The notes under the pieces: generated by a model
Told to the model about the DNA's origin: nothing
Seen by the model: only the letters and a program-made list of their open reading frames with translations
Database searches by the model: none
Shown: positions 1 to 64,000 of the stretch, in pieces
How positions within the stretch are numbered: position 1 is the stretch's first letter
How the letters are laid out: every line of letters begins with the position of its first letter
Source of the DNA: Aquificota bacterium
GTDB taxonomy: Bacteria; Aquificota; Aquificia; Aquificales; Aquificaceae
Length of the DNA: 64,000 nt
Direction of reading: 5' to 3'
NCBI GenBank assembly: GCA_018771605.1
Contig: CP076324.1
Coordinates: 1,240,001 to 1,304,000 of the forward strand
Translations under genes and position numbers: made by a program

Positions 1-466
1 CCTTTAGCTTCCCCGCCTTGCCCTCAAAAACAACACTTTCATGAAGCTCACCCTCAAACCTAACCTTACCCTTTTTAAAGAGCCTTACCCTCCATTCGGG
101 ATACCAAGCATGGTTCAAAAAATCGCCAAGGTAAAAGGTTTTTCTGCATAGCTTATAAACCTCATACCTTGGATTTTTTAGCTCTTTCTTTATGCTTTCC
201 CTTAGCTCACTTGAGACCTCTTCGTCCGCATCCAGCACAAGGATCCAATCCTTGGAACACAGGCCAATGCCATAGTTTAGCTGTTTGTCATAACCTTCCC
301 ATTCTTTAAAAAATACCTTGGCACCTAAGTTTTTTGCTATCTCTACCGTCCTATCCGTTGAGCCAGAGTCAAGCACCACAATCTCATCAGCCAAAGGTAG
401 CACGCTCCTTATAGCCCTTCCTATATTTCTTTCCTCGTTTTTTGTGCGGATTAGAACGGACAGCAT
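1..466 (-). CDS. Glycosyltransferase family 2 (WaaE/KdtX-like), partial
   Basis: N-terminal 155 residues of a family 2 glycosyltransferase; the rest runs off the left edge. The translation begins MLSVLIRTKNEERNI, then has VVLDSGSTDRT (nucleotide-sugar binding) and LVLDADEEVS, which carries the metal-binding acidic cluster. The following KTFYLGDF..HAWYPEWRVRLF segment resembles LPS core glucosyltransferases of the WaaE/KdtX group. It probably acts on the cytoplasmic membrane in LPS or glycan synthesis; donor and acceptor cannot be read from sequence. The start is the ATG at 466, with a TATAAT-like box about 9 nt upstream inside the palindrome at 473-484, so the mRNA may be leaderless. Confidence 0.85.
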   Translation of the reverse strand, partial: MLSVLIRTKNEERNIGRAIRSVLPLADEIVVLDSGSTDRTVEIAKNLGAKVFFKEWEGYDKQLNYGIGLCSKDWILVLDADEEVSSELRESIKKELKNPRYEVYKLCRKTFYLGDFLNHAWYPEWRVRLFKKGKVRFEGELHESVVFEGKAGKLK

Positions 467-494
467 ATAGGCTTATAATTATAAACATTTGTGA

Positions 495-563
495 GGCATG
501 CCACCACTGTTTTTTGCTAAAAATAAATGAGACAAACAAGGATGAGTTTATAGCCCGGTGTAT
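495..563. repeat. Possible degraded MITE relic upstream of glgA
   Basis: The segment includes TTTTGCTAAAAATAAATGAG, which nearly matches the interior of the MITEs at 39020-39218 and 61482-61679. It ends in CCCGGTGTAT, close to the right terminal repeat CCCGGCGTAT. The left terminus and most of the interior are missing. The glgA -10 box (568-573) lies 5 nt beyond it. The shared core is clear; the assigned outer ends are uncertain. Confidence 0.4.
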
Positions 564-567
564 GCAT

Positions 568-583
568 TATAATTTTAAGGGGG
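568..583 (+). promoter_or_regulatory. glgA -10 box and RBS
   Basis: TATAAT at 568-573 is followed by GGGGG (579-583), then the glgA ATG at 588. There are 14 nt between the -10 and the ATG, so the 5' leader would be under 10 nt. No clear -35 is visible. Confidence 0.45.
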
Positions 584-587
584 AAAT

Positions 588-2039
588 ATGAAAATAGTAA
601 TGGTGGCTTCCGAAAGCTCGGCCTACATAAAGGCTGGGGGACTTGGGGACGTCATACATTCTCTTGCAAAGGCTCTTATAAAGCTTGGCCATAGCCTTTA
701 TATAATAATGCCAAAATACTCAAAAATAAAGGCAAGCCTTAAGGGAGTAGGGCAAGGTAAGGTCTTTTTTGATGGCAATTGGCAGGAGTTTAGCATCTAC
801 GAGGATATAAAGGACCATGTGAGGTATTACTTTATTGACTTTCCAAAATACTATCAGAGAGAACACATATACGCCACACCAAAGGGAGAGTATGAAGATA
901 ACCCTTTAAGGTTTGGCTTTTTATCTTTGGCAAGCCTTGAAGTTATAAAAAGCCTTGGCATTGAGCCGAGTTTGATCCATATACACGACTGGCACACTGG
1001 CCTTTTGCCTCTATACAAAAAGCTCTATTACCCAGAGTTTGAACGCACACCCACCGTTTTTACCATACATAACGCCATGCACCAAGGCATTTATGACCCC
1101 CATTTTATCCCCATGCTAAACCTACCTTGGGAAGTCTTTCATCCATACCAAGGCATAGAGTTCTATGGCAAGATAAACTTTCTCAAAGCTGGTATAGCCT
1201 TTTGCGATATTTTAACCACCGTTAGCCCCTCTTATGCGGAAGAATTAAGGCATTATGCCTATGGCCTTGAGGGCCTTATAAGAGAAAAGAAATACTTTTT
1301 TGGGATTTTAAACGGCATAGATTACGACATCTGGAATCCGGAGACGGATAAGCTTATAAAGCATAACTATACAGCAAAAAACTTCTCCAAAGGAAAATGG
1401 ATAAACAAAAAACATTTAAAAGACATTTTTGGCCTCAAAACCAGAGATGAAAAACCCCTTGTTGGCATGGTCTCAAGGCTAACATCTCAAAAAGGACTGG
1501 ATATAGTTCAAGGTATTGTATGCGAAGCTGTAAGAGAAGGCTTTGACTTTGTCTTTCTTGGTTCTGGTGAAGAAAGATATCAAGAAATGCTTATAGAATT
1601 CATGAAAAAGCATCCAGAAAGTGTAAGAGTTAGGATAGAATATAACGAAGAGCTTGCCCATAAGATCTTTGCCGGTGCGGATATGTTTTTGATGCCCTCC
1701 CTTTTTGAACCCTGCGGTATATCTCAGATGATAGCCATGAGGTATGGAACGGTTCCCATTGTGAGGACAACCGGTGGCCTAAAAGATACGGTAGTGGATT
1801 TTGTAAAAGCTCCTCACGAGGGCAACGGCTTTTCCTTTGAGGAGTATTCAAGCAAAGACCTTATGCATGCTTTACTTAAGGCAAGGGTTTTTTACGATAT
1901 GTATATATGCGACCATTCAAAGGATTGGGCAGAGATAATAAAGAGATGTATGAAAAGAGATTTTTCTTGGGAAAGAAGCGCAAGGGAGTATGAAAGGATA
2001 TACTCCACAGCTATAATGTTAAAAAGCTATGGTTCTTAG
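588..2039 (+). CDS. glgA: Glycogen synthase (ADP-glucose type, GT5)
   Basis: 483 residues, the normal length for bacterial GlgA. It transfers glucose from ADP-glucose to the growing alpha-1,4-glucan in the cytoplasm. The family signature KAGGLGDV sits at residues 15-22. The C-terminal half has the GT-B signature: LVGMVSRLTSQKGLDIV (phosphate-binding loop), then MPSLFEPCGISQMIAMRYGT and VRTTGGLKDTV. Its last 11 nt overlap rfaE2, so the two are probably co-transcribed. The ATG follows a GGGGG motif and a close TATAAT box. Neighbouring glycosyltransferase and heptose genes suggest a carbohydrate cluster. Confidence 0.95.
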   Translation: MKIVMVASESSAYIKAGGLGDVIHSLAKALIKLGHSLYIIMPKYSKIKASLKGVGQGKVFFDGNWQEFSIYEDIKDHVRYYFIDFPKYYQREHIYATPKGEYEDNPLRFGFLSLASLEVIKSLGIEPSLIHIHDWHTGLLPLYKKLYYPEFERTPTVFTIHNAMHQGIYDPHFIPMLNLPWEVFHPYQGIEFYGKINFLKAGIAFCDILTTVSPSYAEELRHYAYGLEGLIREKKYFFGILNGIDYDIWNPETDKLIKHNYTAKNFSKGKWINKKHLKDIFGLKTRDEKPLVGMVSRLTSQKGLDIVQGIVCEAVREGFDFVFLGSGEERYQEMLIEFMKKHPESVRVRIEYNEELAHKIFAGADMFLMPSLFEPCGISQMIAMRYGTVPIVRTTGGLKDTVVDFVKAPHEGNGFSFEEYSSKDLMHALLKARVFYDMYICDHSKDWAEIIKRCMKRDFSWERSAREYERIYSTAIMLKSYGS

Positions 2040-2508
2040 TCTTGAGGAATTGCTAAAGGCAATTGAACCTTTGAGAGAAGATAAAAGAATAGTTTTTACT
2101 AACGGATGCTTTGATATTTTGCATGCCGGACATGCCTACTATCTCAAAAAGGCAAAGGAATTTGGAGATATTCTCGTGGTAGGCTTGAACTCTGATGAAT
2201 CCATAAAAAGGATAAAAGGACCTCAAAGGCCCATAGTGCCTCAAGAAATGAGAGCTTATCTTCTTGATAGCCTAAAGCCGGTAGATTATGTAGTTATATT
2301 TGATGAAGACACGCCAGAAAGACTTATAAAAGCCATAAGGCCTCATGTGCTTGTAAAGGGTGCAGACTGGGAGTTAAAAGATATTGTAGGTGCGGATTTT
2401 GTATTGTCTTATGGTGGCAAAGTGGAAAGGGTTGAATTCAAGTTTGACATTTCCACTTCACACATAATCAAAAGGATACTTGAAAACTATAGAGAATTGG
2501 AAAGGTGA
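2029..2508 (+). CDS. rfaE2: D-glycero-beta-D-manno-heptose 1-phosphate adenylyltransferase
   Basis: 159-residue stand-alone nucleotidyltransferase domain equal to the C-terminal half of HldE. It makes ADP-heptose for the LPS inner core. TNGCFDILHAGHAYYL near the N-terminus carries the HxGH nucleotide-binding motif, and KRIKGPQRPI and ILVKGADW are typical of the family. The ISTSHIIKRI end matches the ISTS.ii motif. No kinase domain is fused, so HldA must be elsewhere. It overlaps the end of glgA by 11 nt and converges on recO with a 22-nt overlap. Confidence 0.92.
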   Translation: MVLSLEELLKAIEPLREDKRIVFTNGCFDILHAGHAYYLKKAKEFGDILVVGLNSDESIKRIKGPQRPIVPQEMRAYLLDSLKPVDYVVIFDEDTPERLIKAIRPHVLVKGADWELKDIVGADFVLSYGGKVERVEFKFDISTSHIIKRILENYRELER

Positions 2509-3065
2509 GAATCTATTGCATTGTCAAGTTCCAAAAGGTATTTTTGATTTATTTTTAATCGTTCAAGTTTTATCAGTTTATCTTCTTCTGCTATAATTTT
2601 AGCAATTTTTATAAGCTTTTTATCAAAAATATCTTCTTTGTAAAGACCTAAACGTTTTAAAGATTCCAATTTGAACTTTATAAGTAAAACTGCACGGTTT
2701 TTGGGATTTAGTCTAAGATAATTTATAAGCATGTTAAAAAGCTCTGGGTCATATTGGACAAACCACCTTTCTACAAAGCTTACCAAGGAATTCATCCACA
2801 AGTAGGCAGAATAATCCCTAAAACATAGATAAGAAAAAAAATCTACTTCAATTATGTCTTTTAAAAATAAAACATCTCCGGATTGATTATAAACAGCATA
2901 TAAAAGATTAAAAGGCTCCATATAACCCAAAAAGCCCCTTTCCGGAAGAAGTCCCTCTGATACAAATAGCTTTACAAGACCGTAAGGACTATAAGCCTTT
3001 ACCATAAGGTCGCAATCACCCGCCCTAAACCTTTTTAGGATTAAAAACCTTCCTTTTGCGGACAT
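2487..3065 (-). CDS. recO: RecO-like DNA repair protein
   Basis: 192 residues, shorter than typical RecO (~240). The N-terminus (FLILKRFRAGDCDLMVKAYS..GLVKLFVSEG) fits the RecO OB fold, which normally anneals ssDNA and helps RecR load RecA. The later KFKLESLKRLGLYKED fits the helical domain. The zinc-binding cysteines of many RecO proteins are absent and the C-terminus is short. The call rests on fold-level pattern, so an uncharacterised RecO relative is possible. Divergent from ftsQ (gap about 70 nt); convergent overlap with rfaE2. Confidence 0.6.
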   Translation of the reverse strand: MSAKGRFLILKRFRAGDCDLMVKAYSPYGLVKLFVSEGLLPERGFLGYMEPFNLLYAVYNQSGDVLFLKDIIEVDFFSYLCFRDYSAYLWMNSLVSFVERWFVQYDPELFNMLINYLRLNPKNRAVLLIKFKLESLKRLGLYKEDIFDKKLIKIAKIIAEEDKLIKLERLKINQKYLLELDNAIDSHLSNSL

Positions 3066-3137
3066 AGCTCTATGATTATAGTGCCTTTCAAAAACACTAC
3101 CACTTTTTTCAAAAAGAATTATGTTATTATTTTAACC

Positions 3138-3893
3138 ATGAAAGAAGGGAGACGGGGAAAGTGGCTTTCACACTTTCTATTGGCATTATGGTTCTCTTCC
3201 ATGGCTTTAGCTGGTTTTTTTCTACCGTATTTTACCGATAACATTTCTTTCTTTAAGATAAAGGCGCTCCACATAGATGGGCTTGAAAGCATACCGCCAC
3301 AGGTGATAGTTGAAGAAGTCAAAAAATTAAAAAATAATTGGCTTTTTATAAACAAAAATATATTAATGAGTAATATAAACAAAAATACAGGCAACGCCGT
3401 AAAGGATATTGAAATCACAAGAATATTTAGCAAAAATGGTGTAGAACTAAAATTAAGTGTAAAAGAAAGGAAGCCTGTATTTTCCGTTATAAACAATGAA
3501 GTAAAGATATTTTTTGATGAAGATGGTGTAATGTTTCAATCACCCTATATAAATTACCACACTCCAACAATTTATACTTACAGCGTAGAATTGATTAATA
3601 AAAATTTTGCAATAATGAAAGATTTAATAAAGTTATTAGATAGCAATGGCACATTAACCGATGTATATGCAACCGAGCTTAGCACCATAGCCTACTTCAA
3701 AGGTGGAACAAAACTAATACTTCCACCCCTTTTCCTCATAGATGGTGGCCTTTTAAAGCATGTGGCTAAACTACTCAAAGATTATAATATTGATATGTAC
3801 AAAGAAATAGAAATTAGCAAAGAAGGCTTAGTAATAATAAGAGGTGGAAAGGGAAATGAAGCTAATAACATCCTTGGACATAGGCACCAGTAA
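3138..3893 (+). CDS. ftsQ: Cell division protein FtsQ (POTRA domain)
   Basis: 251 residues from the ATG at 3138. A short basic cytoplasmic N-terminus (MKEGRRGKW) leads into one membrane helix, then a POTRA domain (FFKIKALHIDGLESIPPQVIVEEV) and a beta domain, the FtsQ/DivIB layout. FtsQ links early and late divisome proteins in the periplasm. An upstream in-frame ATG at 3072 would add 22 residues ahead of the basic segment; 3138 gives the usual topology. The gene is AT-rich and overlaps ftsA by 38 nt. Position immediately before ftsA and ftsZ is the main support, as FtsQ sequence is poorly conserved. Confidence 0.82.
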   Translation: MKEGRRGKWLSHFLLALWFSSMALAGFFLPYFTDNISFFKIKALHIDGLESIPPQVIVEEVKKLKNNWLFINKNILMSNINKNTGNAVKDIEITRIFSKNGVELKLSVKERKPVFSVINNEVKIFFDEDGVMFQSPYINYHTPTIYTYSVELINKNFAIMKDLIKLLDSNGTLTDVYATELSTIAYFKGGTKLILPPLFLIDGGLLKHVAKLLKDYNIDMYKEIEISKEGLVIIRGGKGNEANNILGHRHQ

Positions 3894-5106
3894 GGTGGTA
3901 GCTTTAGTAGGTGAGGTGGATAGCTATGGTGATTTACATGTAATAGGCATAGGAGAATCACCCTCAAAAGGTATTGATAAAGGTTATGTTACACGTTTAG
4001 ACCTTGCGGTAAATTCTGTTTTAACAGCTATTAAAGAAGCTCAAGAGATGGCCGGTTCAAAAATATCAAACGTAGTGCTTGGTATTTCTGGCCCAACTCT
4101 AAAAAGTCAAAATGAAAAAGATACTATAAGCATATCTTCACAACCTATAGAGATAGATTACACCCATATAGAAAGGCTCATAGAAAGAGCTATAATGCGT
4201 TCAAAAGAGGAAGGTTATGAGGTGCTTGACGCCATACCAAGAAAGTTCATACTTGACGACCAAGAAGGTGTTATAGACCCTGTGGGCCTTTTGGGGTCTA
4301 GAATTTCTGCCGAAGTTCATGTGGTAAAGATCGGTTCCAGCATCCTTAAAAATACAGAAAAAGTTGTTCTTAATGCAGGAATGGAGGTATTGGGGAAGTT
4401 TTTATCACCCCTTGCCTCTGCAGAAGCGGTGCTTACACCCGAGGAAAAAGAAGAAGGCGTACTTATGATAGACATGGGTGCTGGGCTTACAGACTTCGTG
4501 GTATTTTTGGAAGGTTCCATACTTGTAACTGGATGTCTTCCTATAGGCGGATCAAATATTACAAAGGATATAGCCCACTTTATGAAGATAAACGTAGAAC
4601 AAGCGGAAAGAATTAAAATAGAGAATGGCTTTGCTTATGCTGATTTGGTTAATGAGGCGGAAAGGGTTAAAATAAAGCCAAGGGGCGAAGAAAAAGAGGT
4701 TAGTATAAGCAGAAAACAATTGGCTGAAGTTATACAGATAAGATTAGAAGAGATTATGGAAAAGCTTAGCGATTATCTAAACCAACAAGGAGTAAATCTT
4801 GACTCTCTGCATGCTGGTATAGTTATAACAGGTGGCTCTGCTAAGTTGGCGGGCATGAGAGAATTCTTAGAAAGGTATTTTGACCTCCCTGTAAGAATAG
4901 GTTATCCTATGGGTGTTATAGGCCTCAAAGAAAAGGTGCAAGACCCTGCTTATGCTACTTCTGTGGGGCTAATAAAACTTGCTCATAAAAGCTTTATCTT
5001 TGACAAGCGTGATGTTTTTTCAAAAGGGCATGAAAAGGAAAAAAAGAACTCTACGTTTAAAAATTTTGTGGATAGGCTTATGTCCTTTTTTAGGGATATA
5101 ATCTAA
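3856..5106 (+). CDS. ftsA: Cell division protein FtsA
   Basis: 416 residues from the ATG at 3856; a GTG at 3844 in the same frame is less likely because GAGGTGG/AAGGG serves as ribosome binding site for the ATG. FtsA is the actin-like ATPase that tethers FtsZ to the membrane. Visible motifs: SLDIGTSKVVALVG (phosphate 1), VLMIDMGAGLTDFVVF (phosphate 2) and GIVITGGSAKLAGM (adenosine). The C-terminal FVDRLMSFFRDII is the expected amphipathic membrane-targeting helix. It lies 13 nt ahead of ftsZ. Confidence 0.95.
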   Translation: MKLITSLDIGTSKVVALVGEVDSYGDLHVIGIGESPSKGIDKGYVTRLDLAVNSVLTAIKEAQEMAGSKISNVVLGISGPTLKSQNEKDTISISSQPIEIDYTHIERLIERAIMRSKEEGYEVLDAIPRKFILDDQEGVIDPVGLLGSRISAEVHVVKIGSSILKNTEKVVLNAGMEVLGKFLSPLASAEAVLTPEEKEEGVLMIDMGAGLTDFVVFLEGSILVTGCLPIGGSNITKDIAHFMKINVEQAERIKIENGFAYADLVNEAERVKIKPRGEEKEVSISRKQLAEVIQIRLEEIMEKLSDYLNQQGVNLDSLHAGIVITGGSAKLAGMREFLERYFDLPVRIGYPMGVIGLKEKVQDPAYATSVGLIKLAHKSFIFDKRDVFSKGHEKEKKNSTFKNFVDRLMSFFRDII

Positions 5107-5119
5107 AAGGAGGCGTAAG

Positions 5120-6205
5120 ATGGATATTTTGAACCCTACAAGGATAAAAGTTTTTGGAGTTGGGGGTGGTGGTTCCAATGCGGTAAACAGGATGTACCTT
5201 GAAGGTATAGAAGGTGTGGAGCTTTTTGCCATAAATACAGACGTTCAACACCTTGCTTCTCTGGCAGTACCCAATAAGATACAGATAGGTGAGAAGGTTA
5301 CAAAGGGACTTGGGGCTGGTGCAAAGCCTGAGATCGGAGAGCAGGCGGCTCTTGAGGATGTGGATAAGATAAGGGAAATTCTTAGAAACACAGATATGCT
5401 CTTTATAGCCTGTGGGCTTGGTGGAGGAACTGGCACAGGCGCAGCTCCTGTAATAGCAGAAACAGCCAAGGATATGGGCATACTTACGGTGGCTGTGGTA
5501 ACAAAGCCCTTTAACTTTGAGGGGCCAAAGAGAATGCACGTAGCCAACGAGGGGCTTGAGAAGCTCAAGGATGTGGTAGATACTTACATAGTGGTTAACA
5601 ATCAAAAACTGGTAGAAATTGCGGACAAAAACTTTAGCATAAAGGATGCCTTTAAGATGGTGGATGATGTGCTAGCCAAGGCGGTAATGGGTATAACTAA
5701 TATAGTGGTAACTCCGGCACTTATAAACGTAGATTTTGCAGATGTTAAGACTGTTATGGAGAAGGGTGGCCTTGCCCTCATAGGTATGGGTGAAGGTAGG
5801 GGCGATGGTAGAAGGGATTATGCGGTAGAACAGGCCATAAGCAGTCCTCTCCTTGAAGGCAACAGCATACAAGGTGCAAGGAGACTCTTGGTAACACTAT
5901 GGGCGAGCGAGGACGTGCCTTTCAGAGAAGTGGAAGAGACCATAGGAAGGATAAGGGAAGTGGCCCACGAGGATGCCCTTATCATATTTGGTGCCATGCT
6001 GGAAAGTGATAAAGAAAACTTTATGAGGGTGGCCGTTGTGGCCACAGATTTTGAAAACGCCCAAAGCCTTAGCCAGTTAAAAGTTGTAAAAAAGCCGGAG
6101 TTTAAAGAACCTATAAAGAAAGCTGTGCCAGAAAGCACAATAGAGCCAGTCCAACCAGAAATTGAAGAGATCCCGGCTTACTTAAGAAGAAAGAGAAAGA
6201 TCTAG
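5120..6205 (+). CDS. ftsZ: Cell division protein FtsZ
   Basis: 361 residues, full length. The tubulin-like GTPase forms the Z ring. It shows VFGVGGGGSNAVNRM near the N-terminus, the tubulin signature GGGTGTGAAPVIAE (T4 loop), and the T7 synergy loop NVDFADVKTVM. The tail ends in IPAYLRRKRKI, the conserved peptide that binds FtsA and ZipA-like partners. A strong ribosome binding site, AAAGGAGG, precedes the ATG. Last of the recognisable ftsQ-ftsA-ftsZ run, with the next gene one base behind. Confidence 0.98.
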   Translation: MDILNPTRIKVFGVGGGGSNAVNRMYLEGIEGVELFAINTDVQHLASLAVPNKIQIGEKVTKGLGAGAKPEIGEQAALEDVDKIREILRNTDMLFIACGLGGGTGTGAAPVIAETAKDMGILTVAVVTKPFNFEGPKRMHVANEGLEKLKDVVDTYIVVNNQKLVEIADKNFSIKDAFKMVDDVLAKAVMGITNIVVTPALINVDFADVKTVMEKGGLALIGMGEGRGDGRRDYAVEQAISSPLLEGNSIQGARRLLVTLWASEDVPFREVEETIGRIREVAHEDALIIFGAMLESDKENFMRVAVVATDFENAQSLSQLKVVKKPEFKEPIKKAVPESTIEPVQPEIEEIPAYLRRKRKI

Positions 6206-6206
6206 A

Positions 6207-6479
6207 ATGCAAAAAATAGAAGTAGGCAGTAATAAGGCACTCGCCTTTATATTGGGTTTAGCCTATGGTTATAAGAATGCAGAGATAGAACTTAATGTGC
6301 TTTCCATAGAAGAATTCTCAGAAGATAAACATAAGGATGATAAAATCTATTATATAAGCAGAATAGAAGGAAAAATTTATGACAGCTTAAAGGAAGATGT
6401 TAGCCATATATGTGTTTTAAAAGAGGATAAAATTAACGGTAAAGTTAGGATATTTATATATAAAAAGCGTGTGAAATAA
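6207..6479 (+). CDS. Small uncharacterised protein downstream of ftsZ
   Basis: 90 residues (MQKIEVGSNKALAFILGLAYG..), one base after the ftsZ stop, so almost certainly translated from the same mRNA. No signal peptide or membrane segment is evident. The N-terminus looks like a small alpha/beta protein and the C-terminus is lysine-rich (VRIFIYKKRVK). I do not recognise a family. Location suggests a link to division, but that is inference. More AT-rich than ftsZ. Confidence 0.7.
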   Translation: MQKIEVGSNKALAFILGLAYGYKNAEIELNVLSIEEFSEDKHKDDKIYYISRIEGKIYDSLKEDVSHICVLKEDKINGKVRIFIYKKRVK

Positions 6480-6484
6480 AATCC

Positions 6485-6513
6485 TTGATTTATCTTGTTT
6501 TTATTCCTATACT
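6485..6513 (+). promoter_or_regulatory. Promoter of the copper operon (leaderless)
   Basis: TTGATT (6485-6490), a 17-nt spacer and TATACT (6508-6513) form a near-consensus sigma70 promoter. The first start codon is at 6521, so transcription should begin at or within 1-2 nt of the ATG. No Shine-Dalgarno sequence precedes that ATG. Confidence 0.7.
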
Positions 6514-6520
6514 TTAATCC

Positions 6521-7705
6521 ATGGTGTTTTTACTCATATTGAATTTGTTTTTCTTTTCTCTATCAAAGGCTGGTGAGCTTGAAAGCCTAATAGACTATGC
6601 CCTCAAAAACTCACCAAGGTTGAAAGTTTATCAAAGTATGATAGAATCCACAAAGCATAGGGAAACGTACTCAAAAAGCTTACCAAATCCATCACTATCC
6701 GTTGGACTCAACAACTTACCCCTCAACAGACCTTATCCAAATAAGTATGAGCCTATGAGTAGCCTTTCCATAGGCATAAGCCAGATGTATATGCTTCCAA
6801 TAAAGAGGGAAAGGGAGGCTTTGATGGCTTTAAAAGAAAGGCTTGCACTGTTGGAAGAGGAAGAGTTGCTTAAAAGGGAGCTTATAAAGGATATAAAACT
6901 TAGCTACTTAGAATGGCTTTACACTTTTAAAAGGGAAGATGTTTTAAATAGGATAAAAAGGGAGATAGATACCCTATACAAACTGGCTGAAGAGAACTAT
7001 AAGTATGGAAAGACCAACCTTTCTGACCTTCTTTTCTTAAAAGGGGAACAGATAAAAGTGGAAAGTGAGCTTGAAAAGGTAAAATTGGAGAGGGAGAGTA
7101 AAAAGGAAGAATTGGACTACCTTGTGGGTAAAAGATTTGAGCTAAAAGGGGAAGAGGTGTACTTCAAAAGAGAAGAATTTCCAGAAGTGAACTTGGATGA
7201 AAGCCTATACATAAAAAGGCTAAAGGCTCAAAGGGAAAAGCTGGTAGCGGAAGTGGAAAGAAGAAAGGTGGAATACCTGCCAGACATTGAGCTGATGGCA
7301 GAGTATATGATAAGGCCTTCTATGGAAAATATGTTTAGTTTGAGGGCGGGCGTGAGCCTTCCCATATGGAAAAGCAAAAGGGAAGACCTTCTTGTGTTAG
7401 AAAAACTGGAAGAAGTAAAGGCAAAGGATTGGGAAATTGAAAACACAAGACTTGAGCTAAGAAAAACGTTAAACAGTCTTAAGATTGAATACAGCAGGCT
7501 AAAGGAGATATTAAAATGGACAGAGGAGCTTATAGAAGAGAAGGAAAAAGAGATTAAAGCCTTAGAACTTGCTTACAGGTACCAAAAAGCAGACCTAAGA
7601 GACCTCTTAAGGCTATACAGAGAGTTGTGGGAGCTGGAGATAAACAGACTTGATGTGGAGCTTTCTATTCAAAAGATATGGCCAAGGCTGGAGGTACTGT
7701 TATGA
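6521..7705 (+). CDS. TolC-family outer membrane channel (CusC-like)
   Basis: 394 residues: a signal-like N-terminus (MVFLLILNLFFFSLSKAGELESL), then two repeats rich in long charged alpha-helices, the outer membrane efflux protein pattern. SYLEWLYTFKREDVLNRI and a long coiled-coil-like region near 180-230 form the periplasmic tunnel; PDIELMAEYMIRPS..FSLRAGVSLPIW is the second beta segment. It would give the exit duct of the CusCBA-type pump encoded by 7702-9081 and 12634-15681. It overlaps the adaptor gene by ATGA. Probably translated from a leaderless mRNA. Confidence 0.85.
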   Translation: MVFLLILNLFFFSLSKAGELESLIDYALKNSPRLKVYQSMIESTKHRETYSKSLPNPSLSVGLNNLPLNRPYPNKYEPMSSLSIGISQMYMLPIKREREALMALKERLALLEEEELLKRELIKDIKLSYLEWLYTFKREDVLNRIKREIDTLYKLAEENYKYGKTNLSDLLFLKGEQIKVESELEKVKLERESKKEELDYLVGKRFELKGEEVYFKREEFPEVNLDESLYIKRLKAQREKLVAEVERRKVEYLPDIELMAEYMIRPSMENMFSLRAGVSLPIWKSKREDLLVLEKLEEVKAKDWEIENTRLELRKTLNSLKIEYSRLKEILKWTEELIEEKEKEIKALELAYRYQKADLRDLLRLYRELWELEINRLDVELSIQKIWPRLEVLL

Positions 7706-9081
7706 AGAAGTTGTTATTCCTTTTGGTTGGTTTGCTTATACTGCTCCTTATTGCTGGCGGAGTGTTCTACTTTATGAAAAGGCCTAAGGCCGGTCAGGTG
7801 CCACAAGGTTATGAGAAGACCCTTTCCTTGTCTCAAGAGGGGATAGAAGTTGAAGTCTATTCTAAAGGTAAAAGGCTGGATGTGGGTAAAAACAGCCTTT
7901 ACATACTCATAAAGCCACCAAAGGATCTAAAAGAGCTTTACTTTTACATGCCACCAATGCCTGGTATGGGCGAGATGAGGGAGGATGCAACCATAAAGAA
8001 GGTGTCTTCTGGACTTTATGAACTTCAGCTAAACATAAGCATGGCTGGTTCTTGGCAGATGGTGGTAGTGATTGACCAAAAGGTTATAAAAAAGGACCTC
8101 TCCATACCCTTTACAGGCGAAGGTCCTATGCCCACTCAAGGAAAAAGAGAAGGTGTTATAAGCGTGGATATAAACAAGCTTCAGCTTATAGGCATTCAAA
8201 CACAAGAGGTTAAAAAAGAAGACTTAATGGAAAGCTTTTCCACCGTTGGCTACGTTTCCTATGACCTTTCAAGGGTTTACGAGATAACTTTGAGAAGCGA
8301 CGCATGGGTATTGGATAGTTTTGGAAGGTTTGAGGGCGAGCTTATAGGGAAAGGCACACCTTTGATGAGGGTTTTAAACCCAGATGTAAGCATTGCAAAA
8401 GAAGAGCTAAAACTTGCCGAAGAACTAAAAAGAGAGGATTTAAGAAAGGCAGCCTTGCAAAAGCTCTCTTACTTGAAGGCTGGGGATGTTATCTCCTCTC
8501 CCTACAGTGGTGTGATAGTGGAGAGAAAGGTTTATGAAGGAGGCTTTTTAAAGGCTGGTGATGTAGCTTACAAGATAGCGGATATTTCCAAAGTTTGGGT
8601 GATAGCAGAGGTGCCTCAGGAGTATGCTGGCATTATAAAAAAAGGAACTCAAGTGCTTGTAAGCCCTGTGGGGCAGGAAGAGTCCTATGAGGGTATTGTG
8701 GATTACATCTTTCCCGAAGCAGACAAGATGGCAAGAACAATAAAGGTTAGGATAAACCTTCCTAACAAAAATGCCAAGCTGAAGATAAATCAGATGGTGG
8801 ATGTTTACTTTGAAAGGCCATTGGGCAACGTGCTTGCCGTTCCAGAGGATGCGGTGGTGGATACGGGAAAGAGGAAAGTGGTCTTTGTAGAAAGAGAGCC
8901 TGGTGTTTATGAGCCAAGGAATGTAAAGCTTGGAAGAAAAGCCCAAGGCTACTATCAGGTGCTTGAAGGTCTAAGAGAGGGCGAAAGGGTTGTGGTAAGG
9001 GGAGCCTTCTTGCTTGATTCTGAGGCACAGCTAAAGGGCCTATACGGTGAGGAGGTAAAGGGCCATGAGCATCACCATTAA
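7702..9081 (+). CDS. cusB: Membrane fusion protein of heavy-metal RND pump (CusB-like)
   Basis: 459 residues. Start chosen at 7702: GGAGGT at 7690-7695 and an ATGA overlap with the previous gene; the ATG at 7678 lacks both. An N-terminal membrane anchor (LLFLLVGLLILLLIAGGVFYFM) is followed by a domain rich in methionine (YFYMPPMPGMGEMRED). Then come the lipoyl/barrel adaptor parts: VISSPYSGVIVERKVYEGGFLKAGDVAYKIADISKVWVIAEV and VPEDAVVDTGKRKVVFVE. The tail ends GHEHHH, a likely metal ligand. It should link the CusA-type pump to the outer membrane channel. Confidence 0.9.
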   Translation: MKKLLFLLVGLLILLLIAGGVFYFMKRPKAGQVPQGYEKTLSLSQEGIEVEVYSKGKRLDVGKNSLYILIKPPKDLKELYFYMPPMPGMGEMREDATIKKVSSGLYELQLNISMAGSWQMVVVIDQKVIKKDLSIPFTGEGPMPTQGKREGVISVDINKLQLIGIQTQEVKKEDLMESFSTVGYVSYDLSRVYEITLRSDAWVLDSFGRFEGELIGKGTPLMRVLNPDVSIAKEELKLAEELKREDLRKAALQKLSYLKAGDVISSPYSGVIVERKVYEGGFLKAGDVAYKIADISKVWVIAEVPQEYAGIIKKGTQVLVSPVGQEESYEGIVDYIFPEADKMARTIKVRINLPNKNAKLKINQMVDVYFERPLGNVLAVPEDAVVDTGKRKVVFVEREPGVYEPRNVKLGRKAQGYYQVLEGLREGERVVVRGAFLLDSEAQLKGLYGEEVKGHEHHH

Positions 9082-9103
9082 AAATGAAAAGGAGGTACGT
9101 ATC

Positions 9104-9412
9104 ATGAAAAAACTTTTAGCCTTAGCCGTATTTTTAGTTTCTTCCTTTGCCTACGCTCAGCATGAACATGATGCACAAAGCACGCAGGCTCCCATGATGA
9201 TGCCCATGATGATGATGGGGGACCCAGAGATGCAAAAGATGATGATGGAACACATGCAAAGGTGCAGGGAACAGATGATGCACATGCTTATGGAAAATCC
9301 AAAGTTTATGCACAACATGATGAGCATGATGCTCAAGCATAGGGAGACTATGAAGAAGGTCTTGGAGGCAAATCCTCAGATGAAGGAACAGATGAAGGAA
9401 ATGCTAAAGTGA
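9104..9412 (+). CDS. Methionine-rich periplasmic protein, probable copper binder
   Basis: 102 residues from the ATG at 9104, which has GGAGGT upstream; an ATG at 9065 in frame lacks a signal. The signal peptide MKKLLALAVFLVSSFAYA should be cut before QHEHDAQ. The mature protein is dominated by Met (MMMPMMMM, MMMEHMQR, HMLMENP, HNMMSMMLKHR) with interspersed His and one Cys. Such Met/His clusters bind Cu(I) or Ag(I) in the periplasm. It probably buffers copper or hands it to the pump. No named family assigned. Confidence 0.8.
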   Translation: MKKLLALAVFLVSSFAYAQHEHDAQSTQAPMMMPMMMMGDPEMQKMMMEHMQRCREQMMHMLMENPKFMHNMMSMMLKHRETMKKVLEANPQMKEQMKEMLK

Positions 9413-9423
9413 GAGGTAAAGCC

Positions 9424-9660
9424 ATGATGGGCATGACTATAGTAATGGTTGCAGTGCTACTAAACATTGGCTTTTTTGGCGTGTCCAGTGGCATGATGCA
9501 CATGCATATGCATGATACCAAGACCCATGAGGAGTCTGGAAAAGGTGGCCACAAGGAGAGTAAACCTAAGGACGATTCACATGAGCACGAAAAAGAAAAG
9601 AAGGATAAATCAAAGGACGCTCAACACAAGCACGAAGAAAAGAAAGAGGAGTCAAAATGA
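9424..9660 (+). CDS. Membrane-anchored His-rich small protein, probable metal binder
   Basis: 78 residues from the ATG at 9424, preceded by GAGAGGT. A GTG at 9409 in frame is also possible. One hydrophobic helix (MVAVLLNIGFFGVSSG) is followed by MMHMHMHDTKTHEES and a very hydrophilic Lys/Glu/His tail (HEHEKEKKDKSKDAQHKHEEKKEE). The Met-His clusters and the operon context point to periplasmic copper binding. The tail is low complexity, so homology searches will be unreliable. It overlaps the next gene by ATGA. Confidence 0.7.
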   Translation: MMGMTIVMVAVLLNIGFFGVSSGMMHMHMHDTKTHEESGKGGHKESKPKDDSHEHEKEKKDKSKDAQHKHEEKKEESK

Positions 9661-10052
9661 AGACAGCTATCTTGCTTTTGCTATTGCCTCTCTTCGTAAT
9701 GGCTGAAGAGCTTTTGGCCTATTATAGCCCGAGCTGTGGATGTTGCACCTCTTACTTCTCCAAGCTAGAAAAGGAAGGCTTTAAGGTCAAAAGGGTTGAG
9801 GTAAGCCCTGACAAGCTTATGGAAATAAAAAGCCAACTTGGTATTCCACCACAGCTAAGGTCATGCCATACCATGCTTTACAAGAACAAGTTCATAGAGG
9901 GGCATGTGCCCCCAGAGGGCATAAGAAGGCTTTCAAAGGACAAAAGTCTTCTTGGTGTGGCCTCTCCCCATGGTATTAAAAGCGCAAGGGGAGGCTATGA
10001 AAAAAGCTTTTTCCTCGTTTACAAAGATAAGATCAGGGAGGTAAGACCATGA
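9657..10052 (+). CDS. DUF411 metal-binding protein
   Basis: 131 residues. A short signal peptide (MKTAILLLLLPLFVMAEE) precedes LLAYYSPSCGCCTSYFSKLEKEGF, the CxCC motif of DUF411 proteins; LGIPPQLRSCHTMLYKNKFIEGHVPPEGIRRL is the other conserved block. DUF411 proteins are periplasmic, thioredoxin-like in appearance, and often sit with copper resistance genes; their exact reaction is not settled. Overlaps both neighbours by ATGA, so it is part of the copper operon. Confidence 0.88.
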   Translation: MKTAILLLLLPLFVMAEELLAYYSPSCGCCTSYFSKLEKEGFKVKRVEVSPDKLMEIKSQLGIPPQLRSCHTMLYKNKFIEGHVPPEGIRRLSKDKSLLGVASPHGIKSARGGYEKSFFLVYKDKIREVRP

Positions 10053-10504
10053 GAAGGTTCTATCTTTTCTTGCTTTTCTTTTTCTTTGCCTTTTCCTTTA
10101 GCTTCTCTCAGCCCAAGGAGCCACCCAAGGGCGAGAGATGTGTGGTGTGTGGAATGGATGTAAACATGGACCCAAAGCTTACCTCACAGGTAAAGCTAAA
10201 GGATGGGTCCTACAAGTATGCAGAATCTCCAAAGCACATACTCAAGTACTACTACGAGAACAAGGACAAGGTGGCCGAGCTCTGGGTAAAGGACTACAAA
10301 AGCGGCAAGTGGATAGATGGTAAAAAGGCCTTTTATGTGGCTATAAAGGAGGGCCCTATGGGTAATGACCTTGTGGCTTTCAAAAGTAAGCTGGATGCTC
10401 AAAAGTTTGCCCAAAGCCCTCAGGCCGCAAAGAACAGGGTATATCAGTTTACAGAGATAGACAAGACCTTTTTGGAACACTTAGAGATGGGTCATGTTCA
10501 CTGA
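10049..10504 (+). CDS. NosL-family copper-binding protein
   Basis: 151 residues with signal peptide (MRRFYLFLLFFFFAFSFSFSQ). The NosL-type block GERCVVCGMDVNMDPKLTSQ gives the CxxCGM metal site, followed by DGSYKYAESPKHILKYY and VKDYKSGKWIDGKKAFYV. NosL proteins bind Cu(I) in the periplasm; the best-known ones help assemble nitrous oxide reductase, but no nos gene is present here. In this operon it more likely passes or senses copper. A lipobox is not evident. Compare the related domain at 36856-37401. Confidence 0.85.
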   Translation: MRRFYLFLLFFFFAFSFSFSQPKEPPKGERCVVCGMDVNMDPKLTSQVKLKDGSYKYAESPKHILKYYYENKDKVAELWVKDYKSGKWIDGKKAFYVAIKEGPMGNDLVAFKSKLDAQKFAQSPQAAKNRVYQFTEIDKTFLEHLEMGHVH

Positions 10505-10516
10505 GGGAGGTGAAAG

Positions 10517-10630
10517 ATGATGTGGGATATGCATGGAATGGGTTGGGGCATGGGGCTACTTTATCTCCTTGTTATTCTCTTTTTAGTGCTTGGGATAATA
10601 GCCTTTGCAAAGTACATAATCAAGGGATAA
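10517..10630 (+). CDS. 37-residue membrane peptide of the copper operon
   Basis: A very short gene, MMWDMHGMGWGMG followed by a single hydrophobic helix (LLYLLVILFLVLGIIAFAKYII) and KG. GGGAGGTG lies just upstream and the stop is 3 nt before the ATPase start, so translation is likely. The Met/His/Trp-rich head would lie at the membrane face. Similar tiny Met-rich membrane proteins occur near copper pumps in other bacteria. An overlapping longer frame at 10510-10692 lacks any protein character and is rejected. Confidence 0.7.
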   Translation: MMWDMHGMGWGMGLLYLLVILFLVLGIIAFAKYIIKG

Positions 10631-10633
10631 CCC

Positions 10634-12637
10634 ATGCACCACCACGCCCATCACGAACACGAGCACAAGCATACTACCGCCACAAGCCATGAGATGCACC
10701 TTTTCGAGATAAGGAAGAAGGCTATAGTATGCACCCTTTTGAGTGTGCCTGTGGTCCTTCTTTCTCCCGCCTTTCAAGAGCTTTTGGGCTTTAGCCTTCC
10801 AGAATTTTATGGCAGAGACCTTATAATCCTTGTCCTTTCAAGCCTTGTCTTTTTGTATGGAGGATCTTTCTTCATAAAGGGTTCTTTGGAAGAGCTAAAG
10901 ATCCTAAAGCCTGGTATGATGAGCCTTGTCTCTGTGGCCATAAGCGTGGGCTTTGCTTACAGCTTTTATGCTCATTTTAGCGGTGGTATGGACTTCTTCT
11001 GGGAGCTTTCTACGCTCGTTGTGGTTATGCTTTGGGGACACTTTATAGAGATGAAGTCCGTGCTTGGGGCTTCAAGGGCCCTTGAGGAGCTTGCCAAGCT
11101 TATTCCAAAGAAGGCAAGGCTTGTAAAGGGTGATGAGCTTGTGGAGGTGGATACGGCCAAGTTAAGGGTGGGTGATGTGGTGCTTGTAAAGGTTGGGGAA
11201 AAGGTGCCAGCCGACGGCACAGTAATTGAGGGGAATGCCCATGTGGATGAGTCCTTGCTGACGGGAGAATCCATACCTGTCTTTAAAAAAGAAGGAGACA
11301 AAGTGATAGCTGGCTCCATAAGCCTGGATGGAGTGATAAAGGTAAGGGTTGAGAGGACGGGAGAGGCTTCTTATCTGAGTCAGGTGATGAGGATAGTAAA
11401 GGAGGCTCAAGAGTCAAAGACCAGGCTTCAAAACCTGGCAGACAGGGTAGCCTTTTACCTTACCATAATAGCCATACTTGTGGGCCTTGGCACCTTCTTC
11501 ATTTGGGTTTACTTCTCCAAGGATGTGGGCTTTGCAATGGAGAGGGCTGTATCTGTGGTGGTTATAACCTGCCCCCATGCCCTTGGCCTGGCCATCCCTT
11601 TGGTGATAGCCATATCCACTTCCTACGCTTCTTCCAAGGGCATCCTTGTCAGAGATAGGCTTTCTTTGGAGCTTTTGAGGAAGGTGTATGTTGTGCTCTT
11701 TGACAAGACGGGCACGCTAACGGAGGGCAAGTTTGGCCTAAGGGACGTATACGTAAAGGACATGGATGAAGAAGAGTTTTTAAAGCTGGTTGCCAGCATA
11801 GAAATAAACTCAGAGCACATCATAGGAAGGGCCATAGTCCAGTATGCAAAGACTAAGGGAATTGACCTTGAACCTGTAGAGGAATTTAAGGTATATCCTG
11901 GCAAGGGTGTGCTGGGGAAAGTGAGAGGTATGAGTGTTGCGGTGGGAACGGAAGGTTTTCTAAAGGAACTTGGAATGGCTATGGATGAGGATATTGTAAA
12001 GAAAGCACAAGAGCTTTCAAAGCAGGGGAAGACTGTAATATGGGTGGGGATAGAGGGCAGGCTTAGGGGAATTTTGGCCCTCTCCGACAGCATAAGGAAG
12101 GAGTCTTATGAGGCCATAAAAAGCATAAAGGCCATGAGAAAGAAGGTGATGATGATAACTGGAGATTCGGAGGAGGTGGCAGGGTGGGTTTCAAGGGAGC
12201 TTGGCATTGATGAGTACTTTTCAAGGGTTTTGCCACACCAAAAGTCCGAAAAGGTAAAGGAGCTTCAAGGGAAGGGCCTTAAGGTTGCCATGGTTGGAGA
12301 TGGTATAAATGATGCGCCCGCTTTGATGCAGGCGGATGTGGGCATAGCCATAGGTAGTGGGACGGATGTGGCCATTGAGAGTGCAGGGATAATCTTGGTA
12401 AAGAACGACCCAAGGGATGTGGTAAGGGCCATAAGACTCTCCAGCCTCACCTACACTAAGATGGTTCAAAACCTCTTTTGGGCTACAGCCTATAACCTCT
12501 TTGCCATACCTTTGGCGGCTGGTGTTTTTTATAAGTGGGGCCTGCTTTTGCCCCTGCCCCTCTCTGCTCTTCTTATGAGTATGAGCACCCTTGTGGTTTC
12601 CATAAACGCTTTGCTTATGAGGAGGCACATGCGATGA
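10634..12637 (+). CDS. copB: Copper-translocating P-type ATPase, CopB type
   Basis: 667 residues. A His-rich N-terminus (MHHHAHHEHEHKH) replaces the CxxC domains of CopA. The metal-site motif is CPH at about residues 313-315, the P1B-3 (CopB) form. Other motifs: TGES actuator loop, DKTGT with the phosphorylated Asp near 357, SEHIIGRAIV, and VGDGINDAPAL hinge. It exports copper (Cu(I)/Cu(II)) from the cytoplasm at the expense of ATP. Overlap with cusA by ATGA places both in one operon. Confidence 0.93.
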   Translation: MHHHAHHEHEHKHTTATSHEMHLFEIRKKAIVCTLLSVPVVLLSPAFQELLGFSLPEFYGRDLIILVLSSLVFLYGGSFFIKGSLEELKILKPGMMSLVSVAISVGFAYSFYAHFSGGMDFFWELSTLVVVMLWGHFIEMKSVLGASRALEELAKLIPKKARLVKGDELVEVDTAKLRVGDVVLVKVGEKVPADGTVIEGNAHVDESLLTGESIPVFKKEGDKVIAGSISLDGVIKVRVERTGEASYLSQVMRIVKEAQESKTRLQNLADRVAFYLTIIAILVGLGTFFIWVYFSKDVGFAMERAVSVVVITCPHALGLAIPLVIAISTSYASSKGILVRDRLSLELLRKVYVVLFDKTGTLTEGKFGLRDVYVKDMDEEEFLKLVASIEINSEHIIGRAIVQYAKTKGIDLEPVEEFKVYPGKGVLGKVRGMSVAVGTEGFLKELGMAMDEDIVKKAQELSKQGKTVIWVGIEGRLRGILALSDSIRKESYEAIKSIKAMRKKVMMITGDSEEVAGWVSRELGIDEYFSRVLPHQKSEKVKELQGKGLKVAMVGDGINDAPALMQADVGIAIGSGTDVAIESAGIILVKNDPRDVVRAIRLSSLTYTKMVQNLFWATAYNLFAIPLAAGVFYKWGLLLPLPLSALLMSMSTLVVSINALLMRRHMR

Positions 12638-15600
12638 GGAAGTTTACCGAGATACTCTTGAACAACCGGTTTATAGTGATAACCCTCTCTATCTTCTTGC
12701 TTCTTTATGGCCTCTATTCCTTGAAGAAGACACCCATAGATGCCTTGCCAGACCTCACAGACACGCAGGTGATCATATACTCCGAGTGGATAGGGCAGGC
12801 GCCCCAGGTTATAGAGAACCAGCTAACCTATCCTTTGGTCTCCAACATGCTTGGCCTGCCAAGGGTGAAGGTGGTAAGGGGCTATTCTATGCCCAACTAC
12901 TCCCTTGTATACATCATCTTTGAAGATGGCACAGACCTATACTGGGCAAGGTCAAGGGTATTGGAAAAACTCTCCTATATAAGCTCACAGCTCCCATCAC
13001 AGGCAAAGGTTAGCTTAGGCCCGGATGCCACAGGCGTTGGCTGGGTCTATCAGTATGTGCTCTATTCAGAAAAGAGAAGCTTGGATGAGCTTTGGAAGAT
13101 CCAAAACTTTTATTTAAAGTATGCCCTGCTTTCCGTTCCCAATGTGGCAGAAGTGGCTTCTGTAGGAGGCTTTGAAAAGGAATACAGAGTGGTCCTTTAC
13201 CCCGAGCATATGATGCATTACGGCCTATCCCTTGAGGATGTGATAAGGGCTATAAGAGGGAGCAATATGGAGGTGGGTGGAAAGTATGTGGAGGTAAACG
13301 GAAGGGAGTTTATAGTAAGGGTTAGGGGCTATGTGAGGGAGAAGGAGGGTATAGAAAAGGCTGTCATAAAGGAGGTTAACGGCGTTCCTATAAGAGTTGG
13401 GGACATAGGCAAAGTGATTGAGACGCCAGCCTTTAGGATGGGTACTGCGGACTTTAATGGCCTTGGGAACACGGTTGGTGGAATAGTGGTGATGCGCTTT
13501 GGTGCGGATGCCTACAAGACCATAAAGGAGGTAAAGGAGAAGCTGGAGAAGGTTAAAAAGGGACTGCCGGAGGATGTAAAGATCATACCGGTTTATGACA
13601 GGTCGGACCTCATAGAGAGGTCCATAGACCACCTTAAAAGGGTGCTTTTGGAGGAATCTGTAGTTGTCATCATAGTCATAGCCCTATTTTTGCTTAGCCT
13701 CACTTTAAGCTTTGCAGTCCTTATATTCCTTCTTCTTTCCATACTTGGAACCTTCATAATCATGAACCACACGGGCATAAACTCCAACATCATGTCCTTG
13801 GGCGGCATAGCCATAGCCATAGGCACCATGGTGGACGCCGCCATAGTTCTGGTGGAGGCCTTTACAAGAAAGAGGGAAGAGGGGAAGGACCTAAGGACGG
13901 CCATCGTAGAATCCACCGCCGAGGTGGGAAAGCCCATATTCTTTGCCCTTTTGGTGGTGGCCGTCTCCTTTGTGCCCATGCTGGCTCTTAAGGCCCAAGC
14001 GGGAAGGCTCTTTGGTCCCTTGGTGCTAACCAAAACCCTAGCCATGCTTGTGGCATCCTTGCTCTCTGTAATATTAGTTCCTATTCTTCTGCTATACTTT
14101 GGAAAAGGTAAGGTGCTTAAGGAGGAGAAAAACCCCCTTGTAAGATTGCTTATAAAGGCATACACTCCCCTCTTTCATATTGCTGTAAGGCTAAGATACC
14201 TCATGCTTGTCTTGGCTATTTTGGCCATTCCTGCCTCTTATATTCTTTTCAAAAACGTAGGAAGGGAGTTTATGCCCGACCTAAGAGAGGGAACACTCCT
14301 TTATATGCCTACCACAGCCCCCGGCATATCCATCCAAGAGGCCCAAAGGCTTTTGACCATACAAGACAAAATAATAAAGAGCTTTCCGGAGGTGGATACG
14401 GTCTTTGGAAAGGCTGGAAGGGCAAACACATCCACGGACCCAGCACCCCTTTCTATGATAGAAACGGTTATAACCCTAAAGCCAGAAGACCAGTGGAGGG
14501 AGGGAATGACCTATGAAAAGCTAATATCGGAACTGGATAAGGCCTTACAGTTTCCCGGAGTTATAAACAGCTGGATCATGCCCATAAAGGGCAGGATAGA
14601 TATGATAACCACTGGAGTGAGAACGCCATTGGGTATAAAGGTTTTTGGAGACAATCTTGAAGAGGTAGTAAGGCTTGCGCAGGAGATAGAGAAGGCCCTT
14701 TATGGTATGGAAGGGGTTATGAGCGTGTATGCAGAGAGGACAACGGGAGCCACCTACTTTGAGGTAGTGCCAGACAGGGAAAAACTAAGGCTTTATGGCT
14801 TGAGCTTAGAGGATATAACTGGCACCTTTGAAAGGCTCTTTTCCAACGAGCCCGTATCCCTTTATATATCCGGAAGGGAAAGGTATGGCATAACACTGGG
14901 AGTGCCAAGGGATTACAGGCAGGACTTGGAAAATATGATGCTTCCTCTTGGAGAAAAGCTTGTGCCCCTAAAGGCTGTGGCAGAAGTGAAAAGAGTAGAA
15001 AGCCCTATGGAGGTAAAGTCTGAGAATGGCCTTCTTGTGGCCTATGTTTATATAACGCCAAGGCCAGAGGCAAGCATGGACAAGATAGTGGAGGAGGGAA
15101 CAGGAAGGATAGAGGAAAGGGTCAAGTTTCCACAGGGCTACTTTTACACCTGGACAGGCCAGTTTGAATACTGGAAAAAGGCTGTAGAGGACCTAAAGGT
15201 CATAGTGCCCATGGTGCTTGCCACCATAGTAGTGTTGGTCTACCTTAGCTTAGGAAGAGTCTTTGAGACCTTTTTGGTCCTCTTTACCTTGCCCTCTTCC
15301 CTCTTGGGAGGCCTTTTGCTTATGTACCTTATGGACTTTAGGCTCTCCATCGCATCCATAGCGGGCTTTTTGGCCCTTTTGGGCATAGCTGCAGAGATGA
15401 GCATAGTTATGGTGGTATATATAATGCATGCCTTGGAAAGGGAAAAGGACAAGGAATTTTATGAAGCCCTGTATAGCGGTGCGGTAAAGAGGATAAGGCC
15501 AAAGGCCATGACCATGCTAACTATAGTGGCAAGCCTTGTGCCAGCAGTTTTGCTAAAAGGCACTGGAAGTGAGGTGATCTCAAGGATAGCCTTGCCCATG

Positions 15601-15681
15601 CTTGGCGGTATAGTATCTTCTTTCCTTACTGCCCTCTTTTTAATACCGGCCCTTTACAGCCTTAGGTCAGGTCAAAGATAA
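12634..15681 (+). CDS. cusA: Heavy-metal RND efflux pump (CusA-like)
   Basis: 1015 residues from the ATG at 12634 (ATGA overlap with the ATPase; a GTG 33 codons earlier would lie inside it). It starts MRKFTEILLNNRFIVITLSIF, the usual first membrane helix, and contains two sets of six helices separated by large periplasmic domains. DALPDLTDTQVII and GSNMEVGGKYVEVNGREFIVRVRGY are typical of the heavy-metal efflux branch. NIMSLGGIAIAIGTMVDAAIV is transmembrane helix 4 with the proton-relay acidic residue. It exports Cu(I)/Ag(I) from the periplasm through CusB and the TolC-like channel. Convergent 20-nt overlap with the aldehyde dehydrogenase. Confidence 0.93.
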   Translation: MRKFTEILLNNRFIVITLSIFLLLYGLYSLKKTPIDALPDLTDTQVIIYSEWIGQAPQVIENQLTYPLVSNMLGLPRVKVVRGYSMPNYSLVYIIFEDGTDLYWARSRVLEKLSYISSQLPSQAKVSLGPDATGVGWVYQYVLYSEKRSLDELWKIQNFYLKYALLSVPNVAEVASVGGFEKEYRVVLYPEHMMHYGLSLEDVIRAIRGSNMEVGGKYVEVNGREFIVRVRGYVREKEGIEKAVIKEVNGVPIRVGDIGKVIETPAFRMGTADFNGLGNTVGGIVVMRFGADAYKTIKEVKEKLEKVKKGLPEDVKIIPVYDRSDLIERSIDHLKRVLLEESVVVIIVIALFLLSLTLSFAVLIFLLLSILGTFIIMNHTGINSNIMSLGGIAIAIGTMVDAAIVLVEAFTRKREEGKDLRTAIVESTAEVGKPIFFALLVVAVSFVPMLALKAQAGRLFGPLVLTKTLAMLVASLLSVILVPILLLYFGKGKVLKEEKNPLVRLLIKAYTPLFHIAVRLRYLMLVLAILAIPASYILFKNVGREFMPDLREGTLLYMPTTAPGISIQEAQRLLTIQDKIIKSFPEVDTVFGKAGRANTSTDPAPLSMIETVITLKPEDQWREGMTYEKLISELDKALQFPGVINSWIMPIKGRIDMITTGVRTPLGIKVFGDNLEEVVRLAQEIEKALYGMEGVMSVYAERTTGATYFEVVPDREKLRLYGLSLEDITGTFERLFSNEPVSLYISGRERYGITLGVPRDYRQDLENMMLPLGEKLVPLKAVAEVKRVESPMEVKSENGLLVAYVYITPRPEASMDKIVEEGTGRIEERVKFPQGYFYTWTGQFEYWKKAVEDLKVIVPMVLATIVVLVYLSLGRVFETFLVLFTLPSSLLGGLLLMYLMDFRLSIASIAGFLALLGIAAEMSIVMVVYIMHALEREKDKEFYEALYSGAVKRIRPKAMTMLTIVASLVPAVLLKGTGSEVISRIALPMLGGIVSSFLTALFLIPALYSLRSGQR

Positions 15682-17092
15682 CCATCTTTATCTCCGTATA
15701 GTCTTCTACCGCAAAGCGTGGCCCTTCCCTTCCTATGCCAGAGTATTTAACACCACCGTAGGGCATATGGTCCGCTCTAAAGTTGGGACCTTCGTTTATT
15801 AGAACCCCACCAGCCTTTACCTTCCTTATGAACTCCCAAGCCACGTTAATATCCCTCGTAAATACACCCACCTGAAGGCCATATTCGGAGTCGTTGACCA
15901 TCCTTATGGCCTCCTCCACATCCCTGTAAGGGTTTACCACCACCACAGGGGCAAAGGCCTCTTCCCTAAAGAGTCTAACATTGGTAGGCACAAGGGAGAC
16001 TATGGTGGGAGAAAGCACAGAGGAAACCTTATCTCCACAGGATACACCACCGGTTATGAGCCTTGCACCCTCTTGCAAAGCCTCATCTATCCACTCTTGA
16101 ACCCTTTGAACTTCTGATAAGGCTATCATAGGACCAACATCTGTTTCCTCTTGCATAGGATCACCCACCTTTAGCCTGCTTACAGCCTCTTCAAGCTCCT
16201 TTAAGTACTCTTCAAAGAGGTCCTCATGAACAAAGACCCTTTGCACCGATATGCAAACCTGCCCAGCTATGGCATAGCCTCCCAGCACGGTCTTCTGCAC
16301 CGCTTTTTTTAGGTCCCCATCCTTGTGTAGCACTATGGCCGAATTGGAACCAAGCTCCAGCACAACTTTTTTAATGCCTGCCTGCCTTGTGATGATCTCG
16401 CCTATTTTTCTGCTTCCGGTAAAAGATACCACCCTAACGTCGGGATGCGTTGTCATAGCCTTTCCCACATCACCATAGCCTGGGAGTATGCTAAGGGCCT
16501 TGGGAGGAAGGCCGGCTTCTAACAGCACCTCACCAAGCATAAGAGGTGTCAGAGGTGTTCTCTCAGAAGGCTTTAAAATCACCGCATTACCACAAGCAAG
16601 AGCCGGGGCCACCTTATGCATAGAAAGGTTCAAAGGGAAGTTAAAGGGTGTTATGGCGGAGACTATGCCCACAGGCTCGCGCATGTAAAAGCCCACCTTA
16701 CCTTTTCCGTTGGGGTGGGCATCTATGGGAATGACCTCACCACCTATTCTTTTTGCCTCCTCCGCAGAAAAGATCAAGGTTTGTATGGCCCTTTGGACCT
16801 CTGTGCGTGCCTCTCTTATGGTTTTTCCCACCTCAAGCACAAGGGTCTTGGCAAACTCCTCTGCCCTTGCGCTAAGTATTTGGCTTGCCTTCATGAGTAT
16901 TTGATACCTTTCGTAGGGAGTAAGGGAAGATATCTCTTCAAAGCCCTCCTTTGCCAGCTCTATTGCCTTGTATACATCTTGTTCATCCGCCTTTGATACT
17001 TCTGCTACCTTTTCTCCTGTGTATGGATATACAACAGGAAGCCTTTCTTCCTTTGAGACCCACTGTCCACCTAATAAAAGCTCTGTCCTCAT
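15662..17092 (-). CDS. Aldehyde dehydrogenase (NAD(P)-dependent)
   Basis: 476 residues, full length for the ALDH superfamily. Motifs: [10 protein letters not shown] (cofactor binding), [13 protein letters not shown], the catalytic Glu in [11 protein letters not shown], and the catalytic Cys in [12 protein letters not shown]. The GQVCISVQR form occurs in the ALDH branch containing lactaldehyde dehydrogenase and non-phosphorylating GAPDH-like enzymes; the substrate cannot be fixed from sequence. Divergent from tyrS with only 22 nt between starts. Confidence 0.9.
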
Positions 17093-17114
17093 AGGTTATA
17101 ATTTTAAATCCACC

Positions 17115-18308
17115 ATGCTTAGTCCGGAAGAACAACTAAAGCTCATAAAACAAGGAACTGTGGAGATAATAGAGGAAGAGGAACTTTTAAAGAAGTTAAA
17201 GGAAGGAAGGCCTCTACGCATAAAGGCTGGCTTTGACCCCACCGCCCCAGACCTTCATTTGGGACACACGGTCCTTTTGCAAAAGCTCCGCCAATTTCAA
17301 CAGCTTGGGCATGAGGTCTACTTTGTTATAGGCGACTTTACAGCCATGATAGGAGACCCCACGGGAAGAAGCGAGACAAGACCGCCACTAAGCAGGGAAG
17401 AGGTGCTTGAGAACGCAAAGACATACGAACATCAAGTCTTTAAGGTGCTTATACCAGAAAAGACAAACATCGTCTTTAACAGCACATGGCTCTCAAACCT
17501 TGGAACGGAGGGCATAATAAAGCTTGCCGGCCAATACACGGTGGCAAGGATGCTGGAAAGGGATGACTTTTCAAAGCGCTTTAAAGAGGGCATTCCAATT
17601 TACATACACGAGTTTTTATACCCATTGCTTCAAGGCTACGACAGTGTTTTCTTAAAGGCTGATGTGGAGCTTGGTGGCACAGACCAAAAGTTTAACCTAC
17701 TTGTGGGAAGGGACCTCCAAAGGGCCTATGGACAAGAGCCTCAGGTGTGTATTACTTTGCCTTTGCTTGTGGGCCTTGACGGTGTAAGAAAGATGTCCAA
17801 ATCCTACGGCAACTACATAGGCATAACGGAAAGGCCAGAGGATATGTTTGGAAAGGTTATGTCCATATCGGATGAACTCATGTGGGACTACTACTTGCTT
17901 TTGACAGACTACACTCAAGAGGAGATAGATGAGTTTAAGAAAAGCCTCCATCCTATGGAGGCAAAAAAGAGGCTTGCCCACTACATAGTCTCACGCTACC
18001 ACTCTAAGGAAGAGGCGGACAGGGCCCTTGAGTTCTTTGAAAGGACCTTCTCAAAAAGGGAATTTCCAAAAGATGCACCGGTTATAGAGGTAAAAAGGGG
18101 CTACCGCCAAAAGGCCTATGAACTCCTTGTTGAACTTGGCATTGAGCCTTCTAAAAACTCTGCAAGAAGGCTCATAGAAGGTGGTGGCCTAAAGATAAAT
18201 GGAAATAAAATAGAGGACCCAAACCACGAGATAGATGTATTAGAAGAACTCCAGATGCAAGTGGGCAAAAAAAGGTTTTACAGGATTGTGCCTACGGAGA
18301 TGACTTGA
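17115..18308 (+). CDS. tyrS: Tyrosyl-tRNA synthetase
   Basis: 397 residues from the ATG at 17115. Class I motifs are HLGH (in [11 protein letters not shown]) and KMSKS (in [13 protein letters not shown]). The tyrosine-binding region and a C-terminal S4 RNA-binding domain ([17 protein letters not shown]) follow. The open frame extends 49 codons upstream but that lies within the opposite aldehyde dehydrogenase gene. TATAAT at 17097-17102 leaves only a few nt of leader, and there is no Shine-Dalgarno. Converges on ftsL with a 17-nt overlap. Confidence 0.96.
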
Positions 18309-18540
18309 CTATTTTTACCTTGCTCCAGTCAATAGGCTCAAAGCCTATGGATTCGGCGTAGCTCTTTGCTGTCTTATAATTTATTAGCTCTTCTATCTGG
18401 GCCTTTAATTTTAAGGATTTTTCCTTTTCCCTCTTTAGCTCGGCAACCTTTTTAGCATAGTCCTTAGAGAGGTCTATGGTGTAAGCAGAGTATAAAAGGT
18501 TTATCCCTAAAAACATAAGGCTAAGCCAGAGGTATCTCAT
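18292..18540 (-). CDS. ftsL: FtsL-like division protein
   Basis: 82 residues: a short N-terminal membrane helix ([22 protein letters not shown]), then a coiled coil ([29 protein letters not shown]) and [19 protein letters not shown]. This is the FtsL/DivIC architecture. It directly follows rsmH with an ATGA overlap, the conserved place of ftsL in the dcw cluster. FtsL joins FtsB and FtsQ in the periplasm. Sequence conservation is low, so the call rests on topology and position. Confidence 0.82.
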
Positions 18541-19394
18541 GGCTTTTCTCCCGCCCTCAGTTTTGCACTTCTGCTTGCTGGATTTTCCCTCACCTCTTCC
18601 ATATTAGGGGTTATCGGCTTTTTTGTCAATACCTTTAGATGGTTTTTAATGAAATTTTTAACTATCCTGTCCTCAAGGGAGTGGAAGGATATGACCACAA
18701 GCCTACCGCCAGACTTTAAAAAATCAAGGGTTTTATGCAGGGCTGTGTTTAAAGCAGTTAGCTCTTGATTGACCTCTATCCTTATAGCTTGAAAGATCCT
18801 TGTGGCTGGATGTATTTTCCCTACTTTGTAAGGAAGAACAGAAGCTACTATCTTTACCAACTCTCCTGTGGTTTCTATGGGCTTTTTCGTCCTTGCAAGC
18901 ACAATGGCCTTTGCCACCCTCTTGGCATATGGCTCCTCTCCATACTCTCTGAATATCCTCTCAAGCTCCCTCTCCGAGTAGGTGTTTACCACTTGGTAGG
19001 CTGTAAGCCTGTCCTCTGGGTTCATCCTCATGTCCAAAGGTTCATCCCTTTGAAAAGAAAACCCCCTTGGACTCCTTAGCTGTAGCATGGAGACCCCAAG
19101 GTCAAACAGAAAACCATCCACCTGAGAGACACCTTCCATACGGAGGACCTCATCAAGGTCTGAGAAGTTGGCATGGTAAAGGCTAAACCTACCCTCAAAG
19201 TCTTTTAGGTTTTCCTCCGCTATCTCAAGGGCATGGGGGTCTCTGTCTATGCCTATTAGGAAGGCTTTTGGATTCTTTTCAAGTATCTTCTTTGCGTGGC
19301 CTCCAAGGCCTACGGTGCAATCCACATAGAGTGTTCCACCGTTGCCCAAAAGAAGGTCTACCGCTGGTTCAAGCAATACGGGCACATGCATCAA
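18537..19394 (-). CDS. rsmH: 16S rRNA (cytosine(1402)-N4)-methyltransferase
   Basis: 285 residues, near the usual 300. [13 protein letters not shown] at the N-terminus and [16 protein letters not shown] (SAM motif I) are diagnostic. [20 protein letters not shown] and [19 protein letters not shown] complete the MraW/RsmH family pattern. It methylates N4 of C1402 in the decoding centre. Stop overlaps ftsL; start overlaps rnhB. Confidence 0.96.
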
Positions 19395-19984
19395 AATAGG
19401 CTCATCTGTTTTATGGGTGAAAAGCTTTTCCTATGAATGGGGCTTTCTTTGTATAGGCTTAGGGCTTTTAGATGCTCTCTTGTAGCATAGCCCTTGTGCT
19501 TTGCAAAGTTATACTGGGGGTAGATTTTGTGGTAATGCTCCATTATTCTGTCTCTTAGGACCTTTGCCACCACACTGGCGCAGGCACAGCTAAGGCTTTT
19601 TTCATCACCTTTAACAAGGGCTATGCATTCATAGCCTTCCACAGGAAGATAATCACTTATTACCACATGGAAGTTATGCTTTAGGTCCTCTAATGCTCTC
19701 TTGAAGGCAATTTGGTTTGCCCTGAGTATGCCTACCCTGTCTATTAGGCTTGAATCAACCACAGCAGTGCCTATGGCCAAGGCCTTTGATTTTATGATCT
19801 CATAAGCCTCCTCCCTCTCCTTTTGGCTCATTCCCTTTGAATCCTTGTCTATAAAAGGTTCTGTAAAAGGTGGAAGGATCACAGCACAGGCCACTATAGG
19901 GCCTGCCAGAGGGCCCCTTCCAGCCTCATCCACTCCAGCCACAAGGAGGCCCTTCTCCCAATAAGGCTTCTCGTACTCTATCAT
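19391..19984 (-). CDS. rnhB: Ribonuclease HII
   Basis: 197 residues from the ATG at 19984, which overlaps the rplS stop by ATGA; an ATG 7 codons upstream inside rplS is possible. Active-site motif [21 protein letters not shown] carries the DEAG residues. Later [35 protein letters not shown] contains further catalytic aspartates. It cleaves RNA-DNA hybrids and single ribonucleotides in DNA. Ends adjacent to rsmH by ATGA overlap. Confidence 0.95.
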
Positions 19985-20358
19985 CCCTTTTTCTTCAATT
20001 CCCAAGGCTTAATCTCTCTTATCTTGCCAACGGCCTCCTTACCCTTATACTTACGCAAGAAGTAAAGCCTTGCCCTTCTTACTTTTCCATACTTTACTAT
20101 CTCTATCTTTTCAATGTTGGGGCTGTAGAAGGGGAAGGTCCTTTCAATACCCACACCATAGGATTCTTTCCTTACGGTAAAGGTCTTTCCTGCTCCGCTT
20201 CCCTTTATCCTTATAACCACACCTTCAAAGGGCTGAATCCTTTCCTTATCACCTTCCACAATTTTGTAATGCACTCTTATGGTATCGCCCACCTTAAAAT
20301 TGTCATACTGCTTTTTAGGAAGGTATAAACTTTCCACCTTTTGAAGAAGACTGCTCAT
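19981..20358 (-). CDS. rplS: Ribosomal protein L19
   Basis: 125 residues. [35 protein letters not shown] and the [33 protein letters not shown] block are the L19 signature. It lies at the 30S/50S interface. The ribosome binding site AAGGAGGT and a TATAAT (-10 at 20395-20390) lie upstream on the minus strand. First gene of an rplS-rnhB-rsmH-ftsL run. Confidence 0.97.
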
Positions 20359-20463
20359 AACCAGACCTCCTTAAGAAATGAGATATGATATTATACCATA
20401 GAACATGGTGCATAAAAATTAGTATAGAGGGTGTTTCAAAAATAGTGAACTCTTAAAATACTC

Positions 20464-20487
20464 ATATAATCTTTATCTCATGAGAAT
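20464..20487. repeat. Left target-site duplication, IS copy 1 (24 bp)
   Basis: 24 nt identical to 21454-21477, immediately outside the left terminal inverted repeat. The repeat begins ATATAATC and ends TGAGAAT. Confidence 0.9.
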
Positions 20488-20544
20488 ACGCCGAGTGAGA
20501 AATTCCCTTTAAGCTAAACCTTCCATATCAATAAAAAGACAGCA

Positions 20545-20587
20545 GGGCTACTATAATAGTAGCTCTAAAAACCATCGGAGGTTTTTA
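20545..20587 (+). promoter_or_regulatory. Transposase leader: palindromic -10 and RBS-masking hairpin
   Basis: Inverted repeat around CTACTATAATAGTAG (20545-20565) contains TATAAT at 20552-20557. Next, AAAAACC (20567-20573) pairs perfectly with GGTTTTT (20580-20586) around the loop ATCGGA, so the ribosome binding site CGGAGG is partly buried. The ATG is at 20590. The AAAAACC/GGTTTTT hairpin is preserved in all three IS copies. Confidence 0.65.
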
Positions 20588-20589
20588 CC

Positions 20590-21438
20590 ATGGAAATTAT
20601 ACCACCTTACCTACGCATCTACCAACAAATCCTAAAAGACCTTGAAAATGCCTTGCCATTCCTTAATGTGCCAAAAGCTAAAGCAGGCAGAAAGCCTAAA
20701 CTCACAGACATCCATATAGCAGCCATCTTTATACTCTCCTACATAACCAATACAAAAGTCCTCACCTTAGCTAAACTACTTATTGACCCATCCATACAAT
20801 CATGGCATATCTTCAGAAGATACAGACTCAAGAGAGTATACAGGATATTGAGAGAATACAAGCTTCACAAGCTGAGGCTTATGATTTTAGCAAGGCTTTT
20901 GTATGGTAAGAAGATAGAACTTGTAATAGATGGAACCATAGTGGACATAGCCAATGTAAACAGGGCGAGGACACAGAAGATAAGGAGGGTAAGAGGGAAG
21001 GTATGGTGGGCAAAGAGGAGAAGGAAGATAGTTCGGAGAGACAATGGGAAGGTAGTGGAGTTTGAGGAGGTCAGGTATGGCATGTTGATGATGGTGTTAT
21101 GTGATAGGTGGGGAAGAGTTTATGATGTGTGGATAAGCTTTGGAAGCGTGCATGAAGTTAGGGCATTCAGAGAGAGAAAGAAAAGGAGTTTATGGTTTAG
21201 GGAGCTTGTGGAGAATTGTGTGGTGTATGGTGATAGGGGTTATAGGGGCTGTGAAGGTGTGATTGTGTGTGATGGTAGGGAGATGAGGGCAAAAAGGCAG
21301 GTGGTGGAAGGTGTTATAAGTCAGATAAAGCTTTTCAATGCTGGTAGTGGGTGGAGGACTTTAACTTGTGTGCTTGTGTATGTATATGCTTATGCTATTG
21401 GATATAGCTATTATAGGAGGGGTGAACTTGAGGTCTAA
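20590..21438 (+). CDS. DDE transposase (IS copy 1)
   Basis: 282 residues. A helical, basic N-terminal region with KAGRKPKLTDIHIAAIFILSY is followed by a DDE catalytic core: Asp in ELVIDGTIVD, Asp in VVYGDRGYRG and Glu in KRQVVEGVISQIKLFN. YGMLMMVLCDRWGRVYDVWISFGSVHEVRAF is the central beta sheet. The layout resembles IS5/IS982-type DDE transposases, but the long target duplication does not fit either, so I leave the family open. The reading frame is intact. Identical to copy 3 over the first ~174 residues; differences cluster after that. Confidence 0.9.
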   Translation: MEIIPPYLRIYQQILKDLENALPFLNVPKAKAGRKPKLTDIHIAAIFILSYITNTKVLTLAKLLIDPSIQSWHIFRRYRLKRVYRILREYKLHKLRLMILARLLYGKKIELVIDGTIVDIANVNRARTQKIRRVRGKVWWAKRRRKIVRRDNGKVVEFEEVRYGMLMMVLCDRWGRVYDVWISFGSVHEVRAFRERKKRSLWFRELVENCVVYGDRGYRGCEGVIVCDGREMRAKRQVVEGVISQIKLFNAGSGWRTLTCVLVYVYAYAIGYSYYRRGELEV

Positions 21439-21453
21439 TTTCTCACCCGGCGT

Positions 21454-21477
21454 ATATAATCTTTATCTCATGAGAAT
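21454..21477. repeat. Right target-site duplication, IS copy 1 (24 bp)
   Basis: Exact 24-nt copy of 20464-20487, directly after the right terminal repeat. Confidence 0.9.
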
Positions 21478-21700
21478 GGCTAATTTGGACATCTCCTACA
21501 TCTACAAACCAGCCGAGTTATTCTACCAAAACCATCCACCAACCAAAACATCTAAAATGAGGTAGCGAGGCTTATGGTGTTGTGCATGTTTGTTTTATGG
21601 AATATGGGTAGATTGCAGGACTTGATAGGTGGTTATATTTTACTTTCTTTACAAGGCTGGTGTTTTATCTTGGGATTTTTGACACAGCCTCCCATTTGAC

Positions 21701-21729
21701 TTTACATAAGTCCTATAACCTTGTAAAAT
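21701..21729 (+). promoter_or_regulatory. Leaderless promoter for the 21737-ispD pair
   Basis: TTTACA (21701-21706), a 17-nt spacer and TAAAAT (21724-21729). The start codon at 21737 is 7 nt downstream of the -10, so the transcript would start at the ATG; no Shine-Dalgarno is present. Confidence 0.6.
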
Positions 21730-21736
21730 ATTCCCT

Positions 21737-22117
21737 ATGAGTGTAAGACATCAAGTAAGGGCTTATGTAGAAAGGCTTTTTGAAGGTTTGAAGGAAAAGG
21801 TAGATAGCGATGAATATACAATATATTGTGTTTATTCGCCCGTATACGTGCAAAGGGAAAGCCTCCCAGCCAATCAGATAGATGTGGAAGAGTTTGAGTT
21901 TGTGGACCTTAGGGTAAATATAGGAGATGCAGAAAGCGAAAAAAAACTTTTGGATACGATAACAAGGGAAGCCCTGGAAAATGAAGTAAAGGGCTTATAT
22001 CTTCTTGGCTTGGTGCTTGATAAGGGAGAAGGCTATGTATTTTCCTCAGAAAACCCTATAATGGAGGAGCTAAAGGAAGATATAATAGAGAAGATTGAAA
22101 GCTTGAAGGAAGAATGA
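21737..22117 (+). CDS. Uncharacterised cytoplasmic protein
   Basis: 126 residues (MSVRHQVRAYVERLFEGLKEKV..). No signal peptide, membrane helix or known motif is seen; the composition is acidic, with a coiled-coil-like C-terminus (MEELKEDIIEKIESLKEE). It overlaps ispD by ATGA and shares its promoter, which argues that it is expressed. I do not recognise the family. Confidence 0.7.
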   Translation: MSVRHQVRAYVERLFEGLKEKVDSDEYTIYCVYSPVYVQRESLPANQIDVEEFEFVDLRVNIGDAESEKKLLDTITREALENEVKGLYLLGLVLDKGEGYVFSSENPIMEELKEDIIEKIESLKEE

Positions 22118-22758
22118 TAAGCCTTATTCTCCTTTCTGCGGGAGAAGGGAAAAGGTTTGGCGAGAAAAAACAGTTTAAGAACTTTTTAGGAAAGCCCCTT
22201 TTTATGCATTCCTTGGAAAAGACCCTTGGCAAGTTTGATGAAATCATTTTGGTACTCCCACCAGAGGATATGGAAAGATGGCACTTGCCACAGGGTGTAA
22301 AAAAGGTTCAAGGGGGTAAGGAAAGGCAGGATTCGGTCTTTAATGCCCTTCTTGAAGCAAACGGAGAGGTGGTAGTTATCCATGACTGTGCCAGACCCTT
22401 TGCCAGCTTGGACCTCTTCTTTAAGGTTTCCAATCTTGGAGAATACCAAGGGAAGATCCCAGCCATTCCTGTAAGGGATACGATCAAAAGGGTATTACAT
22501 GGTATAGTGGTTGAGACAGTGGATAGGTCAAACCTTTGGCTTTCTCAAACACCACAAGGCTTTGATAGAAAAGTGCTTCTTGAGTGCCATTTTAAAGGTA
22601 GGAATGAGGGCTTTTTTGCTACCGATGATGCCATGCTTCTTGAACATTACGGCTACAAAGTGGGTATAGTCCAAGGAGAAGCCACAAACATAAAGATAAC
22701 CTACCAAGAGGATATGGTGCTTGCAGAAGCTATAGGAAAGATTTTAGGATACGGCTAA
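22114..22758 (+). CDS. ispD: 2-C-methyl-D-erythritol 4-phosphate cytidylyltransferase
   Basis: 214 residues. The N-terminal LLSAGEGKRFGEKKQFKNFLGKPLF is the nucleotidyltransferase signature (GxGxR..KQ). VVIHDCARPF and PVRDTIKRV, and TPQGFDRKVL, are specific for IspD. It makes CDP-methylerythritol in the MEP isoprenoid pathway. The 3' end overlaps the opposite pabC-like gene by 29 nt. Confidence 0.93.
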   Translation: MISLILLSAGEGKRFGEKKQFKNFLGKPLFMHSLEKTLGKFDEIILVLPPEDMERWHLPQGVKKVQGGKERQDSVFNALLEANGEVVVIHDCARPFASLDLFFKVSNLGEYQGKIPAIPVRDTIKRVLHGIVVETVDRSNLWLSQTPQGFDRKVLLECHFKGRNEGFFATDDAMLLEHYGYKVGIVQGEATNIKITYQEDMVLAEAIGKILGYG

Positions 22759-23464
22759 CCTCTTCAAAGGCAAAAGTGTCAATTTTTAACCTTTTTCCTT
22801 CAAACTCTTCTACCACAGCACAAAGCACAAGGGAGTTTAAAACCATTACACAGTCATAATCTTCCATACTACGCACATCTATATAAGCCTCCTCTATGGG
22901 AAGCTTCCTTCTGAGAAATTCAAGGGTGGTGCCCCACAAAAGCCCACAATCTTTTGCAGGCGTGTAAAGCTTAGAACCCTTTAGAAAAACCAAATTGGCC
23001 GTAGATGTTTCACATATATGCCCCCTTTCGTTTACTATGATCCCATCCCAAAAGCCTTTATGCTGGGCATGTCTTTTTACAAAAAGGTTAAAGAGGTAAG
23101 AGGTGCTTTTGTGCCTGCAGACAGGGTCGGAGGAGTGCCTTCCATGGGGAGAAAGGCAGAGTTTTATCCTTTCTGGTGTGGGCTTTAGTTCCTTTGTTAT
23201 TATGAGTTTTCCATAGTCCTGAGGCCTGTCTGTAAGGTGGTCTCCACCTTTTGATATAAGCAAATATTTAACATAAAGTCCTTCCCCTCCTTTTGTAGCC
23301 TCTTCTATGTCTTTTAAGAACTCTTCATAGCTTGGGTAAGGTATGCCAAAATACTTCGCGGAAGCCTCCAGCCTTTCGTAATGAAGCTTTAACTTTTCCT
23401 CTGGAGGCTTCCACCTTATAGTTTCAAAAAGCCCCTCGCCAAAAAGTAGGGTGCGATTGAGCAT
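22730..23464 (-). CDS. pabC: Class IV aminotransferase, PabC-like aminodeoxychorismate lyase
   Basis: 244 residues, typical of fold-type IV PLP enzymes. LLFGEGLFETIRW at the N-terminus, the PLP Lys in CRHKSTSYLFNLF, and ETSTANLVFLKGSKLYTPAKDCGLLWGTT are recognisable. The likely reaction gives 4-aminobenzoate for folate, though D-amino-acid or branched-chain aminotransferase relatives are hard to exclude. A separate ilvE is present at 55130-56047. Located 5 nt downstream of the CsgG-like gene. Confidence 0.75.
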   Translation of the reverse strand: MLNRTLLFGEGLFETIRWKPPEEKLKLHYERLEASAKYFGIPYPSYEEFLKDIEEATKGGEGLYVKYLLISKGGDHLTDRPQDYGKLIITKELKPTPERIKLCLSPHGRHSSDPVCRHKSTSYLFNLFVKRHAQHKGFWDGIIVNERGHICETSTANLVFLKGSKLYTPAKDCGLLWGTTLEFLRRKLPIEEAYIDVRSMEDYDCVMVLNSLVLCAVVEEFEGKRLKIDTFAFEEVSRILKSFL

Positions 23465-23469
23465 TAAAA

Positions 23470-24249
23470 CTACTCGGAGGATTCCTGCTTTTGAGCTTCT
23501 TTCTTTGGAACCTCCACTTTTACCTCTTTTACCCTATCTGGTACTAAAAATTTAGCAATATCAAAAGAAGCTCTCATAATAATATCCCTTGCTACCTCTT
23601 CCATGGCTGTGCCAGAAAGACCACTCAAGGTTCCTCCAAAGCCTACACCGCTGGCATAACCAGCACCACCAAAGCCGTAAGAGGTCTTTCCAGCTTCTGC
23701 TGTATAGGTCTTGGTAAAGACCACTTCACCAGTTTCCACTTTTACCAACCTCACATCCATGGCAAGCTGTGCTGTTTGTTTTGTTACAGATATGGCGCTA
23801 AGGATGGGTATTATACCAAGCCCTAAGTTTCCACCTTTCCTCTCAAAGTTTATGGATGTTACATTAGCAAGCACAATGTAGTCTGCCGATTCGGCCTTCA
23901 TAGTCTTACCGGCAAGGGCAAGCTCTTGCCTAATAGCCTCTAAAGCCTCCCTGTCAAAGATCTTAAAGCAACCAGTTTGGTTTAAAGCAGTATTAAACAT
24001 ATCCCTTAGACCATTACCAATGCCTTCAAAGTTAGGAACACCTGCAAGCTGAAGAAGTTGGAAGAGTCCTGGGCTTACATTAGCACCACTTTGTTGACAA
24101 CCTGCTGCAGTACATCTCACATTACCCACAGTTAGCTTAATATTTGAAGGCACATCGCATTTAACCATAGACACCACTTGTCTTTCTTCCACCTTTGTTT
24201 CCCCAAAGGCTAAGCCTATTATAGCTATGGCTATGAGGCCTTTCTTCAT
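23470..24249 (-). CDS. CsgG-family secreted/outer membrane assembly protein
   Basis: 259 residues with signal peptide (MKKGLIAIAIIGLAFGE). The middle shows the CsgG-type pattern: GLRDMFNTALNQTGCFKIFDREALEAIRQE, then ADYIVLANVTSINF and VRLVKVETGEVVFTKTYTAEAG. A Gly-rich stretch (YGFGGAGYASGVGFGGTLSG) precedes the conserved AMEEVARDIIMRASFDI. CsgG proteins form secretion channels for curli; no csgA/B/E/F genes are nearby, so the role may be general envelope assembly. No lipobox is seen. Good promoter and AGGAGGG upstream. Confidence 0.75.
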   Translation of the reverse strand: MKKGLIAIAIIGLAFGETKVEERQVVSMVKCDVPSNIKLTVGNVRCTAAGCQQSGANVSPGLFQLLQLAGVPNFEGIGNGLRDMFNTALNQTGCFKIFDREALEAIRQELALAGKTMKAESADYIVLANVTSINFERKGGNLGLGIIPILSAISVTKQTAQLAMDVRLVKVETGEVVFTKTYTAEAGKTSYGFGGAGYASGVGFGGTLSGLSGTAMEEVARDIIMRASFDIAKFLVPDRVKEVKVEVPKKEAQKQESSE

Positions 24250-24278
24250 AGGGACCCTCCTAGTAATTTTTGCTTCTT

Positions 24279-24307
24279 ATTATACCATAAAATATTAAGA
24301 AAATCAA
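24279..24307 (-). promoter_or_regulatory. Promoter of the CsgG-like gene
   Basis: On the minus strand, TTGATT (24307-24302), a 17-nt spacer and TATAAT (24284-24279) precede AGGAGGG and the ATG at 24249. This is one of the few genes here with both a strong promoter and a normal leader. The remaining 24308-24448 shows nothing definite. Confidence 0.65.
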
Positions 24308-24448
24308 GCAGTTTAAGAAATTGTTCAAAATTCTATTCCTAATCCTAAACCATATGCGAGCATTCTTCTTATTCACCAAAGTCCTTCTCAAAGAGGAAAT
24401 TTGTCCAAGCTCATACACATAAAGGCCTTTATGTATTAATCTTTAAAT

Positions 24449-25333
24449 ATGCATTGGATAAAGATAAAAAACAGCAAGATAAGAGTGTATGGAAAGGAAG
24501 GAAAGCTTCTTCCAAAGGGCATGGCAGAAGAGCATACAGCCTTTTTGCACAACCTTCTTAGCAACGATATAAAGGGTATGGCAAACTATACTATGACCTA
24601 CAACCTTTGGTTAAGGCAGAATGGCTTTCCCATAGGCGAGTTTTATGTGCTAAAGCTTGGAAACAGCTACCTTCTTGATACGCCACTGGACAAGGACTTT
24701 GTGCTTGAAGAATTCAGTAGGTTAAAGCTCTCCATGAGGGTGTATTTTGAAGCCTTGGATATGGACCATGTCTTTGTCTTTGGAGAAGGCGCAAGGGATT
24801 TTATCCTTTCCAGCTTTGGAGTGGAGCTAAAGGAGGGGGAAGTGAAAGAGATGGATGGTGTGCTTGTGGTGAGGAACGACATAAGGCTAAGGGAGGAAGG
24901 CTATGATATCATCGGAGGGAATTTAAACCTCAACTTAAAAGAAGGGGAAGAGATAAAAGAGGAAGATTTTGAGCATGAAAGAATTTTAAGGATGGTGCCA
25001 AAGCTTGGAAAGGAGTTAAAAGAGGGCTTTTCTCCTCTGGAGGCCTGTCTTTTGAAGTATGCCATAAGCCTCACAAAGGGCTGTTATGTAGGGCAAGAAG
25101 CCATAGCAAGAGTCCATTATAGAGGAAGGCCTGCAAGGACCTTGGCCCTCTTTGAAGGAGAGGAACTTTCAGAAGATCAGGTGATAAAGTCTGGTGAGAA
25201 GAAGGTAGGAATAATCACCTCTGTTAGCCCAAAGGACCATGTAGCTCTTGGATATATATTGAGGTCAAGCCTTCAGGCCTCTCTTAGCTTAGAAGATGGC
25301 AAGGAGATAAAACTCCTTAAGACATGCGACTAA
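24449..25333 (+). CDS. ygfZ: YgfZ/GcvT-like folate-binding protein
   Basis: 294 residues. The KGCYVGQE motif (in ISLTKGCYVGQEAIARVHYRGRPAR) is the YgfZ signature. The N-terminal part (EEHTAFLHNLLSNDIKGM) resembles the aminomethyltransferase fold. YgfZ uses tetrahydrofolate in repair or maturation of Fe-S enzymes. Weak TATTAA box lies about 10 nt before the ATG; no ribosome binding site is seen. Converges on bioA with a 4-nt overlap. Confidence 0.88.
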   Translation: MHWIKIKNSKIRVYGKEGKLLPKGMAEEHTAFLHNLLSNDIKGMANYTMTYNLWLRQNGFPIGEFYVLKLGNSYLLDTPLDKDFVLEEFSRLKLSMRVYFEALDMDHVFVFGEGARDFILSSFGVELKEGEVKEMDGVLVVRNDIRLREEGYDIIGGNLNLNLKEGEEIKEEDFEHERILRMVPKLGKELKEGFSPLEACLLKYAISLTKGCYVGQEAIARVHYRGRPARTLALFEGEELSEDQVIKSGEKKVGIITSVSPKDHVALGYILRSSLQASLSLEDGKEIKLLKTCD

Positions 25334-26670
25334 AGGCTCTCTATCGCCCACCTTAGGGTGTCTATCACATGGTCCATCTGGTCAAAGTCTATCACCAAGG
25401 GCATCATCAAAACCATCACATCACCAAGGGGCCTAAGGAAGACTCCCCTTTCTCTGCACTTGTAGGCTACTTTAAAGCCAGTCCTCTCTCCGTATGGGAA
25501 CTTCTCTCCAGTCCTTTTGTCTTTTACCAGCTCTATGCCCACCATAAAGCCAAGCTGGCGCACATCCCCCACATGCTCAAGCTCCCAAAACTCCTCCAGC
25601 CTTTTTGTAAGATGTTCTATCTTTGGCTTTAGCTTCTCCAAGGTCTTCTCTTCCTCAAAAACCTCAAGGTTGGCAAGGGCCACAGCGCAAGCCAAGTTGT
25701 TGCCCGTGTATGTATGGCCATGATAAAAGTGCTTTAGCTCCCCAAACTCTCCCAAGAAGGCGTTAAAGACTTCATCCGTTGTGAGTGTGACGGCGAGGGG
25801 AAGATAGCCTCCTGTTATGCCTTTTCCAAGGCACATAAAGTCTGGGCTTACATCCTCTTGTTCGCAGTAGAACATGCTTCCCGTCCTTCCAAAGCCCGTG
25901 GCCACCTCATCCACTATCATAAGCACTTTATACTTCTGTGTGAGTTCCCTCACGCCTTTTAAAAAGCCCTTTGGGAAGGGTAGCATGCCGGCGGCAGCCT
26001 GTATGCCAGCCTCAAGGCTTATAGCCACAATATCATCCCTACTTTTGAGAATTTCTTCCAAAATGCTTAAAAGCTCCTCTTTACACTCATCGCACAGCCT
26101 TCCATACTTTTCCTTACAAAAGAGGTAAGGAGAAGGGAGCTTTATGGTTTCAAAGAGAAGGTCTTTGTATGTTCCGTGGAATAGGTCTATGCCACCAAGG
26201 CTTACCGCACCAAGTGTGTCTCCATGGTAGGCTTCCGAAAGGGTTATAAAGGCTTTCCTTTTCTCACCTTTATTTTTCCAATACTGGTAGGCAAGCTTTA
26301 TGGCTATCTCTACAGCCTCCGCACCATCCTCCGAGTAGAAAACCTTTGTAAGGCCCTTGGGAGATATCTCCACAAGCCTCTTTGCCAAAAGGATGGCTGG
26401 CACGTTGGAGCTTCCAAGGGTTGTGGTATGTGCCACTTTTTTTAACTGTTCTACTATGGCTTGGTTTAGCTTGGGATGGTTGTGTCCATGCACGTTGCAC
26501 CAGAGGGAAGATATGGCGTCTATGAATTTCCTTCCTTTTATGTCATAAAGGTATACACCTTCTCCCCTTTCAAAGATGAGGTTTTCCTCCTCCCTGTATA
26601 CCTTCATCTGGGTGAAGGGATGCCAAAAGTATTCCTTGTCCCACTTTTCTAAAAGTTCGGGGTCTATCAT
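25330..26670 (-). CDS. bioA: Adenosylmethionine-8-amino-7-oxononanoate aminotransferase
   Basis: 446 residues, class III aminotransferase. WHPFTQMKVY near the start and the SLWCNVHGHNHPKLN region match BioA. IVDEVATGFGRTGS holds the PLP-binding Asp and CLGKGITGGYLPLAV the Schiff-base Lys. It makes diaminopelargonate in biotin synthesis; birA at 61704-62393 serves the same pathway. Directly follows rsmI, with start and stop adjacent. Confidence 0.94.
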   Translation of the reverse strand: MIDPELLEKWDKEYFWHPFTQMKVYREEENLIFERGEGVYLYDIKGRKFIDAISSLWCNVHGHNHPKLNQAIVEQLKKVAHTTTLGSSNVPAILLAKRLVEISPKGLTKVFYSEDGAEAVEIAIKLAYQYWKNKGEKRKAFITLSEAYHGDTLGAVSLGGIDLFHGTYKDLLFETIKLPSPYLFCKEKYGRLCDECKEELLSILEEILKSRDDIVAISLEAGIQAAAGMLPFPKGFLKGVRELTQKYKVLMIVDEVATGFGRTGSMFYCEQEDVSPDFMCLGKGITGGYLPLAVTLTTDEVFNAFLGEFGELKHFYHGHTYTGNNLACAVALANLEVFEEEKTLEKLKPKIEHLTKRLEEFWELEHVGDVRQLGFMVGIELVKDKRTGEKFPYGERTGFKVAYKCRERGVFLRPLGDVMVLMMPLVIDFDQMDHVIDTLRWAIESL

Positions 26671-27339
26671 CTACAGCCTCCAGAGTAAAACTATCTCCCC
26701 CTTTATCTCTGGCCTCTTTTGAAGGTCATCTAAAACATCTTTTAGCTTACCTCTTATGTATTCCTCATGCACCTTTGTTAATTCCCTTGCCACACAAACC
26801 TGCACTTCTTCACCATAGACCTTTTCCATGGCTTGAAGGCTCTTTATAAGCCTGTTGGGAGATTCAAAGGCTATTAGGGTTGTATCCGTATATGCCTTTA
26901 CCTCCTCAAAGAACTTTTCTAAGCCTTTCCTTGGGAGGAAGCCCAAAAAGGCAAACCTGTCCGTTGGAAGGCCAGAGCCTACAAGGGCTGTAAGCACTGC
27001 GCTTGGGCCGGGTATTACCTCCACTGGAATGCCCTTTTCCACGCATGCCCTTATGAGCCTGTAGCCCGGGTCTGATATGGATGGCATGCCAGCATCGCTC
27101 ACAAGGGCCACATCCTCCTTTTCAAGAAGCTTTAAAACCTTTGGCACCTGCACGCTTTCCTTGGGTTCATAGTAAGATATTAGCTTTTTGTCCTTTATGT
27201 TGTAGTGGTTTAAAAGTATGAGAGTTCTTCTTGTATCCTCGCAGGCTATAAAGTTTACCTCCCTCAGCACCTCAAGGGCCCTCAAGGTTATATCTTTTAG
27301 GTTCCCTATGGGTGTGGCTACCACATAAAGCTTGCCCAT
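26671..27339 (-). CDS. rsmI: 16S rRNA (cytidine(1402)-2'-O)-methyltransferase
   Basis: 222 residues. LYVVATPIGNLKDITLRALEVL, FIACEDTRRTLILLNHY, and LVSDAGMPSISDPGYRLIR..VIPGPSAVLTALVGSGLPTDRF are the RsmI signatures (tetrapyrrole-methylase fold). It modifies the same rRNA residue as RsmH encoded at 18537-19394. Tightly placed between bioA and the universal stress gene. Confidence 0.96.
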   Translation of the reverse strand: MGKLYVVATPIGNLKDITLRALEVLREVNFIACEDTRRTLILLNHYNIKDKKLISYYEPKESVQVPKVLKLLEKEDVALVSDAGMPSISDPGYRLIRACVEKGIPVEVIPGPSAVLTALVGSGLPTDRFAFLGFLPRKGLEKFFEEVKAYTDTTLIAFESPNRLIKSLQAMEKVYGEEVQVCVARELTKVHEEYIRGKLKDVLDDLQKRPEIKGEIVLLWRL

Positions 27340-27340
27340 A

Positions 27341-30599
<3,259 letters not shown>

Positions 30600-30605
30600 T
30601 TATAA

Positions 30606-30635
30606 AGTATAACATAGAAAGCACCCACATGTCAA
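30606..30635 (-). promoter_or_regulatory. tRNA-Glu promoter
   Basis: TTGACA (30635-30630), an 18-nt spacer and TATACT (30611-30606) on the minus strand, ending 13 nt before the mature tRNA 5' end. The -35 box overlaps the last codons of bpsA. This is the only evident promoter for tRNA-Glu and gyrB. Confidence 0.75.
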
Positions 30636-31699
30636 GTAGTAGATCCTTCTTCATCAAGATAGAACACATCATCAGATATAGGTTCATTCCACCTCTTAAA
30701 ACCAGGGAGTGCTTCTATCCTGTACCATGCGGACCTATACCACACGCCTTTGGGTTGCCTTTTTACCGGTGCTACTTCTGCTGCCTTTGTTTCTGCATGA
30801 TAGTCCCAAGTTATGTATGCGTTGAAATCTTGGACTATATCGGTTATAGCCACACCAAACTCTGTTGTAAGAGCTATCTGGAAATCCCTCCAACGGAAAA
30901 CGGAAGAATCTCTTAAAGTAAGTCCAAAATACCCCACTCCACCATCTTCTTTAAGTGTAGCAATACCCCTACCTATAAAGGCTCTAAAGGCTGGAAGGGT
31001 TTCTGGTGGGTCGGAAACAAATACATCATAATGTCCCAATATCTCCTCTGGGAAGGGGTTCCTTAGGTCCCAAACTCTTGCCTCTGCATTGTCTATGCCA
31101 AGTTCCTTAAAAATCCTGTTGTCAAAGTCTATAAGCCTTTTGTCTATGTCTATAACCAATACACTTCTTGCTTTTCTTGAAAGAGCAACTGCCAAACCGG
31201 TAAGGTCATCCTCTGCTCCAAGTACCAAAATATCCTTATTCCTAAGGTCTCCCCTTGAATCCATAAAAAGGACTCTTGCCACTGTGGTTTCTGGAGTAAC
31301 AGAACCCTGATCGTAGTCCCTTATAGCCTTTGGTCTATCCTTTGTAACCTGCAAGAACTCTCTGTAAAACTCTATGTCTATATAAAAAGGTATGCCTCTA
31401 CCTTCGCAGGCTTGGCATACATATTCCACATAGGGTTCTATGCCAAGCTCCCTTACAAGGTCAAACCCCTTTTGGGTTAGCCTTATGTTTTCCTCATCAT
31501 CTATAAAGGCTATGCCTTTTTCTACCAGCGCCTTTACTATGCCCGAAGCGGCAGGCACAGGAAGGTCCGACATGTCCACAATTTCCCAAAAATCACCACT
31601 TTTTAATATGGCAGAAAGCACTCTTTCTACATTCTTTTTGTAAACTCTTACACCGCCTATTTCCCTTGCTCTGTTAGCAATCTCTACAAGAAGGCTCAA
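30632..31699 (-). CDS. bpsA: N4-bis(aminopropyl)spermidine synthase
   Basis: 355 residues. An N-terminal winged-helix-like region is followed by YDQGSVTPETTVARV, a Rossmann fold with VLGAEDDLTGLAVAL (the acidic loop) and FVSDPPETLPAF, the Pro-rich acidic active-site motif of BpsA. The enzyme adds two aminopropyl groups to spermidine to give a branched quaternary polyamine, a feature of (hyper)thermophiles. The start is TTG at 31699, supported by GGAGGT six nt upstream; no ATG or GTG works in frame. The 3' end overlaps the tRNA-Glu promoter. Confidence 0.9.
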   Translation of the reverse strand: MSLLVEIANRAREIGGVRVYKKNVERVLSAILKSGDFWEIVDMSDLPVPAASGIVKALVEKGIAFIDDEENIRLTQKGFDLVRELGIEPYVEYVCQACEGRGIPFYIDIEFYREFLQVTKDRPKAIRDYDQGSVTPETTVARVLFMDSRGDLRNKDILVLGAEDDLTGLAVALSRKARSVLVIDIDKRLIDFDNRIFKELGIDNAEARVWDLRNPFPEEILGHYDVFVSDPPETLPAFRAFIGRGIATLKEDGGVGYFGLTLRDSSVFRWRDFQIALTTEFGVAITDIVQDFNAYITWDYHAETKAAEVAPVKRQPKGVWYRSAWYRIEALPGFKRWNEPISDDVFYLDEEGSTT

Positions 31700-31728
31700 T
31701 ATGCCACCTCCTAAGGTAATTTAAGCCT

Positions 31729-31738
31729 TATAATTATA
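31729..31738. promoter_or_regulatory. Palindromic divergent -10 (bpsA / 31758 gene)
   Basis: TATAATTATA is a perfect palindrome giving a TATAAT box on each strand between divergent genes starting at 31699 (minus) and 31758 (plus). Each gene has a GGAGG ribosome binding site. Confidence 0.5.
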
Positions 31739-31757
31739 TCACAAAAAAGGAGGAAAG

Positions 31758-32402
31758 ATGAAAATACAGAAGCTTTTTAGAGAAGTACCCGCAGATATCA
31801 AAAGTTTGGAACCCTTTGCCAGCTGGCAAGAGCTTTCGCCAAAGTTTTCCACAGAGAAAGTAAATGACTGCTTTCTAATTGTGGCCCACATAGATGATGC
31901 GGACTTTGAACCACTTACAAGTATATTTCAAAGCAAAGAAGAGGCTATGGGAGCCTTTCTTACTCTTGCCATTGAACATGGATGGGAAGAAGTGCCAGAA
32001 AGTTATTGTATATACCACGCCCAAGAGGTTGAAGGGAAGCTTTTTGCAGGCCTTTTGTTTAACGGGAATATAAACATATACGAGCAGACAACTGTGGAAC
32101 AGATGGTCCAAACAATGGCCAGGGTCCATAGGATAGTTGTGTATTCCTATGAAGTGGTAACCTACATAAAGGACATATACCCAGAGATAGACCAGAAGGT
32201 TTATAGTATAGCACGGGAAATAGGTAAAAGACTTGGCAAGGCACCGGAGTTAGAAGAGTTGGCAAAGATCTACGGTATGGAGATAAAAAGCCTGGAGGAT
32301 AAGCTAAGATTAATAGAAAAACTTCTGGAAAATCCTGTAAGAACACCTTATGGAGAGGTAAGCTTACCATCCTTTAGTTATCCGCTTGTGGAATGTGAAT
32401 AG
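31758..32402 (+). CDS. Uncharacterised protein (214 aa)
   Basis: MKIQKLFREVPADIKSLEPFAS.. with AAGGAGG upstream. No signal peptide or membrane helix. The C-terminal third (SIAREIGKRLGKAPELEELAKIYGMEIKSLEDKLRLIEKLLENPVRT) looks like a sigma-factor-like or helix-turn-helix region, while the first half is alpha/beta and Cys-poor. It could be a regulator of the adjacent oxidase operon, but that is only inference from location and helical pattern. Confidence 0.7.
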   Translation: MKIQKLFREVPADIKSLEPFASWQELSPKFSTEKVNDCFLIVAHIDDADFEPLTSIFQSKEEAMGAFLTLAIEHGWEEVPESYCIYHAQEVEGKLFAGLLFNGNINIYEQTTVEQMVQTMARVHRIVVYSYEVVTYIKDIYPEIDQKVYSIAREIGKRLGKAPELEELAKIYGMEIKSLEDKLRLIEKLLENPVRTPYGEVSLPSFSYPLVECE

Positions 32403-32536
32403 TCTTGCTGATAAATGCTTTTTTGTGTTTGAAATGTCCTTGAACACCTAACCCGTACAGGCCTAAAGCCTACCACTACGTTATATTTTGGAAAATTAAT
32501 GATTTAATAATCTTCAAACTTTTTAATCTTAAAACC

Positions 32537-32586
32537 TTATCAATTGATAACTCTTGACAAGAGGATAAAAATGATTTATATCATTT
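32537..32586 (+). promoter_or_regulatory. Cytochrome oxidase operon promoter with two palindromes
   Basis: TTGACA (32554-32559), 17-nt spacer, TATATC (32577-32582). A perfect palindrome TTATCAATTGATAA covers 32537-32550, just upstream of the -35. A second, AAATGAT-TTAT-ATCATTT (32569-32586), overlaps the -10. The second has the 5-4-5 geometry of Crp/Fnr sites (TGAT-N6-ATCA). They may be activator and repressor sites. The ribosome binding site AAAGGAGGTG lies before the ATG at 32616. Confidence 0.55.
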
Positions 32587-32615
32587 ATACAGAAAATTTA
32601 AAAAGGAGGTGAAAA

Positions 32616-33392
32616 ATGGCGCACGAGGGAACCCATGCGGCGCACCATGAGACCAGCGTATGGGCTCTGCCCGTAGGTCTATCAACCTTTTTCCTTGCTC
32701 TTGCAGCCATAGCATACTTTACCTGGAAGCTCCCCTTCTTAGCAGTTTTAAGCGGTGGAGTAGGGCTTGCACTCTTCGTTCTCGGCATTGCGGGATGGGC
32801 TAACGAGTACTTCTCCAAGGGTCATGATGAAGGGCTGGGCTTCCAGGGTATAGTCTGGTTTGTCTTTGCAGAAGTGGTCATATTCGGCACCATCTTTGCA
32901 GGCTTCTGGATGGCAAGGGTAACCCATGCGGATGTATGGGTAAGGGAGTGGATACCAGAGGGTGGAATGAATTTGGGTCTTGTAGCACTGCTAACCCTCA
33001 TCCTTTGGACCTCAAGCTTTACCATATGGAAGGCAGAGCATAGCATTGAAGAAGGAGATTTGGGCGGTTATAGGATGTGGCTTTTGGCAACTATGATATT
33101 GGGAACTTTATTCCTTGTGCTACATGCCTGGGAGTGGATGCACCTTTGGCACAAGGGCTTTACCATTAGCTCTAACATGTATGGAACGGGATTTTACATG
33201 CTTACAGGCGTGCACGCCTCCCACGTGCTTGTTGGTTTGGGTATGCAACTTATCCTTTTAATCAACAGTGGAAAGGCTTTGGGTAAAAAGACACCCGCCA
33301 GGGCAGCAAGCTATTACTGGCACTTTGTAGACCTTGCATGGCTTTTGGTGGCAGGTACTGCCTACATAGTGGGTTCCTACGGTAAGTTTTAA
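32616..33392 (+). CDS. coxC: Cytochrome c oxidase subunit III
   Basis: 258 residues with about seven membrane helices (for example LPVGLSTFFLALAAIAYFTW, FVFAEVVIFGTIFAGFWMA, LLATMILGTLFLVLHAWEW, TGVHASHVLVGLGMQLILLI). HxxEW-type and GVHASHV motifs match the family. The N-terminus is His-rich (MAHEGTHAAHHE). First gene of the operon, ahead of Sco, subunit II and subunit I. Confidence 0.92.
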   Translation: MAHEGTHAAHHETSVWALPVGLSTFFLALAAIAYFTWKLPFLAVLSGGVGLALFVLGIAGWANEYFSKGHDEGLGFQGIVWFVFAEVVIFGTIFAGFWMARVTHADVWVREWIPEGGMNLGLVALLTLILWTSSFTIWKAEHSIEEGDLGGYRMWLLATMILGTLFLVLHAWEWMHLWHKGFTISSNMYGTGFYMLTGVHASHVLVGLGMQLILLINSGKALGKKTPARAASYYWHFVDLAWLLVAGTAYIVGSYGKF

Positions 33393-33395
33393 GCC

Positions 33396-34166
33396 ATGAA
33401 GGGTTTGGTCCTTCTCCTCCTGTTTTGGGTCTTTGCCTTTGGCACACCACAGCCCAAAAACACTCACAGCATGTTTGATGCAAGAATAATGCAAATAGAG
33501 AAGGAAAAATACCTTGGCAACAAGGTGGCTGATGTAGTCTTTACTTCTGAGGACGGAAAATCCTATAATCTATACGAGTTTATAAAGGGGAAACCCACAG
33601 CTCTTATACTTGCTTACTACACATGTGATTCGGCATGCCCGCTCATAGTCAAATCCGCCTTGGAAGCCACAAAGAACATAGGAAAGGATGCGAACCTCCT
33701 TATCCTTTCCTTTGACAAAGAGGACACTCTTGAAGACATAAAAAGGTTTAAATCACAGCTTGGCATCTCCAACCCTAAATGGACTTTTGGTATTATGCAA
33801 GAGGACCAGATAAGGAAGCTCACTCAATCCCTTGGTTATAGGTTCTTCTACTCCCGCCAAGACAGGGTTTTTATGCATCCCAATGTGGTCATATTCATAG
33901 CCCCAGACGGGAAGATTGTTCGCTATCTCTATGGCATATCTCCAAAGGAAAAGGATTTTCGCATAGCCCTCGCCGAAGCAGAAAGCTTTAGGATAACCAA
34001 AAACACCATTGTGGATGTGGCTTATATGGTGTGCTATAGGTATGACCCAAATACAGGAAAGTATGGTCTAAACCCCACAGTTATCTTTGGTTTTGGAGGT
34101 TTAATGCTTGCAAGCCTTACTTTGCTTCATGCCATAGTTAGAAGAAAGAAGGAGGTAGGAAGATGA
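33396..34166 (+). CDS. SCO1/SenC copper chaperone
   Basis: 256 residues: signal peptide (MKGLVLLLLFWVFAFGTP), a thioredoxin-like domain with CxxxCP copper site (YYTCDSACPLIV) and the distal His in VFMHPNVVIFIAPDGKIVRYLYG, plus a C-terminal membrane helix (TVIFGFGGLMLASLTLLHAIV). Sco proteins insert copper into the CuA centre of subunit II, which is the next gene. Overlaps it by ATGA. Confidence 0.93.
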   Translation: MKGLVLLLLFWVFAFGTPQPKNTHSMFDARIMQIEKEKYLGNKVADVVFTSEDGKSYNLYEFIKGKPTALILAYYTCDSACPLIVKSALEATKNIGKDANLLILSFDKEDTLEDIKRFKSQLGISNPKWTFGIMQEDQIRKLTQSLGYRFFYSRQDRVFMHPNVVIFIAPDGKIVRYLYGISPKEKDFRIALAEAESFRITKNTIVDVAYMVCYRYDPNTGKYGLNPTVIFGFGGLMLASLTLLHAIVRRKKEVGR

Positions 34167-34942
34167 AGAACCTGTTTGTTTTACTTTCCTTGGTTGGGAT
34201 GGCTATGGCAAAAGAAGATATACTTGCCTATCCCAGAGCCTATTGGGAAAACTCTGTAACCGTATGGTTCTGGGTGGCTGTGGCTATCTACATAATAGTG
34301 GCCATTCCTTCCATATACTTTATGATCAAATACCGTTATAAACCAGGTGAAAATGAAGAGGGCGCTCACATTGAGGGCAACACAGCTATAGAAATAGTCT
34401 GGACCGTTATACCCACAATAATAGTACTTTTCCTTGGAACTTACTCCTTTGCTAACTTTGTAAAGCAAAGGAATGCACCAGAAGGCGCACTTGAGCTTAA
34501 GGTTACAGCTTTTATGTGGGGTTGGGAAATAGAGTATCCAAACGGAAAGAAGGTCTATACCTTCTTTAACCAAGTATCAGACCCAGAAAAGAATATGTAT
34601 CTAACACCGGATAAGATTGATGATTCTGTAAAAGCCTACATACCAGTAGGCAAACCTGTAAAGGTTTACTGCACCTCAAGGGATGTTATCCACTCCTTCT
34701 TTGTTCATGAAGCAAGGGTAACGGAAGACTGCGTGCCCGGAAGGATTACAAGGCTTTGGTTCCAGTTTAATAAGCCAGGTGAGTATTGGGTGTTTTGTAG
34801 GGAATACTGTGGCACGTGGCATTCAAGGATGGCAAGCGTTCTAAAGGTGGTTTCAGAAGAGGAATTTAATAAGTGGCTTGGTGGCCAACAGGCCCAACAA
34901 CCTGCTTCTGCAGAACAACCGGCACAGCCGGTTCAACAATAA
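34163..34942 (+). CDS. coxB: Cytochrome c oxidase subunit II
   Basis: 259 residues: two N-terminal membrane helices (VTVWFWVAVAIYIIVAIPSIYFM and AIEIVWTVIPTIIVLFLGTYSF), then a cupredoxin domain. CuA ligands are visible: the His in VIHSFFVHE and the CREYCGTWHSRM motif. MWGWEIEYPNGK is the aromatic patch for electron entry. No cytochrome c domain is fused. The tail is a Gln/Ala/Pro-rich linker (QQAQQPASAEQPAQP). Confidence 0.95.
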   Translation: MKNLFVLLSLVGMAMAKEDILAYPRAYWENSVTVWFWVAVAIYIIVAIPSIYFMIKYRYKPGENEEGAHIEGNTAIEIVWTVIPTIIVLFLGTYSFANFVKQRNAPEGALELKVTAFMWGWEIEYPNGKKVYTFFNQVSDPEKNMYLTPDKIDDSVKAYIPVGKPVKVYCTSRDVIHSFFVHEARVTEDCVPGRITRLWFQFNKPGEYWVFCREYCGTWHSRMASVLKVVSEEEFNKWLGGQQAQQPASAEQPAQPVQQ

Positions 34943-34957
34943 AAAGGAGGTGCAACC

Positions 34958-36607
34958 ATGGCAGTAGCGCACGTACCAACCTCTGGCACCTGGTATGGTG
35001 CCACGCTGAAAGAATGGATCTTCACCACAGACCACAAAAAGATAGGCATGCTCTACTTCATCACCTCTTTAGTCTTCTTCATCGTAGCTGGCCTTTTTGG
35101 CCTTATTATCAGGTTTGAGCAGTCCGCACCCGGCATTCAACTTCCAAGCCTATTCGGACAAGAGGGAACAGACCTCTACAACTATATCCTCACCGGTCAT
35201 GGTGCTGTAATGCTTCTTTGGTGGGCTGTAAACGTCTGGATGGGAGGATTTGCCAACTTTTTAGTGCCGCTTATGATAGGTGCAAGGGATGTAGCCTTTC
35301 CAAGATTAAATGCTTTTAGCTATTGGTCTTTCTTTGGTGCAAGCCTTTTGGTATTGCTTAGCCTTATACCAGGAAACTGGATAAAGATGCTCTGGACTGG
35401 ATATGCTCCCTATTCTATGAACGACAACGCTGGTCCAACCTCTCTCTATGTGCTTATAGTCTTGCTCTATAGCATCTCTTCCACAGGTGGTTCCGTAAAC
35501 ATGATCACCACCATTGTTAGCATGAGAGCAAAAGGTATAGGTTGGACAAAGCTAAACCTTTTTGTCCACGCTGTAATGGCTGCAAGCCTAATACAGCTCT
35601 TTGGTGTCCCATCTTTGATGGGAAGTGTAATACTTCTCTTTACAGATAAGTATCTTGGCACCAACTTCTACAACCCAATGCTTGGTGGAGACCCACTTCT
35701 CTACCAACATCTTCTTTGGTTCTACTCTCACCCCGTTGTGTATGTGATGATCTTGCCAGCCTTTGGTGTGTTCTCCGAAGTCATATCCACCATGGCAAGG
35801 AAGCCCATATTCGGATACATTTCTATGGCTCTCGCCATATACGCCATAGCCTTTGTAGGCTTTGAGACATGGGTTCACCACATGTTTGTCTCTGGTGTGC
35901 CAGACTGGCTTAGGGTATTGTTCTCCTACACCACCTTGTTTGTGGGCGTTCCCACAGGTATTAAGATATTCAACTGGGTAGCTACGCTTCACAAGGCATC
36001 CATAAGGTATAACACACCCATGCTCTTTACCTTTGGTGGCATATTGATGTTCCTAATTGGTGGTCTTACTGGTATCCCCAATGCTATGGTTTCCATAGAC
36101 CTTGGAATATCAGACTCTCTCTTTATTGTGGGACACTTCCACTATGTGCTTGGTATGGCACTAACCTTTGGAGCCTTTAGCGGAATCTACTACTGGTATC
36201 CAAAGGTAACAGGAAGGATGTATTCAGAAGGCCTTGGAAAGCTAAGCTTTTGGCTCATGCTAATAGGCGCAAACATCATGTTCTTCTTCCAAATGTATAT
36301 GGGAATGGCAGAAGGTATGCCCAGAAGGTATCCAGACTATCCACCTATCCCAGAGTGGGTACAGCTTATGCAGATTCAAACCGTTGGAGCTTTGATAATG
36401 ACCGTTGGCATACTTCTATCTTTGATAAACTGGATTAAGAGCCTAAAAGGTCCAAAGGCAGAAGAGAACCCTTGGAAGTCTCCTTCCCTTGAATGGAGCA
36501 TGACCACCACACCAATAGGTCCAAACAACTTCAAGAAATTCCCTGTGGAAGTTCCAGAAGACTGGCACCCCTATGCTTACTTTAAGGGGTACCATGCACA
36601 TGTTTAA
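34958..36607 (+). CDS. coxA: Cytochrome c oxidase subunit I (A2-type)
   Basis: 549 residues with about 12 membrane helices. It carries the haem and CuB ligands: His in LTGHGAVMLLWW, the FYSHPVVY motif (about residues 255-262), HH in TWVHHMFVSG and the HFHYVLGMA pair. The residues YS replace the Glu of HPEVY enzymes, the mark of A2-type proton-pumping oxidases. It reduces O2 to water. AAAAGGAGGTG ribosome binding site. Confidence 0.96.
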   Translation: MAVAHVPTSGTWYGATLKEWIFTTDHKKIGMLYFITSLVFFIVAGLFGLIIRFEQSAPGIQLPSLFGQEGTDLYNYILTGHGAVMLLWWAVNVWMGGFANFLVPLMIGARDVAFPRLNAFSYWSFFGASLLVLLSLIPGNWIKMLWTGYAPYSMNDNAGPTSLYVLIVLLYSISSTGGSVNMITTIVSMRAKGIGWTKLNLFVHAVMAASLIQLFGVPSLMGSVILLFTDKYLGTNFYNPMLGGDPLLYQHLLWFYSHPVVYVMILPAFGVFSEVISTMARKPIFGYISMALAIYAIAFVGFETWVHHMFVSGVPDWLRVLFSYTTLFVGVPTGIKIFNWVATLHKASIRYNTPMLFTFGGILMFLIGGLTGIPNAMVSIDLGISDSLFIVGHFHYVLGMALTFGAFSGIYYWYPKVTGRMYSEGLGKLSFWLMLIGANIMFFFQMYMGMAEGMPRRYPDYPPIPEWVQLMQIQTVGALIMTVGILLSLINWIKSLKGPKAEENPWKSPSLEWSMTTTPIGPNNFKKFPVEVPEDWHPYAYFKGYHAHV

Positions 36608-36631
36608 AGTGGTGGTGCACCTTTTACTTTG

Positions 36632-36657
36632 GCTCCCCTCTTTGGGGAGCTCTTTTT
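36632..36657 (+). terminator. Intrinsic terminator after coxA
   Basis: GCTCCCC (36632-36638) and GGGGAGC (36644-36650) form a 7-bp stem with a 5-nt loop, followed by a T-rich run (TCTTTTTAT). It lies 25 nt past the coxA stop and before the next gene, so expression of downstream genes is at least partly separate. Confidence 0.85.
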
Positions 36658-36676
36658 ATATATGGAGGTTAATTAT

Positions 36677-36859
36677 ATGACACAGGAGCAGAAAAAGAAG
36701 CTGACGGGAATCATAGTTGGCCTTGTAGTGCTTGCAGGATTCCTAACAGGACTTTTGGGTATGATCCTTTCGGAAAAGAACAGAGAGTATTTTATAAACA
36801 GGTTGAAAAACATAAAAAACGTGCCATACATAAGACATGAAAAGGACCCAACAAAATGA
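36677..36859 (+). CDS. Small single-helix membrane protein after the oxidase genes
   Basis: 60 residues from the ATG at 36677, preceded by GGAGGTT. Earlier in-frame starts fall within the terminator. A cytoplasmic MTQEQKKKL head is followed by one helix (TGIIVGLVVLAGFLTGLLGMIL) and a basic tail (RLKNIKNVPYIRHEKDPTK). Size and location fit a minor oxidase subunit or assembly factor, but no family match is evident. Overlaps the following gene by ATGA. Confidence 0.7.
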   Translation: MTQEQKKKLTGIIVGLVVLAGFLTGLLGMILSEKNREYFINRLKNIKNVPYIRHEKDPTK

Positions 36860-37401
36860 ACCTTGATGCAATAACCATTGGACACATACTTATAGTGGTT
36901 GCAAGACTTTTGGAGATGTTCAGCTTCGGTATGGTTCTTTTATTTGTTTTTAAGGGAGTTGCCCTCAAGCATGTATTTATCACAGCGGGTATAACCGTAG
37001 GTGGAATACTTGTTTCCATATTTGGTTATTTGGGAAATTTCCTCTCTCCTTTGGCTTCCTTTGCCGTGGACTCCTTTGTGTTCTTTGTTGTTCTTTCCAT
37101 AGCCTTTTATGCCTTCATGGAAAAGAGGGAGTTTAGGATAAAGCCTCCCCCATTGCCACCGAAGGGGACAAGATGCCCTGTGTGTGGTGGTTTTGTAAAA
37201 CCCGAGGATGATTATGCAGTGGCAAGGGAAGGTAAAGACCTGCTTTACTTTGATAGCAAAAAGCATCTGGAGAGCTTTTTGGAGAACTTTCAAGAGTATA
37301 AGGCTTTAAGGAAGTTGAACTTTAGAAGGATAGAGGATATATATTTAAAGGGAGAAAAAGGTTGGAGGAAGGTTGAGTATAATAATAGCCATGAGAGTTA
37401 A
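36856..37401 (+). CDS. Membrane protein with NosL-like C-terminal domain
   Basis: 181 residues. About three membrane helices (ITIGHILIVVARLLEMFSFGM, VFITAGITVGGILVSIFGYLG, VDSFVFFVVLSIAFYAFM) are followed by a Pro-rich hinge and a soluble domain. The domain has GTRCPVCGGFVKPEDDY, then EGKDLLYFDSKKHLESFL and IEDIYLKGEKGWRKVEY. The order CxxCG, then an aromatic, Asp/Ser-Lys-His helix, then (D)-Y-x2-G-x-W matches the NosL-like protein at 10049-10504. It may bind copper or another metal and assist oxidase assembly; this function is inferred. Confidence 0.65.
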   Translation: MNLDAITIGHILIVVARLLEMFSFGMVLLFVFKGVALKHVFITAGITVGGILVSIFGYLGNFLSPLASFAVDSFVFFVVLSIAFYAFMEKREFRIKPPPLPPKGTRCPVCGGFVKPEDDYAVAREGKDLLYFDSKKHLESFLENFQEYKALRKLNFRRIEDIYLKGEKGWRKVEYNNSHES

Positions 37402-37945
37402 AGGTGTTATAATAGCTTGTCTTTTTGCCCTTTCATGCGCAGAAAAGGCTACGGTGGCGGTTAGTAATACCCCTCCACCCCCAAAAGCTCCAGGTCTTAC
37501 CATAGCTTCTGAAAAGGCGGTTGAAAACGGGAAAAAACACCTAAGGAAAGGACATTGCAATAAGGCTATCCATGAGTTTGAAAAGGCTTTAAATAAGAAT
37601 CCCAATAACTTTGAAGCCCTTTACTGGCTTGGCGTGGCGGAAGGTATGTGTGGTTATTATTCAAGGTCCTACGACAGATTGATGATAGCCCTTAAGTACT
37701 CACCCGATGGGGTCTGGAAGGCAAGGGTATATGCTACCATAGGTATAAACTTACTATACATGGGTAGGGAGGATGAAGCCATATCATACTTTGAAAAGGC
37801 AAAGAGCCTTGACCCAAAGAATGATATAGTGGTAGCTTATTATGAAGAGGACTATGGCAAAGGTAAAGGCTACAAAAAGCACAAGCTAAAGAAAAAGCCT
37901 AAGGATAAGGAAGGCTTTGAGCTAACCTTAAGGTGGCTTGATTAA
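37391..37945 (+). CDS. TPR-repeat lipoprotein
   Basis: 184 residues from the ATG at 37391. MRVKGVIIACLFALSCAEK is a lipoprotein signal (LFALSC). At least three TPR-like repeats follow (GKKHLRKGHCNKAIHEFEKALNKNPNNFEALY, ALYWLGVAEGMCGYYSRSYD, INLLYMGREDEAISYFEKAKSLDPKN). A basic tail ends the protein. A TTG at 37373 is another possible start. It probably acts as an envelope scaffold. The 3' end overlaps the minus-strand kinase by 4 nt. Confidence 0.8.
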   Translation: MRVKGVIIACLFALSCAEKATVAVSNTPPPPKAPGLTIASEKAVENGKKHLRKGHCNKAIHEFEKALNKNPNNFEALYWLGVAEGMCGYYSRSYDRLMIALKYSPDGVWKARVYATIGINLLYMGREDEAISYFEKAKSLDPKNDIVVAYYEEDYGKGKGYKKHKLKKKPKDKEGFELTLRWLD

Positions 37946-38898
37946 GGAATTCCTTCAGCATACCTTTTACTAAGCTTAAAAAGCCTTTGGGCTAAAACCT
38001 TTGCCTCCTCCTTTTGTGTGTAATGTGGGTCATCCAACAAAAAGCTATTAACCTTCCCCCTTACATAAGCTCGGTAGCATTTAAAGAAGGGCAAGAACAG
38101 GTCAAATTCTTCATCTTCCGTTATTTTTTGATACTCTTCTTCATAAACCTTTGAAAGGTCTTCCCTTTCCATTAGGTCAAGTTCCATAGACAGAAAGCAC
38201 ATATCATTCAACATATCACCACACCGGAAGCGGTCGTTAAATTCAATGCAGTCAAAAACACATATACCTTCTTGTAAAAAGGCCACATGTTCAAGCCTTA
38301 TATCGCCATGTCCATCCCTTATTCTTCCTTCCCTTATACGCTTTTCAAAAAGCCCCTGATACTTTTCATAAAATCTGTTAGTTTTTTCCTTTATATACTC
38401 ATAGTCCTCCTTTTCTATGGTTATTCCGATGTATTTTTCAGTTTGCATAAAGTTTTCATCGGTGTTAAACTTCATAACCTCAAGCCTTCCAAATTCATCC
38501 CTTCTTTCTGCCTTTAAATGGAAATTGGCTATATGGCGTGCAAGCCTTTTCATATCATCTTTTGAAATCTCTGAAAGCATGTTTTTTAAAAGCCTTTCTT
38601 CTGGTATTCTTCTCATTTTCACCGCATACTCCACAGGATTAGAAGAATCCTCTATTACGTATCTATTTCCTATGAAACTAATAGGCACCACACCAATATA
38701 CACCCATTGGCATAACCTTTTGTTTAACTCCACCTCTTTTTTACAGTTTTCTAATCTTTTTTCAAGGGTAGAGTAGTCTAAAAATCCAAAATTAACAGGC
38801 TTTTTTATCTTATAAACTATATCTTCAAGTAGAAGGACCCAGCTGGTATGCGTTTGTATTACCTTGGCTCCAAGTTCCTTGGATAGTTCCTCAATCAT
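37942..38898 (-). CDS. COG2187-type phosphotransferase (APH fold)
   Basis: 318 residues. The aminoglycoside-phosphotransferase-like catalytic loop is DGHGDIRLEHV, followed by VFDCIEFNDRFRCGD with the metal-binding Asp. IKKPVNFGFLDYSTLEKR and YAVKMRRIP form the N-lobe. This is COG2187, often fused to a C-terminal P-loop kinase; here that domain is absent. The substrate is unknown. A TAAAAT box lies 6 nt from the ATG. Confidence 0.75.
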   Translation of the reverse strand: MIEELSKELGAKVIQTHTSWVLLLEDIVYKIKKPVNFGFLDYSTLEKRLENCKKEVELNKRLCQWVYIGVVPISFIGNRYVIEDSSNPVEYAVKMRRIPEERLLKNMLSEISKDDMKRLARHIANFHLKAERRDEFGRLEVMKFNTDENFMQTEKYIGITIEKEDYEYIKEKTNRFYEKYQGLFEKRIREGRIRDGHGDIRLEHVAFLQEGICVFDCIEFNDRFRCGDMLNDMCFLSMELDLMEREDLSKVYEEEYQKITEDEEFDLFLPFFKCYRAYVRGKVNSFLLDDPHYTQKEEAKVLAQRLFKLSKRYAEGIP

Positions 38899-38997
38899 AG
38901 TAATATTTTACACCAAACACACTTAATAAAAGCTTACTGAACATTTAGCAAGCTAAATTATAAGGATAAGCCAAAGATGAGAACTCATTAACCTACA

Positions 38998-39018
38998 TTT
39001 TCAAAATTATTTGAAGCA
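38998..39018. repeat. Left target duplication of MITE A
   Basis: 21 nt (TTTTCAAAA...TTTGAAGCA) identical to 39221-39241. The full duplication is about 23 nt, with one base added in a T run and one end mismatch. Confidence 0.75.
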
Positions 39019-39019
39019 C

Positions 39020-39218
39020 ACGTTGGGTGAGAAATTAATTAAGCAAAGGTGATGCCATTATGCCTTTTGTTAAAAATAAATGAGACAAAAAATGTAGTGG
39101 CACAGCATGCCGTGCTATTACTGATAAAAAAATCTACTGGTCTTTGACCCGCCTGATGTTTTATAATCTGGCAGGTTTAAAACCTGCCACTACAAAAGAC
39201 GAATTTCTCACCCGGCGT
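39020..39218. mobile_element. MITE copy A, 199 bp
   Basis: Ends ACGTTGGGTGAGAAATT and AATTTCTCACCCGGCGT are the same terminal inverted repeats as the 966-bp IS, with two changes on the left. No coding capacity. The interior holds the palindromes GGCAGGTTTAAAACCTGCC and CAGCATGCCGTG-like hairpin arms. Reverse-complementing the element at 61482-61679 gives a close match along its whole length. It is flanked by a direct repeat. It lies in the 491-nt gap 38899-39389. Confidence 0.88.
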
Positions 39219-39220
39219 AT

Positions 39221-39241
39221 TTTTCAAAATTATTTGAAGCA
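39221..39241. repeat. Right target duplication of MITE A
   Basis: Exact 21-nt match to 38998-39018. Between here and the next promoter (39242-39343) I see no gene; short MITE-like words (GTGCCATTA, TTTTGCTAAAAA) suggest older debris. Confidence 0.75.
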
Positions 39242-39343
39242 TTAAAGATAATGTGGAGGTATGATAAGGCGTGCCATTAAAAATCAAAATAACGGCGCAG
39301 TATATCATGCCCTTACAGAGTGTGGGCAATCTGCGTATAGCTT

Positions 39344-39372
39344 TTGCTAAAAAGTAGATACTGTGTTATAAT
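39344..39372 (+). promoter_or_regulatory. Promoter of the MoaD-like gene
   Basis: TTGCTA (39344-39349), 17-nt spacer, TATAAT (39367-39372), then AAAGGAGG and the ATG at 39390. Confidence 0.65.
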
Positions 39373-39389
39373 AAGAAAGGAGGTTAAGG

Positions 39390-39668
39390 ATGATAACCGT
39401 AAGGGTTCCTACACCATTGAGGCGGATCACCAACGGCCAAGGCGAGGTGCAGGTGCAGGCGAGCACCATAAGGGAAGCCATAGAAAAGCTTGAAGAAGTA
39501 TATCCCGGCTTTAAAGAAAGAATTCTGGACGAGCAAGGTGAAGTAAGAAAGTTTGTTAATCTCTATCTTAATGATGAAGATATAAGGTTTTTAAAGGGGC
39601 TGGATACAGAGCTAAAGGATGGAGATGTGCTTTCCATAGTGCCAGCCATAGCTGGCGGTTATAGATAG
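39390..39668 (+). CDS. MoaD/ThiS-family sulfur-carrier protein
   Basis: 92 residues with a ubiquitin-like fold: MITVRVPTPLRRITNGQGEVQV, TIREAIEKLEEVYPGFKERIL, VNLYLNDEDIRFLKGLDTELKDGDVLSIVPAIAGGYR. The usual C-terminal Gly-Gly is followed by Tyr-Arg, so it would need trimming before thiocarboxylation. Possible roles: molybdopterin or cysteine synthesis, or tRNA thiolation as TtuB with the TtuA-like enzyme at 52119-53024. The choice is not decidable from sequence. Converges with the next gene by 10 nt. Confidence 0.85.
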   Translation: MITVRVPTPLRRITNGQGEVQVQASTIREAIEKLEEVYPGFKERILDEQGEVRKFVNLYLNDEDIRFLKGLDTELKDGDVLSIVPAIAGGYR

Positions 39669-39907
39669 ACCCTTTCTATATGAAGTAAAAGCTCATTGAA
39701 AAGCTCAGAGGCTAAGTGTTCGCTTGGCATATCAATTATCATCCTTTCTACACCACCCGTTTGTATAACGATCTTGGTGCCTTTAAACTCTAAGGTCCTT
39801 ATGTGATAATATGGTATAACTATGACCTTTTCCTGCGTTTTGTATATCAAATACCTGCTTTCCAGTTCAACGCCATGCTTTTTTAACTCTTCCCTTATAC
39901 TCTTCAT
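39659..39907 (-). CDS. Small uncharacterised protein
   Basis: 82 residues from the ATG at 39907, which overlaps the methyltransferase stop by ATGA. Its sequence (MKSIREELKKHGVELESRYLIYKTQEKVIVIPYYHIRTLEFKG..) suggests a short helix and a PH-like or Hfq-like beta sheet. Function unknown. A longer frame starting at 39988 would lie within the methyltransferase gene and is less likely. Confidence 0.65.
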   Translation of the reverse strand: MKSIREELKKHGVELESRYLIYKTQEKVIVIPYYHIRTLEFKGTKIVIQTGGVERMIIDMPSEHLASELFNELLLHIERVYL

Positions 39908-40533
39908 ACCAAACCGGGTGGTATTTTTATAGGGCTTTGGAATCTTTCTGGCTCTTCCTTTATTACCATGGCGTAGGCGCCAAAGCAATACTTGCTAAGC
40001 TCCACAACTCTACCCAATCTTAGGCCAGCTTCTTCAAGCATAAGACCTAATTCCCACTCAGAGTAGACCTCTTCCGGAGGAGGTCCCTTATCCCTTTCCT
40101 CCTTTTTCCAGTCCACTATGCCCACATAGGCAAGAGGCTTACACACCCTCTTTACCTCTTCCATAAAGGCCACCGGGTTTTCCAATTCATGGAACACAAA
40201 GGCCATAAAAACAAAATCTACTGTATTGTCTGGTAAGGGTATATGGTTTTCCCCTGAAAGATAAACCTCCACATTGGAGAGTCCAAGGCTTTCCACCTTT
40301 TTCTTGGCATACTCCACCGCCAAAGGCTCCACATCTATGGCATAAACCCTGCCCTCTTGTCCTACCATCTCCGAAAGGTAAGGAAGATAAAAACCCGCAC
40401 CAGTTCCCACATCCAGCACCTTCATGCCCTTTCTTAGCCCAAACTCTTTAAGGGTCTTTTGAGGGTCAAAAAGCTCAAGCCTTGATGGGTCATCCAACTT
40501 ATTCAGTTTTGAAGGGTCAAACTTATGTGCCAT
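39904..40533 (-). CDS. Class I SAM-dependent methyltransferase
   Basis: 209 residues from the ATG at 40533; an ATG five codons upstream is inside the uvrB 3' end. Motif I is VLDVGTGAGFYLPYL, the acidic residue is YAIDVEPLAV, and DFVFMAFVFHELENP is motif II/III of UbiE-like small-molecule methyltransferases. The substrate is unknown. TATAAT lies 6 nt before the chosen ATG, suggesting a leaderless mRNA separate from uvrB. Confidence 0.85.
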   Translation of the reverse strand: MAHKFDPSKLNKLDDPSRLELFDPQKTLKEFGLRKGMKVLDVGTGAGFYLPYLSEMVGQEGRVYAIDVEPLAVEYAKKKVESLGLSNVEVYLSGENHIPLPDNTVDFVFMAFVFHELENPVAFMEEVKRVCKPLAYVGIVDWKKEERDKGPPPEEVYSEWELGLMLEEAGLRLGRVVELSKYCFGAYAMVIKEEPERFQSPIKIPPGLV

Positions 40534-40540
40534 GGGAAAA

Positions 40541-42532
40541 TTATACAAGTTTTAAAAGTTCTCTGAGCTGTTTTATCTCATCCCTAAGCTTTGCTGCCTT
40601 TTCAAACTCCCATCTCTTGGCACATTCCCACATCTCCTTTTCCAGCTTGTTTATCCTTTCTATTAGGTCCTCCTCCGAAGATATGCCCTTGGGTAGCTTG
40701 GTAGGTAGCTTTACATAATCAAGCTCTTCAATGGCCAAAAGCTCTTTTATGGGCTTTACTATGCTTTTTGGTGTAATTCCATGCTCTTGGTTATATCTCT
40801 CTTGGATCTGCCTTCTTCTGTTGGTCTCTTCTATAGCCCTTTTCATAGACTCTGTTATCCTGTCTGCATAGAGTATGGCTTTGCCGTTTATGTTCCTTGC
40901 AGCCCTTCCTATGGTTTGTATAAGGGAGGTATAGCTCCTCAAAAAGCCCTCCTTATCTGCCTCCAGTATGGCTACTAAGGAAACCTCCGGCAAATCAAGC
41001 CCCTCTCTTAATAGATTGACACCTACTATAACATCAATGGAGCCTTCCCTTAACTCCTTTACCACCTTTGCCCTCTCTATGGCATCCAGGTCTGAGTGCA
41101 TATACTTTGCCTTTATGCCCCTTTCGTTTAGGTATTCGGAAACTTCTTCCGCAAGCCTTTTGGTGGTGGTTAGCACAAGGGCCCTTTCCCTTCTTTTCTT
41201 CCTTTCTTGAACCTCCCTTATAAGATCCTCCAGCTGATTCCTTGTGGGCCTTACCTCTACCACAGGGTCCAAAAGCCCAGTGGGCCTTACTATCTGCTCC
41301 ACTATAATGCCCTTGCTTCTTTGCACCTCCCAATCGCCCGGCGTGGCGGACATGTATATTACCTGGTTTATCTTTTGTAAGAACTCTTCAAACTTAAGCG
41401 GTCTGTTATCAAGGGCTGAAGGAAGCCTCCATCCGTATTCCACAAGCTTTTCTTTCCTTGACCTATCTCCGTTGTACATGGCCCTTATCTGAGGCACGGT
41501 AACATGGGACTCATCCACTATGAGAAGAAAGTCCTCTGGGAAGTAGTCCAATAGGGTGTAGGGCGGTTCGCCGGGCTTTCTTCCATCAAAGTATCTTGAA
41601 TAGTTTTCTATACCTTTGCAATGGCCAAGCTCTCTTATCATCTCTATATCGTGCATGGTCCTTTGATATAACCTCTGGGCTTCCACAAGCCTACCTTGAT
41701 TTTTGAACCATTCTACTCTTTCCTTTAGGTCTTTTTCAATCTCCTTTAGCGCCTCATCCACAATATCCCTTGGTGCAATGTAGTGGCTTGCTGGAAATAG
41801 AACTACCTTTTTCAAATCCTTTATCCTATGCCTGTTTAGGGCATCCATCAAAGTGATAGAGTCTATCTCATCATCCCAAAACTCAACCCTTAAAAGCTGG
41901 TCTTCCATATCGGATGGCACTATTTCAACTGCATTTCCCTTTACAGAAAAGGTGGCTCTGCGGATGGCATAATCGCTCCTTTCATAGCCTATCTCCACAA
42001 GCTTCCTTGTTAGCCTGCTTATGCTAAGCCTTTGACCCACTTCAAGAGGAATCCTTAAAGAGTAATAAGCCTCCGGAGAACCAAGGCCATATATGCAAGA
42101 CACAGAAGCTACCACGATCACATCCTTTCTTTCCAAAACGGAAACGGTGGCGGAATGTCTATACCTTTCCAATATTTCGTTTATGCTTGCATCCTTTTCT
42201 ATGTAAAGGTCCTTTTCTGGTATGTATGCTTCTGGCTGGTAGTAGTCATAATAGGAGATAAAGTATTCCACTGCGTTCTCCGGGAATAATTCCTTTAGCT
42301 CTCTGTAGAGCTGTGCTGCCAAAATCTTGTTGTGGGCTATTATTAGGGTGGGTTTGTTATACTTTTCTATCACATTGGCTATGGTAAAAGTCTTACCAGT
42401 GCCTGTGGCACCAAGAAGGACCTGTTCTTTCACCCCTGCTTCCAAATTATTTAGAAGCTCTGCTATGGCCTTTGGCTGGTCTCCCGATGGTTTAAGGTTT
42501 GTTCTAAGGCTAAAGCCCTTAACTGCCTGCAT
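40541..42532 (-). CDS. uvrB: UvrABC system protein B
   Basis: 663 residues. Walker A in [16 protein letters not shown], the beta hairpin in [12 protein letters not shown], the DEAD-type [18 protein letters not shown] and helicase motifs [20 protein letters not shown] and [20 protein letters not shown] are all present. The UVR domain ([27 protein letters not shown]) ends the protein. It forms the damage-verifying complex in nucleotide excision repair. Confidence 0.97.
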
Positions 42533-42559
42533 ATTTAATAAATTTATTTTTGGTTGTGC

Positions 42560-42632
42560 ACCGAGCGAGAAGTTAATTAAGCAACTGAGATGCCATTATA
42601 AATTTTTGCTAAAAATAAATGAGACAAGTGAG
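42560..42632. repeat. Truncated MITE remnant downstream of position 42560
   Basis: Starts ACCGAGCGAGAAGTTAATTA, matching the MITE left end, then GATGCCATTATA and TTTTGCTAAAAATAAATGAG, matching the interior. The right half is gone or unrecognisable. It fills most of the gap between uvrB and the glycosyltransferase at 42669. Confidence 0.65.
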
Positions 42633-42668
42633 GTAGGGATAAACTAATGTGTTCCCTTACAAAGGTAT

Positions 42669-43547
42669 TTAAGTTGGATTCTTCAAATAATCCACATACC
42701 TATCTATCCTAAAGCCACGCTTTAAAAGGGTGAGAAGGTTCCTCGGATTTTTCACCACATCAAGGCTCAAAGACTCAAAAAAGAACTTCCAGCCAAGGGG
42801 CAGATTTCCCACACGGAAGCTAATATCAGCCATATGAAACAGAAAATCCTTTTTATACTCCAAAGGCACCCTTTCTTTGTATTCTTGATAAACCCTCATG
42901 GTGGCAAGGAAGAATTTCCTCATATTTTTACTGCTTCTGTAGGGATGCTCCCTTATTTTAACCTTGTTGTTATCAAGCACCTTTATCTTTAGGCCAGAAA
43001 GATAGCTTCTTATGTATATTTCCCAATCATCTCGGTATGATGCCTCATCTCTATAACCTAAGAAAGCTTCCCTTCTAAAGGCGCTTGCGGAAGGATAGCC
43101 AATCTGGCCAGAGAATATTAACTTCCCAACGTCCTCTGGAATCCTTTTCTTTGATACTCTAATTACCTTTGAGTCCTGGTCTATAAAAGTTCTTGGTACA
43201 GAATATACAATATGATATTTTTCAAGCTCTTTCAAAGAACTTTCAATGTAGTCTTCTTCCCATTCATCGTCTTGGTCTAAAAAGAAAACATACTCTCCTT
43301 TGCTAACTTCAAATCCTCTATTTCTGGTGTATGACCTCTCCATATTTTTTTGATTTCTCACATAAATTATCTTTTTCCCTATAAGATCACCAAATTCATT
43401 AAAAATAACTTCCTTAGAATTGTCTGTAGAACAATCGTCCACCACAACAATTTCCACATCTTTATATGTTTGATTTAAAACTGATTGTATGGTTTTTCTA
43501 ATAAACTTCTCGCCGTTGTAGAGTGGAATGATTACGCTTACCACCAT
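42669..43547 (-). CDS. Glycosyltransferase family 2
   Basis: 292 residues from the ATG at 43547. VSVIIPLYNGEKFIRKTIQSVLNQTYKDVEIVVVDDCSTDNS is the GT2 donor-binding region; YVFFLDQDDEWEEDY has the DxD-type metal site. The C-terminal third is helical. More AT-rich than its neighbours. It likely works in LPS or exopolysaccharide synthesis. The frame runs upstream to 43643 but that part lies in the isomerase gene. Confidence 0.85.
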   Translation of the reverse strand: MVVSVIIPLYNGEKFIRKTIQSVLNQTYKDVEIVVVDDCSTDNSKEVIFNEFGDLIGKKIIYVRNQKNMERSYTRNRGFEVSKGEYVFFLDQDDEWEEDYIESSLKELEKYHIVYSVPRTFIDQDSKVIRVSKKRIPEDVGKLIFSGQIGYPSASAFRREAFLGYRDEASYRDDWEIYIRSYLSGLKIKVLDNNKVKIREHPYRSSKNMRKFFLATMRVYQEYKERVPLEYKKDFLFHMADISFRVGNLPLGWKFFFESLSLDVVKNPRNLLTLLKRGFRIDRYVDYLKNPT

Positions 43548-43553
43548 TATAAT
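43546..43553. promoter_or_regulatory. Palindromic ATTATAAT between divergent genes
   Basis: ATTATAAT is its own reverse complement, so it offers TATAAT on both strands between the glycosyltransferase start (43547, minus) and the isomerase start (43582, plus). The minus-strand -10 overlaps the annotated ATG, so a slightly later start may be used there. Confidence 0.4.
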
Positions 43554-43581
43554 TTTAGCAAAACAACAAAGGAGGCCAAGG

Positions 43582-44526
43582 ATGATGGATGCCTTGCATA
43601 TGCTGGAGAGCTTTCCAGAACAGTTTAAAATGGTTGAAGTCAAGGCTGTAAATCCAGAAGATTATGAAGGTGTGGTCTTCAGTGGTATGGGAGGGTCTGG
43701 CATAGTGGGAGACTTTATGAGAACCTTTTTAAAAACAGACAGGCCTGTGCTTTCCCTAAGAGGGTATGAGCTTCCATCCTTTGTTAAAGAAGGCTGGCTA
43801 CTGGTTTGCACAAGCTACAGTGGAAAGACAGAAGAGACCATAAGCGTGCTTGAAGAGGCTTTAAAAAGAGGTATAAGACCTGTATGTGTAAGCTCTGGGG
43901 GGAAGATAAAGGAGATAGCTCAAAGGGAAGGTCTAATGCATATTCCTTTACCCACAGGATACGCACCAAGGTATGCCCTTGGCTTTATGCTTTCCGCCCT
44001 TATGTGCCTTTTTGGAATGGGAGAGGATGTGGAGAGTATAGGAAAACATCTTACACTTCATAAGGAAAAGATAAGGTCGGAGGCAAAAAGTATAGCCCAA
44101 TCTTTCTTTTCTTACCTTCCCGTGGTTTATGGCACACCACTTACAGAAACTGTAGCCTTACGGTGGAAGACCCAGATAAACGAAAATTCAAAAACCCTTT
44201 GTTATAACGCCTACCTTCCAGAAATGCACCACAACGAAGTGGTGGGCTTGGACAACCCGCAGATAAGGAACTTATGTAGCTTCCTTTTACTTTATGATCC
44301 ACAGGACCATCCAAGGGTGATAAAAAGGGTTGAGATAACAGAATCCATCTTTAAAGAGCTGGGAGTGGTTCTAAAGGTTATAGAAGGAGAAGGGCAGAAT
44401 TTAATGGAAAGACTTCTTTATCTTACCTATCTTGGCGATTGGACAAGCCTTTACTTGGCGGAGCTATATGGGCAGGACCCATTGCCAGTAAGGGTCATAG
44501 ACTTTATAAAGAGTAGTTTGGTATAA
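43582..44526 (+). CDS. Bifunctional phosphoglucose/phosphomannose isomerase
   Basis: 314 residues from the ATG at 43582 with AAAGGAGG upstream. SIS domains with VVFSGMGGSGIVGDF and TSYSGKTEETI bind the sugar phosphate; LCYNAYLPEMHHNEVVG has the catalytic Glu and His of this archaeal/Aquificales-type PGI/PMI. It interconverts glucose-6-P (and mannose-6-P) with fructose-6-P. Its stop lies 9 nt before terC. Confidence 0.88.
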   Translation: MMDALHMLESFPEQFKMVEVKAVNPEDYEGVVFSGMGGSGIVGDFMRTFLKTDRPVLSLRGYELPSFVKEGWLLVCTSYSGKTEETISVLEEALKRGIRPVCVSSGGKIKEIAQREGLMHIPLPTGYAPRYALGFMLSALMCLFGMGEDVESIGKHLTLHKEKIRSEAKSIAQSFFSYLPVVYGTPLTETVALRWKTQINENSKTLCYNAYLPEMHHNEVVGLDNPQIRNLCSFLLLYDPQDHPRVIKRVEITESIFKELGVVLKVIEGEGQNLMERLLYLTYLGDWTSLYLAELYGQDPLPVRVIDFIKSSLV

Positions 44527-44534
44527 TTGAGAGC

Positions 44535-45446
44535 ATGGAGCTAAGCTGGCTTGTCTTTGGAACTGTGGTGCTTGTCGCCCTCTTTTTGGACCTTTTTGTA
44601 TTTCATAGACATCCTCATAAAATATCCATAAAGGAATCTCTGTGGCTTTCTGCTTTTTGGATAGCTCTTGGGCTTGCCTTTGCAGGCTTTGTGTATTATA
44701 CAAGGGGCTATGACAGAACGGTAGAATACCTTACAGGCTACCTTCTTGAAAAGTCCTTGAGCCTTGATAACATCTTTGTCTTTATCCTTATCTTTTCCTA
44801 CTTTAAGATACCGGAAGAGTATAGGCATAAGGTCCTCCTCTGGGGCGTTTTGGGTGCTATAGTCTTTAGAGCCATATTTATCTTTGCTGGGCTGGAGTTG
44901 ATAAAGCACTTTCATTGGATCATATATGTCTTTGGAGCTGTGCTTATAATCTCAGCCATTAAACTTTTGACCACAGAAGAAAAAGAGTTCCACCCAGAAC
45001 AGACCATTGTTTATAGAATAGCCAAAAGGCTTATACCACTAAAACCGCATAATGGAGATGGCAGGTTTTTTATAAGAGAGGGCAAAAAGATCTACGCCAC
45101 GCCTATGTTCCTTGCCCTTCTTTTTGTAGAAAGCTCGGATATTATGTTTGCCATAGACTCGGTTCCAGCCATAATAGCCGTATCAAGGGACCCCTTTGTG
45201 GTATACACTTCCAACATATTTGCCATATTGGGCCTCCGATCTCTTTACTTTGCCGCCGCAGGCATTTTGCCCCTTTTCCATTACCTACATTACGGCCTTT
45301 CCTTTATCCTCGGCTTTATCGGTGTAAAGATGATCCTATCAGACTTTTATAAGATACCCGTGGAAGTATCTTTGCTTTTGATTGGTAGTGCCATCTTTGT
45401 GTCTGCAGTGGCTTCCTTGGTGGTTAAAAAGAAGGTGGATGGTTAA
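44535..45446 (+). CDS. TerC-family membrane protein
   Basis: 303 residues with 8-9 membrane helices. EKSLSLDNIFVFILIFSYF and ESSDIMFAIDSVPAIIAVSRDPFVVYTSNIFAILGLRSLYFAA are the TerC/Alx signatures, with conserved acidic residues that likely bind metal. The family is linked to tellurite resistance and manganese export. Overlaps the next gene by 8 nt. Confidence 0.92.
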   Translation: MELSWLVFGTVVLVALFLDLFVFHRHPHKISIKESLWLSAFWIALGLAFAGFVYYTRGYDRTVEYLTGYLLEKSLSLDNIFVFILIFSYFKIPEEYRHKVLLWGVLGAIVFRAIFIFAGLELIKHFHWIIYVFGAVLIISAIKLLTTEEKEFHPEQTIVYRIAKRLIPLKPHNGDGRFFIREGKKIYATPMFLALLFVESSDIMFAIDSVPAIIAVSRDPFVVYTSNIFAILGLRSLYFAAAGILPLFHYLHYGLSFILGFIGVKMILSDFYKIPVEVSLLLIGSAIFVSAVASLVVKKKVDG

Positions 45447-46494
45447 GCTACTGCAAGTGGTGGACGGTGTAGGTTGGGGCGGCACAAAGGAGCAGACCTA
45501 CCTCATAACAAGGGAGCTATCCAAAAGGGGCTTTAGGGTTCATATGGCCCTCTCCTTCCAGTATGACCTTATGGTAAGCAAGTTAAAGGGTTATGATGTA
45601 AAGCTTCATTTTTTTGAGAACCATAATAAACTCTCAAGGTTTCACCCTTTTAACTACTACAGGCTTTGGAAGATAATGAGAGAGGAGAACTTTGACATAG
45701 TGATAGCCAATTTTCCACATGCCCTTGATTTTGTAAGGACTGCCATGAGTTTTCTTAAAACTAAGCCAAAGCTTGTGGCCTACAAAAGGACTGGAAGAGG
45801 GTCCAACTTTTTTTCCAAGCTTTTCAAGTATTCTTTTGCGGATAGGATAGTGGTGGTTGATAGGGCAACCTTTGAAAGGTTAAAAGAAGATGGCTTTTTT
45901 CCAGAGAAGCTGGTTTATATACCAAGCGGTCTTGACCTTAGTAGGTTCAAGCCTATGGGTAAGGAGATGGCTTTGGCAAAGAGAAGGGAGCTTGGTATAG
46001 ACCCAAACAAAAAGGTCTTTATAAACGTGGCTAACTGGAACCCACAACATAAGGGCCAGCCTTTTCTTATAGAAGCCTTTCGTAGGCTAAACTGCCCGCA
46101 GTGCCTTCTCCTTCTGGTAGGCATAAATACAGACAAAGAAGCGCCCAAGTATGCCCAAAGGTACGGCCTTGGTGAAAGGCTTATAGGCCTTGGCTTTAGA
46201 GAGGATGTGCCAGAACTCCTCAACATGGCGGATTACTTTGTCTTTTCCTCCTACTTTGAGGGTATTGCTGGAGCCCTACTTCAAGCTATGGCTTGCGGTA
46301 AGGTGGTCATATCCACTCTTGCGGGTGGTATAAGGGATTACTTGAAGGATGGAGAAAATGGCTTTGCGGTAGATGTGGGAGACCTTGAGGGCTTTGTGGA
46401 TAGGTTAAAAAGGGCCCTTGACCTTTCGGAGGAGGAAAGGGAAAGACTTTCAAAGAGAGCCATAGAGAGCTTAAAATTCCATAGTCATACATAG
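45439..46494 (+). CDS. Glycosyltransferase family 4, 3' end displaced by IS607 element
   Basis: 351 residues from the ATG at 45439. LLQVVDGVGWGGTKEQTYLITRELSKRGF begins the GT-B fold; INVANWNPQHKGQPFLIEAF and YFVFSSYFEGIAGALLQAMACGKVVISTLAGGIRDYL hold the phosphate loop and the E(x7)E motif. The frame ends at TAG 46492-46494 just inside the IS607-type element. The lost tail is found at 49575-49628 in the matching frame. Only about 17 residues are lost, so the enzyme may remain active. Confidence 0.82.
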   Translation: MVKLLQVVDGVGWGGTKEQTYLITRELSKRGFRVHMALSFQYDLMVSKLKGYDVKLHFFENHNKLSRFHPFNYYRLWKIMREENFDIVIANFPHALDFVRTAMSFLKTKPKLVAYKRTGRGSNFFSKLFKYSFADRIVVVDRATFERLKEDGFFPEKLVYIPSGLDLSRFKPMGKEMALAKRRELGIDPNKKVFINVANWNPQHKGQPFLIEAFRRLNCPQCLLLLVGINTDKEAPKYAQRYGLGERLIGLGFREDVPELLNMADYFVFSSYFEGIAGALLQAMACGKVVISTLAGGIRDYLKDGENGFAVDVGDLEGFVDRLKRALDLSEEERERLSKRAIESLKFHSHT

Positions 46495-46509
46495 ACACTT
46501 GACAATAAA

Positions 46510-46537
46510 GTGTTAAAAGATAATAATAATATCCGAT
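46510..46537. repeat. Left target duplication, IS copy 2 (28 bp)
   Basis: 28 nt, from GTGTTAAAAG to ATATCCGAT, identical to 47504-47531. Confidence 0.93.
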
Positions 46538-47503
46538 ACGCCGGGTGAGAAATTAGGCCTCAAGTTCACCCCTCCTGTAATAGCTATATCCAATAGCATA
46601 AGCATATGTATAAACAAGCACACAAGTTAAAGTCCTCCACCCACTACCAGCATTGAAAAGTTTTATCTGACTTATAACACCCTCCACCACCTGCCTTTTT
46701 GCCCTCATCTCCCTACTATCACACACAATAACACCTTCACAGCCCCTATAACCCCTATCACCATACACCACACAATTCTCCACAAGCCCCCTAAACCATA
46801 AACTCCTTTTCTTTCTCTCTCTGAATGCCCTAACTTCATGCACGCTTCCAAAAGTTATCCACACATCATAAACTCTCCCCTCCCTATCACATAACACCAT
46901 CATCAACATACCATATCTTACCTCCTCAAACTCCACCACCTTTCCATTGTCTCTCCGAACTATCTTCCTTCTCCTCTTTGCCCACCATACCTTCCCTCTT
47001 ACCCTCCTTATCTTCTGTGTCCTCGCCCTGTTTACATTGGCTATGTCCACTATGGTTCCATCTATTACAAGTTCTATCTTCTTACCATACAAAAGCCTTG
47101 CTAAAATCATAAGCCTCAGCTTGTGAAGCTTGTATTCTCTCAATATCCTGTATACTCTCTTGAGTCTGTATCTTCTGAAGATATGCCATGATTGTATGGA
47201 TGGGTCAATAAGTAGTTTAGCTAAGGTGAGGACTTTTGTGTTGGTTATGTAGGAGAGTATAAAGATGGCTGCTATATGGATGTCTGTGAGTTTAGGCTTT
47301 CTGCCTGCTTTTGGTTTTGGCACATTAAGGAATGGAAAGGCATTTTCAAGGTCTTTGAGGATTTGTTGGTAGATGTGTAGGTAAGGTGGTATAATTTCCA
47401 TGGTAAAAACCTCCGATGGTTTTTAGGGCTACTATTATAGTAGCCCTGCTGTCTTTTTATTGATATGGAAGGTTTAGCTTAAAGGGAATTTCTCACCCAG
47501 CGT
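46538..47503 (-). mobile_element. 966-bp insertion sequence, copy 2
   Basis: Same length and ends as copy 1 (ACGCCGGGTGAGAAATT to AATTTCTCACCCAGCGT). Flanked by an exact 28-bp direct repeat. Inserted at the start of the IS607 tnpA gene: the right repeat carries the first two bases of its ATG. Confidence 0.95.
46553..47401 (-). CDS. DDE transposase (IS copy 2)
   Basis: 282 residues, intact frame, same DDE residues as copy 1 (VIDGT, YGDRGYRG, VVEGVISQ). It differs from copy 1 at nine positions, three of them within the first 30 residues (for example YLHIYQ, NAFPF, PKPKAG). Leader hairpin AAAAACC/GGTTTTT is retained ahead of the ATG. Confidence 0.9.
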   Translation of the reverse strand: MEIIPPYLHIYQQILKDLENAFPFLNVPKPKAGRKPKLTDIHIAAIFILSYITNTKVLTLAKLLIDPSIQSWHIFRRYRLKRVYRILREYKLHKLRLMILARLLYGKKIELVIDGTIVDIANVNRARTQKIRRVRGKVWWAKRRRKIVRRDNGKVVEFEEVRYGMLMMVLCDREGRVYDVWITFGSVHEVRAFRERKKRSLWFRGLVENCVVYGDRGYRGCEGVIVCDSREMRAKRQVVEGVISQIKLFNAGSGWRTLTCVLVYTYAYAIGYSYYRRGELEA

Positions 47504-47531
47504 GTGTTAAAAGATAATAATAATATCCGAT
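47504..47531. repeat. Right target duplication, IS copy 2 (28 bp)
   Basis: Exact copy of 46510-46537. It recreates the TAATAAT-type -10 region directly ahead of tnpA. Confidence 0.93.
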
Positions 47532-48165
47532 GAACGAGGAACTACTAAGTCCAAAAGAAGCGGGGAAGCTCTTAGGAGTTTCAACAAGAACAATACAAAG
47601 GTGGGACAAGCAGGGACTTATCAAGACAGTTAGAACTCCAAAAGGGCGAAGAAGGATACCTGTGTCAGAAGTAAGGAGAATTCTAAGACAGATGACGAAT
47701 GACAGGAGAGCGGTTATCTATGCAAGAGTTAGCTCCCAGAAACAGGACAAGGATGGAAACCTTGAAAGACAGGTGGAGAGATTACTTAAATGGGTTAAGG
47801 AGAATAACTATGAAGTAGTTAGAGTTTTCAAGGATACCGCAAGCGGAATAAATGATAAACGCAAGAACTTCTGGAAGATGATGGAGTTTATCAAAGAAAA
47901 CCACATACCTTTCCTAATAGTTGAGTTTCACGACAGACTCACAAGGTTCGGGCTTGAATATGTGAAAGCGCTTCTGAAAGAATACGGAGCGGAGCTTATC
48001 ACGGTAGAGAGTAAAATGAGCAAAGATAAAATGCATGAGCTTGTGGAAGACCTGATAACTATTATTACTTCCTTTACCGCAAGGATATACGGAGTGAGGT
48101 CTCAGAAATTCAAGAAGATAAAGGAGATACTTGAGGATGAAGCTACACAAAACGCTACTGCTTAA
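47530..48165 (+). CDS. tnpA: IS607-type serine recombinase TnpA
   Basis: 211 residues. A MerR-like helix-turn-helix (LLSPKEAGKLLGVSTRTIQRWDKQGLIKTVRTPKGRRRIPVSEV) is followed by a serine recombinase catalytic domain: VIYARVSSQKQDKDGNLERQ holds the nucleophilic Ser, and FHDRLTRFGLEYV the conserved Arg residues. This domain order is specific to IS607. The end overlaps tnpB by 29 nt. The ATG is only two bases from the IS copy 2 duplication boundary. Confidence 0.93.
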   Translation: MNEELLSPKEAGKLLGVSTRTIQRWDKQGLIKTVRTPKGRRRIPVSEVRRILRQMTNDRRAVIYARVSSQKQDKDGNLERQVERLLKWVKENNYEVVRVFKDTASGINDKRKNFWKMMEFIKENHIPFLIVEFHDRLTRFGLEYVKALLKEYGAELITVESKMSKDKMHELVEDLITIITSFTARIYGVRSQKFKKIKEILEDEATQNATA

Positions 48166-49566
48166 GATTGTAGAACCTAACGAAGGGAAGAGGAAGAAGT
48201 TAGAAAACACGATAGAGCTTTACGCAAAGGTTCTGAAGTTCTACCTTGGAGTTATCCCAAAGCTCGGAATGTATCGCATAGCAAGTATGGACAGCAAATC
48301 TGCTCTTACCTTCCTTGAGTTTAATACAGTTCCCACGAAAACCCATCCCAATCCTCTCTACCCTATCTTTGGAGGAGTTCAGACCAACATAAGAAGGAGT
48401 GCAATAAACAAAGCGGTTGGGATGATAAAGAGTTACCTCTCCAACCTTTTGAGATGGCACAGGGAAGGGAAAGAGCTTGAGCATTCAAAACCCTCTTATC
48501 CCAACCCCAAGAACTTCTCCTTTACCTACTACGCTACAGATGTAGAGTTTGAGGATGTTCTCTCCGCTAAGGAGTTCGCTTTTGTGAAACTCAAGGTAAT
48601 AGACGAGAAGGGAAACTACGAGTTTGTAAACTACCCTATCCTGCCTTACAGGAGGTTTTACGAGAAACTCAGCGAACTTAAAAGTGAAGGGTGGAAACTG
48701 AAGAGAAGTGCAACCCTGATAAAGAAAGGAAAAAGCTTTTACGTGGCTCTTACCCTTGAGAAGGTAGTAAAGAAGGTAAAGCAAGAGAGACCAAAGTATG
48801 TGATAAATGTGGACCTGAATATTCAAAGAAACCTGGCGTGTATAGGTATATTTGAGATAGATTGGGAAAAGAGAGAAAGCAGGCTTTACGGGATAAAGTT
48901 CATAAAAAGAGAGCTAACAAAACTTGCTTACAAAAGGGACTATTTGCTTGAGGAGATAAGGTTAAGACAAGTTCTCACAGGGCGAAGTCCTGAAAGGGGG
49001 ATAACAGAAAGCTGTGGAGGAAGATTTACAATCTCAACAGGGATATTGCTCTGAAGGTGGCAAAAGAAATAGACGAAGTGGCAAAATACTTTAAGGAGAA
49101 AGGAGAGGTAGTAGTGGTATTTGAGAAGCTAAAAGGACTAAGAGGAAAGAGAGGGAAGGGTAAGAGATTAAACAGGAAGCTTTCTTACTGGATGAGGAAA
49201 AGTGTTCAGGAAAGGGTTGAGTATTTAGCCTTTGAGAACGGTTATGGGATAGATTTTGTGTATCCACACTACACTTCAAAGAGGTGCTGTGTATGTGGGT
49301 TGTTGGGAGAGAGGTTCTCTCCCAATGGCTCAAAAGCCCTCTTTGGGTGTAGTAGATGCGGATACGAGGTAAATGCAGATGTGAACGCTGTGTTTAACCA
49401 GCACTTTGTTTACCTGTCCCATCTCCTACATGGAGGTGGGGAAGCCCGCTCAGTGGTGCGGGTTGGGGTTTCGCTGAAAGGTCTCCGAAAGAGGAGACAC
49501 AATCTAAGCGGAGCCTCTACGAGCAATGGCTACCTTTGCCTACGTAATGTGTATGTTTTAAGGTAG
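48137..49566 (+). pseudogene. tnpB: TnpB (RNA-guided nuclease), frameshifted
   Basis: Two adjoining frames (48137-49054 and 49057-49566) together give a full TnpB. The first holds the N-terminal WED-like region and the first RuvC Asp (VINVDLNIQRNLA). The second has RuvC Glu (VVVFEKLKGL), a zinc ribbon (CCVCG..GCSRCG) and the last Asp (NADVNAVFNQ). The break lies in the G5 run at 48996-49000; adding one G gives GDNRKLWRKIYNLNRDIALKVAKEID, the expected TnpB continuation. Catalytic residues are otherwise intact. Programmed slippage or sequence error are possible alternatives to inactivation. Confidence 0.85.
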
Positions 49567-49575
49567 CTGTTGCAA
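49441..49575 (+). ncRNA. Candidate omega-RNA (reRNA) at the element right end
   Basis: In IS605/IS607 elements the TnpB guide RNA lies at the 3' end of tnpB and reads into flanking DNA. Here CCCGC/GCGGG (49445-49462) and GTCTCC/GGAGAC (49481-49498) form hairpins within the last part of the gene, ending near the deduced right end. The guide would be the first bases of flank, beginning about 49575. Position is by analogy; no RNA evidence. Confidence 0.4.
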
Positions 49576-49628
49576 CCACTGTGGATAAGTATGAGGAGCT
49601 TTTTAAGGACTTGCTGGGTATATCTTAA
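49575..49628 (+). pseudogene. Detached C-terminal end of the GT4 gene
   Basis: ACC ACT GTG GAT AAG... encodes TTVDKYEELFKDLLGIS then stop, the typical C-terminal helix of GT4 enzymes. Phase matches the 45439-46494 frame across the IS607 element. It overlaps the 3' end of apbE (minus) by 26 nt, as convergent compact genes in this genome often do. Confidence 0.7.
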
Positions 49629-50478
49629 GGCTTTCAAAGTATTCCATAAAGGCCCTGTTTATAAAAAGGCTTCCATCCTTAAAAAGCAAAAACACACCTA
49701 TATGTGGGTTTTCCTTTATAAACCTTTCCCTGCTTTCATCATCCATTGCCAATAGGGCTGTCTCTAAAGCATCCGTTATGGTGCAATCGTGGTATGCCAC
49801 CGTTGCCTGAAGAAGGCTGTTTTCCTTTCCTATTATGTGTTTTCTAAGGTAGTTGCCTCCAGTGGAAAGGCACAGGTCCTTTGAGTTGTAGCCTTCGGCC
49901 AGTAATGTATTGTTTATGGGATTAAAAATGGCAAGGAGCCTTTTGTGGCCCCATACCCTTAGGTCTCCTGCTATGGAGATAAAGCCCCAAGGTGTTTTGA
50001 GCCTTTCGTAGGCCTTCTGCACCGCATAGCCCTTGCCTATGCCACCAAGGTCTATGGCCATACCCTTTTCCAAAAGACAAACCTTAGCTCCCTCTATGCT
50101 TACCTTTTTGTAGTCTATAAGCCTCTTTGCCTCCTCTTCACCTATAAGTCCTTTCCTTTTGTAGTTTATGGTGTATGCACCAACCATTATATCAAAAAAG
50201 CCATAGGTCCTTTTAGAGATTTCAAGGGCTTTTTGAACCACCTCAAGGGTTTCTTCTGAAGCCTTTTCACAGCCTACACCAGCACTCTTATTTATCCTTG
50301 ATACCTCCGAATCTTCCATATAATCTGAGAGCTTCTCTTCAAGGCTTTTCATATACCTATAGGCTTGGTATTCTTTGCCCTCTGGAAGTTCTATAAGGGC
50401 GTAGGTACCCATAAGGTAAAAGAGCCTCTCCTGAGAAAAGGAAAGAGATAAGAGGGTAAGAAGTATAAGGAGTTTCAC
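49603..50478 (-). CDS. apbE: FAD:protein FMN transferase
   Basis: 291 residues with signal peptide (MKLLILLTLLSLSFSQ). FYLMGTYALIELP, SEVSRINKSAG, MAIDLGGIGKGYAVQKAYERL and FISIAGDLRVWG are ApbE motifs; TITDALETALLAM contains the metal-binding T-D-A-x-x-T region, with Glu in the fifth position. It attaches FMN to Thr/Ser of exported flavoproteins in the periplasm. The ATGA overlap with the upstream gene indicates an operon. Confidence 0.88.
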   Translation of the reverse strand: MKLLILLTLLSLSFSQERLFYLMGTYALIELPEGKEYQAYRYMKSLEEKLSDYMEDSEVSRINKSAGVGCEKASEETLEVVQKALEISKRTYGFFDIMVGAYTINYKRKGLIGEEEAKRLIDYKKVSIEGAKVCLLEKGMAIDLGGIGKGYAVQKAYERLKTPWGFISIAGDLRVWGHKRLLAIFNPINNTLLAEGYNSKDLCLSTGGNYLRKHIIGKENSLLQATVAYHDCTITDALETALLAMDDESRERFIKENPHIGVFLLFKDGSLFINRAFMEYFESLKIYPASP

Positions 50479-51110
50479 TTCTTTCTTCTTTGGGTTTTGG
50501 TGGGCTTGCTTTCAGAGGGCTTTGGCTCAAAAACGGAAACCTTTACTTCAAAGTCCTTAATTACTACCCTCGCTGGCTTTAGCTTGCCTTCCTCAAAGAC
50601 AAAGCTTAGCATGGGGAGGTTTTCAAGCTTGGAAGATAGCTCTTCATCCGCCAGCAGACCGCTTATAAAACCAAAACCGAGCAGTGGAGCCTGAAGTATG
50701 AGGCTTGGCTTTTTATCGTAGAGAAGCACCCTTCGTAGGTCTTGGTTAAACTGGGATTGTACCTCTTCATGTGGCCTCTCTCCGTAGTAGGCCATGTAGA
50801 CATGAAAAGGCTGTATAAGCTTTAGTCTGTTTTCCAGACCTTCGCCACCCTTTACATAGTAGGCTTCCACTCCAAGGCTCTTTAGAGATGCCACCAAGGA
50901 GGCGGCAAAGAGGGCACAAAGGTCTGCACTTTCCATATACACCACTGCTATGCGGTTATAGCCCATATCCTTGAGCAGTTTTGCTATATGCACGCTGGCG
51001 TTTATGCGGGCGTTTGCCCTCTCTGGTGTAAGGAAGGTGTTTGCCTGCTGGGCATAGGAAAGACTAAAAAGGCCTACAAGTATTAAAAGCTTAAAAACAA
51101 ACTTTCTCAT
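50475..51110 (-). CDS. Uncharacterised exported protein
   Basis: 211 residues. Signal peptide MRKFVFKLLILVGLFSLSYA, then an alpha/beta domain (AHIAKLLKDMGYNRIAVVYMESADLCALFAASLVASLKSLGVEAYYVKGGEG as seen in outline). The tail is basic (KPTKTQRRKK). No known family is evident. Co-translated with apbE. TATAAT (51123-51118) lies 7 nt from the ATG, but IS copy 3 begins 11 nt beyond, so the -35 region was replaced by IS sequence. Confidence 0.72.
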   Translation of the reverse strand: MRKFVFKLLILVGLFSLSYAQQANTFLTPERANARINASVHIAKLLKDMGYNRIAVVYMESADLCALFAASLVASLKSLGVEAYYVKGGEGLENRLKLIQPFHVYMAYYGERPHEEVQSQFNQDLRRVLLYDKKPSLILQAPLLGFGFISGLLADEELSSKLENLPMLSFVFEEGKLKPARVVIKDFEVKVSVFEPKPSESKPTKTQRRKK

Positions 51111-51134
51111 GCATGGTATTATAATGCAATATAT

Positions 51135-52100
51135 ACGCCGGGTGAGAAATTAGACCTCAAGTTCACCCCTCCTATAATAGCTATATCCAATAGCATAAGC
51201 ATATACATACACAAACACACAAGTTAAAGTCCTCCACCCACTACCAGCATTAAAAAGCTTTATCTGACTTATAACACCTTCCACTACCTGCCTTTTTGCC
51301 CTCATCTCCCTACTACCACACACAATCACACCTTCACAACCCCTATAACCCCTATCTCCATACACCACACAACTCTCCACAAGCTTCCTAAACCATAAAC
51401 TCCTTCTCTTCCTTTCCCTAAATGCCCTAACCTCATGCACACTTCCAAAGCTTATCCACACATCATAAACTCTCCCCTCCCTATCACATAACACCATCAT
51501 CAACATACCATATCTTACCTCCTCAAACTCCACTACCTTCCCATTGTCTCTCCGAACTATCTTCCTTCTCCTCTTTGCCCACCATACCTTCCCTCTTACC
51601 CTCCTTATCTTCTGTGTCCTCGCCCTGTTTACATTGGCTATGTCCACTATGGTTCCATCTATTACAAGTTCTATCTTCTTACCATACAAAAGCCTTGCTA
51701 AAATCATAAGCCTCAGCTTGTGAAGCTTGTATTCTCTCAATATCCTGTATACTCTCTTGAGTCTGTATCTTCTGAAGATATGCCATGATTGTATGGATGG
51801 GTCAATAAGTAGTTTAGCTAAGGTGAGGACTTTTGTATTGGTTATGTAGGAGAGTATAAAGATGGCTGCTATATGGATGTCTGTGAGTTTAGGCTTTCTG
51901 CCTGCTTTAGCTTTTGGCACATTAAGGAATGGCAAGGCATTTTCAAGGTCTTTTAGGATTTGTTGGTAGATGCGTAGGTAAGGTGGTATAATTTCCATGG
52001 TAAAAACCTCCGATGGTTTTTAGAGCTACTATTATAGTAGCCCTGCTGTCTTTTTATTGATATGGAAGGTTTAGCTTAAAGGGAATTTCTCACTCGGCGT
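51135..52100 (-). mobile_element. 966-bp insertion sequence, copy 3
   Basis: Length and ends as in copies 1 and 2 (ACGCCGGGTGAGAAATT; AATTTCTCACTCGGCGT). Unlike them it lacks a matching direct repeat: the 28 nt on the left and right do not correspond. It lies between the divergent genes at 51110 (minus) and 52119 (plus). Confidence 0.93.
51150..51998 (-). CDS. DDE transposase (IS copy 3)
   Basis: 282 residues, intact. Identical to copy 1 through about residue 174, with seven changes after it (for example CDREGR, ERKRRS, RKLVESC, CGSRE). DDE motifs and leader hairpin are conserved. Confidence 0.9.
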   Translation of the reverse strand: MEIIPPYLRIYQQILKDLENALPFLNVPKAKAGRKPKLTDIHIAAIFILSYITNTKVLTLAKLLIDPSIQSWHIFRRYRLKRVYRILREYKLHKLRLMILARLLYGKKIELVIDGTIVDIANVNRARTQKIRRVRGKVWWAKRRRKIVRRDNGKVVEFEEVRYGMLMMVLCDREGRVYDVWISFGSVHEVRAFRERKRRSLWFRKLVESCVVYGDRGYRGCEGVIVCGSREMRAKRQVVEGVISQIKLFNAGSGWRTLTCVFVYVYAYAIGYSYYRRGELEV

Positions 52101-52118
52101 GTATATATTTAATAACCT

Positions 52119-53024
52119 ATGAGAAGATGCTATAAATGTGGTCAAAAGGCTGTAGTTTATCTAAGACAGTACAGGATAGCCTTTTGTAAAGAACATTATC
52201 TTGAGTGGTATTTAAAGAGGGTGCAGGAGACTATAAAAGAATTTAGGATGTTTGGGAAGGGAGATAGAGTGCTTGTGGCCGTATCTGGTGGAAAAGATAG
52301 CCTTTCTCTGTGGGATGCCTTACACAGGCTTGGCTATGAGGCCGGTGGCCTTTATATAGACCTTGGCATAGGGGACTATTCAAGGCGTTCTAGGGAAGTA
52401 TGTGAAAAGTTTGCCAGGGAAAGGTCCTTAAAGCTTCATGTGGTTGAATTAAGCAAGGAGATCGCCACCATACCAGAGATAAGGGAAAAGGAAAAGAGGC
52501 CAGCCTGCTCCTTTTGCGGTCAGATAAAGAGGTACTATATGAACCATGTGGCCAAAAAGGAAGGTTATAGCGTGGTAGCCACAGGCCATAACTTGGACGA
52601 TGAGAGCGCCACTCTGCTTTCCAACGTGCTAAGCTGGAATATGGACTATCTTTCAAGGCAGTTCCCCGTGCTTTTGGAAGGTGAAGGCTTTGTGCGTAAG
52701 GTAAAGCCTTTGTTTAAGTTTACAGAAAAAGAAAATGCTCTTTATGCCTTTCTGTCTGGCATTGAATTTGTGGAAGAGGAGTGTCCCTTCTCCGAAGGCG
52801 CCAGTTCCATTGAGTACAAAAGAATACTCTCTGAGATAGAGGAAAAAAGCCCAGGCACTAAGCTTAGGTTCTACATGGACTTTCTAAGAAGGATGCATCC
52901 TATACTTCAACAGGATAAGGCCCAGCTAAGGCCCTGTAAGGTATGCGGTGAGCCAACAAGCTCAGAGGTTTGTTCCATATGCAGGCTTAGAGAAAGACTT
53001 AGTTTAAAGGCTTTGTCATTCTAA
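52119..53024 (+). CDS. ttuA: tRNA 2-thiolation enzyme, TtuA/TtcA-like
   Basis: 301 residues. An N-terminal zinc finger (CYKCGQKAVVY..FCKEHY), the PP-loop VLVAVSGGKDSLSLWDAL, CSFCGQIKRYYMNHVAKKEGYSVVATGHNLDDES with Fe-S/catalytic cysteines, and a C-terminal zinc finger (CKVCGEPTSSEVCSIC) give the TtuA/Ncs6 architecture. TtuA forms 2-thioribothymidine at position 54 of tRNA in thermophiles. The start is 18 nt from IS copy 3, whose end may now provide upstream promoter sequence. Converges on the GNAT gene by 26 nt. Confidence 0.88.
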   Translation: MRRCYKCGQKAVVYLRQYRIAFCKEHYLEWYLKRVQETIKEFRMFGKGDRVLVAVSGGKDSLSLWDALHRLGYEAGGLYIDLGIGDYSRRSREVCEKFARERSLKLHVVELSKEIATIPEIREKEKRPACSFCGQIKRYYMNHVAKKEGYSVVATGHNLDDESATLLSNVLSWNMDYLSRQFPVLLEGEGFVRKVKPLFKFTEKENALYAFLSGIEFVEEECPFSEGASSIEYKRILSEIEEKSPGTKLRFYMDFLRRMHPILQQDKAQLRPCKVCGEPTSSEVCSICRLRERLSLKALSF

Positions 53025-53460
53025 TCCAGTAGTTAAACCTGTCCTTTTCTTCAAAACCCAAGCTTTTGTAAAACTCAAGGGCTTGCGTGTTTTTATCTCC
53101 CACCCAAAGCTCTGCCGTATCAAGCCCCCTGCTTTTAAAGTACTCAATAGCCTTTTGCACAAGCGCCTTGCCTATGCCCTTGTTTCTATACTCTGGAAGG
53201 ATTACAAGTTCATGAATGGCCCCAACCACCTTTCCTTCCCTTTTGCTAAACCAGTTGCCATTGCTTGCGATAAAGCCCACTATCTTACCCTCTTCTTCGG
53301 CCACCCATATACCGGCCACATCCCTCCTAAACAGCCAGTTTAAATAGGCCTGCACATCCTCGGGATGGGTGTAAGAATACTCTTCAAGGCCCTTGTAGCC
53401 TTGCAAATAGACCTCAATAAGGTCTTTTATATCTCCATTTTCCGCCCTGCGTATCCTCAT
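52999..53460 (-). CDS. GNAT-family acetyltransferase
   Basis: 153 residues. MRIRRAENGDIKDLIEVY starts the fold, and HELVILPEYRNKGIGKALVQKAIEYFKSRG is motif A with the Q/RxxGxG/A acetyl-CoA loop; ALEFYKSLGFEEKDR closes it. The acceptor is unknown. ATGA overlap with lolA. Confidence 0.88.
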   Translation of the reverse strand: MRIRRAENGDIKDLIEVYLQGYKGLEEYSYTHPEDVQAYLNWLFRRDVAGIWVAEEEGKIVGFIASNGNWFSKREGKVVGAIHELVILPEYRNKGIGKALVQKAIEYFKSRGLDTAELWVGDKNTQALEFYKSLGFEEKDRFNYWIRMTKPLN

Positions 53461-54062
53461 GGTTTTAGTATTTTGGCCACTTCTGGAACCTTTACCCTAA
53501 ATAGGTCCTCCGATGGTGTAAAGTTAAAAGATACTCTTACAAACTCTATGGTGGTACTTATGCCTTCCCTTTCTTCTACCTTTATACTCCTTATATCGCC
53601 CCTTTGGGAAACTTCCACAAAAACCTTTGAAAAATAATCATCCTTCACCTTGGGTTTTAGGACAAAAACTTTACCTTCTGTATTTTCTACTTCACCCACA
53701 AGTTGAAAGACCTCCGATAAGGGTCTTGATACTAAAAATAGCGCCTCAATAACCGGTGAATTATTCCTATCAAGGTTATCAATAAAGGCAGTCTTGTCCT
53801 TTGGAGAATAGACCAACACCTTAAAGCCATCGGAGACTATAAGGGTCTTTTCTGGATGTTGGTATTCTATCCTAAACCTTCCACCCCTTTGGGCATAGAA
53901 AAGGCCTTTTGATACATCCGCCTTTGATTGCCATGGATATTGAACCTTTTGAACAAAGGCCACCTTTATGCTTTTTATGTTCTCCAGCCTTTTCTCAAAC
54001 TCCTCAAAAGATTGGGAAAAGGAAAGACATATTAAGAAAAGGAGAAAAGTTAAAACCTTCAT
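53457..54062 (-). CDS. lolA: LolA-like lipoprotein carrier
   Basis: 201 residues with signal peptide (MKVLTFLLFLICLSFSQ). FEEFEKRLENIKSIKVAFVQKVQYPW, then GLFYAQRGGRFRIEYQHPEKTLIVSDGFKVLVYSPKDK is the LolA/LolB half-barrel pattern. It carries lipoproteins through the periplasm to the outer membrane. Overlaps both neighbouring genes by ATGA, in an operon after ilvE. Confidence 0.85.
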   Translation of the reverse strand: MKVLTFLLFLICLSFSQSFEEFEKRLENIKSIKVAFVQKVQYPWQSKADVSKGLFYAQRGGRFRIEYQHPEKTLIVSDGFKVLVYSPKDKTAFIDNLDRNNSPVIEALFLVSRPLSEVFQLVGEVENTEGKVFVLKPKVKDDYFSKVFVEVSQRGDIRSIKVEEREGISTTIEFVRVSFNFTPSEDLFRVKVPEVAKILKP

Positions 54063-55140
54063 AGCTTATGAAACCTCCTAAGAAAGGATAGTATAACCTC
54101 ATACCACATAACCACCATATCCCAATTTATGGCATCGTAATTGTCGTATTGGGTGTGCCTTATGGTAAAGGGATAAGAGGTAAGGAAAAGGCTTTGCACG
54201 CCTCTCTCTTTAAAAGGTATATGGTCTCCATCCAAGTCTTTTGCCCTTCTAAACTCTATAGGCATTTTTAGGTCCTCCACATGCTTATAAAAGAGATGGT
54301 TTATCCTCTCTCCGTTATACCCGCCCAAGTCTTCGTATATTACACAGGGATTGTGCCAGCCTATGCCATCAAGGTTTATACAATAATAAACATGCCTTGG
54401 CTCCTTTTTTAAATGCCACCTTACACCCTCTAAACCAAGCTCCCTTGCATCGCTTATAAGGAACCTAAGCTTGTAAGGAGTATTGTATCGTTCTCTCAGT
54501 TCTTCATATAAAAAAAGCAATAGAAGAAAAGCCACACCATTATCCATAGCTCCATAAACACCATGCACCGTATCCATATGTGCCACAAGGTAGATCACTG
54601 GACCCCTGCCTATTTCCATAATCCAATTTTGCCCTTGCAATGTCTCCTCCTTAGATTTTACAAAAAGCTTTATCCTATAGTCCTCCACTTTACTTACATG
54701 CTCCCTCTGAAGGCTAAGTATGGGTATATCAAGCCCCGTATAGCATCCATAAACATAGCCATCTAAAGCCTCTTCCCTGTAGGTTAAAATGGCAATGGCC
54801 CCCCTTTTTGTGCTTCAAAGGCTTTATCCCTTGTGAGGTCTGGTATGAGCGCAATATCACCCTCCCAATACTCTCTTTTCACGTAGGCTTCCTTTTCTAT
54901 CTCTTTGCTTCCTATGTAGGCAACGCAGTCTATCCTTTCACCTTCCACCTCTATCCAAGCTTCTTTGGGTATACATCTGTTTACAAAAAAGGTTTCCTTT
55001 TCATAAGGACAAGAAAGCTGTTCAAGGAAAGATTCTATTAACTTATGCGCCCTTTTGTGTCCCTCCGTGCCGGTTAGTCTATTAATGCTTAAAACATCGT
55101 AGGCAAGATCTTTAAAAAGGTCCAGCCTTTCACTTTTCAT
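54059..55140 (-). pseudogene. M28-family metallopeptidase, frameshifted
   Basis: The N-terminal part is the frame 55140-54784 (118 residues); the C-terminal part is open from about 54800 to 54059. They join if one G is added to the G6 run at 54804-54799 (minus strand, after A5), giving AQKGGAIAILTYREEALDG. The C-terminal part has the M28 zinc sites: YLVAHMDTVHG, AMDNGVAFLLLL, SDARELGLEG and TSYPFTIRHTQYDNYD. Residues needed for catalysis look intact. It may be an inactive gene, a slippage site or a consensus error. It overlaps ilvE by 11 nt. Confidence 0.82.
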
Positions 55141-56047
55141 AAACAGGCGTAAGCCATACCAAATATCGGTCTATCATGCCCCTTACCGCTCGGAAGTATA
55201 TATCTTGAAGCTCCTTTGTAATAGGTCCTATTTCTCCATTCCCTATTTTCCTGTTGTCCACTTCTATCACCGGCGTTACCTCTGCAGCCGTGCCGGTCAT
55301 GAATATCTCATCGGCCACATAAAGCTCACTACGGGCCACTGGCCTCTCTTCTACCTCTATTACAAGCTCGTTCTTCAAAAGCTTTTTAACCGCAGACCTT
55401 GTGATGCCTTCCAATATATGCTCCGAATAGGAAGGGGTTATGGCCTTGCCATCTCTTATGAGGAATATGTTCTCTCCAGAACCTTCGGCCACAAAGCCGT
55501 GTTGGTTTAGCATAATAGCCTCATCGTAGCCAGACATGATGGCTTCAGTTTTAGCCAAGGCGCTGTTTACATAGGCACCTGCTACCTTCCATCTTGAGGG
55601 TATGGAGTTATCATCGTTCCTTCTCCAAGAGGAGACCTTAACTCTTATGCCTTTGGAGGTATCTAAATACCTACCAAAATTATAGGTGTATATGGCTATC
55701 TCCGGCGTGTAGTCTATTAGCTTTGGTGTTAGCTTTAGGTCCTTAAAATAGGCAATTGGCCTTATATAAACATCCTCTTTTACTTCATTTTTCCTAAGCA
55801 GTTCTACCGTTATGTTTACCAGGTCTTCCACCGTGTAGGGAAGTTCCATAAACATGGCCTTACAGTTTTTCAAAAGCCTTTGGTAATGCTCCTTTGCAAA
55901 GAGAAGGTAGAGCTGTTTTTGGTCCTCGTTCCAGTAGGCCCTAATGCCTTCAAAAACTGCCGTGCCATAATGGAATGAGTTGGTCTTTATGTTTATCTTG
56001 GCTTCTTCTATAGGGACAAAGCTTCCTTCAAAAAAGGCATACTCCAT
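55130..56047 (-). CDS. ilvE: Branched-chain amino acid aminotransferase
   Basis: 305 residues. FHYGTAVFEGIRAYWNED, YIRPIAYF, SSWRRNDDNSIPSRWKVAGAYVNSALAKTEA (PLP Lys in the K-V-A/G-A-Y region) and EGSGENIFLIRDGKAITP are IlvE motifs. It exchanges the amino group between glutamate and Leu/Ile/Val. A TATAAT (56061-56056) lies 8 nt before the ATG, implying a leaderless mRNA. First gene of the run ilvE-M28 peptidase-lolA-GNAT. Confidence 0.95.
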   Translation of the reverse strand: MEYAFFEGSFVPIEEAKINIKTNSFHYGTAVFEGIRAYWNEDQKQLYLLFAKEHYQRLLKNCKAMFMELPYTVEDLVNITVELLRKNEVKEDVYIRPIAYFKDLKLTPKLIDYTPEIAIYTYNFGRYLDTSKGIRVKVSSWRRNDDNSIPSRWKVAGAYVNSALAKTEAIMSGYDEAIMLNQHGFVAEGSGENIFLIRDGKAITPSYSEHILEGITRSAVKKLLKNELVIEVEERPVARSELYVADEIFMTGTAAEVTPVIEVDNRKIGNGEIGPITKELQDIYFRAVRGMIDRYLVWLTPVYEK

Positions 56048-56055
56048 GTTTAAAG

Positions 56056-56079
56056 ATTATAACAGAAAACCTTTATAAT
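56056..56079. promoter_or_regulatory. Divergent leaderless promoters, ilvE and gltX
   Basis: TATAAT on the minus strand (56061-56056) is 8 nt from the ilvE ATG; TATAAT on the plus strand (56074-56079) is 8 nt from the gltX ATG at 56088. The spacing is the same on both sides and neither gene has a Shine-Dalgarno. Confidence 0.6.
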
Positions 56080-56087
56080 ATTCAGTC

Positions 56088-57497
56088 ATGATAGTTTCAC
56101 GCTTTGCTCCAAGCCCAACGGGTTATTTGCACCTTGGCAATGCCAGAACGGCCATCTTTAGCTACCTTTTTGCAAGGCATATGGGTGGAAAGTTTATCCT
56201 CAGGATAGAGGACACGGACAGAGAACGTTCTACAAAAGAGTTTGAACAGATGCTCCTTGAGGACCTAAAATGGCTTGGCCTTGAGTGGGATGAGTTTTAT
56301 CGCCAGTCGGAAAGGTTTGACATATACAGGGAATATGCCCAAAAGCTTTTGGACAGTGGGCATGCCTATCCGTGCTTTTGCACCGTAGAGGAGCTGGAAG
56401 AAGAAAGAAAAAGAGCGGAAGAAAAAGGCGTTCCTTACAGGTATTCGGGCAAGTGTAGGGCCTTGAGTAAGGAGGAGGTGGAGGAGTTCAAAAGGTCTGG
56501 AAAGCCATACACCATTAGGTTCAAGGTGCCGGATGGCAGGGTGGTGGTCTTTGAGGACCTAATAAAAGGACACATAGCCATAAACGTGGATGACTTTGGG
56601 GACTTTGTAATAGTGCGTAGCGATGGGACGCCTACCTACAACTTTGTGGTGGTGGTAGATGATGCTTTAATGGGTGTGACCCATGTGATAAGGGGGGAGG
56701 ACCACATACCAAACACGCCAAAGCAGATACTCATATACGAAGCCCTTGGCTTTAAGGTGCCTGCCTTTGCCCATCTTCCCGTAATACTGGGAGAGGACAG
56801 GAGCAAGCTCTCTAAAAGGCACGGTGCCGTATCTGTGAGAAATTATAGAGAAGAAGGCTACCTTCCAGAGGCCTTGTTTAACTATCTTTGTCTTTTGGGA
56901 TGGAGCCCTCCAGAAGAAGGAAGGGAGATCTTTTCAAAGGAGGAGCTTATAAGGATTTTTAGGCTTGAGGATGTGAACTCTTCACCGGCAGTCTTTAGCA
57001 AGGAGAAGCTAAGGTGGATGAACGGGGTTTATATAAGGGAGGTGCTTTCCCTTGATAGGCTTGTGGATGAGTTCATGCCCTTCCTTGAGGAGGCTGGCTA
57101 CAGGGCAGAAAGGGACTATGTAAAAAAGGTGCTTGAAAAGACAAGGGACTCTTTCGAAACCTTGAGGGAAGGGGTGGAAAGGCTAAGGCCCTTCTTTGTG
57201 GAAGAGTTAAGTTATTCGGAGGAAGCCTTGTCCGTGCTTGAAAATGAAACTTCAAGGGCTGTGCTTGAGGCCTTTCTACAAAAAATACAAGATACAGACC
57301 TAAGCGCAGAAAGGGTAAAGGCCATAGCCAAAGAGATACAAAGGGAGTTAAATGTTAAGGCTAAGGATGTGTGGCATGCCCTAAGAGCTTCCCTTACGGG
57401 AGAGCTGGAAGGTGTGGGCGTGGATATACTATGTGATGTTTTACCAAAGGAGAGGGTAATTAAGAGGATTTTAAAGGCTTTAGAGTTTGTAGGCTGA
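56088..57497 (+). CDS. gltX: Glutamyl-tRNA synthetase
   Basis: 469 residues, full length. RFAPSPTGYLHLGNARTAIFSYLFAR has the HIGH-equivalent HLGN; KLSKRHGAVSV is the KMSKS-equivalent. GKFILRIEDTDRERS and VVVVDDALMGVTHVIRGEDHIPNTPKQ are class I Glu-specific. The C-terminal helical part binds the anticodon. The tRNA-Glu substrate gene is at 30517-30592. Confidence 0.97.
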   Translation: MIVSRFAPSPTGYLHLGNARTAIFSYLFARHMGGKFILRIEDTDRERSTKEFEQMLLEDLKWLGLEWDEFYRQSERFDIYREYAQKLLDSGHAYPCFCTVEELEEERKRAEEKGVPYRYSGKCRALSKEEVEEFKRSGKPYTIRFKVPDGRVVVFEDLIKGHIAINVDDFGDFVIVRSDGTPTYNFVVVVDDALMGVTHVIRGEDHIPNTPKQILIYEALGFKVPAFAHLPVILGEDRSKLSKRHGAVSVRNYREEGYLPEALFNYLCLLGWSPPEEGREIFSKEELIRIFRLEDVNSSPAVFSKEKLRWMNGVYIREVLSLDRLVDEFMPFLEEAGYRAERDYVKKVLEKTRDSFETLREGVERLRPFFVEELSYSEEALSVLENETSRAVLEAFLQKIQDTDLSAERVKAIAKEIQRELNVKAKDVWHALRASLTGELEGVGVDILCDVLPKERVIKRILKALEFVG

Positions 57498-57595
57498 TAT
57501 ACAACTTTTTCAAAGAATAAAAATAGAATTGTTTGAAAAAATCTAATGTAAGTATCTGTAGAAAGCCATATATTGTAAACTTAGGAGGTGATAAT

Positions 57596-58660
57596 ATGCA
57601 AAGAAGAGCCTTTTTAAAGGCATCTTTTTGTTGTTTAGCTTCCTGTTTTATACCTCTTAATATAAGTTTTAGCGCTAAACAAAGGAAAAAGCTAAAGCTT
57701 ATCTATCTTGCTGAATTACCTTATAAAGATAAGATAAGATTATGGATACCCATGCCCATGAATACAGAATATCAAAGGTTAAATGATTTTGAAATAGAAA
57801 GCAATGCTTCAACTGTACTTATTACAAAAGATAATGTCTATCAAGCTCCTATACTGTATGTAGAATTTCATAATGCCTCTGAGAAAAAGTTTATCCGCGT
57901 TAGTTTTAACGTTGAAATTTGGGAAAGGAAAAAGGTAAACTGGAAAAAGGTACCGAAAAACAACCTTAGAATACCAGATGAAGTAGCCTTGTATTTAAAA
58001 CCTACAGAGCATATACAGATTGACGGGATAGTAAAGGAGCATGCGGATAGGATAACAAAAGGTAAAAAGACTGACCTTGAAAAGGCAAGGGCTATATATG
58101 ACTGGGTTGTGGAAAATACCTTTAGAGATCCTAAGGTCCTCGGTTGTGGTGTGGGAGACGTAAAAAGTATGTTAGAGAGCGGTTATTTGGGTGGTAAATG
58201 CACGGATATAAACTCCCTTTTTGTTGCACTTTGTAGGGCTTCTGGTATTCCAGCTAGGGAGATATTCGGTATAAGAGTTCTTCCTTCTCAGCTTTCAAAA
58301 AGCATATCCTCAGTTCAAGGAGACGCTACTAAGGCTCAGCATTGTAGAGCGGAGTTTTATTTAGGCAGATGGATACCAGCAGACCCTGCTGACGTGAGAA
58401 AGGTTATACTTGAGGAAGAGCTTGACCTAAACCATCCAAAAGTTCAAAAGGTACGAGATTTTATGTTTGGTGGATGGGATGTGCATTGGGTAGCCTTTAA
58501 TTACGCAAGGGACTTTCAATTAAATCCGCCTACAAAAAATGGTGAGTTGGTTAATGAGTTTATGTATCCTATAGCAGAGGTGGGAGGGAAGATGATGGAT
58601 AAATTCAAGCTAACTTTTGATCATTCAAGATACATAGTTAAGCTAATGCAGGAAACTTAA
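57596..58660 (+). CDS. Tat-exported transglutaminase-like protein
   Basis: 354 residues from the ATG at 57596 with TAGGAGGTG upstream; an earlier in-frame ATG at 57533 has none. The signal MQRRAFLKASFCCLASCF has RRAFLK, a twin-arginine motif. The core has the catalytic Cys in GGKCTDINSLFVALCRASGIPAREIFGIRV, the His in QHCRAEFYLGRW and Asp in IPADPADVRK. Such periplasmic proteins act as cysteine proteases or cross-linkers; the substrate is unknown. It is clearly more AT-rich than gltX or glnE, so it may have been acquired. Confidence 0.82.
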   Translation: MQRRAFLKASFCCLASCFIPLNISFSAKQRKKLKLIYLAELPYKDKIRLWIPMPMNTEYQRLNDFEIESNASTVLITKDNVYQAPILYVEFHNASEKKFIRVSFNVEIWERKKVNWKKVPKNNLRIPDEVALYLKPTEHIQIDGIVKEHADRITKGKKTDLEKARAIYDWVVENTFRDPKVLGCGVGDVKSMLESGYLGGKCTDINSLFVALCRASGIPAREIFGIRVLPSQLSKSISSVQGDATKAQHCRAEFYLGRWIPADPADVRKVILEEELDLNHPKVQKVRDFMFGGWDVHWVAFNYARDFQLNPPTKNGELVNEFMYPIAEVGGKMMDKFKLTFDHSRYIVKLMQET

Positions 58661-58667
58661 AGAGCGT

Positions 58668-61454
58668 CTAATCAAAAACCTCAAGGAACACCTCCCTTAA
58701 CCTTTTCATGCTCTCCCTTATCCTTTCTTCCAGTTCCTCTCCTTGCATACCCAAGGAGCTTGCAAGCCTTTTCATATCTTGTGGAGAGACCAAGGAGCCA
58801 GCAGACTCCTTAGAGAGCCTAAGCCTTGTCTCCACAAGCCTCAAAAATAGGTAGTTTTCATAAACCTCTTTTAGTGTGCTATATTTTTGCATAAGGGCTT
58901 CACAGGCCTTGATCATGGAGGGTTCTCTTAGCTTTTCCAGTAGGATATAGTATTGAATGAGAAACTCCGCATCTATAAGCCCTCCCGGTGAAAATTTAAG
59001 GTCAATGTATCCCTTCATCTTTTTAGCGTTGCCCTCAAGAGCGAACCTCATATCCCTTATCTCTTTCCTCTCCTTATCGCCGATGGGCTTGTTAAAAAGA
59101 AAGTCTTTTAGCAAGGCTTCAAACTCCTCCATGAGACTCTTTTCACCCGCCACATACCTACACCTTGTCCAAGCTATCCTTTCCCAAGTCCTTGCCTGAG
59201 TTTGGAAGTAATCTCTGTAAAAGTCTATGGAAGGTGCTATCTCACCAGCCCTTCCCATGGGCCTGAGCCTAAAGTCCACCTTGTAGAGGTAGCCCTCTGA
59301 TGTGTGTTTTGTCAAAAAGGCTATAAACTCTTGTGCCTTCTTTGTGTTTTCTAAGCCTGCTGACCTGCATGCAAAGACAAGGTCAAGGTCTGATCCTATG
59401 TTTAGTTCACTGCTTCCGTATTTGCCCAAGGCTATAAGAAGCATGTCTTTTATCTTGAGGTCTTCCCATAGTCTTTGAAGTAGAAAATCTGAAAGGTCAG
59501 AGAGCTTTTGGAAAAATTCAAAGAGCTTTTTATACCTTTCATTCTTCTTCACAAGGTAAACAAGGGTTATCCTTATCTCCCAAACCCTTTTGAACCTTCT
59601 GTATAGGTCCTCCAGGCCAAGGCCAAGGGTGCTTCTGTACTTTTCAAACTCTTCTTTAAGGTCTTCTAAGGTGGGAAAGTCCTGATATAGAGTTAGCACA
59701 TCCTCCACCAGGTCCGGATACCTGCTTATGAGGGTGGAGATGTAAGAGGAAAGGGAAAAGATCCTACAGAGTGTCTTGTTTACATCTTCCTTTGCTGGAC
59801 TTAGGACTATCTTCCTACCTGTGGGGTTTGAGAAGAACTTGTCAAAGTTGGAAAGTGTTTCATCTGGGTCTGGCGTCTGGGACAGGCTCTCTACAAGCCT
59901 TGGAAGTAGCTTTATAAAGCTTTGTTTCTCTTGTGTGGATAGCTTGATGCCTTCCCTACCTGTTATGTAGCTGGAAAGTATGTTATAGGCTCTTACTGGT
60001 TCTCTAAATCCAAGGCTTTTTAAAATCTCCTTTGCCTCTTCTATGTCCTCATTGAGCAGGGCCCTTTGAATGGGGTGTAGCTCTTCCTCCTCTTGTGAGG
60101 GCATTATGCCAGAGAAGATAAGGCTTACACCTATTGTGTATTCCTTGTATACCTTTATAAACTCCTCCTCCTTCATGTTTAAGACCTTTGCAAGCCTTTT
60201 TATTTCCGAGTCCGAAAAGCTCTGTGTTGAAATACATCCATAGACCTGAATGGCATGCTCCAAGCGTCTTAGAAATTCATAGGCCCTTTCTAGCAAAAGA
60301 GCCTCCTCATTGGAAAAAATACCCTTTTGGTTTAGCTTCCATATGGCCCTAAAGGTGTTGCTCTCTTTTAAAAAGGGGAACTTTCCGCCAAGAAGTATAA
60401 CAAGGGCCTGAACGGCAAACTCTACTTCTCTTATACCTCCTTCACCCGTCTTTACGTTTTGCTTGTTTAGTAGCTTTTTCTTTGCCTCGCTGGCTATCTG
60501 AGCCTTCATAAGCCTTACCTCTTCAATGATCCTGTAGTCTACAGACCTTCTAAAGACAAAGGGCTCTTTAACCTCCCTCTCAAAGGCTCTATAAAGCTCT
60601 TCATCCCCAGCGCAGTACCTTGCCCTCAAAAGGGCAAACCTCTCCCAGGTCCTCCCGTAGGATTCATAATAGAGCTCTGCACTTCTCAAGGACATGCTTA
60701 TGGGACCGGACTTTCCAAAGGGCCTTAGGTCCAAATCCACCTCATAGGGCTTTCCCTCTGGCGTTACCTGAGTCATGAGCTTAAAAACCTTTTGAAAGAC
60801 CTTTGAGAAAAACTCGTTTAGGTTTAGCTTGCCAGCCTGGCCCTTATCGGTGGAGTGCAAAAACATTATGTCTATGTCTGAGTAGTAGTTTAGCTCATAG
60901 CTTCCAAGCTTTCCAAGTGCTATTATGCATCCTGTGGCTGGTTTTCCGTTCTCACCTACAGGCTCTCCATATTTTTCCACCATTTCCTTATAGGCCCTCT
61001 CATAACACAGCTCCAGCATGGCATCGGGAAGCTGGGAGTATTCATAAAGGATGTCTTCAAGCTTGGCTGTGCCAAGTATCTCCTTTGACATTATCCTCAT
61101 AAGCTCCCTGTGCCTGTAGTAGGCCAGGGCCTTTGAAAACTCCTCATCGGACATGCCATCATGCACAAGCTCTTTTAGTTCCTTTAAGTAAGCCTTTTTG
61201 TCCTTGAAAACATACCAAAGGCCAGGTATGGTATTTTGAAAGTCCTCCGGGTGGTTTATAAGAAACTTCTTTATACACTCGGACCTGTCAAGGAGCTCAA
61301 GGAGCAGTATAAACCTCCTTTCGTTAAGGTAGTCTATAAGGCTCTGTGGGTTTGGGTGAAGGCTAAGGAGCTTTTCTAAGGCTTCCTTTGCCTTTGGTAA
61401 GTTGAAGACCTTTTCCTCTGCCTTGGCCCACCAGTGGGAAGGGAAATCATACAT
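58668..61454 (-). CDS. glnE: Glutamine synthetase adenylyltransferase/adenylyl-removing enzyme
   Basis: 928 residues. Two nucleotidyltransferase domains are visible: IIALGKLGSYELNYYSDIDIMFLHS in the first (deadenylylating) half and LIALGKYGSSELNIGSDLDLVFACRS in the second (adenylylating) half. Each is followed by a GlnE helical region (GEGGIREVEFAVQALV and SPGGLIDAEFLIQY). It controls glutamine synthetase by reversible AMP attachment in response to PII. Convergent with the transglutaminase gene (7-nt gap). Confidence 0.95.
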   Translation of the reverse strand: MYDFPSHWWAKAEEKVFNLPKAKEALEKLLSLHPNPQSLIDYLNERRFILLLELLDRSECIKKFLINHPEDFQNTIPGLWYVFKDKKAYLKELKELVHDGMSDEEFSKALAYYRHRELMRIMSKEILGTAKLEDILYEYSQLPDAMLELCYERAYKEMVEKYGEPVGENGKPATGCIIALGKLGSYELNYYSDIDIMFLHSTDKGQAGKLNLNEFFSKVFQKVFKLMTQVTPEGKPYEVDLDLRPFGKSGPISMSLRSAELYYESYGRTWERFALLRARYCAGDEELYRAFEREVKEPFVFRRSVDYRIIEEVRLMKAQIASEAKKKLLNKQNVKTGEGGIREVEFAVQALVILLGGKFPFLKESNTFRAIWKLNQKGIFSNEEALLLERAYEFLRRLEHAIQVYGCISTQSFSDSEIKRLAKVLNMKEEEFIKVYKEYTIGVSLIFSGIMPSQEEEELHPIQRALLNEDIEEAKEILKSLGFREPVRAYNILSSYITGREGIKLSTQEKQSFIKLLPRLVESLSQTPDPDETLSNFDKFFSNPTGRKIVLSPAKEDVNKTLCRIFSLSSYISTLISRYPDLVEDVLTLYQDFPTLEDLKEEFEKYRSTLGLGLEDLYRRFKRVWEIRITLVYLVKKNERYKKLFEFFQKLSDLSDFLLQRLWEDLKIKDMLLIALGKYGSSELNIGSDLDLVFACRSAGLENTKKAQEFIAFLTKHTSEGYLYKVDFRLRPMGRAGEIAPSIDFYRDYFQTQARTWERIAWTRCRYVAGEKSLMEEFEALLKDFLFNKPIGDKERKEIRDMRFALEGNAKKMKGYIDLKFSPGGLIDAEFLIQYYILLEKLREPSMIKACEALMQKYSTLKEVYENYLFLRLVETRLRLSKESAGSLVSPQDMKRLASSLGMQGEELEERIRESMKRLREVFLEVFD

Positions 61455-61481
61455 TCCTAAGCTAAAATTATAAACCTATAC

Positions 61482-61679
61482 ACGCCGGATGAGAAATTCA
61501 TCCTTTGTAGGGACAGGTTTTAAACCTGCCAGATTATAAAACATCAAGCGAATCCAAAACCGGTAGATTTTTTATTAGTAGTGGCACGGCATGCCGTGCA
61601 ACTACATTTCTTGTCTCATTTATTTTTAACAAAAGGCATAATGGCATCACCGTTGCTTAATTTATTTCTCACTCGGCGT
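61482..61679. mobile_element. MITE copy B, 198 bp
   Basis: Ends ACGCCGGATGAGAAATT and ATTTCTCACTCGGCGT correspond to the 966-bp IS ends. In reverse complement it aligns with MITE A along its full length. A nearly perfect 28-nt palindrome (61578-61605, centre GGCATGCC) lies in the middle. No target duplication: left flank (…CTATAC) and right flank (ATTGTTTT…) differ. It fills most of the 249-nt gap before birA. Confidence 0.85.
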
Positions 61680-61703
61680 ATTGTTTTAAGATTTTATTTA
61701 AGC

Positions 61704-62393
61704 ATGTTCAAAGTCCTTCTATGGCTTGAAGAAATTACTTCAACGCAGGATTTTATAAAAGAGAGAAAACTTCCCTTATGGAGTGTGGTAGTTGCCAACA
61801 AGCAAACAAAAGGGAGGGGAAGGCTTGGAAGGGTATGGTATTCCCAAGAAGGTGGTCTTTACTTTAGCTTTTCTTTGCCACAAGGTATAAGGGATGAGAA
61901 TACTCTTCCCCTTGTCTTATCCAACGCCGTGGCGGATTACCTTAGGTCTTTGGGTTATATACCAGCCATAAAGTGGGTAAACGATGTTTATTTGCAAGGT
62001 AAAAAGGTGTGTGGTGTGCTAACAGAAAGGTTAAAAGACAGAATAGTGGTTGGTATGGGTATAAACTTAAATCAGGAAAGCTTTCCAAGGGACATTGAAG
62101 CCATATCGCTAAAAATCGTATCAGGAAAGGACCATGATAAGGTTTGTTTTCTCTTGGAACTTTTGGATTACATTGAAAGTTCAATAGAAAAGCTGTCCAA
62201 AGATGGTTTTATGGTTTTCAAAGATATTATAGAACAAAGGCTTCTCTTCAAAGATTCAGAGGTAATACTCTATACGCCCCATCCTGTAGTTGGTATACTT
62301 CAGGGAATAGACAAGGACGGAAGCCTTTTGCTTATAACGCAGGATGGTCTAAAGGCCTTTCAGGTGGGAGAGATTACCCTTAGGGCTTTGTAG
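61704..62393 (+). CDS. birA: Biotin--[acetyl-CoA-carboxylase] ligase
   Basis: 229 residues from the ATG at 61704. LWLEEITSTQDFIKE, KGRGRLGRVWYSQEGGLYFSFSL (biotinyl-AMP loop) and IKWVNDVYLQGKKVCGVLTE are BirA catalytic motifs. No DNA-binding domain is present, so it is a ligase only. An in-frame extension to 61581 lies within MITE B and has no protein character. It biotinylates carboxylases, and bioA is also in this window. Confidence 0.92.
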   Translation: MFKVLLWLEEITSTQDFIKERKLPLWSVVVANKQTKGRGRLGRVWYSQEGGLYFSFSLPQGIRDENTLPLVLSNAVADYLRSLGYIPAIKWVNDVYLQGKKVCGVLTERLKDRIVVGMGINLNQESFPRDIEAISLKIVSGKDHDKVCFLLELLDYIESSIEKLSKDGFMVFKDIIEQRLLFKDSEVILYTPHPVVGILQGIDKDGSLLLITQDGLKAFQVGEITLRAL

Positions 62394-62408
62394 TGTTATA
62401 CTTTAAAC

Positions 62409-63014
62409 ATGCTAAGAATAGCCCTTCCGAAGGGTAGGCTTTTTGATGAGACCTTAGACCTTTTTTTAAAAAAAGGAATTATAAAAGAGAGGTTTGAAGA
62501 AGGCAGAAAACTAAGCATAAGGTTGGATAACTTTGAATTTTTGCTTGTAAAACCCTTTGATGTGCCGGTTTATGTGGAGAATGGTGTGGCAGACCTTGGT
62601 GTGGTTGGCAGAGATGTGCTACTGGAAAGAAGGCCAGACCTATATGTTTTGCTTGATTTGGGCGTGGGCTTTTGTAGAATAGTGGTAGCAGGGAAAGAAG
62701 AAAACAGAGAAAAGTATAGAAAAAGCTCCTATATAAAGGTTGCTACTAAGTATGCACGCATAACCCAAGACTTCTTCTCGGAAAAAGGTATTAGATGTAA
62801 AGTTATACCCTTGAGCGGTTCCGTAGAATTGGCACCCCTCATAGGACTTTCGGACTTTATAGTTGACCTTGTGCAAACAGGAAGAACCTTAAAAGAGAAC
62901 AATTTGGTAGTAATAGAGGAAATAACTTCCTCAACGGCCATGCTTGTATGCAACAGGGCAAGCTACAGAAACATGAGGGATGAGATACTAAATATGGTAG
63001 ATAGGTTTATGTGA
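62409..63014 (+). CDS. hisG: ATP phosphoribosyltransferase, short form
   Basis: 201 residues. MLRIALPKGRLFDETLDLF, GVADLGVVGRDVLLE, KVATKYARITQDFF and IVDLVQTGRTLKENNLVVIEEI are HisG motifs. The C-terminal regulatory domain of long HisG is absent, so a HisZ partner is expected. First step of histidine synthesis. A TATACT at 62397-62402 is 6 nt from the ATG. Confidence 0.95.
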   Translation: MLRIALPKGRLFDETLDLFLKKGIIKERFEEGRKLSIRLDNFEFLLVKPFDVPVYVENGVADLGVVGRDVLLERRPDLYVLLDLGVGFCRIVVAGKEENREKYRKSSYIKVATKYARITQDFFSEKGIRCKVIPLSGSVELAPLIGLSDFIVDLVQTGRTLKENNLVVIEEITSSTAMLVCNRASYRNMRDEILNMVDRFM

Positions 63015-63015
63015 A

Positions 63016-63498
63016 ATGAAGAAGGGGCTACTTATACTTTTTAACTTTTTCCTTTTTTCCTGTTCTGTTCCCACCATAGTTATCTTAGAAGACCCCCTCA
63101 CCTCTCAAGAACATGTGAACTTAGGCTATATATACGAAAAACAAGGTAAGCTTGAACTTGCAGAAAAGGAATACAAGAAGGCAATAAAAAAAGACAAGAA
63201 AAATTGGATAGCTTATTACAATCTTGGAAATCTATATGCAAAGAAAGAAGATTGGAAAAAAGCTGAAAGCTTTTATAGGAAGGCCCTTGAGATTAAAAGA
63301 GACCCAGATGTTTTGAACAACCTTGCCTACGTCTTAAATAAACAAGGAAAATACTGCTCTGCTCAAAAATTTATAAAGGAAGCCATAGAAAAGGAAAGTA
63401 AAGAAGAATACATGGAAACACAAAAGGAGATAGAAAAGGCTATAAAAGAAAAGAATATTGACTGCCTATCTTTTGAAGGGGAAGGGGAACTTTGGTAG
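63016..63498 (+). CDS. TPR-repeat lipoprotein
   Basis: 160 residues. MKKGLLILFNFFLFSCS is a lipoprotein signal. Three TPRs follow (VNLGYIYEKQGKLELAEKEYKKAIKKDKKNWIAYYNLGNLYAKKEDWKKAESFYRKALE in outline) plus a charged helix. It begins 1 nt after hisG and its end overlaps ffh by 33 nt. It likely scaffolds an envelope complex. Confidence 0.85.
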   Translation: MKKGLLILFNFFLFSCSVPTIVILEDPLTSQEHVNLGYIYEKQGKLELAEKEYKKAIKKDKKNWIAYYNLGNLYAKKEDWKKAESFYRKALEIKRDPDVLNNLAYVLNKQGKYCSAQKFIKEAIEKESKEEYMETQKEIEKAIKEKNIDCLSFEGEGELW

Positions 63499-64000
63499 CT
63501 GTGGTATTCCTTGCATACCTTTAAGCTTTTTTATCATCTTTTTCATTTCCTCATATTCCTTTAAAACCTTATTCACGTCGGATACGGTGGTACCACTGCC
63601 CTTGGCTATCCTTTGTTTCCTGCTAAGGTTTATTATCTTTGGATTTCTCCTTTCCTGCTTTGTCATAGAGAGTATTATGGCCTCAGTTTTTTTGAACTTT
63701 TTCTCATCTATTTTAAGACCTTTTAGCTGGGCTCCTATGCCAGGGAGCATACCAAGGAGTTTGTCCAAAGGACCCATGTTCTTTATAAACCTTATCTGCT
63801 TTAACATATCTTCAAGGTCAAAATCACCCTTTAAAACTTTAAAGGCAAGAGCTTGGGCCTCGTCCTCTGGAATAACTTGCTGGGCTTTTTCCACAAGGGT
63901 TTGTATATCTCCAAGACCCAGTATCCTTTGGGCTATCCTATCAGGATAGAAGGGTTCAATATCTTCTATCTTTTCACCAACTCCAATAAACTTCACACCC
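63466..64000 (-). CDS. ffh: Signal recognition particle protein Ffh (C-terminal part)
   Basis: The visible part is about 178 residues; the N-terminal GTPase domain lies beyond the right edge. KFIGVGEKIEDIEPFYPDRIAQRILGLGD is the end of the G domain. MLGMLPGIGAQLKG and KKFKKTEAIILSMTKQERRNPKIINLSRKQRIAKGSGTTVSDVN are the M-domain signal-sequence and 4.5S RNA binding parts. It targets ribosomes to the membrane. Confidence 0.95.
   Translation of the reverse strand, partial: GVKFIGVGEKIEDIEPFYPDRIAQRILGLGDIQTLVEKAQQVIPEDEAQALAFKVLKGDFDLEDMLKQIRFIKNMGPLDKLLGMLPGIGAQLKGLKIDEKKFKKTEAIILSMTKQERRNPKIINLSRKQRIAKGSGTTVSDVNKVLKEYEEMKKMIKKLKGMQGIPQLPKFPFPFKR

Follow-up and report, generated by a model that had tools for sequence, protein, structure and literature searches.

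A 966-bp IS in the genome of a heat-loving Aquificota bacterium is very probably an active, or recently active, autonomous element, the ∼200-bp elements that carry its ends are very probably its MITEs, and both leave long duplications, apparently at promoter-like targets. The genome is 1,722,082 bases (1.72 Mb) in size; the whole stretch of DNA that was analysed, called the window below, is 64,000 nucleotides long and covers bases 1240001-1304000. New here are the family-wide long duplications, the IS982 control, the C^RT...AY^G boundary with its TATAAT enrichment, and a candidate 20.4-kb composite with a 27-bp duplication; our literature search found no paper on these elements. Earlier reports of long, variable IS target duplications offer no mechanistic model for them (PMC2266710). 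The new family is compact and present in dozens of copies, its boundary motif is clear, and an IS982 control is available within a single genome (G097), which makes the duplication question testable by assay and structure. The analysis also ties the dispersed short repeats of Aquificota genomes to a likely transposase, and it suggests how a gene-dense genome could absorb insertions at promoters.

The IS and the MITEs share their ends

All genome-wide copy counts were taken from sequence searches. The 966-bp IS is present in 21 uninterrupted full-length copies of 96-99% identity, three of them in the window (Table 1); one further copy is interrupted near its right end (genome 383386-386081), and there is one partial copy. 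The MITE family of this genome contains about 20 near-complete copies and a tail of fragments, with identities of 73-94%. An earlier sequence-only reading had located two MITEs, one inverted relative to the other, and the ends that it gave for MITE A and MITE B are exactly those in Table 1. It had also described them as sharing both ends of the IS and nothing of its interior, which our comparison bore out: about 17 terminal bases are common to IS and MITE at both ends, and the interiors share nothing. The MITE interiors contain no transposase gene, the longest Met-ORF being 31-37 aa (31 aa in MITE A). The halves of MITE A and MITE B align at 86-88%, and MITE A is predicted to fold as a single long hairpin (RNA fold z = -6.5). 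When the genome was searched for the shared ends, a check that the same reading had proposed, the terminal 17-mer (≤3 mismatches) gave 109 matches, compared to 2 for the reversed control pattern. Its central proposal, a non-autonomous family tied to its likely transposase, is well supported, the link being one of sequence similarity.

Table 1. Features of the IS and MITE families in the window (window coordinates)
Feature	Position	Strand	Details
IS copy 1	20488..21453	+	966 bp; exact 24-bp duplication at 20464-20487 and 21454-21477
Transposase gene, IS copy 1	20590..21438	+	282 aa; DDE-type, D114-D215-E240 by alignment
MITE A target duplication, left copy	38997..39019	.	23 bp, ATTTTCAAAATTATTTGAAGCAC
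MITE A	39020..39218	+	199 bp; ends ACGTTGGGTGAGAAATT / reverse complement of right end ACGCCGGGTGAGAAATT
MITE A target duplication, right copy	39219..39242	.	24 bp, ATTTTTCAAAATTATTTGAAGCAT
Truncated MITE remnant	42567..42627	+	just 5' of uvrB-like gene start (match L050)
IS copy 2	46538..47503	-	exact 28-bp duplication at 46510-46537 and 47504-47531
Transposase gene, IS copy 2	46553..47401	-	
IS copy 3	51135..52100	-	no duplication
Transposase gene, IS copy 3	51150..51998	-	
MITE B	61482..61679	-	198 bp, inverted relative to MITE A

MITE B is located between the starts of a glnE-like (-) and a birA-like (+) gene, which are not neighbours in related genomes. In 60 other genomes of the family, MITE A matched only element ends of 26-27 bp, so within the searched set it is restricted to this genome. 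We looked in 13 same-genus genomes for empty sites of both MITEs; since the flanking genes are not adjacent there, synteny yields no empty site.

The interior of the MITEs (39093-39196 in MITE A, and other copies) contains the palindromes GGCAGGTTTAAAACCTGCC and GCACGGCATGCCGTGC, bounded by TGTAGTGGCA... and ...TGCCACTACA, and these resemble a nested repeat of smaller size. Within the MITEs the motif AAAATAAATGAGAC does not vary; it also occurs elsewhere in the genome, partly beside IS or MITE ends.

Long target duplications

To call duplications, we fixed the ends of each copy by the terminal repeat and then compared its left and right flanks. In this genome 22 duplications were obtained, the interrupted IS and one composite included; they are 18-38 bp in length, with a median of 26. 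Exact repeats of 23-38 bp flank 13 IS copies, and one more IS copy has 26 bp with 4 mismatches. Six MITEs have repeats: exact ones of 18, 23 and 29 bp, the 23/24 bp of MITE A, 27 bp (2 mismatches) and 22 bp (3 mismatches). The true flank pairs scored 23-38 for the 13 IS copies and 18-29 for five MITEs; among 1482 mismatched left/right pairs, which served as a flank-swap null, the score was at most 7, except for two pairs that are real swaps. No repeat was found around 7 of the 22 IS copies and most MITEs, many of them older copies. At some right junctions (L004, L034), extra or changed bases resembled donor-derived bases; most other cases are best read as point changes.

MITE A had been credited with a direct repeat of 21 bp exact and about 23 bp in full, and the measured repeat agrees: the core TTTTCAAAATTATTTGAAGCA matches at 21/21 positions (38998-39018 vs 39221-39241), and the duplication extends to the element ends as 23/24 bp, where the two copies differ by a T-run indel and a single substitution. 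That its size would be the same as for the IS holds only in part. Both elements belong to the same long class (MITE 18-29 bp, IS 23-38 bp), but the length is variable (18-38 bp), and the flanks of MITE B, when compared, have no direct repeat. The sequence-only reading had made its case depend on flanking repeats in other copies as well; these are present in five more MITEs and most IS copies, though many older MITEs are without them.

Boundary and content of the duplications

The duplications of this genome are bounded by the pattern C^RT...AY^G. On the left, 16/22 have C as the outer base; on the right, 18/22 have G (34/44 combined). The duplication opens with AT or GT in 19/22 and closes with AT or AC in 19/22. 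Across all 66 flanks, T occupies position 2 in 60. The pattern is its own reverse complement, so both strand-transfer points look alike, each being 5'-C^RT. The relatives' duplications are AT...AT bounded, with A/T rather than C/G as outer bases.

The AT content of the duplications is 79% in this genome and ranges over 79-89% across the sets. TATAAT, on either strand, is present in 10 of the 22 duplications, whereas 4.3 are expected by dinucleotide shuffling (p=0.006), and in 6 of the 8 relatives' duplications, against 2.6 expected in the same way (p=0.011); the enrichment is moderate. Exact TATAAT in the 66 outward flanks is found mainly at a distance of 6-15 bp from the junction, and ATG mainly at 21-30 bp. 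The host itself often places a -10 box near the start codon: TATAAT occurs in the 30 bp upstream of the start in 10 of 38 window genes. Several duplications end inside a start codon, and among start-codon-like duplication ends 10/24 open an ORF of at least 60 aa, compared to 34/178 intergenic ATGs (Fisher p=0.016); when the C^AT/AT^G rule is taken into account, this coincidence is weak, and it is suggestive only. As judged from their sequences, the insertion sites of the IS and the MITEs are AT-rich, lie mostly at gene edges and often carry a TATAAT that would be a -10 box. We also considered a hybrid promoter, in which the -35-like TTCTCA of the terminal repeat would act with the -10 of the target, and rejected it because the -10 position (6-15 bp from the junction) is too spread.

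Two IS copies of the window adjoin gene starts. The IS copy 2 duplication ends on the right with the AT of the start codon (ATG) of an IS607-type resolvase gene (47530), and IS copy 3, which is without duplication, retains a -10-like/ATG arrangement in each flank (gene starts 51110 on the - strand and 52119 on the + strand).

The IS607-type element itself (47530-49566), with IS copy 2 of the 966-bp IS located at its resolvase start codon, consists of the resolvase gene (NF033518, E 1.1e-59) followed by a TnpB-like gene that is split into two ORFs in different frames. A segment of 66 identical bases, in inverted orientation, is found at window 46472-46537 and genome 428699-428764; it adjoins IS copy 2 and another IS copy ∼0.86 Mb away, with the same junction base.

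Exchange between copies, tandems and a 20.4-kb segment

In the seven full IS copies without repeat, the left and the right flank tend to look like halves of two different targets, which exchange between copies would produce. Such exchange was demonstrated for one pair only: a 27-bp repeat at the left of the copy that begins at 160009 recurs to the right of the copy that ends at 180442. These two copies (L126, L127) are in the same orientation and delimit a 20.4-kb segment (genome 160009-180442) with the 27-bp repeat outside it; inside are 18.5 kb with murA-, sulfate/sulfite-assimilation- and NiFe-hydrogenase-like genes, the names being read from translations. The segment interrupts a hyfE-like (hydrogenase-type) gene: when the outer flanks are joined with one 27-bp repeat, an open hyfE-like frame results, as read by eye. 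It represents a composite transposon or, alternatively, an IS insertion that recombination enlarged at a later time. At genome 383153-386081 a MITE and an IS are arranged one after the other in the same target, with a repeat common to both elements, and a second such tandem is located at 1600515-1601710.

Relatives in other genomes

Of 136 Aquificota genomes, 34 carry the transposase; in the named collection its relatives belong to Aquificaceae and other Aquificota. A motif scan of an 84,980-species collection returned Aquificota, one Omnitrophota and one Aenigmatarchaeota MAG contig; the latter two contigs are short and may be misbinned. No relatives were found in the viral contigs or the plasmids searched. 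Where the transposase is 47-50% identical, the relatives make duplications of 24-33 bp and carry termini such as ACCTTGAGTGAGAAATT. G099 carries an independent MITE-like family of ∼160-200 bp, with ends like those of its own IS; three of its members have 31-32-bp flanking repeats with 3-4 mismatches. In G048, a MITE-like family with ends of the same kind measures 287 bp and shows a 23-bp flanking repeat with 2 mismatches. These two cases indicate that the IS-MITE pairing arose more than once. Going by the relatives and the MITEs of the two other genomes, the long duplication is a family-wide trait.

The whole genome of G099 gave 163 terminal-repeat matches (≤2 mismatches) and only four transposase matches; it is rich in MITE-like copies and has few source genes. 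In G097, a genome of another family of the same order, a partial transposase (G097:C1:1003413-1003967, L089) is 98% identical to that of the window, which suggests recent horizontal transfer.

Proposed mechanism and alternatives

In the reading that we prefer, the MITEs would keep the ∼17-bp ends recognised by the transposase, carry unrelated filler and be mobilised by the enzyme in trans. Each element end would be joined to a C^RT step on opposite target strands, usually 23-28 bp apart, with the strand-transfer points about 2.5 helical turns from each other; host repair of the two long gaps would then create the repeat. The -10 box and the initial bases of the start codon are often included in the repeat, so that the gene beside the insertion keeps both, and their retention may protect the expression of that gene. 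Copies without repeat could be due to homologous recombination between copies, or to age. A more specific proposal, which we advance tentatively and consider unlikely, is that integration of the two ends is almost independent and takes place at C^RT steps across a stretch of melted promoter DNA, namely the -10 region, perhaps in an RNA-polymerase open complex; the cassette from -10 to start codon would be duplicated, and the neighbour would keep its -10 box and start. As a guess, interaction with melted promoter DNA would fit the -10 enrichment.

The target rule could also be AT-rich intergenic DNA and nothing else, with promoters and start codons hit because they are located there. This is a real possibility, although we lean against it. 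The duplications are certainly AT-rich, the start-codon excess is modest, and the window is 93% coding, so its spacers are short; however, in two independent sets TATAAT is commoner than in dinucleotide shuffles, it clusters at a limited distance from the junction, and the preference for C/G as outer bases is far from an AT-rich background. That the long repeats were present before insertion, or are products of recombination and not target duplications at all, is very improbable. A few copies do have swapped flanks, but each repeat is unique to its own insertion and abuts both ends, the joined flanks of the composite give an open frame, and the same size class recurs in unrelated genomes.

A further alternative concerns the transposase that moved the MITEs. 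If it was an ancestral or lost relative of the IS, the present IS would share ends with them by descent only; we regard this as rather unlikely. The MITEs are mostly more diverged than the IS copies and many have lost the repeat, and the end sequence is almost unchanged in relatives at 47-50% identity. Since the MITEs are on the whole the more diverged, an ancestor of the IS may have moved many of them. On the other hand, the perfect repeats of some MITEs (29, 23 and 18 bp) indicate that some insertions are recent, and the MITE ends are closer to those of this IS (ACGCCGGGTGAGAAATT) than to those of the relatives (ACCTTGAGTGAGAAATT). The sequence-only reading had named a transposase with better-matching ends as a challenge to its view; in a genome search limited to this transposase family, the only genes found belong to this IS.

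Comparison with known IS families and MITEs

The MITEs share the traits of bacterial MITEs in general, which are <500 bp, have terminal inverted repeats, insert in AT-rich intergenic DNA, give hairpin-forming transcripts and have direct repeats when young (PMC10969869); those described here differ in the length of the repeat and in its promoter-like content. They share termini with the 966-bp IS without its gene, and they fall in its duplication class.

Several IS families resemble the new one in their duplications. IS1549 and IS1634 of the IS1634 family also make long duplications of variable length (8-514 bp); by description, however, the IS1634 transposases are among the largest of the groups in that account, whereas that of the new IS is small, its length spread is narrow (mostly 23-28 bp) and its boundary carries a motif. 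In the IS1202 family, the IS1202 group has duplications of 16-28 bp; the elements studied are ∼1.5 kb in size and encode TnsB-like transposases of 441-457 aa, and no target was found for the long-duplication group (PMC10132070). The duplications are alike, but the new IS is only 966 bp, with a 282-aa transposase. The IS1182 family also has variable duplications, of 2-60 bp (PMC7335449); its model was matched by one of nine members of the new family, with E = 0.087.

Pfam gave nothing convincing for the window transposase, although 5/9 members of the family matched DDE_Tnp_1. The IS982 model of NCBIfam, NF033520, was matched by all nine aligned members (best E 9.8e-13), but the window transposase scored 28.5 bits, far under the 130-bit cut-off, and a six-frame search of this genome with the model gave no match at E ≤ 1e-10. 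When profiles were compared, genuine IS982 proteins of the same phylum aligned over 219 columns, which covers most of the transposase, with an hhalign probability of 95.8% and 18% identity; the catalytic D, D and E are in register, and D114, D215 and E240 correspond by alignment to the RNase H-like DDE triad of IS982. The predicted fold gave weak RNase H-transposase matches, the best being to Mos1 (E 0.019), and a Foldseek search against the PDB found nothing below E = 0.001.

The IS982 family is tabulated with lengths of 845-1282 bp, TnpA of 208-326 aa, direct repeats of 2-10 bp and ends of 5'-AC(N)6T(N)5TT (PMC7335449). The new IS lies within this range for the lengths of both element and transposase. 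Its ends have the 5'-AC and T9, but the TT is one base further in (positions 16-17). Its 18-38-bp duplications are outside the range. Both families are present in G097, where the repeats of genuine IS982 copies (957-958 bp, ends ACCCTAATTTCC) measure 5, 9, 10, 13 and 15 bp, and those of new-family copies 24, 26 and 33 bp. This contrast within one genome indicates that the long duplication goes with the transposase, not with the host. Some IS982 repeats of G097 exceed the tabulated 2-10 bp, so the new group extends a tendency and does not break fully with IS982. Going by these comparisons, the transposase group would be best filed as a new IS982-like group whose nearest known relatives, the IS982 elements, apparently do not make such long, variable duplications (18-38 bp).

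Follow-up and report, generated by a model that had tools for sequence, protein, structure and literature searches.

An IS607-family transposon in G000, the genome of a heat-loving bacterium, carries a tnpB gene that has probably lost a single base through a recent, genuine mutation. The window, i.e., the whole 64,000-base stretch of DNA that was analysed, comprises bases 1240001-1304000 of this genome, which is contained in one contig of 1.72 Mb. The features of the element and its surroundings are:

45382-46494, plus strand: glycosyltransferase gene (Pfam Glycos_transf_1), split in its 3' end region by the IS607 element; element-free sites in G006, G010 and G013
about 46467-49579, plus strand: IS607-family transposon, carrying the broken tnpB
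46467-46535, plus strand: IS607 left end with the conserved start GAGCTT, common to four places with differing flanks
46536-47505 (ends approximate), minus strand: DDE insertion sequence lying in the left end, with an open reading frame at 46553-47401; absent from the G021 element
47530-48165, plus strand: intact tnpA, IS607 serine recombinase with a MerR-type N terminus (Pfam, NCBIfam)
48131-49566, plus strand: whole frame-broken tnpB, in a single frame as far as about 49000, one base off thereafter
48131-49054, plus strand: upstream part of tnpB, frame A, with the first acidic residue at 48812-48814; the last 17 or so codons are out of frame
48992-49000, plus strand: interval with one missing base (A3G5 tract), delimited by the frame-B TGA at 48991 and the codons of five relatives
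48994-49566, plus strand: downstream part of tnpB, frame B, with a glutamate at 49123-49125, an aspartate at 49378-49380 and four cysteines at 49285-49359; the first usual start codon is GTG 49057
49411-49579, plus strand: candidate omegaRNA scaffold and right end, ending in CAACCAC and overlapping the 3' end of tnpB (from fold and covariation)

The product of tnpA matches Pfam Resolvase (3.6e-24) and MerR (7.4e-12) and NCBIfam transpos_IS607 (1.1e-59; 201 bits against a cut-off of 110), identifying it as a serine recombinase with an N-terminal MerR-type DNA-binding domain, as is characteristic of the IS607 family. Also in common with this family, tnpB overlaps tnpA, starting at 48131 within it, no terminal inverted repeat of at least 20 nt is listed for the element, and comparison by eye with the element-free sites of G006, G010 and G013, three genomes of the same genus, revealed no duplicated flank, i.e., an insertion without target-site duplication. 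The element differs from other IS607-family transposons in its out-of-frame tnpB, in the DDE insertion sequence within its left end and in the host sequence missing at its insertion site. Its ends read GAGCTT...CAACCAC in several copies; a shared dinucleotide, GG or similar as IS607 elements have at their ends and target, was not recognised by eye. The codons of the interrupted glycosyltransferase gene continue after the element at 49578-49628 (end codons compared). The match of the G010 DNA to the window stops at 46466 and restarts at 49578, with 28 bases in between, which suggests that insertion apparently cost the host gene about 28 bp relative to G010.

G000 has no second copy of this element that could serve for comparison: a 2,161-base query matched only the window, the 3' end of a mini-element at 413 kb (see below) and two short pieces. 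Five other TnpB-like places in G000 are distant (32–41%), and the upstream half of the window TnpB is absent from all 13 same-genus genomes searched.

Matches of the DDE insertion sequence to IS982/IS5 are weak and below the cut-off. It is bordered by a perfect 28-bp direct repeat (46510-46537 and 47504-47531), the right copy of which ends at the tnpA start codon; 28 bp is long for a target duplication by this kind of DDE element. A similar copy (92% over 300 nt) follows at 51129-52106, some 1.6 kb beyond the IS607 element. At a further locus of G000 (contig C1, about 428.7 kb; L040:1183-1367), an IS607 left end directly adjoins a 30-bp CRISPR-like repeat, present in two copies 67 bp apart. 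A DDE element, 95–96% similar, occupies the same spot there, turned the other way round with respect to the left end, and the IS607 right end was not found at this locus.

Within tnpB, frame A is open from its start to a TGA at 49052-49054, while a TGA at 48991-48993 bounds frame B on its upstream side, after which it is open to 49566. Searched against the window with tblastn, the intact TnpB of G021 matches with its residues 1-291 at 48137-49000 (73% identical) and with residues 290-451 at 48994-49479 (75% identical), the two matches being one base out of register; the intact G064 protein as a query gives the same pattern. The claim of an earlier, sequence-only reading that a one-base break separates the two frames is borne out by these matches, and the run at 48996-49000 is exactly GGGGG, as that reading had it. 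Its assignment of the missing base to this run, as a sixth G, was not confirmed: frame B reads AAG GGG GAT (K-G-D) at the site and already uses all five Gs, so the gap is not pinned to the run. The corresponding codons are CAG GAA GGG GAT in G021, CAG GTA GGA GAT in G016, AGG AAA GGG GAT in G064, AAC AAA GAA GAT in G052 and ACA AAA GGG GAC in G107, encoding SPQEGDN, SPQVGDN, SPRKGDN, KPNKEDN and SPTKGDN, respectively. Three of these relatives have K-G-D or K-E-D at the site, and the downstream frame of the window reads K-G-D-N. Judged from these alignments, the missing base may be placed anywhere between 48991 and 49001, with the A3 tract (48993-48995) at least as good a place as the G5 run. 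Runs of five or more bases occupy 2,321 of the 64,000 bases of the window (3.6%); a location there is mildly unusual, yet the break need not be assigned to the run.

The three acidic residues and the four cysteines, located by eye in alignments, are conserved with the relatives; we take them to be those of the RuvC domain and of a zinc ribbon. The downstream part matches Pfam TNB (E 2.1e-14), and the upstream part matches NCBIfam guided_TnpB at 1.8e-4, far under that model's cut-off. The earlier statement that RuvC residues and zinc ribbon are intact is thus upheld for the conserved residues themselves, their naming being presumptive. The gene has the three acidic residues and the four-cysteine ribbon of the TnpB sequence family, spread over two frames, and lacks the one uninterrupted reading frame of a functional TnpB.

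For the candidate omegaRNA, the segment 49411-49581 is predicted to fold with −81.7 kcal/mol (z −5.75; none of 200 shuffles as good). An alignment of nine sequences contains compensated changes in 7 of 51 consensus pairs, with an overall covariation term that is slightly unfavourable (+1.61). The predicted fold would provide the structured omegaRNA found at the 3' end in the TnpB family. A model built from the nine sequences was run on 112 genomes of the order and recognises 17 places, in 11 of these genomes; eight of the nine model-building sequences are among the places and match by construction. An Rfam search of window positions 46400-52200 gave no match at E 1. The element therefore resembles TnpB RNA-guided nuclease (OMEGA) systems in its acidic residues, four-cysteine ribbon and structured RNA over the 3' end, and differs from them in the broken frame and in having no Rfam family match. 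The intact relative scanned, that of G021, scores 96 bits with guided_TnpB, just below the cut-off of 100.

The ancestral tnpB was, on the comparative evidence, whole, because all five close relatives with a match spanning the site (G021, G016, G064, G052 and G107) read straight through it; partial relatives whose match leaves the site uncovered (G020, G032, G071 and a second G021 contig) and distant TnpBs were left out of this count. A whole tnpB adjoins an intact tnpA in G021, which is of the same family as the window genome (open frame of 468 amino acids), and in G064 (511 amino acids). The closest named relative of the window tnpB, and the only one obtained in a pattern-based scan of named genome contigs, is on the Aquificaceae MAG contig JALWEG010000002.1, with the same junction codons as G021:C2. 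In viral contigs, a 26-base pattern of the break site had no exact match, and a protein-alignment scan gave at least one distant place, 29% identical, among the matches listed.

Between the window and G021, dN/dS values calculated by the Nei-Gojobori method are 0.092 over 281 codons upstream of the break and 0.050 over 136 codons downstream, values that are rough given how close the synonymous sites come to saturation. With G064 used to polarise them, amino-acid changes number 19 in the window and 25 in G021 upstream of the break, and 9 and 12, respectively, downstream. By these measures the downstream half of tnpB appears free of decay, which implies that the break is recent, or absent from the cell, or bypassed. 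Broken copies occur elsewhere in the clade: G016 contains an in-frame TAG and G032 several stops. A survey of RAGATH-18-linked IS607 loci reports, for the loci it covers, that 30% of TnpAs are pseudo proteins through a frameshift or stop (PMC11061315).

If the base is truly missing in the cell, as we infer, translation from the tnpA-tnpB junction would end at 49054 and produce a fragment of about 305 amino acids, with one RuvC acidic residue out of three, the first, and no zinc ribbon. As two catalytic acids and the zinc ribbon would be missing, this fragment should not cut DNA, and the RNA-guided retention function should be lost with the broken tnpB. The persistence of tnpA, both ends and the omegaRNA region would leave the element able to move in principle. 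Transposition in the IS607 family is described as needing tnpA only, with tnpB dispensable (PMC6188088), so the element could still move without TnpB.

A possible but clearly less probable explanation is an assembly or base-calling error, in which case the A3G5 tract would be a base longer in the cell and tnpB intact. For a frame-break survey, the open reading frames of roughly two thirds of G006, together with those of window-matching G013 stretches, were compared with G000:440001-1304000 (864 kb), of which 474,765 bases lie under homologous G006/G013 frames. There were six mechanical events, four of which were accepted as gene breaks, both sides of each being well conserved:

G000:C1 999845 (L102): uracil phosphoribosyltransferase gene, at an A7 run, one base long (read from the alignment)
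G000:C1 1019670 (L103): HDOD protein gene, at an A8 run, one base long (read from the alignment)
window 54793-54823 (54803; genome 1294803), minus strand: M28 peptidase gene (54062-55140), at A5G6, one base short (read from the alignment); gene conserved in G006 and G013
G000:C1 640224 (L185): small gene like a 162-amino-acid G006 frame, at no run of five or more bases, one base short (read from the alignment)

Three of the four are located at runs of 6–8 bases, one of them in this window, and the comparison in the other direction, which covered 552,300 bases in G006/G013, listed seven events without a convincing gene break among them. Both observations count against a mutation, in that residual assembly errors would look alike. 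The G000 assembly has a low rate of such breaks, higher than in its relatives and with three in four at homopolymers, which could be due to residual error or to true mutation. There is precedent in the Deinococcus radiodurans BAA-816 reference, for which a comparison with resequenced strains called many of the discrepancies it lists likely sequencing errors (PMC11219805). The lack of further stops or indels in tnpB, a gene expected to be free to decay, fits an error too.

Two G000 events, at 512822 and 544813, were dropped because in each the first piece is apparently a reading frame spuriously extended in the upstream direction. Of the reverse events, inspected by eye, four look like upstream extensions, three of these probably over tRNA genes, and the other three like reading frames with stops or weak ends, which probably do not represent genes. 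A narrower first survey gave seven events in G000 over 254,205 bases and seven in G006/G013 over 323,307; its additional events involved short reading frames, and of 934842, 940501, 1137904 and 1184838 the first two were inspected singly and dropped. The tnpB break is outside the survey lists, G006 and G013 being without the element, and was found with the G021 and G064 queries.

Were all four accepted breaks errors, the rate would be about 8 per million bases, which corresponds to roughly 0.01 for a gene as long as tnpB. This is below the rate at which genes of this class of element are broken, and a true recent mutation is therefore favoured over an error. The A3G5 tract of tnpB is also shorter than the three long runs, and the homopolymer pattern fits true slippage mutations too. 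The break at 640224, outside any long run, means that G000 holds single-base breaks outside homopolymers, and the left end of the same IS607 element has also been disrupted, by the DDE insertion sequence; both are points in favour of mutation.

The sequence-only reading had left a recent break, a programmed one and a sequence error as options. The first and last survive the comparisons, while programmed −1 frameshifting or transcript slippage, supplying a controlled amount of full-length TnpB, is improbable. The relation between frames A and B does require a −1 shift, for which re-pairing of the GGG codon (48998-49000) would be possible by a step of one base backwards in the G run, and both halves of tnpB look to be under purifying selection. 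Against this, the break is absent from all five relatives spanning the site, whereas in insertion sequences with programmed frameshifting both the break and the slippery site are conserved in relatives; the sequence A AGG GGG contains no in-frame X XXY YYZ heptamer, and the 90 nt downstream of the break fold no better than shuffled sequences (z 0.34). The run is short for transcript slippage. Within the titles and abstract openings searched, a partial coverage of the literature, no paper on a programmed break in tnpB was found.

Mini-elements of about 330–360 bp, without a tnp gene, are present in G000 and in one other genome, G016:

G000:C1 about 413102-413433 (L035:1602-1934): left end, extra structured stretch, omegaRNA and right end
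G016:C2 about 15214-15572 (L034:1215-1573): left end, extra structured stretch, omegaRNA and right end

They look like non-autonomous derivatives. Their left end carries a TTGACT box, and the extra structured stretch folds with z values of −3.74 (G000) and −4.33 (G016), its long stem differing between G000 and G016, as judged by eye, by one or more compensating changes. G052 and G107 also have omegaRNA ends, either lone or as remnants. The G000 mini-element is situated where two minus-strand open reading frames meet, perhaps a single interrupted gene. A splicing group I intron was considered for the mini-element and had no Rfam match; in an Rfam search of four related loci the sole match was to HYMAI, which is implausible (30.5 bits against a gathering score of 80). 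It is very unlikely that the broken tnpB is a step toward an RNA-only family, in which mini-elements persist and are moved in trans by TnpA, with TnpB made only in traces by −1 slippage.

Least likely of all is a two-piece TnpB, in which ribosomes leaving the upstream frame at 49054 start again at GTG 49057 and the two products come together: the TGA at 49052-49054 is two bases ahead of this GTG, in the other frame, and AAGG just precedes it, but the closeness of stop and start is a by-product of the shifted frame, a restart there omits the residues with which the conserved downstream half begins (LWRKIYNLNRDIALK), and all five relatives are unsplit at the site.

The tnpB break is thus most likely an ordinary recent mutation or a sequencing slip and not a new mechanism. 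A lone tnpB frameshift matters little, given that IS607 moves with tnpA alone and that close relatives also have broken copies. Single-base breaks in the G000 assembly, mostly at homopolymers, call for caution and need checks at the read level before they are given a biological reading. The mini-elements, which have a structured RNA of their own, offer a more interesting lead than the tnpB frameshift.
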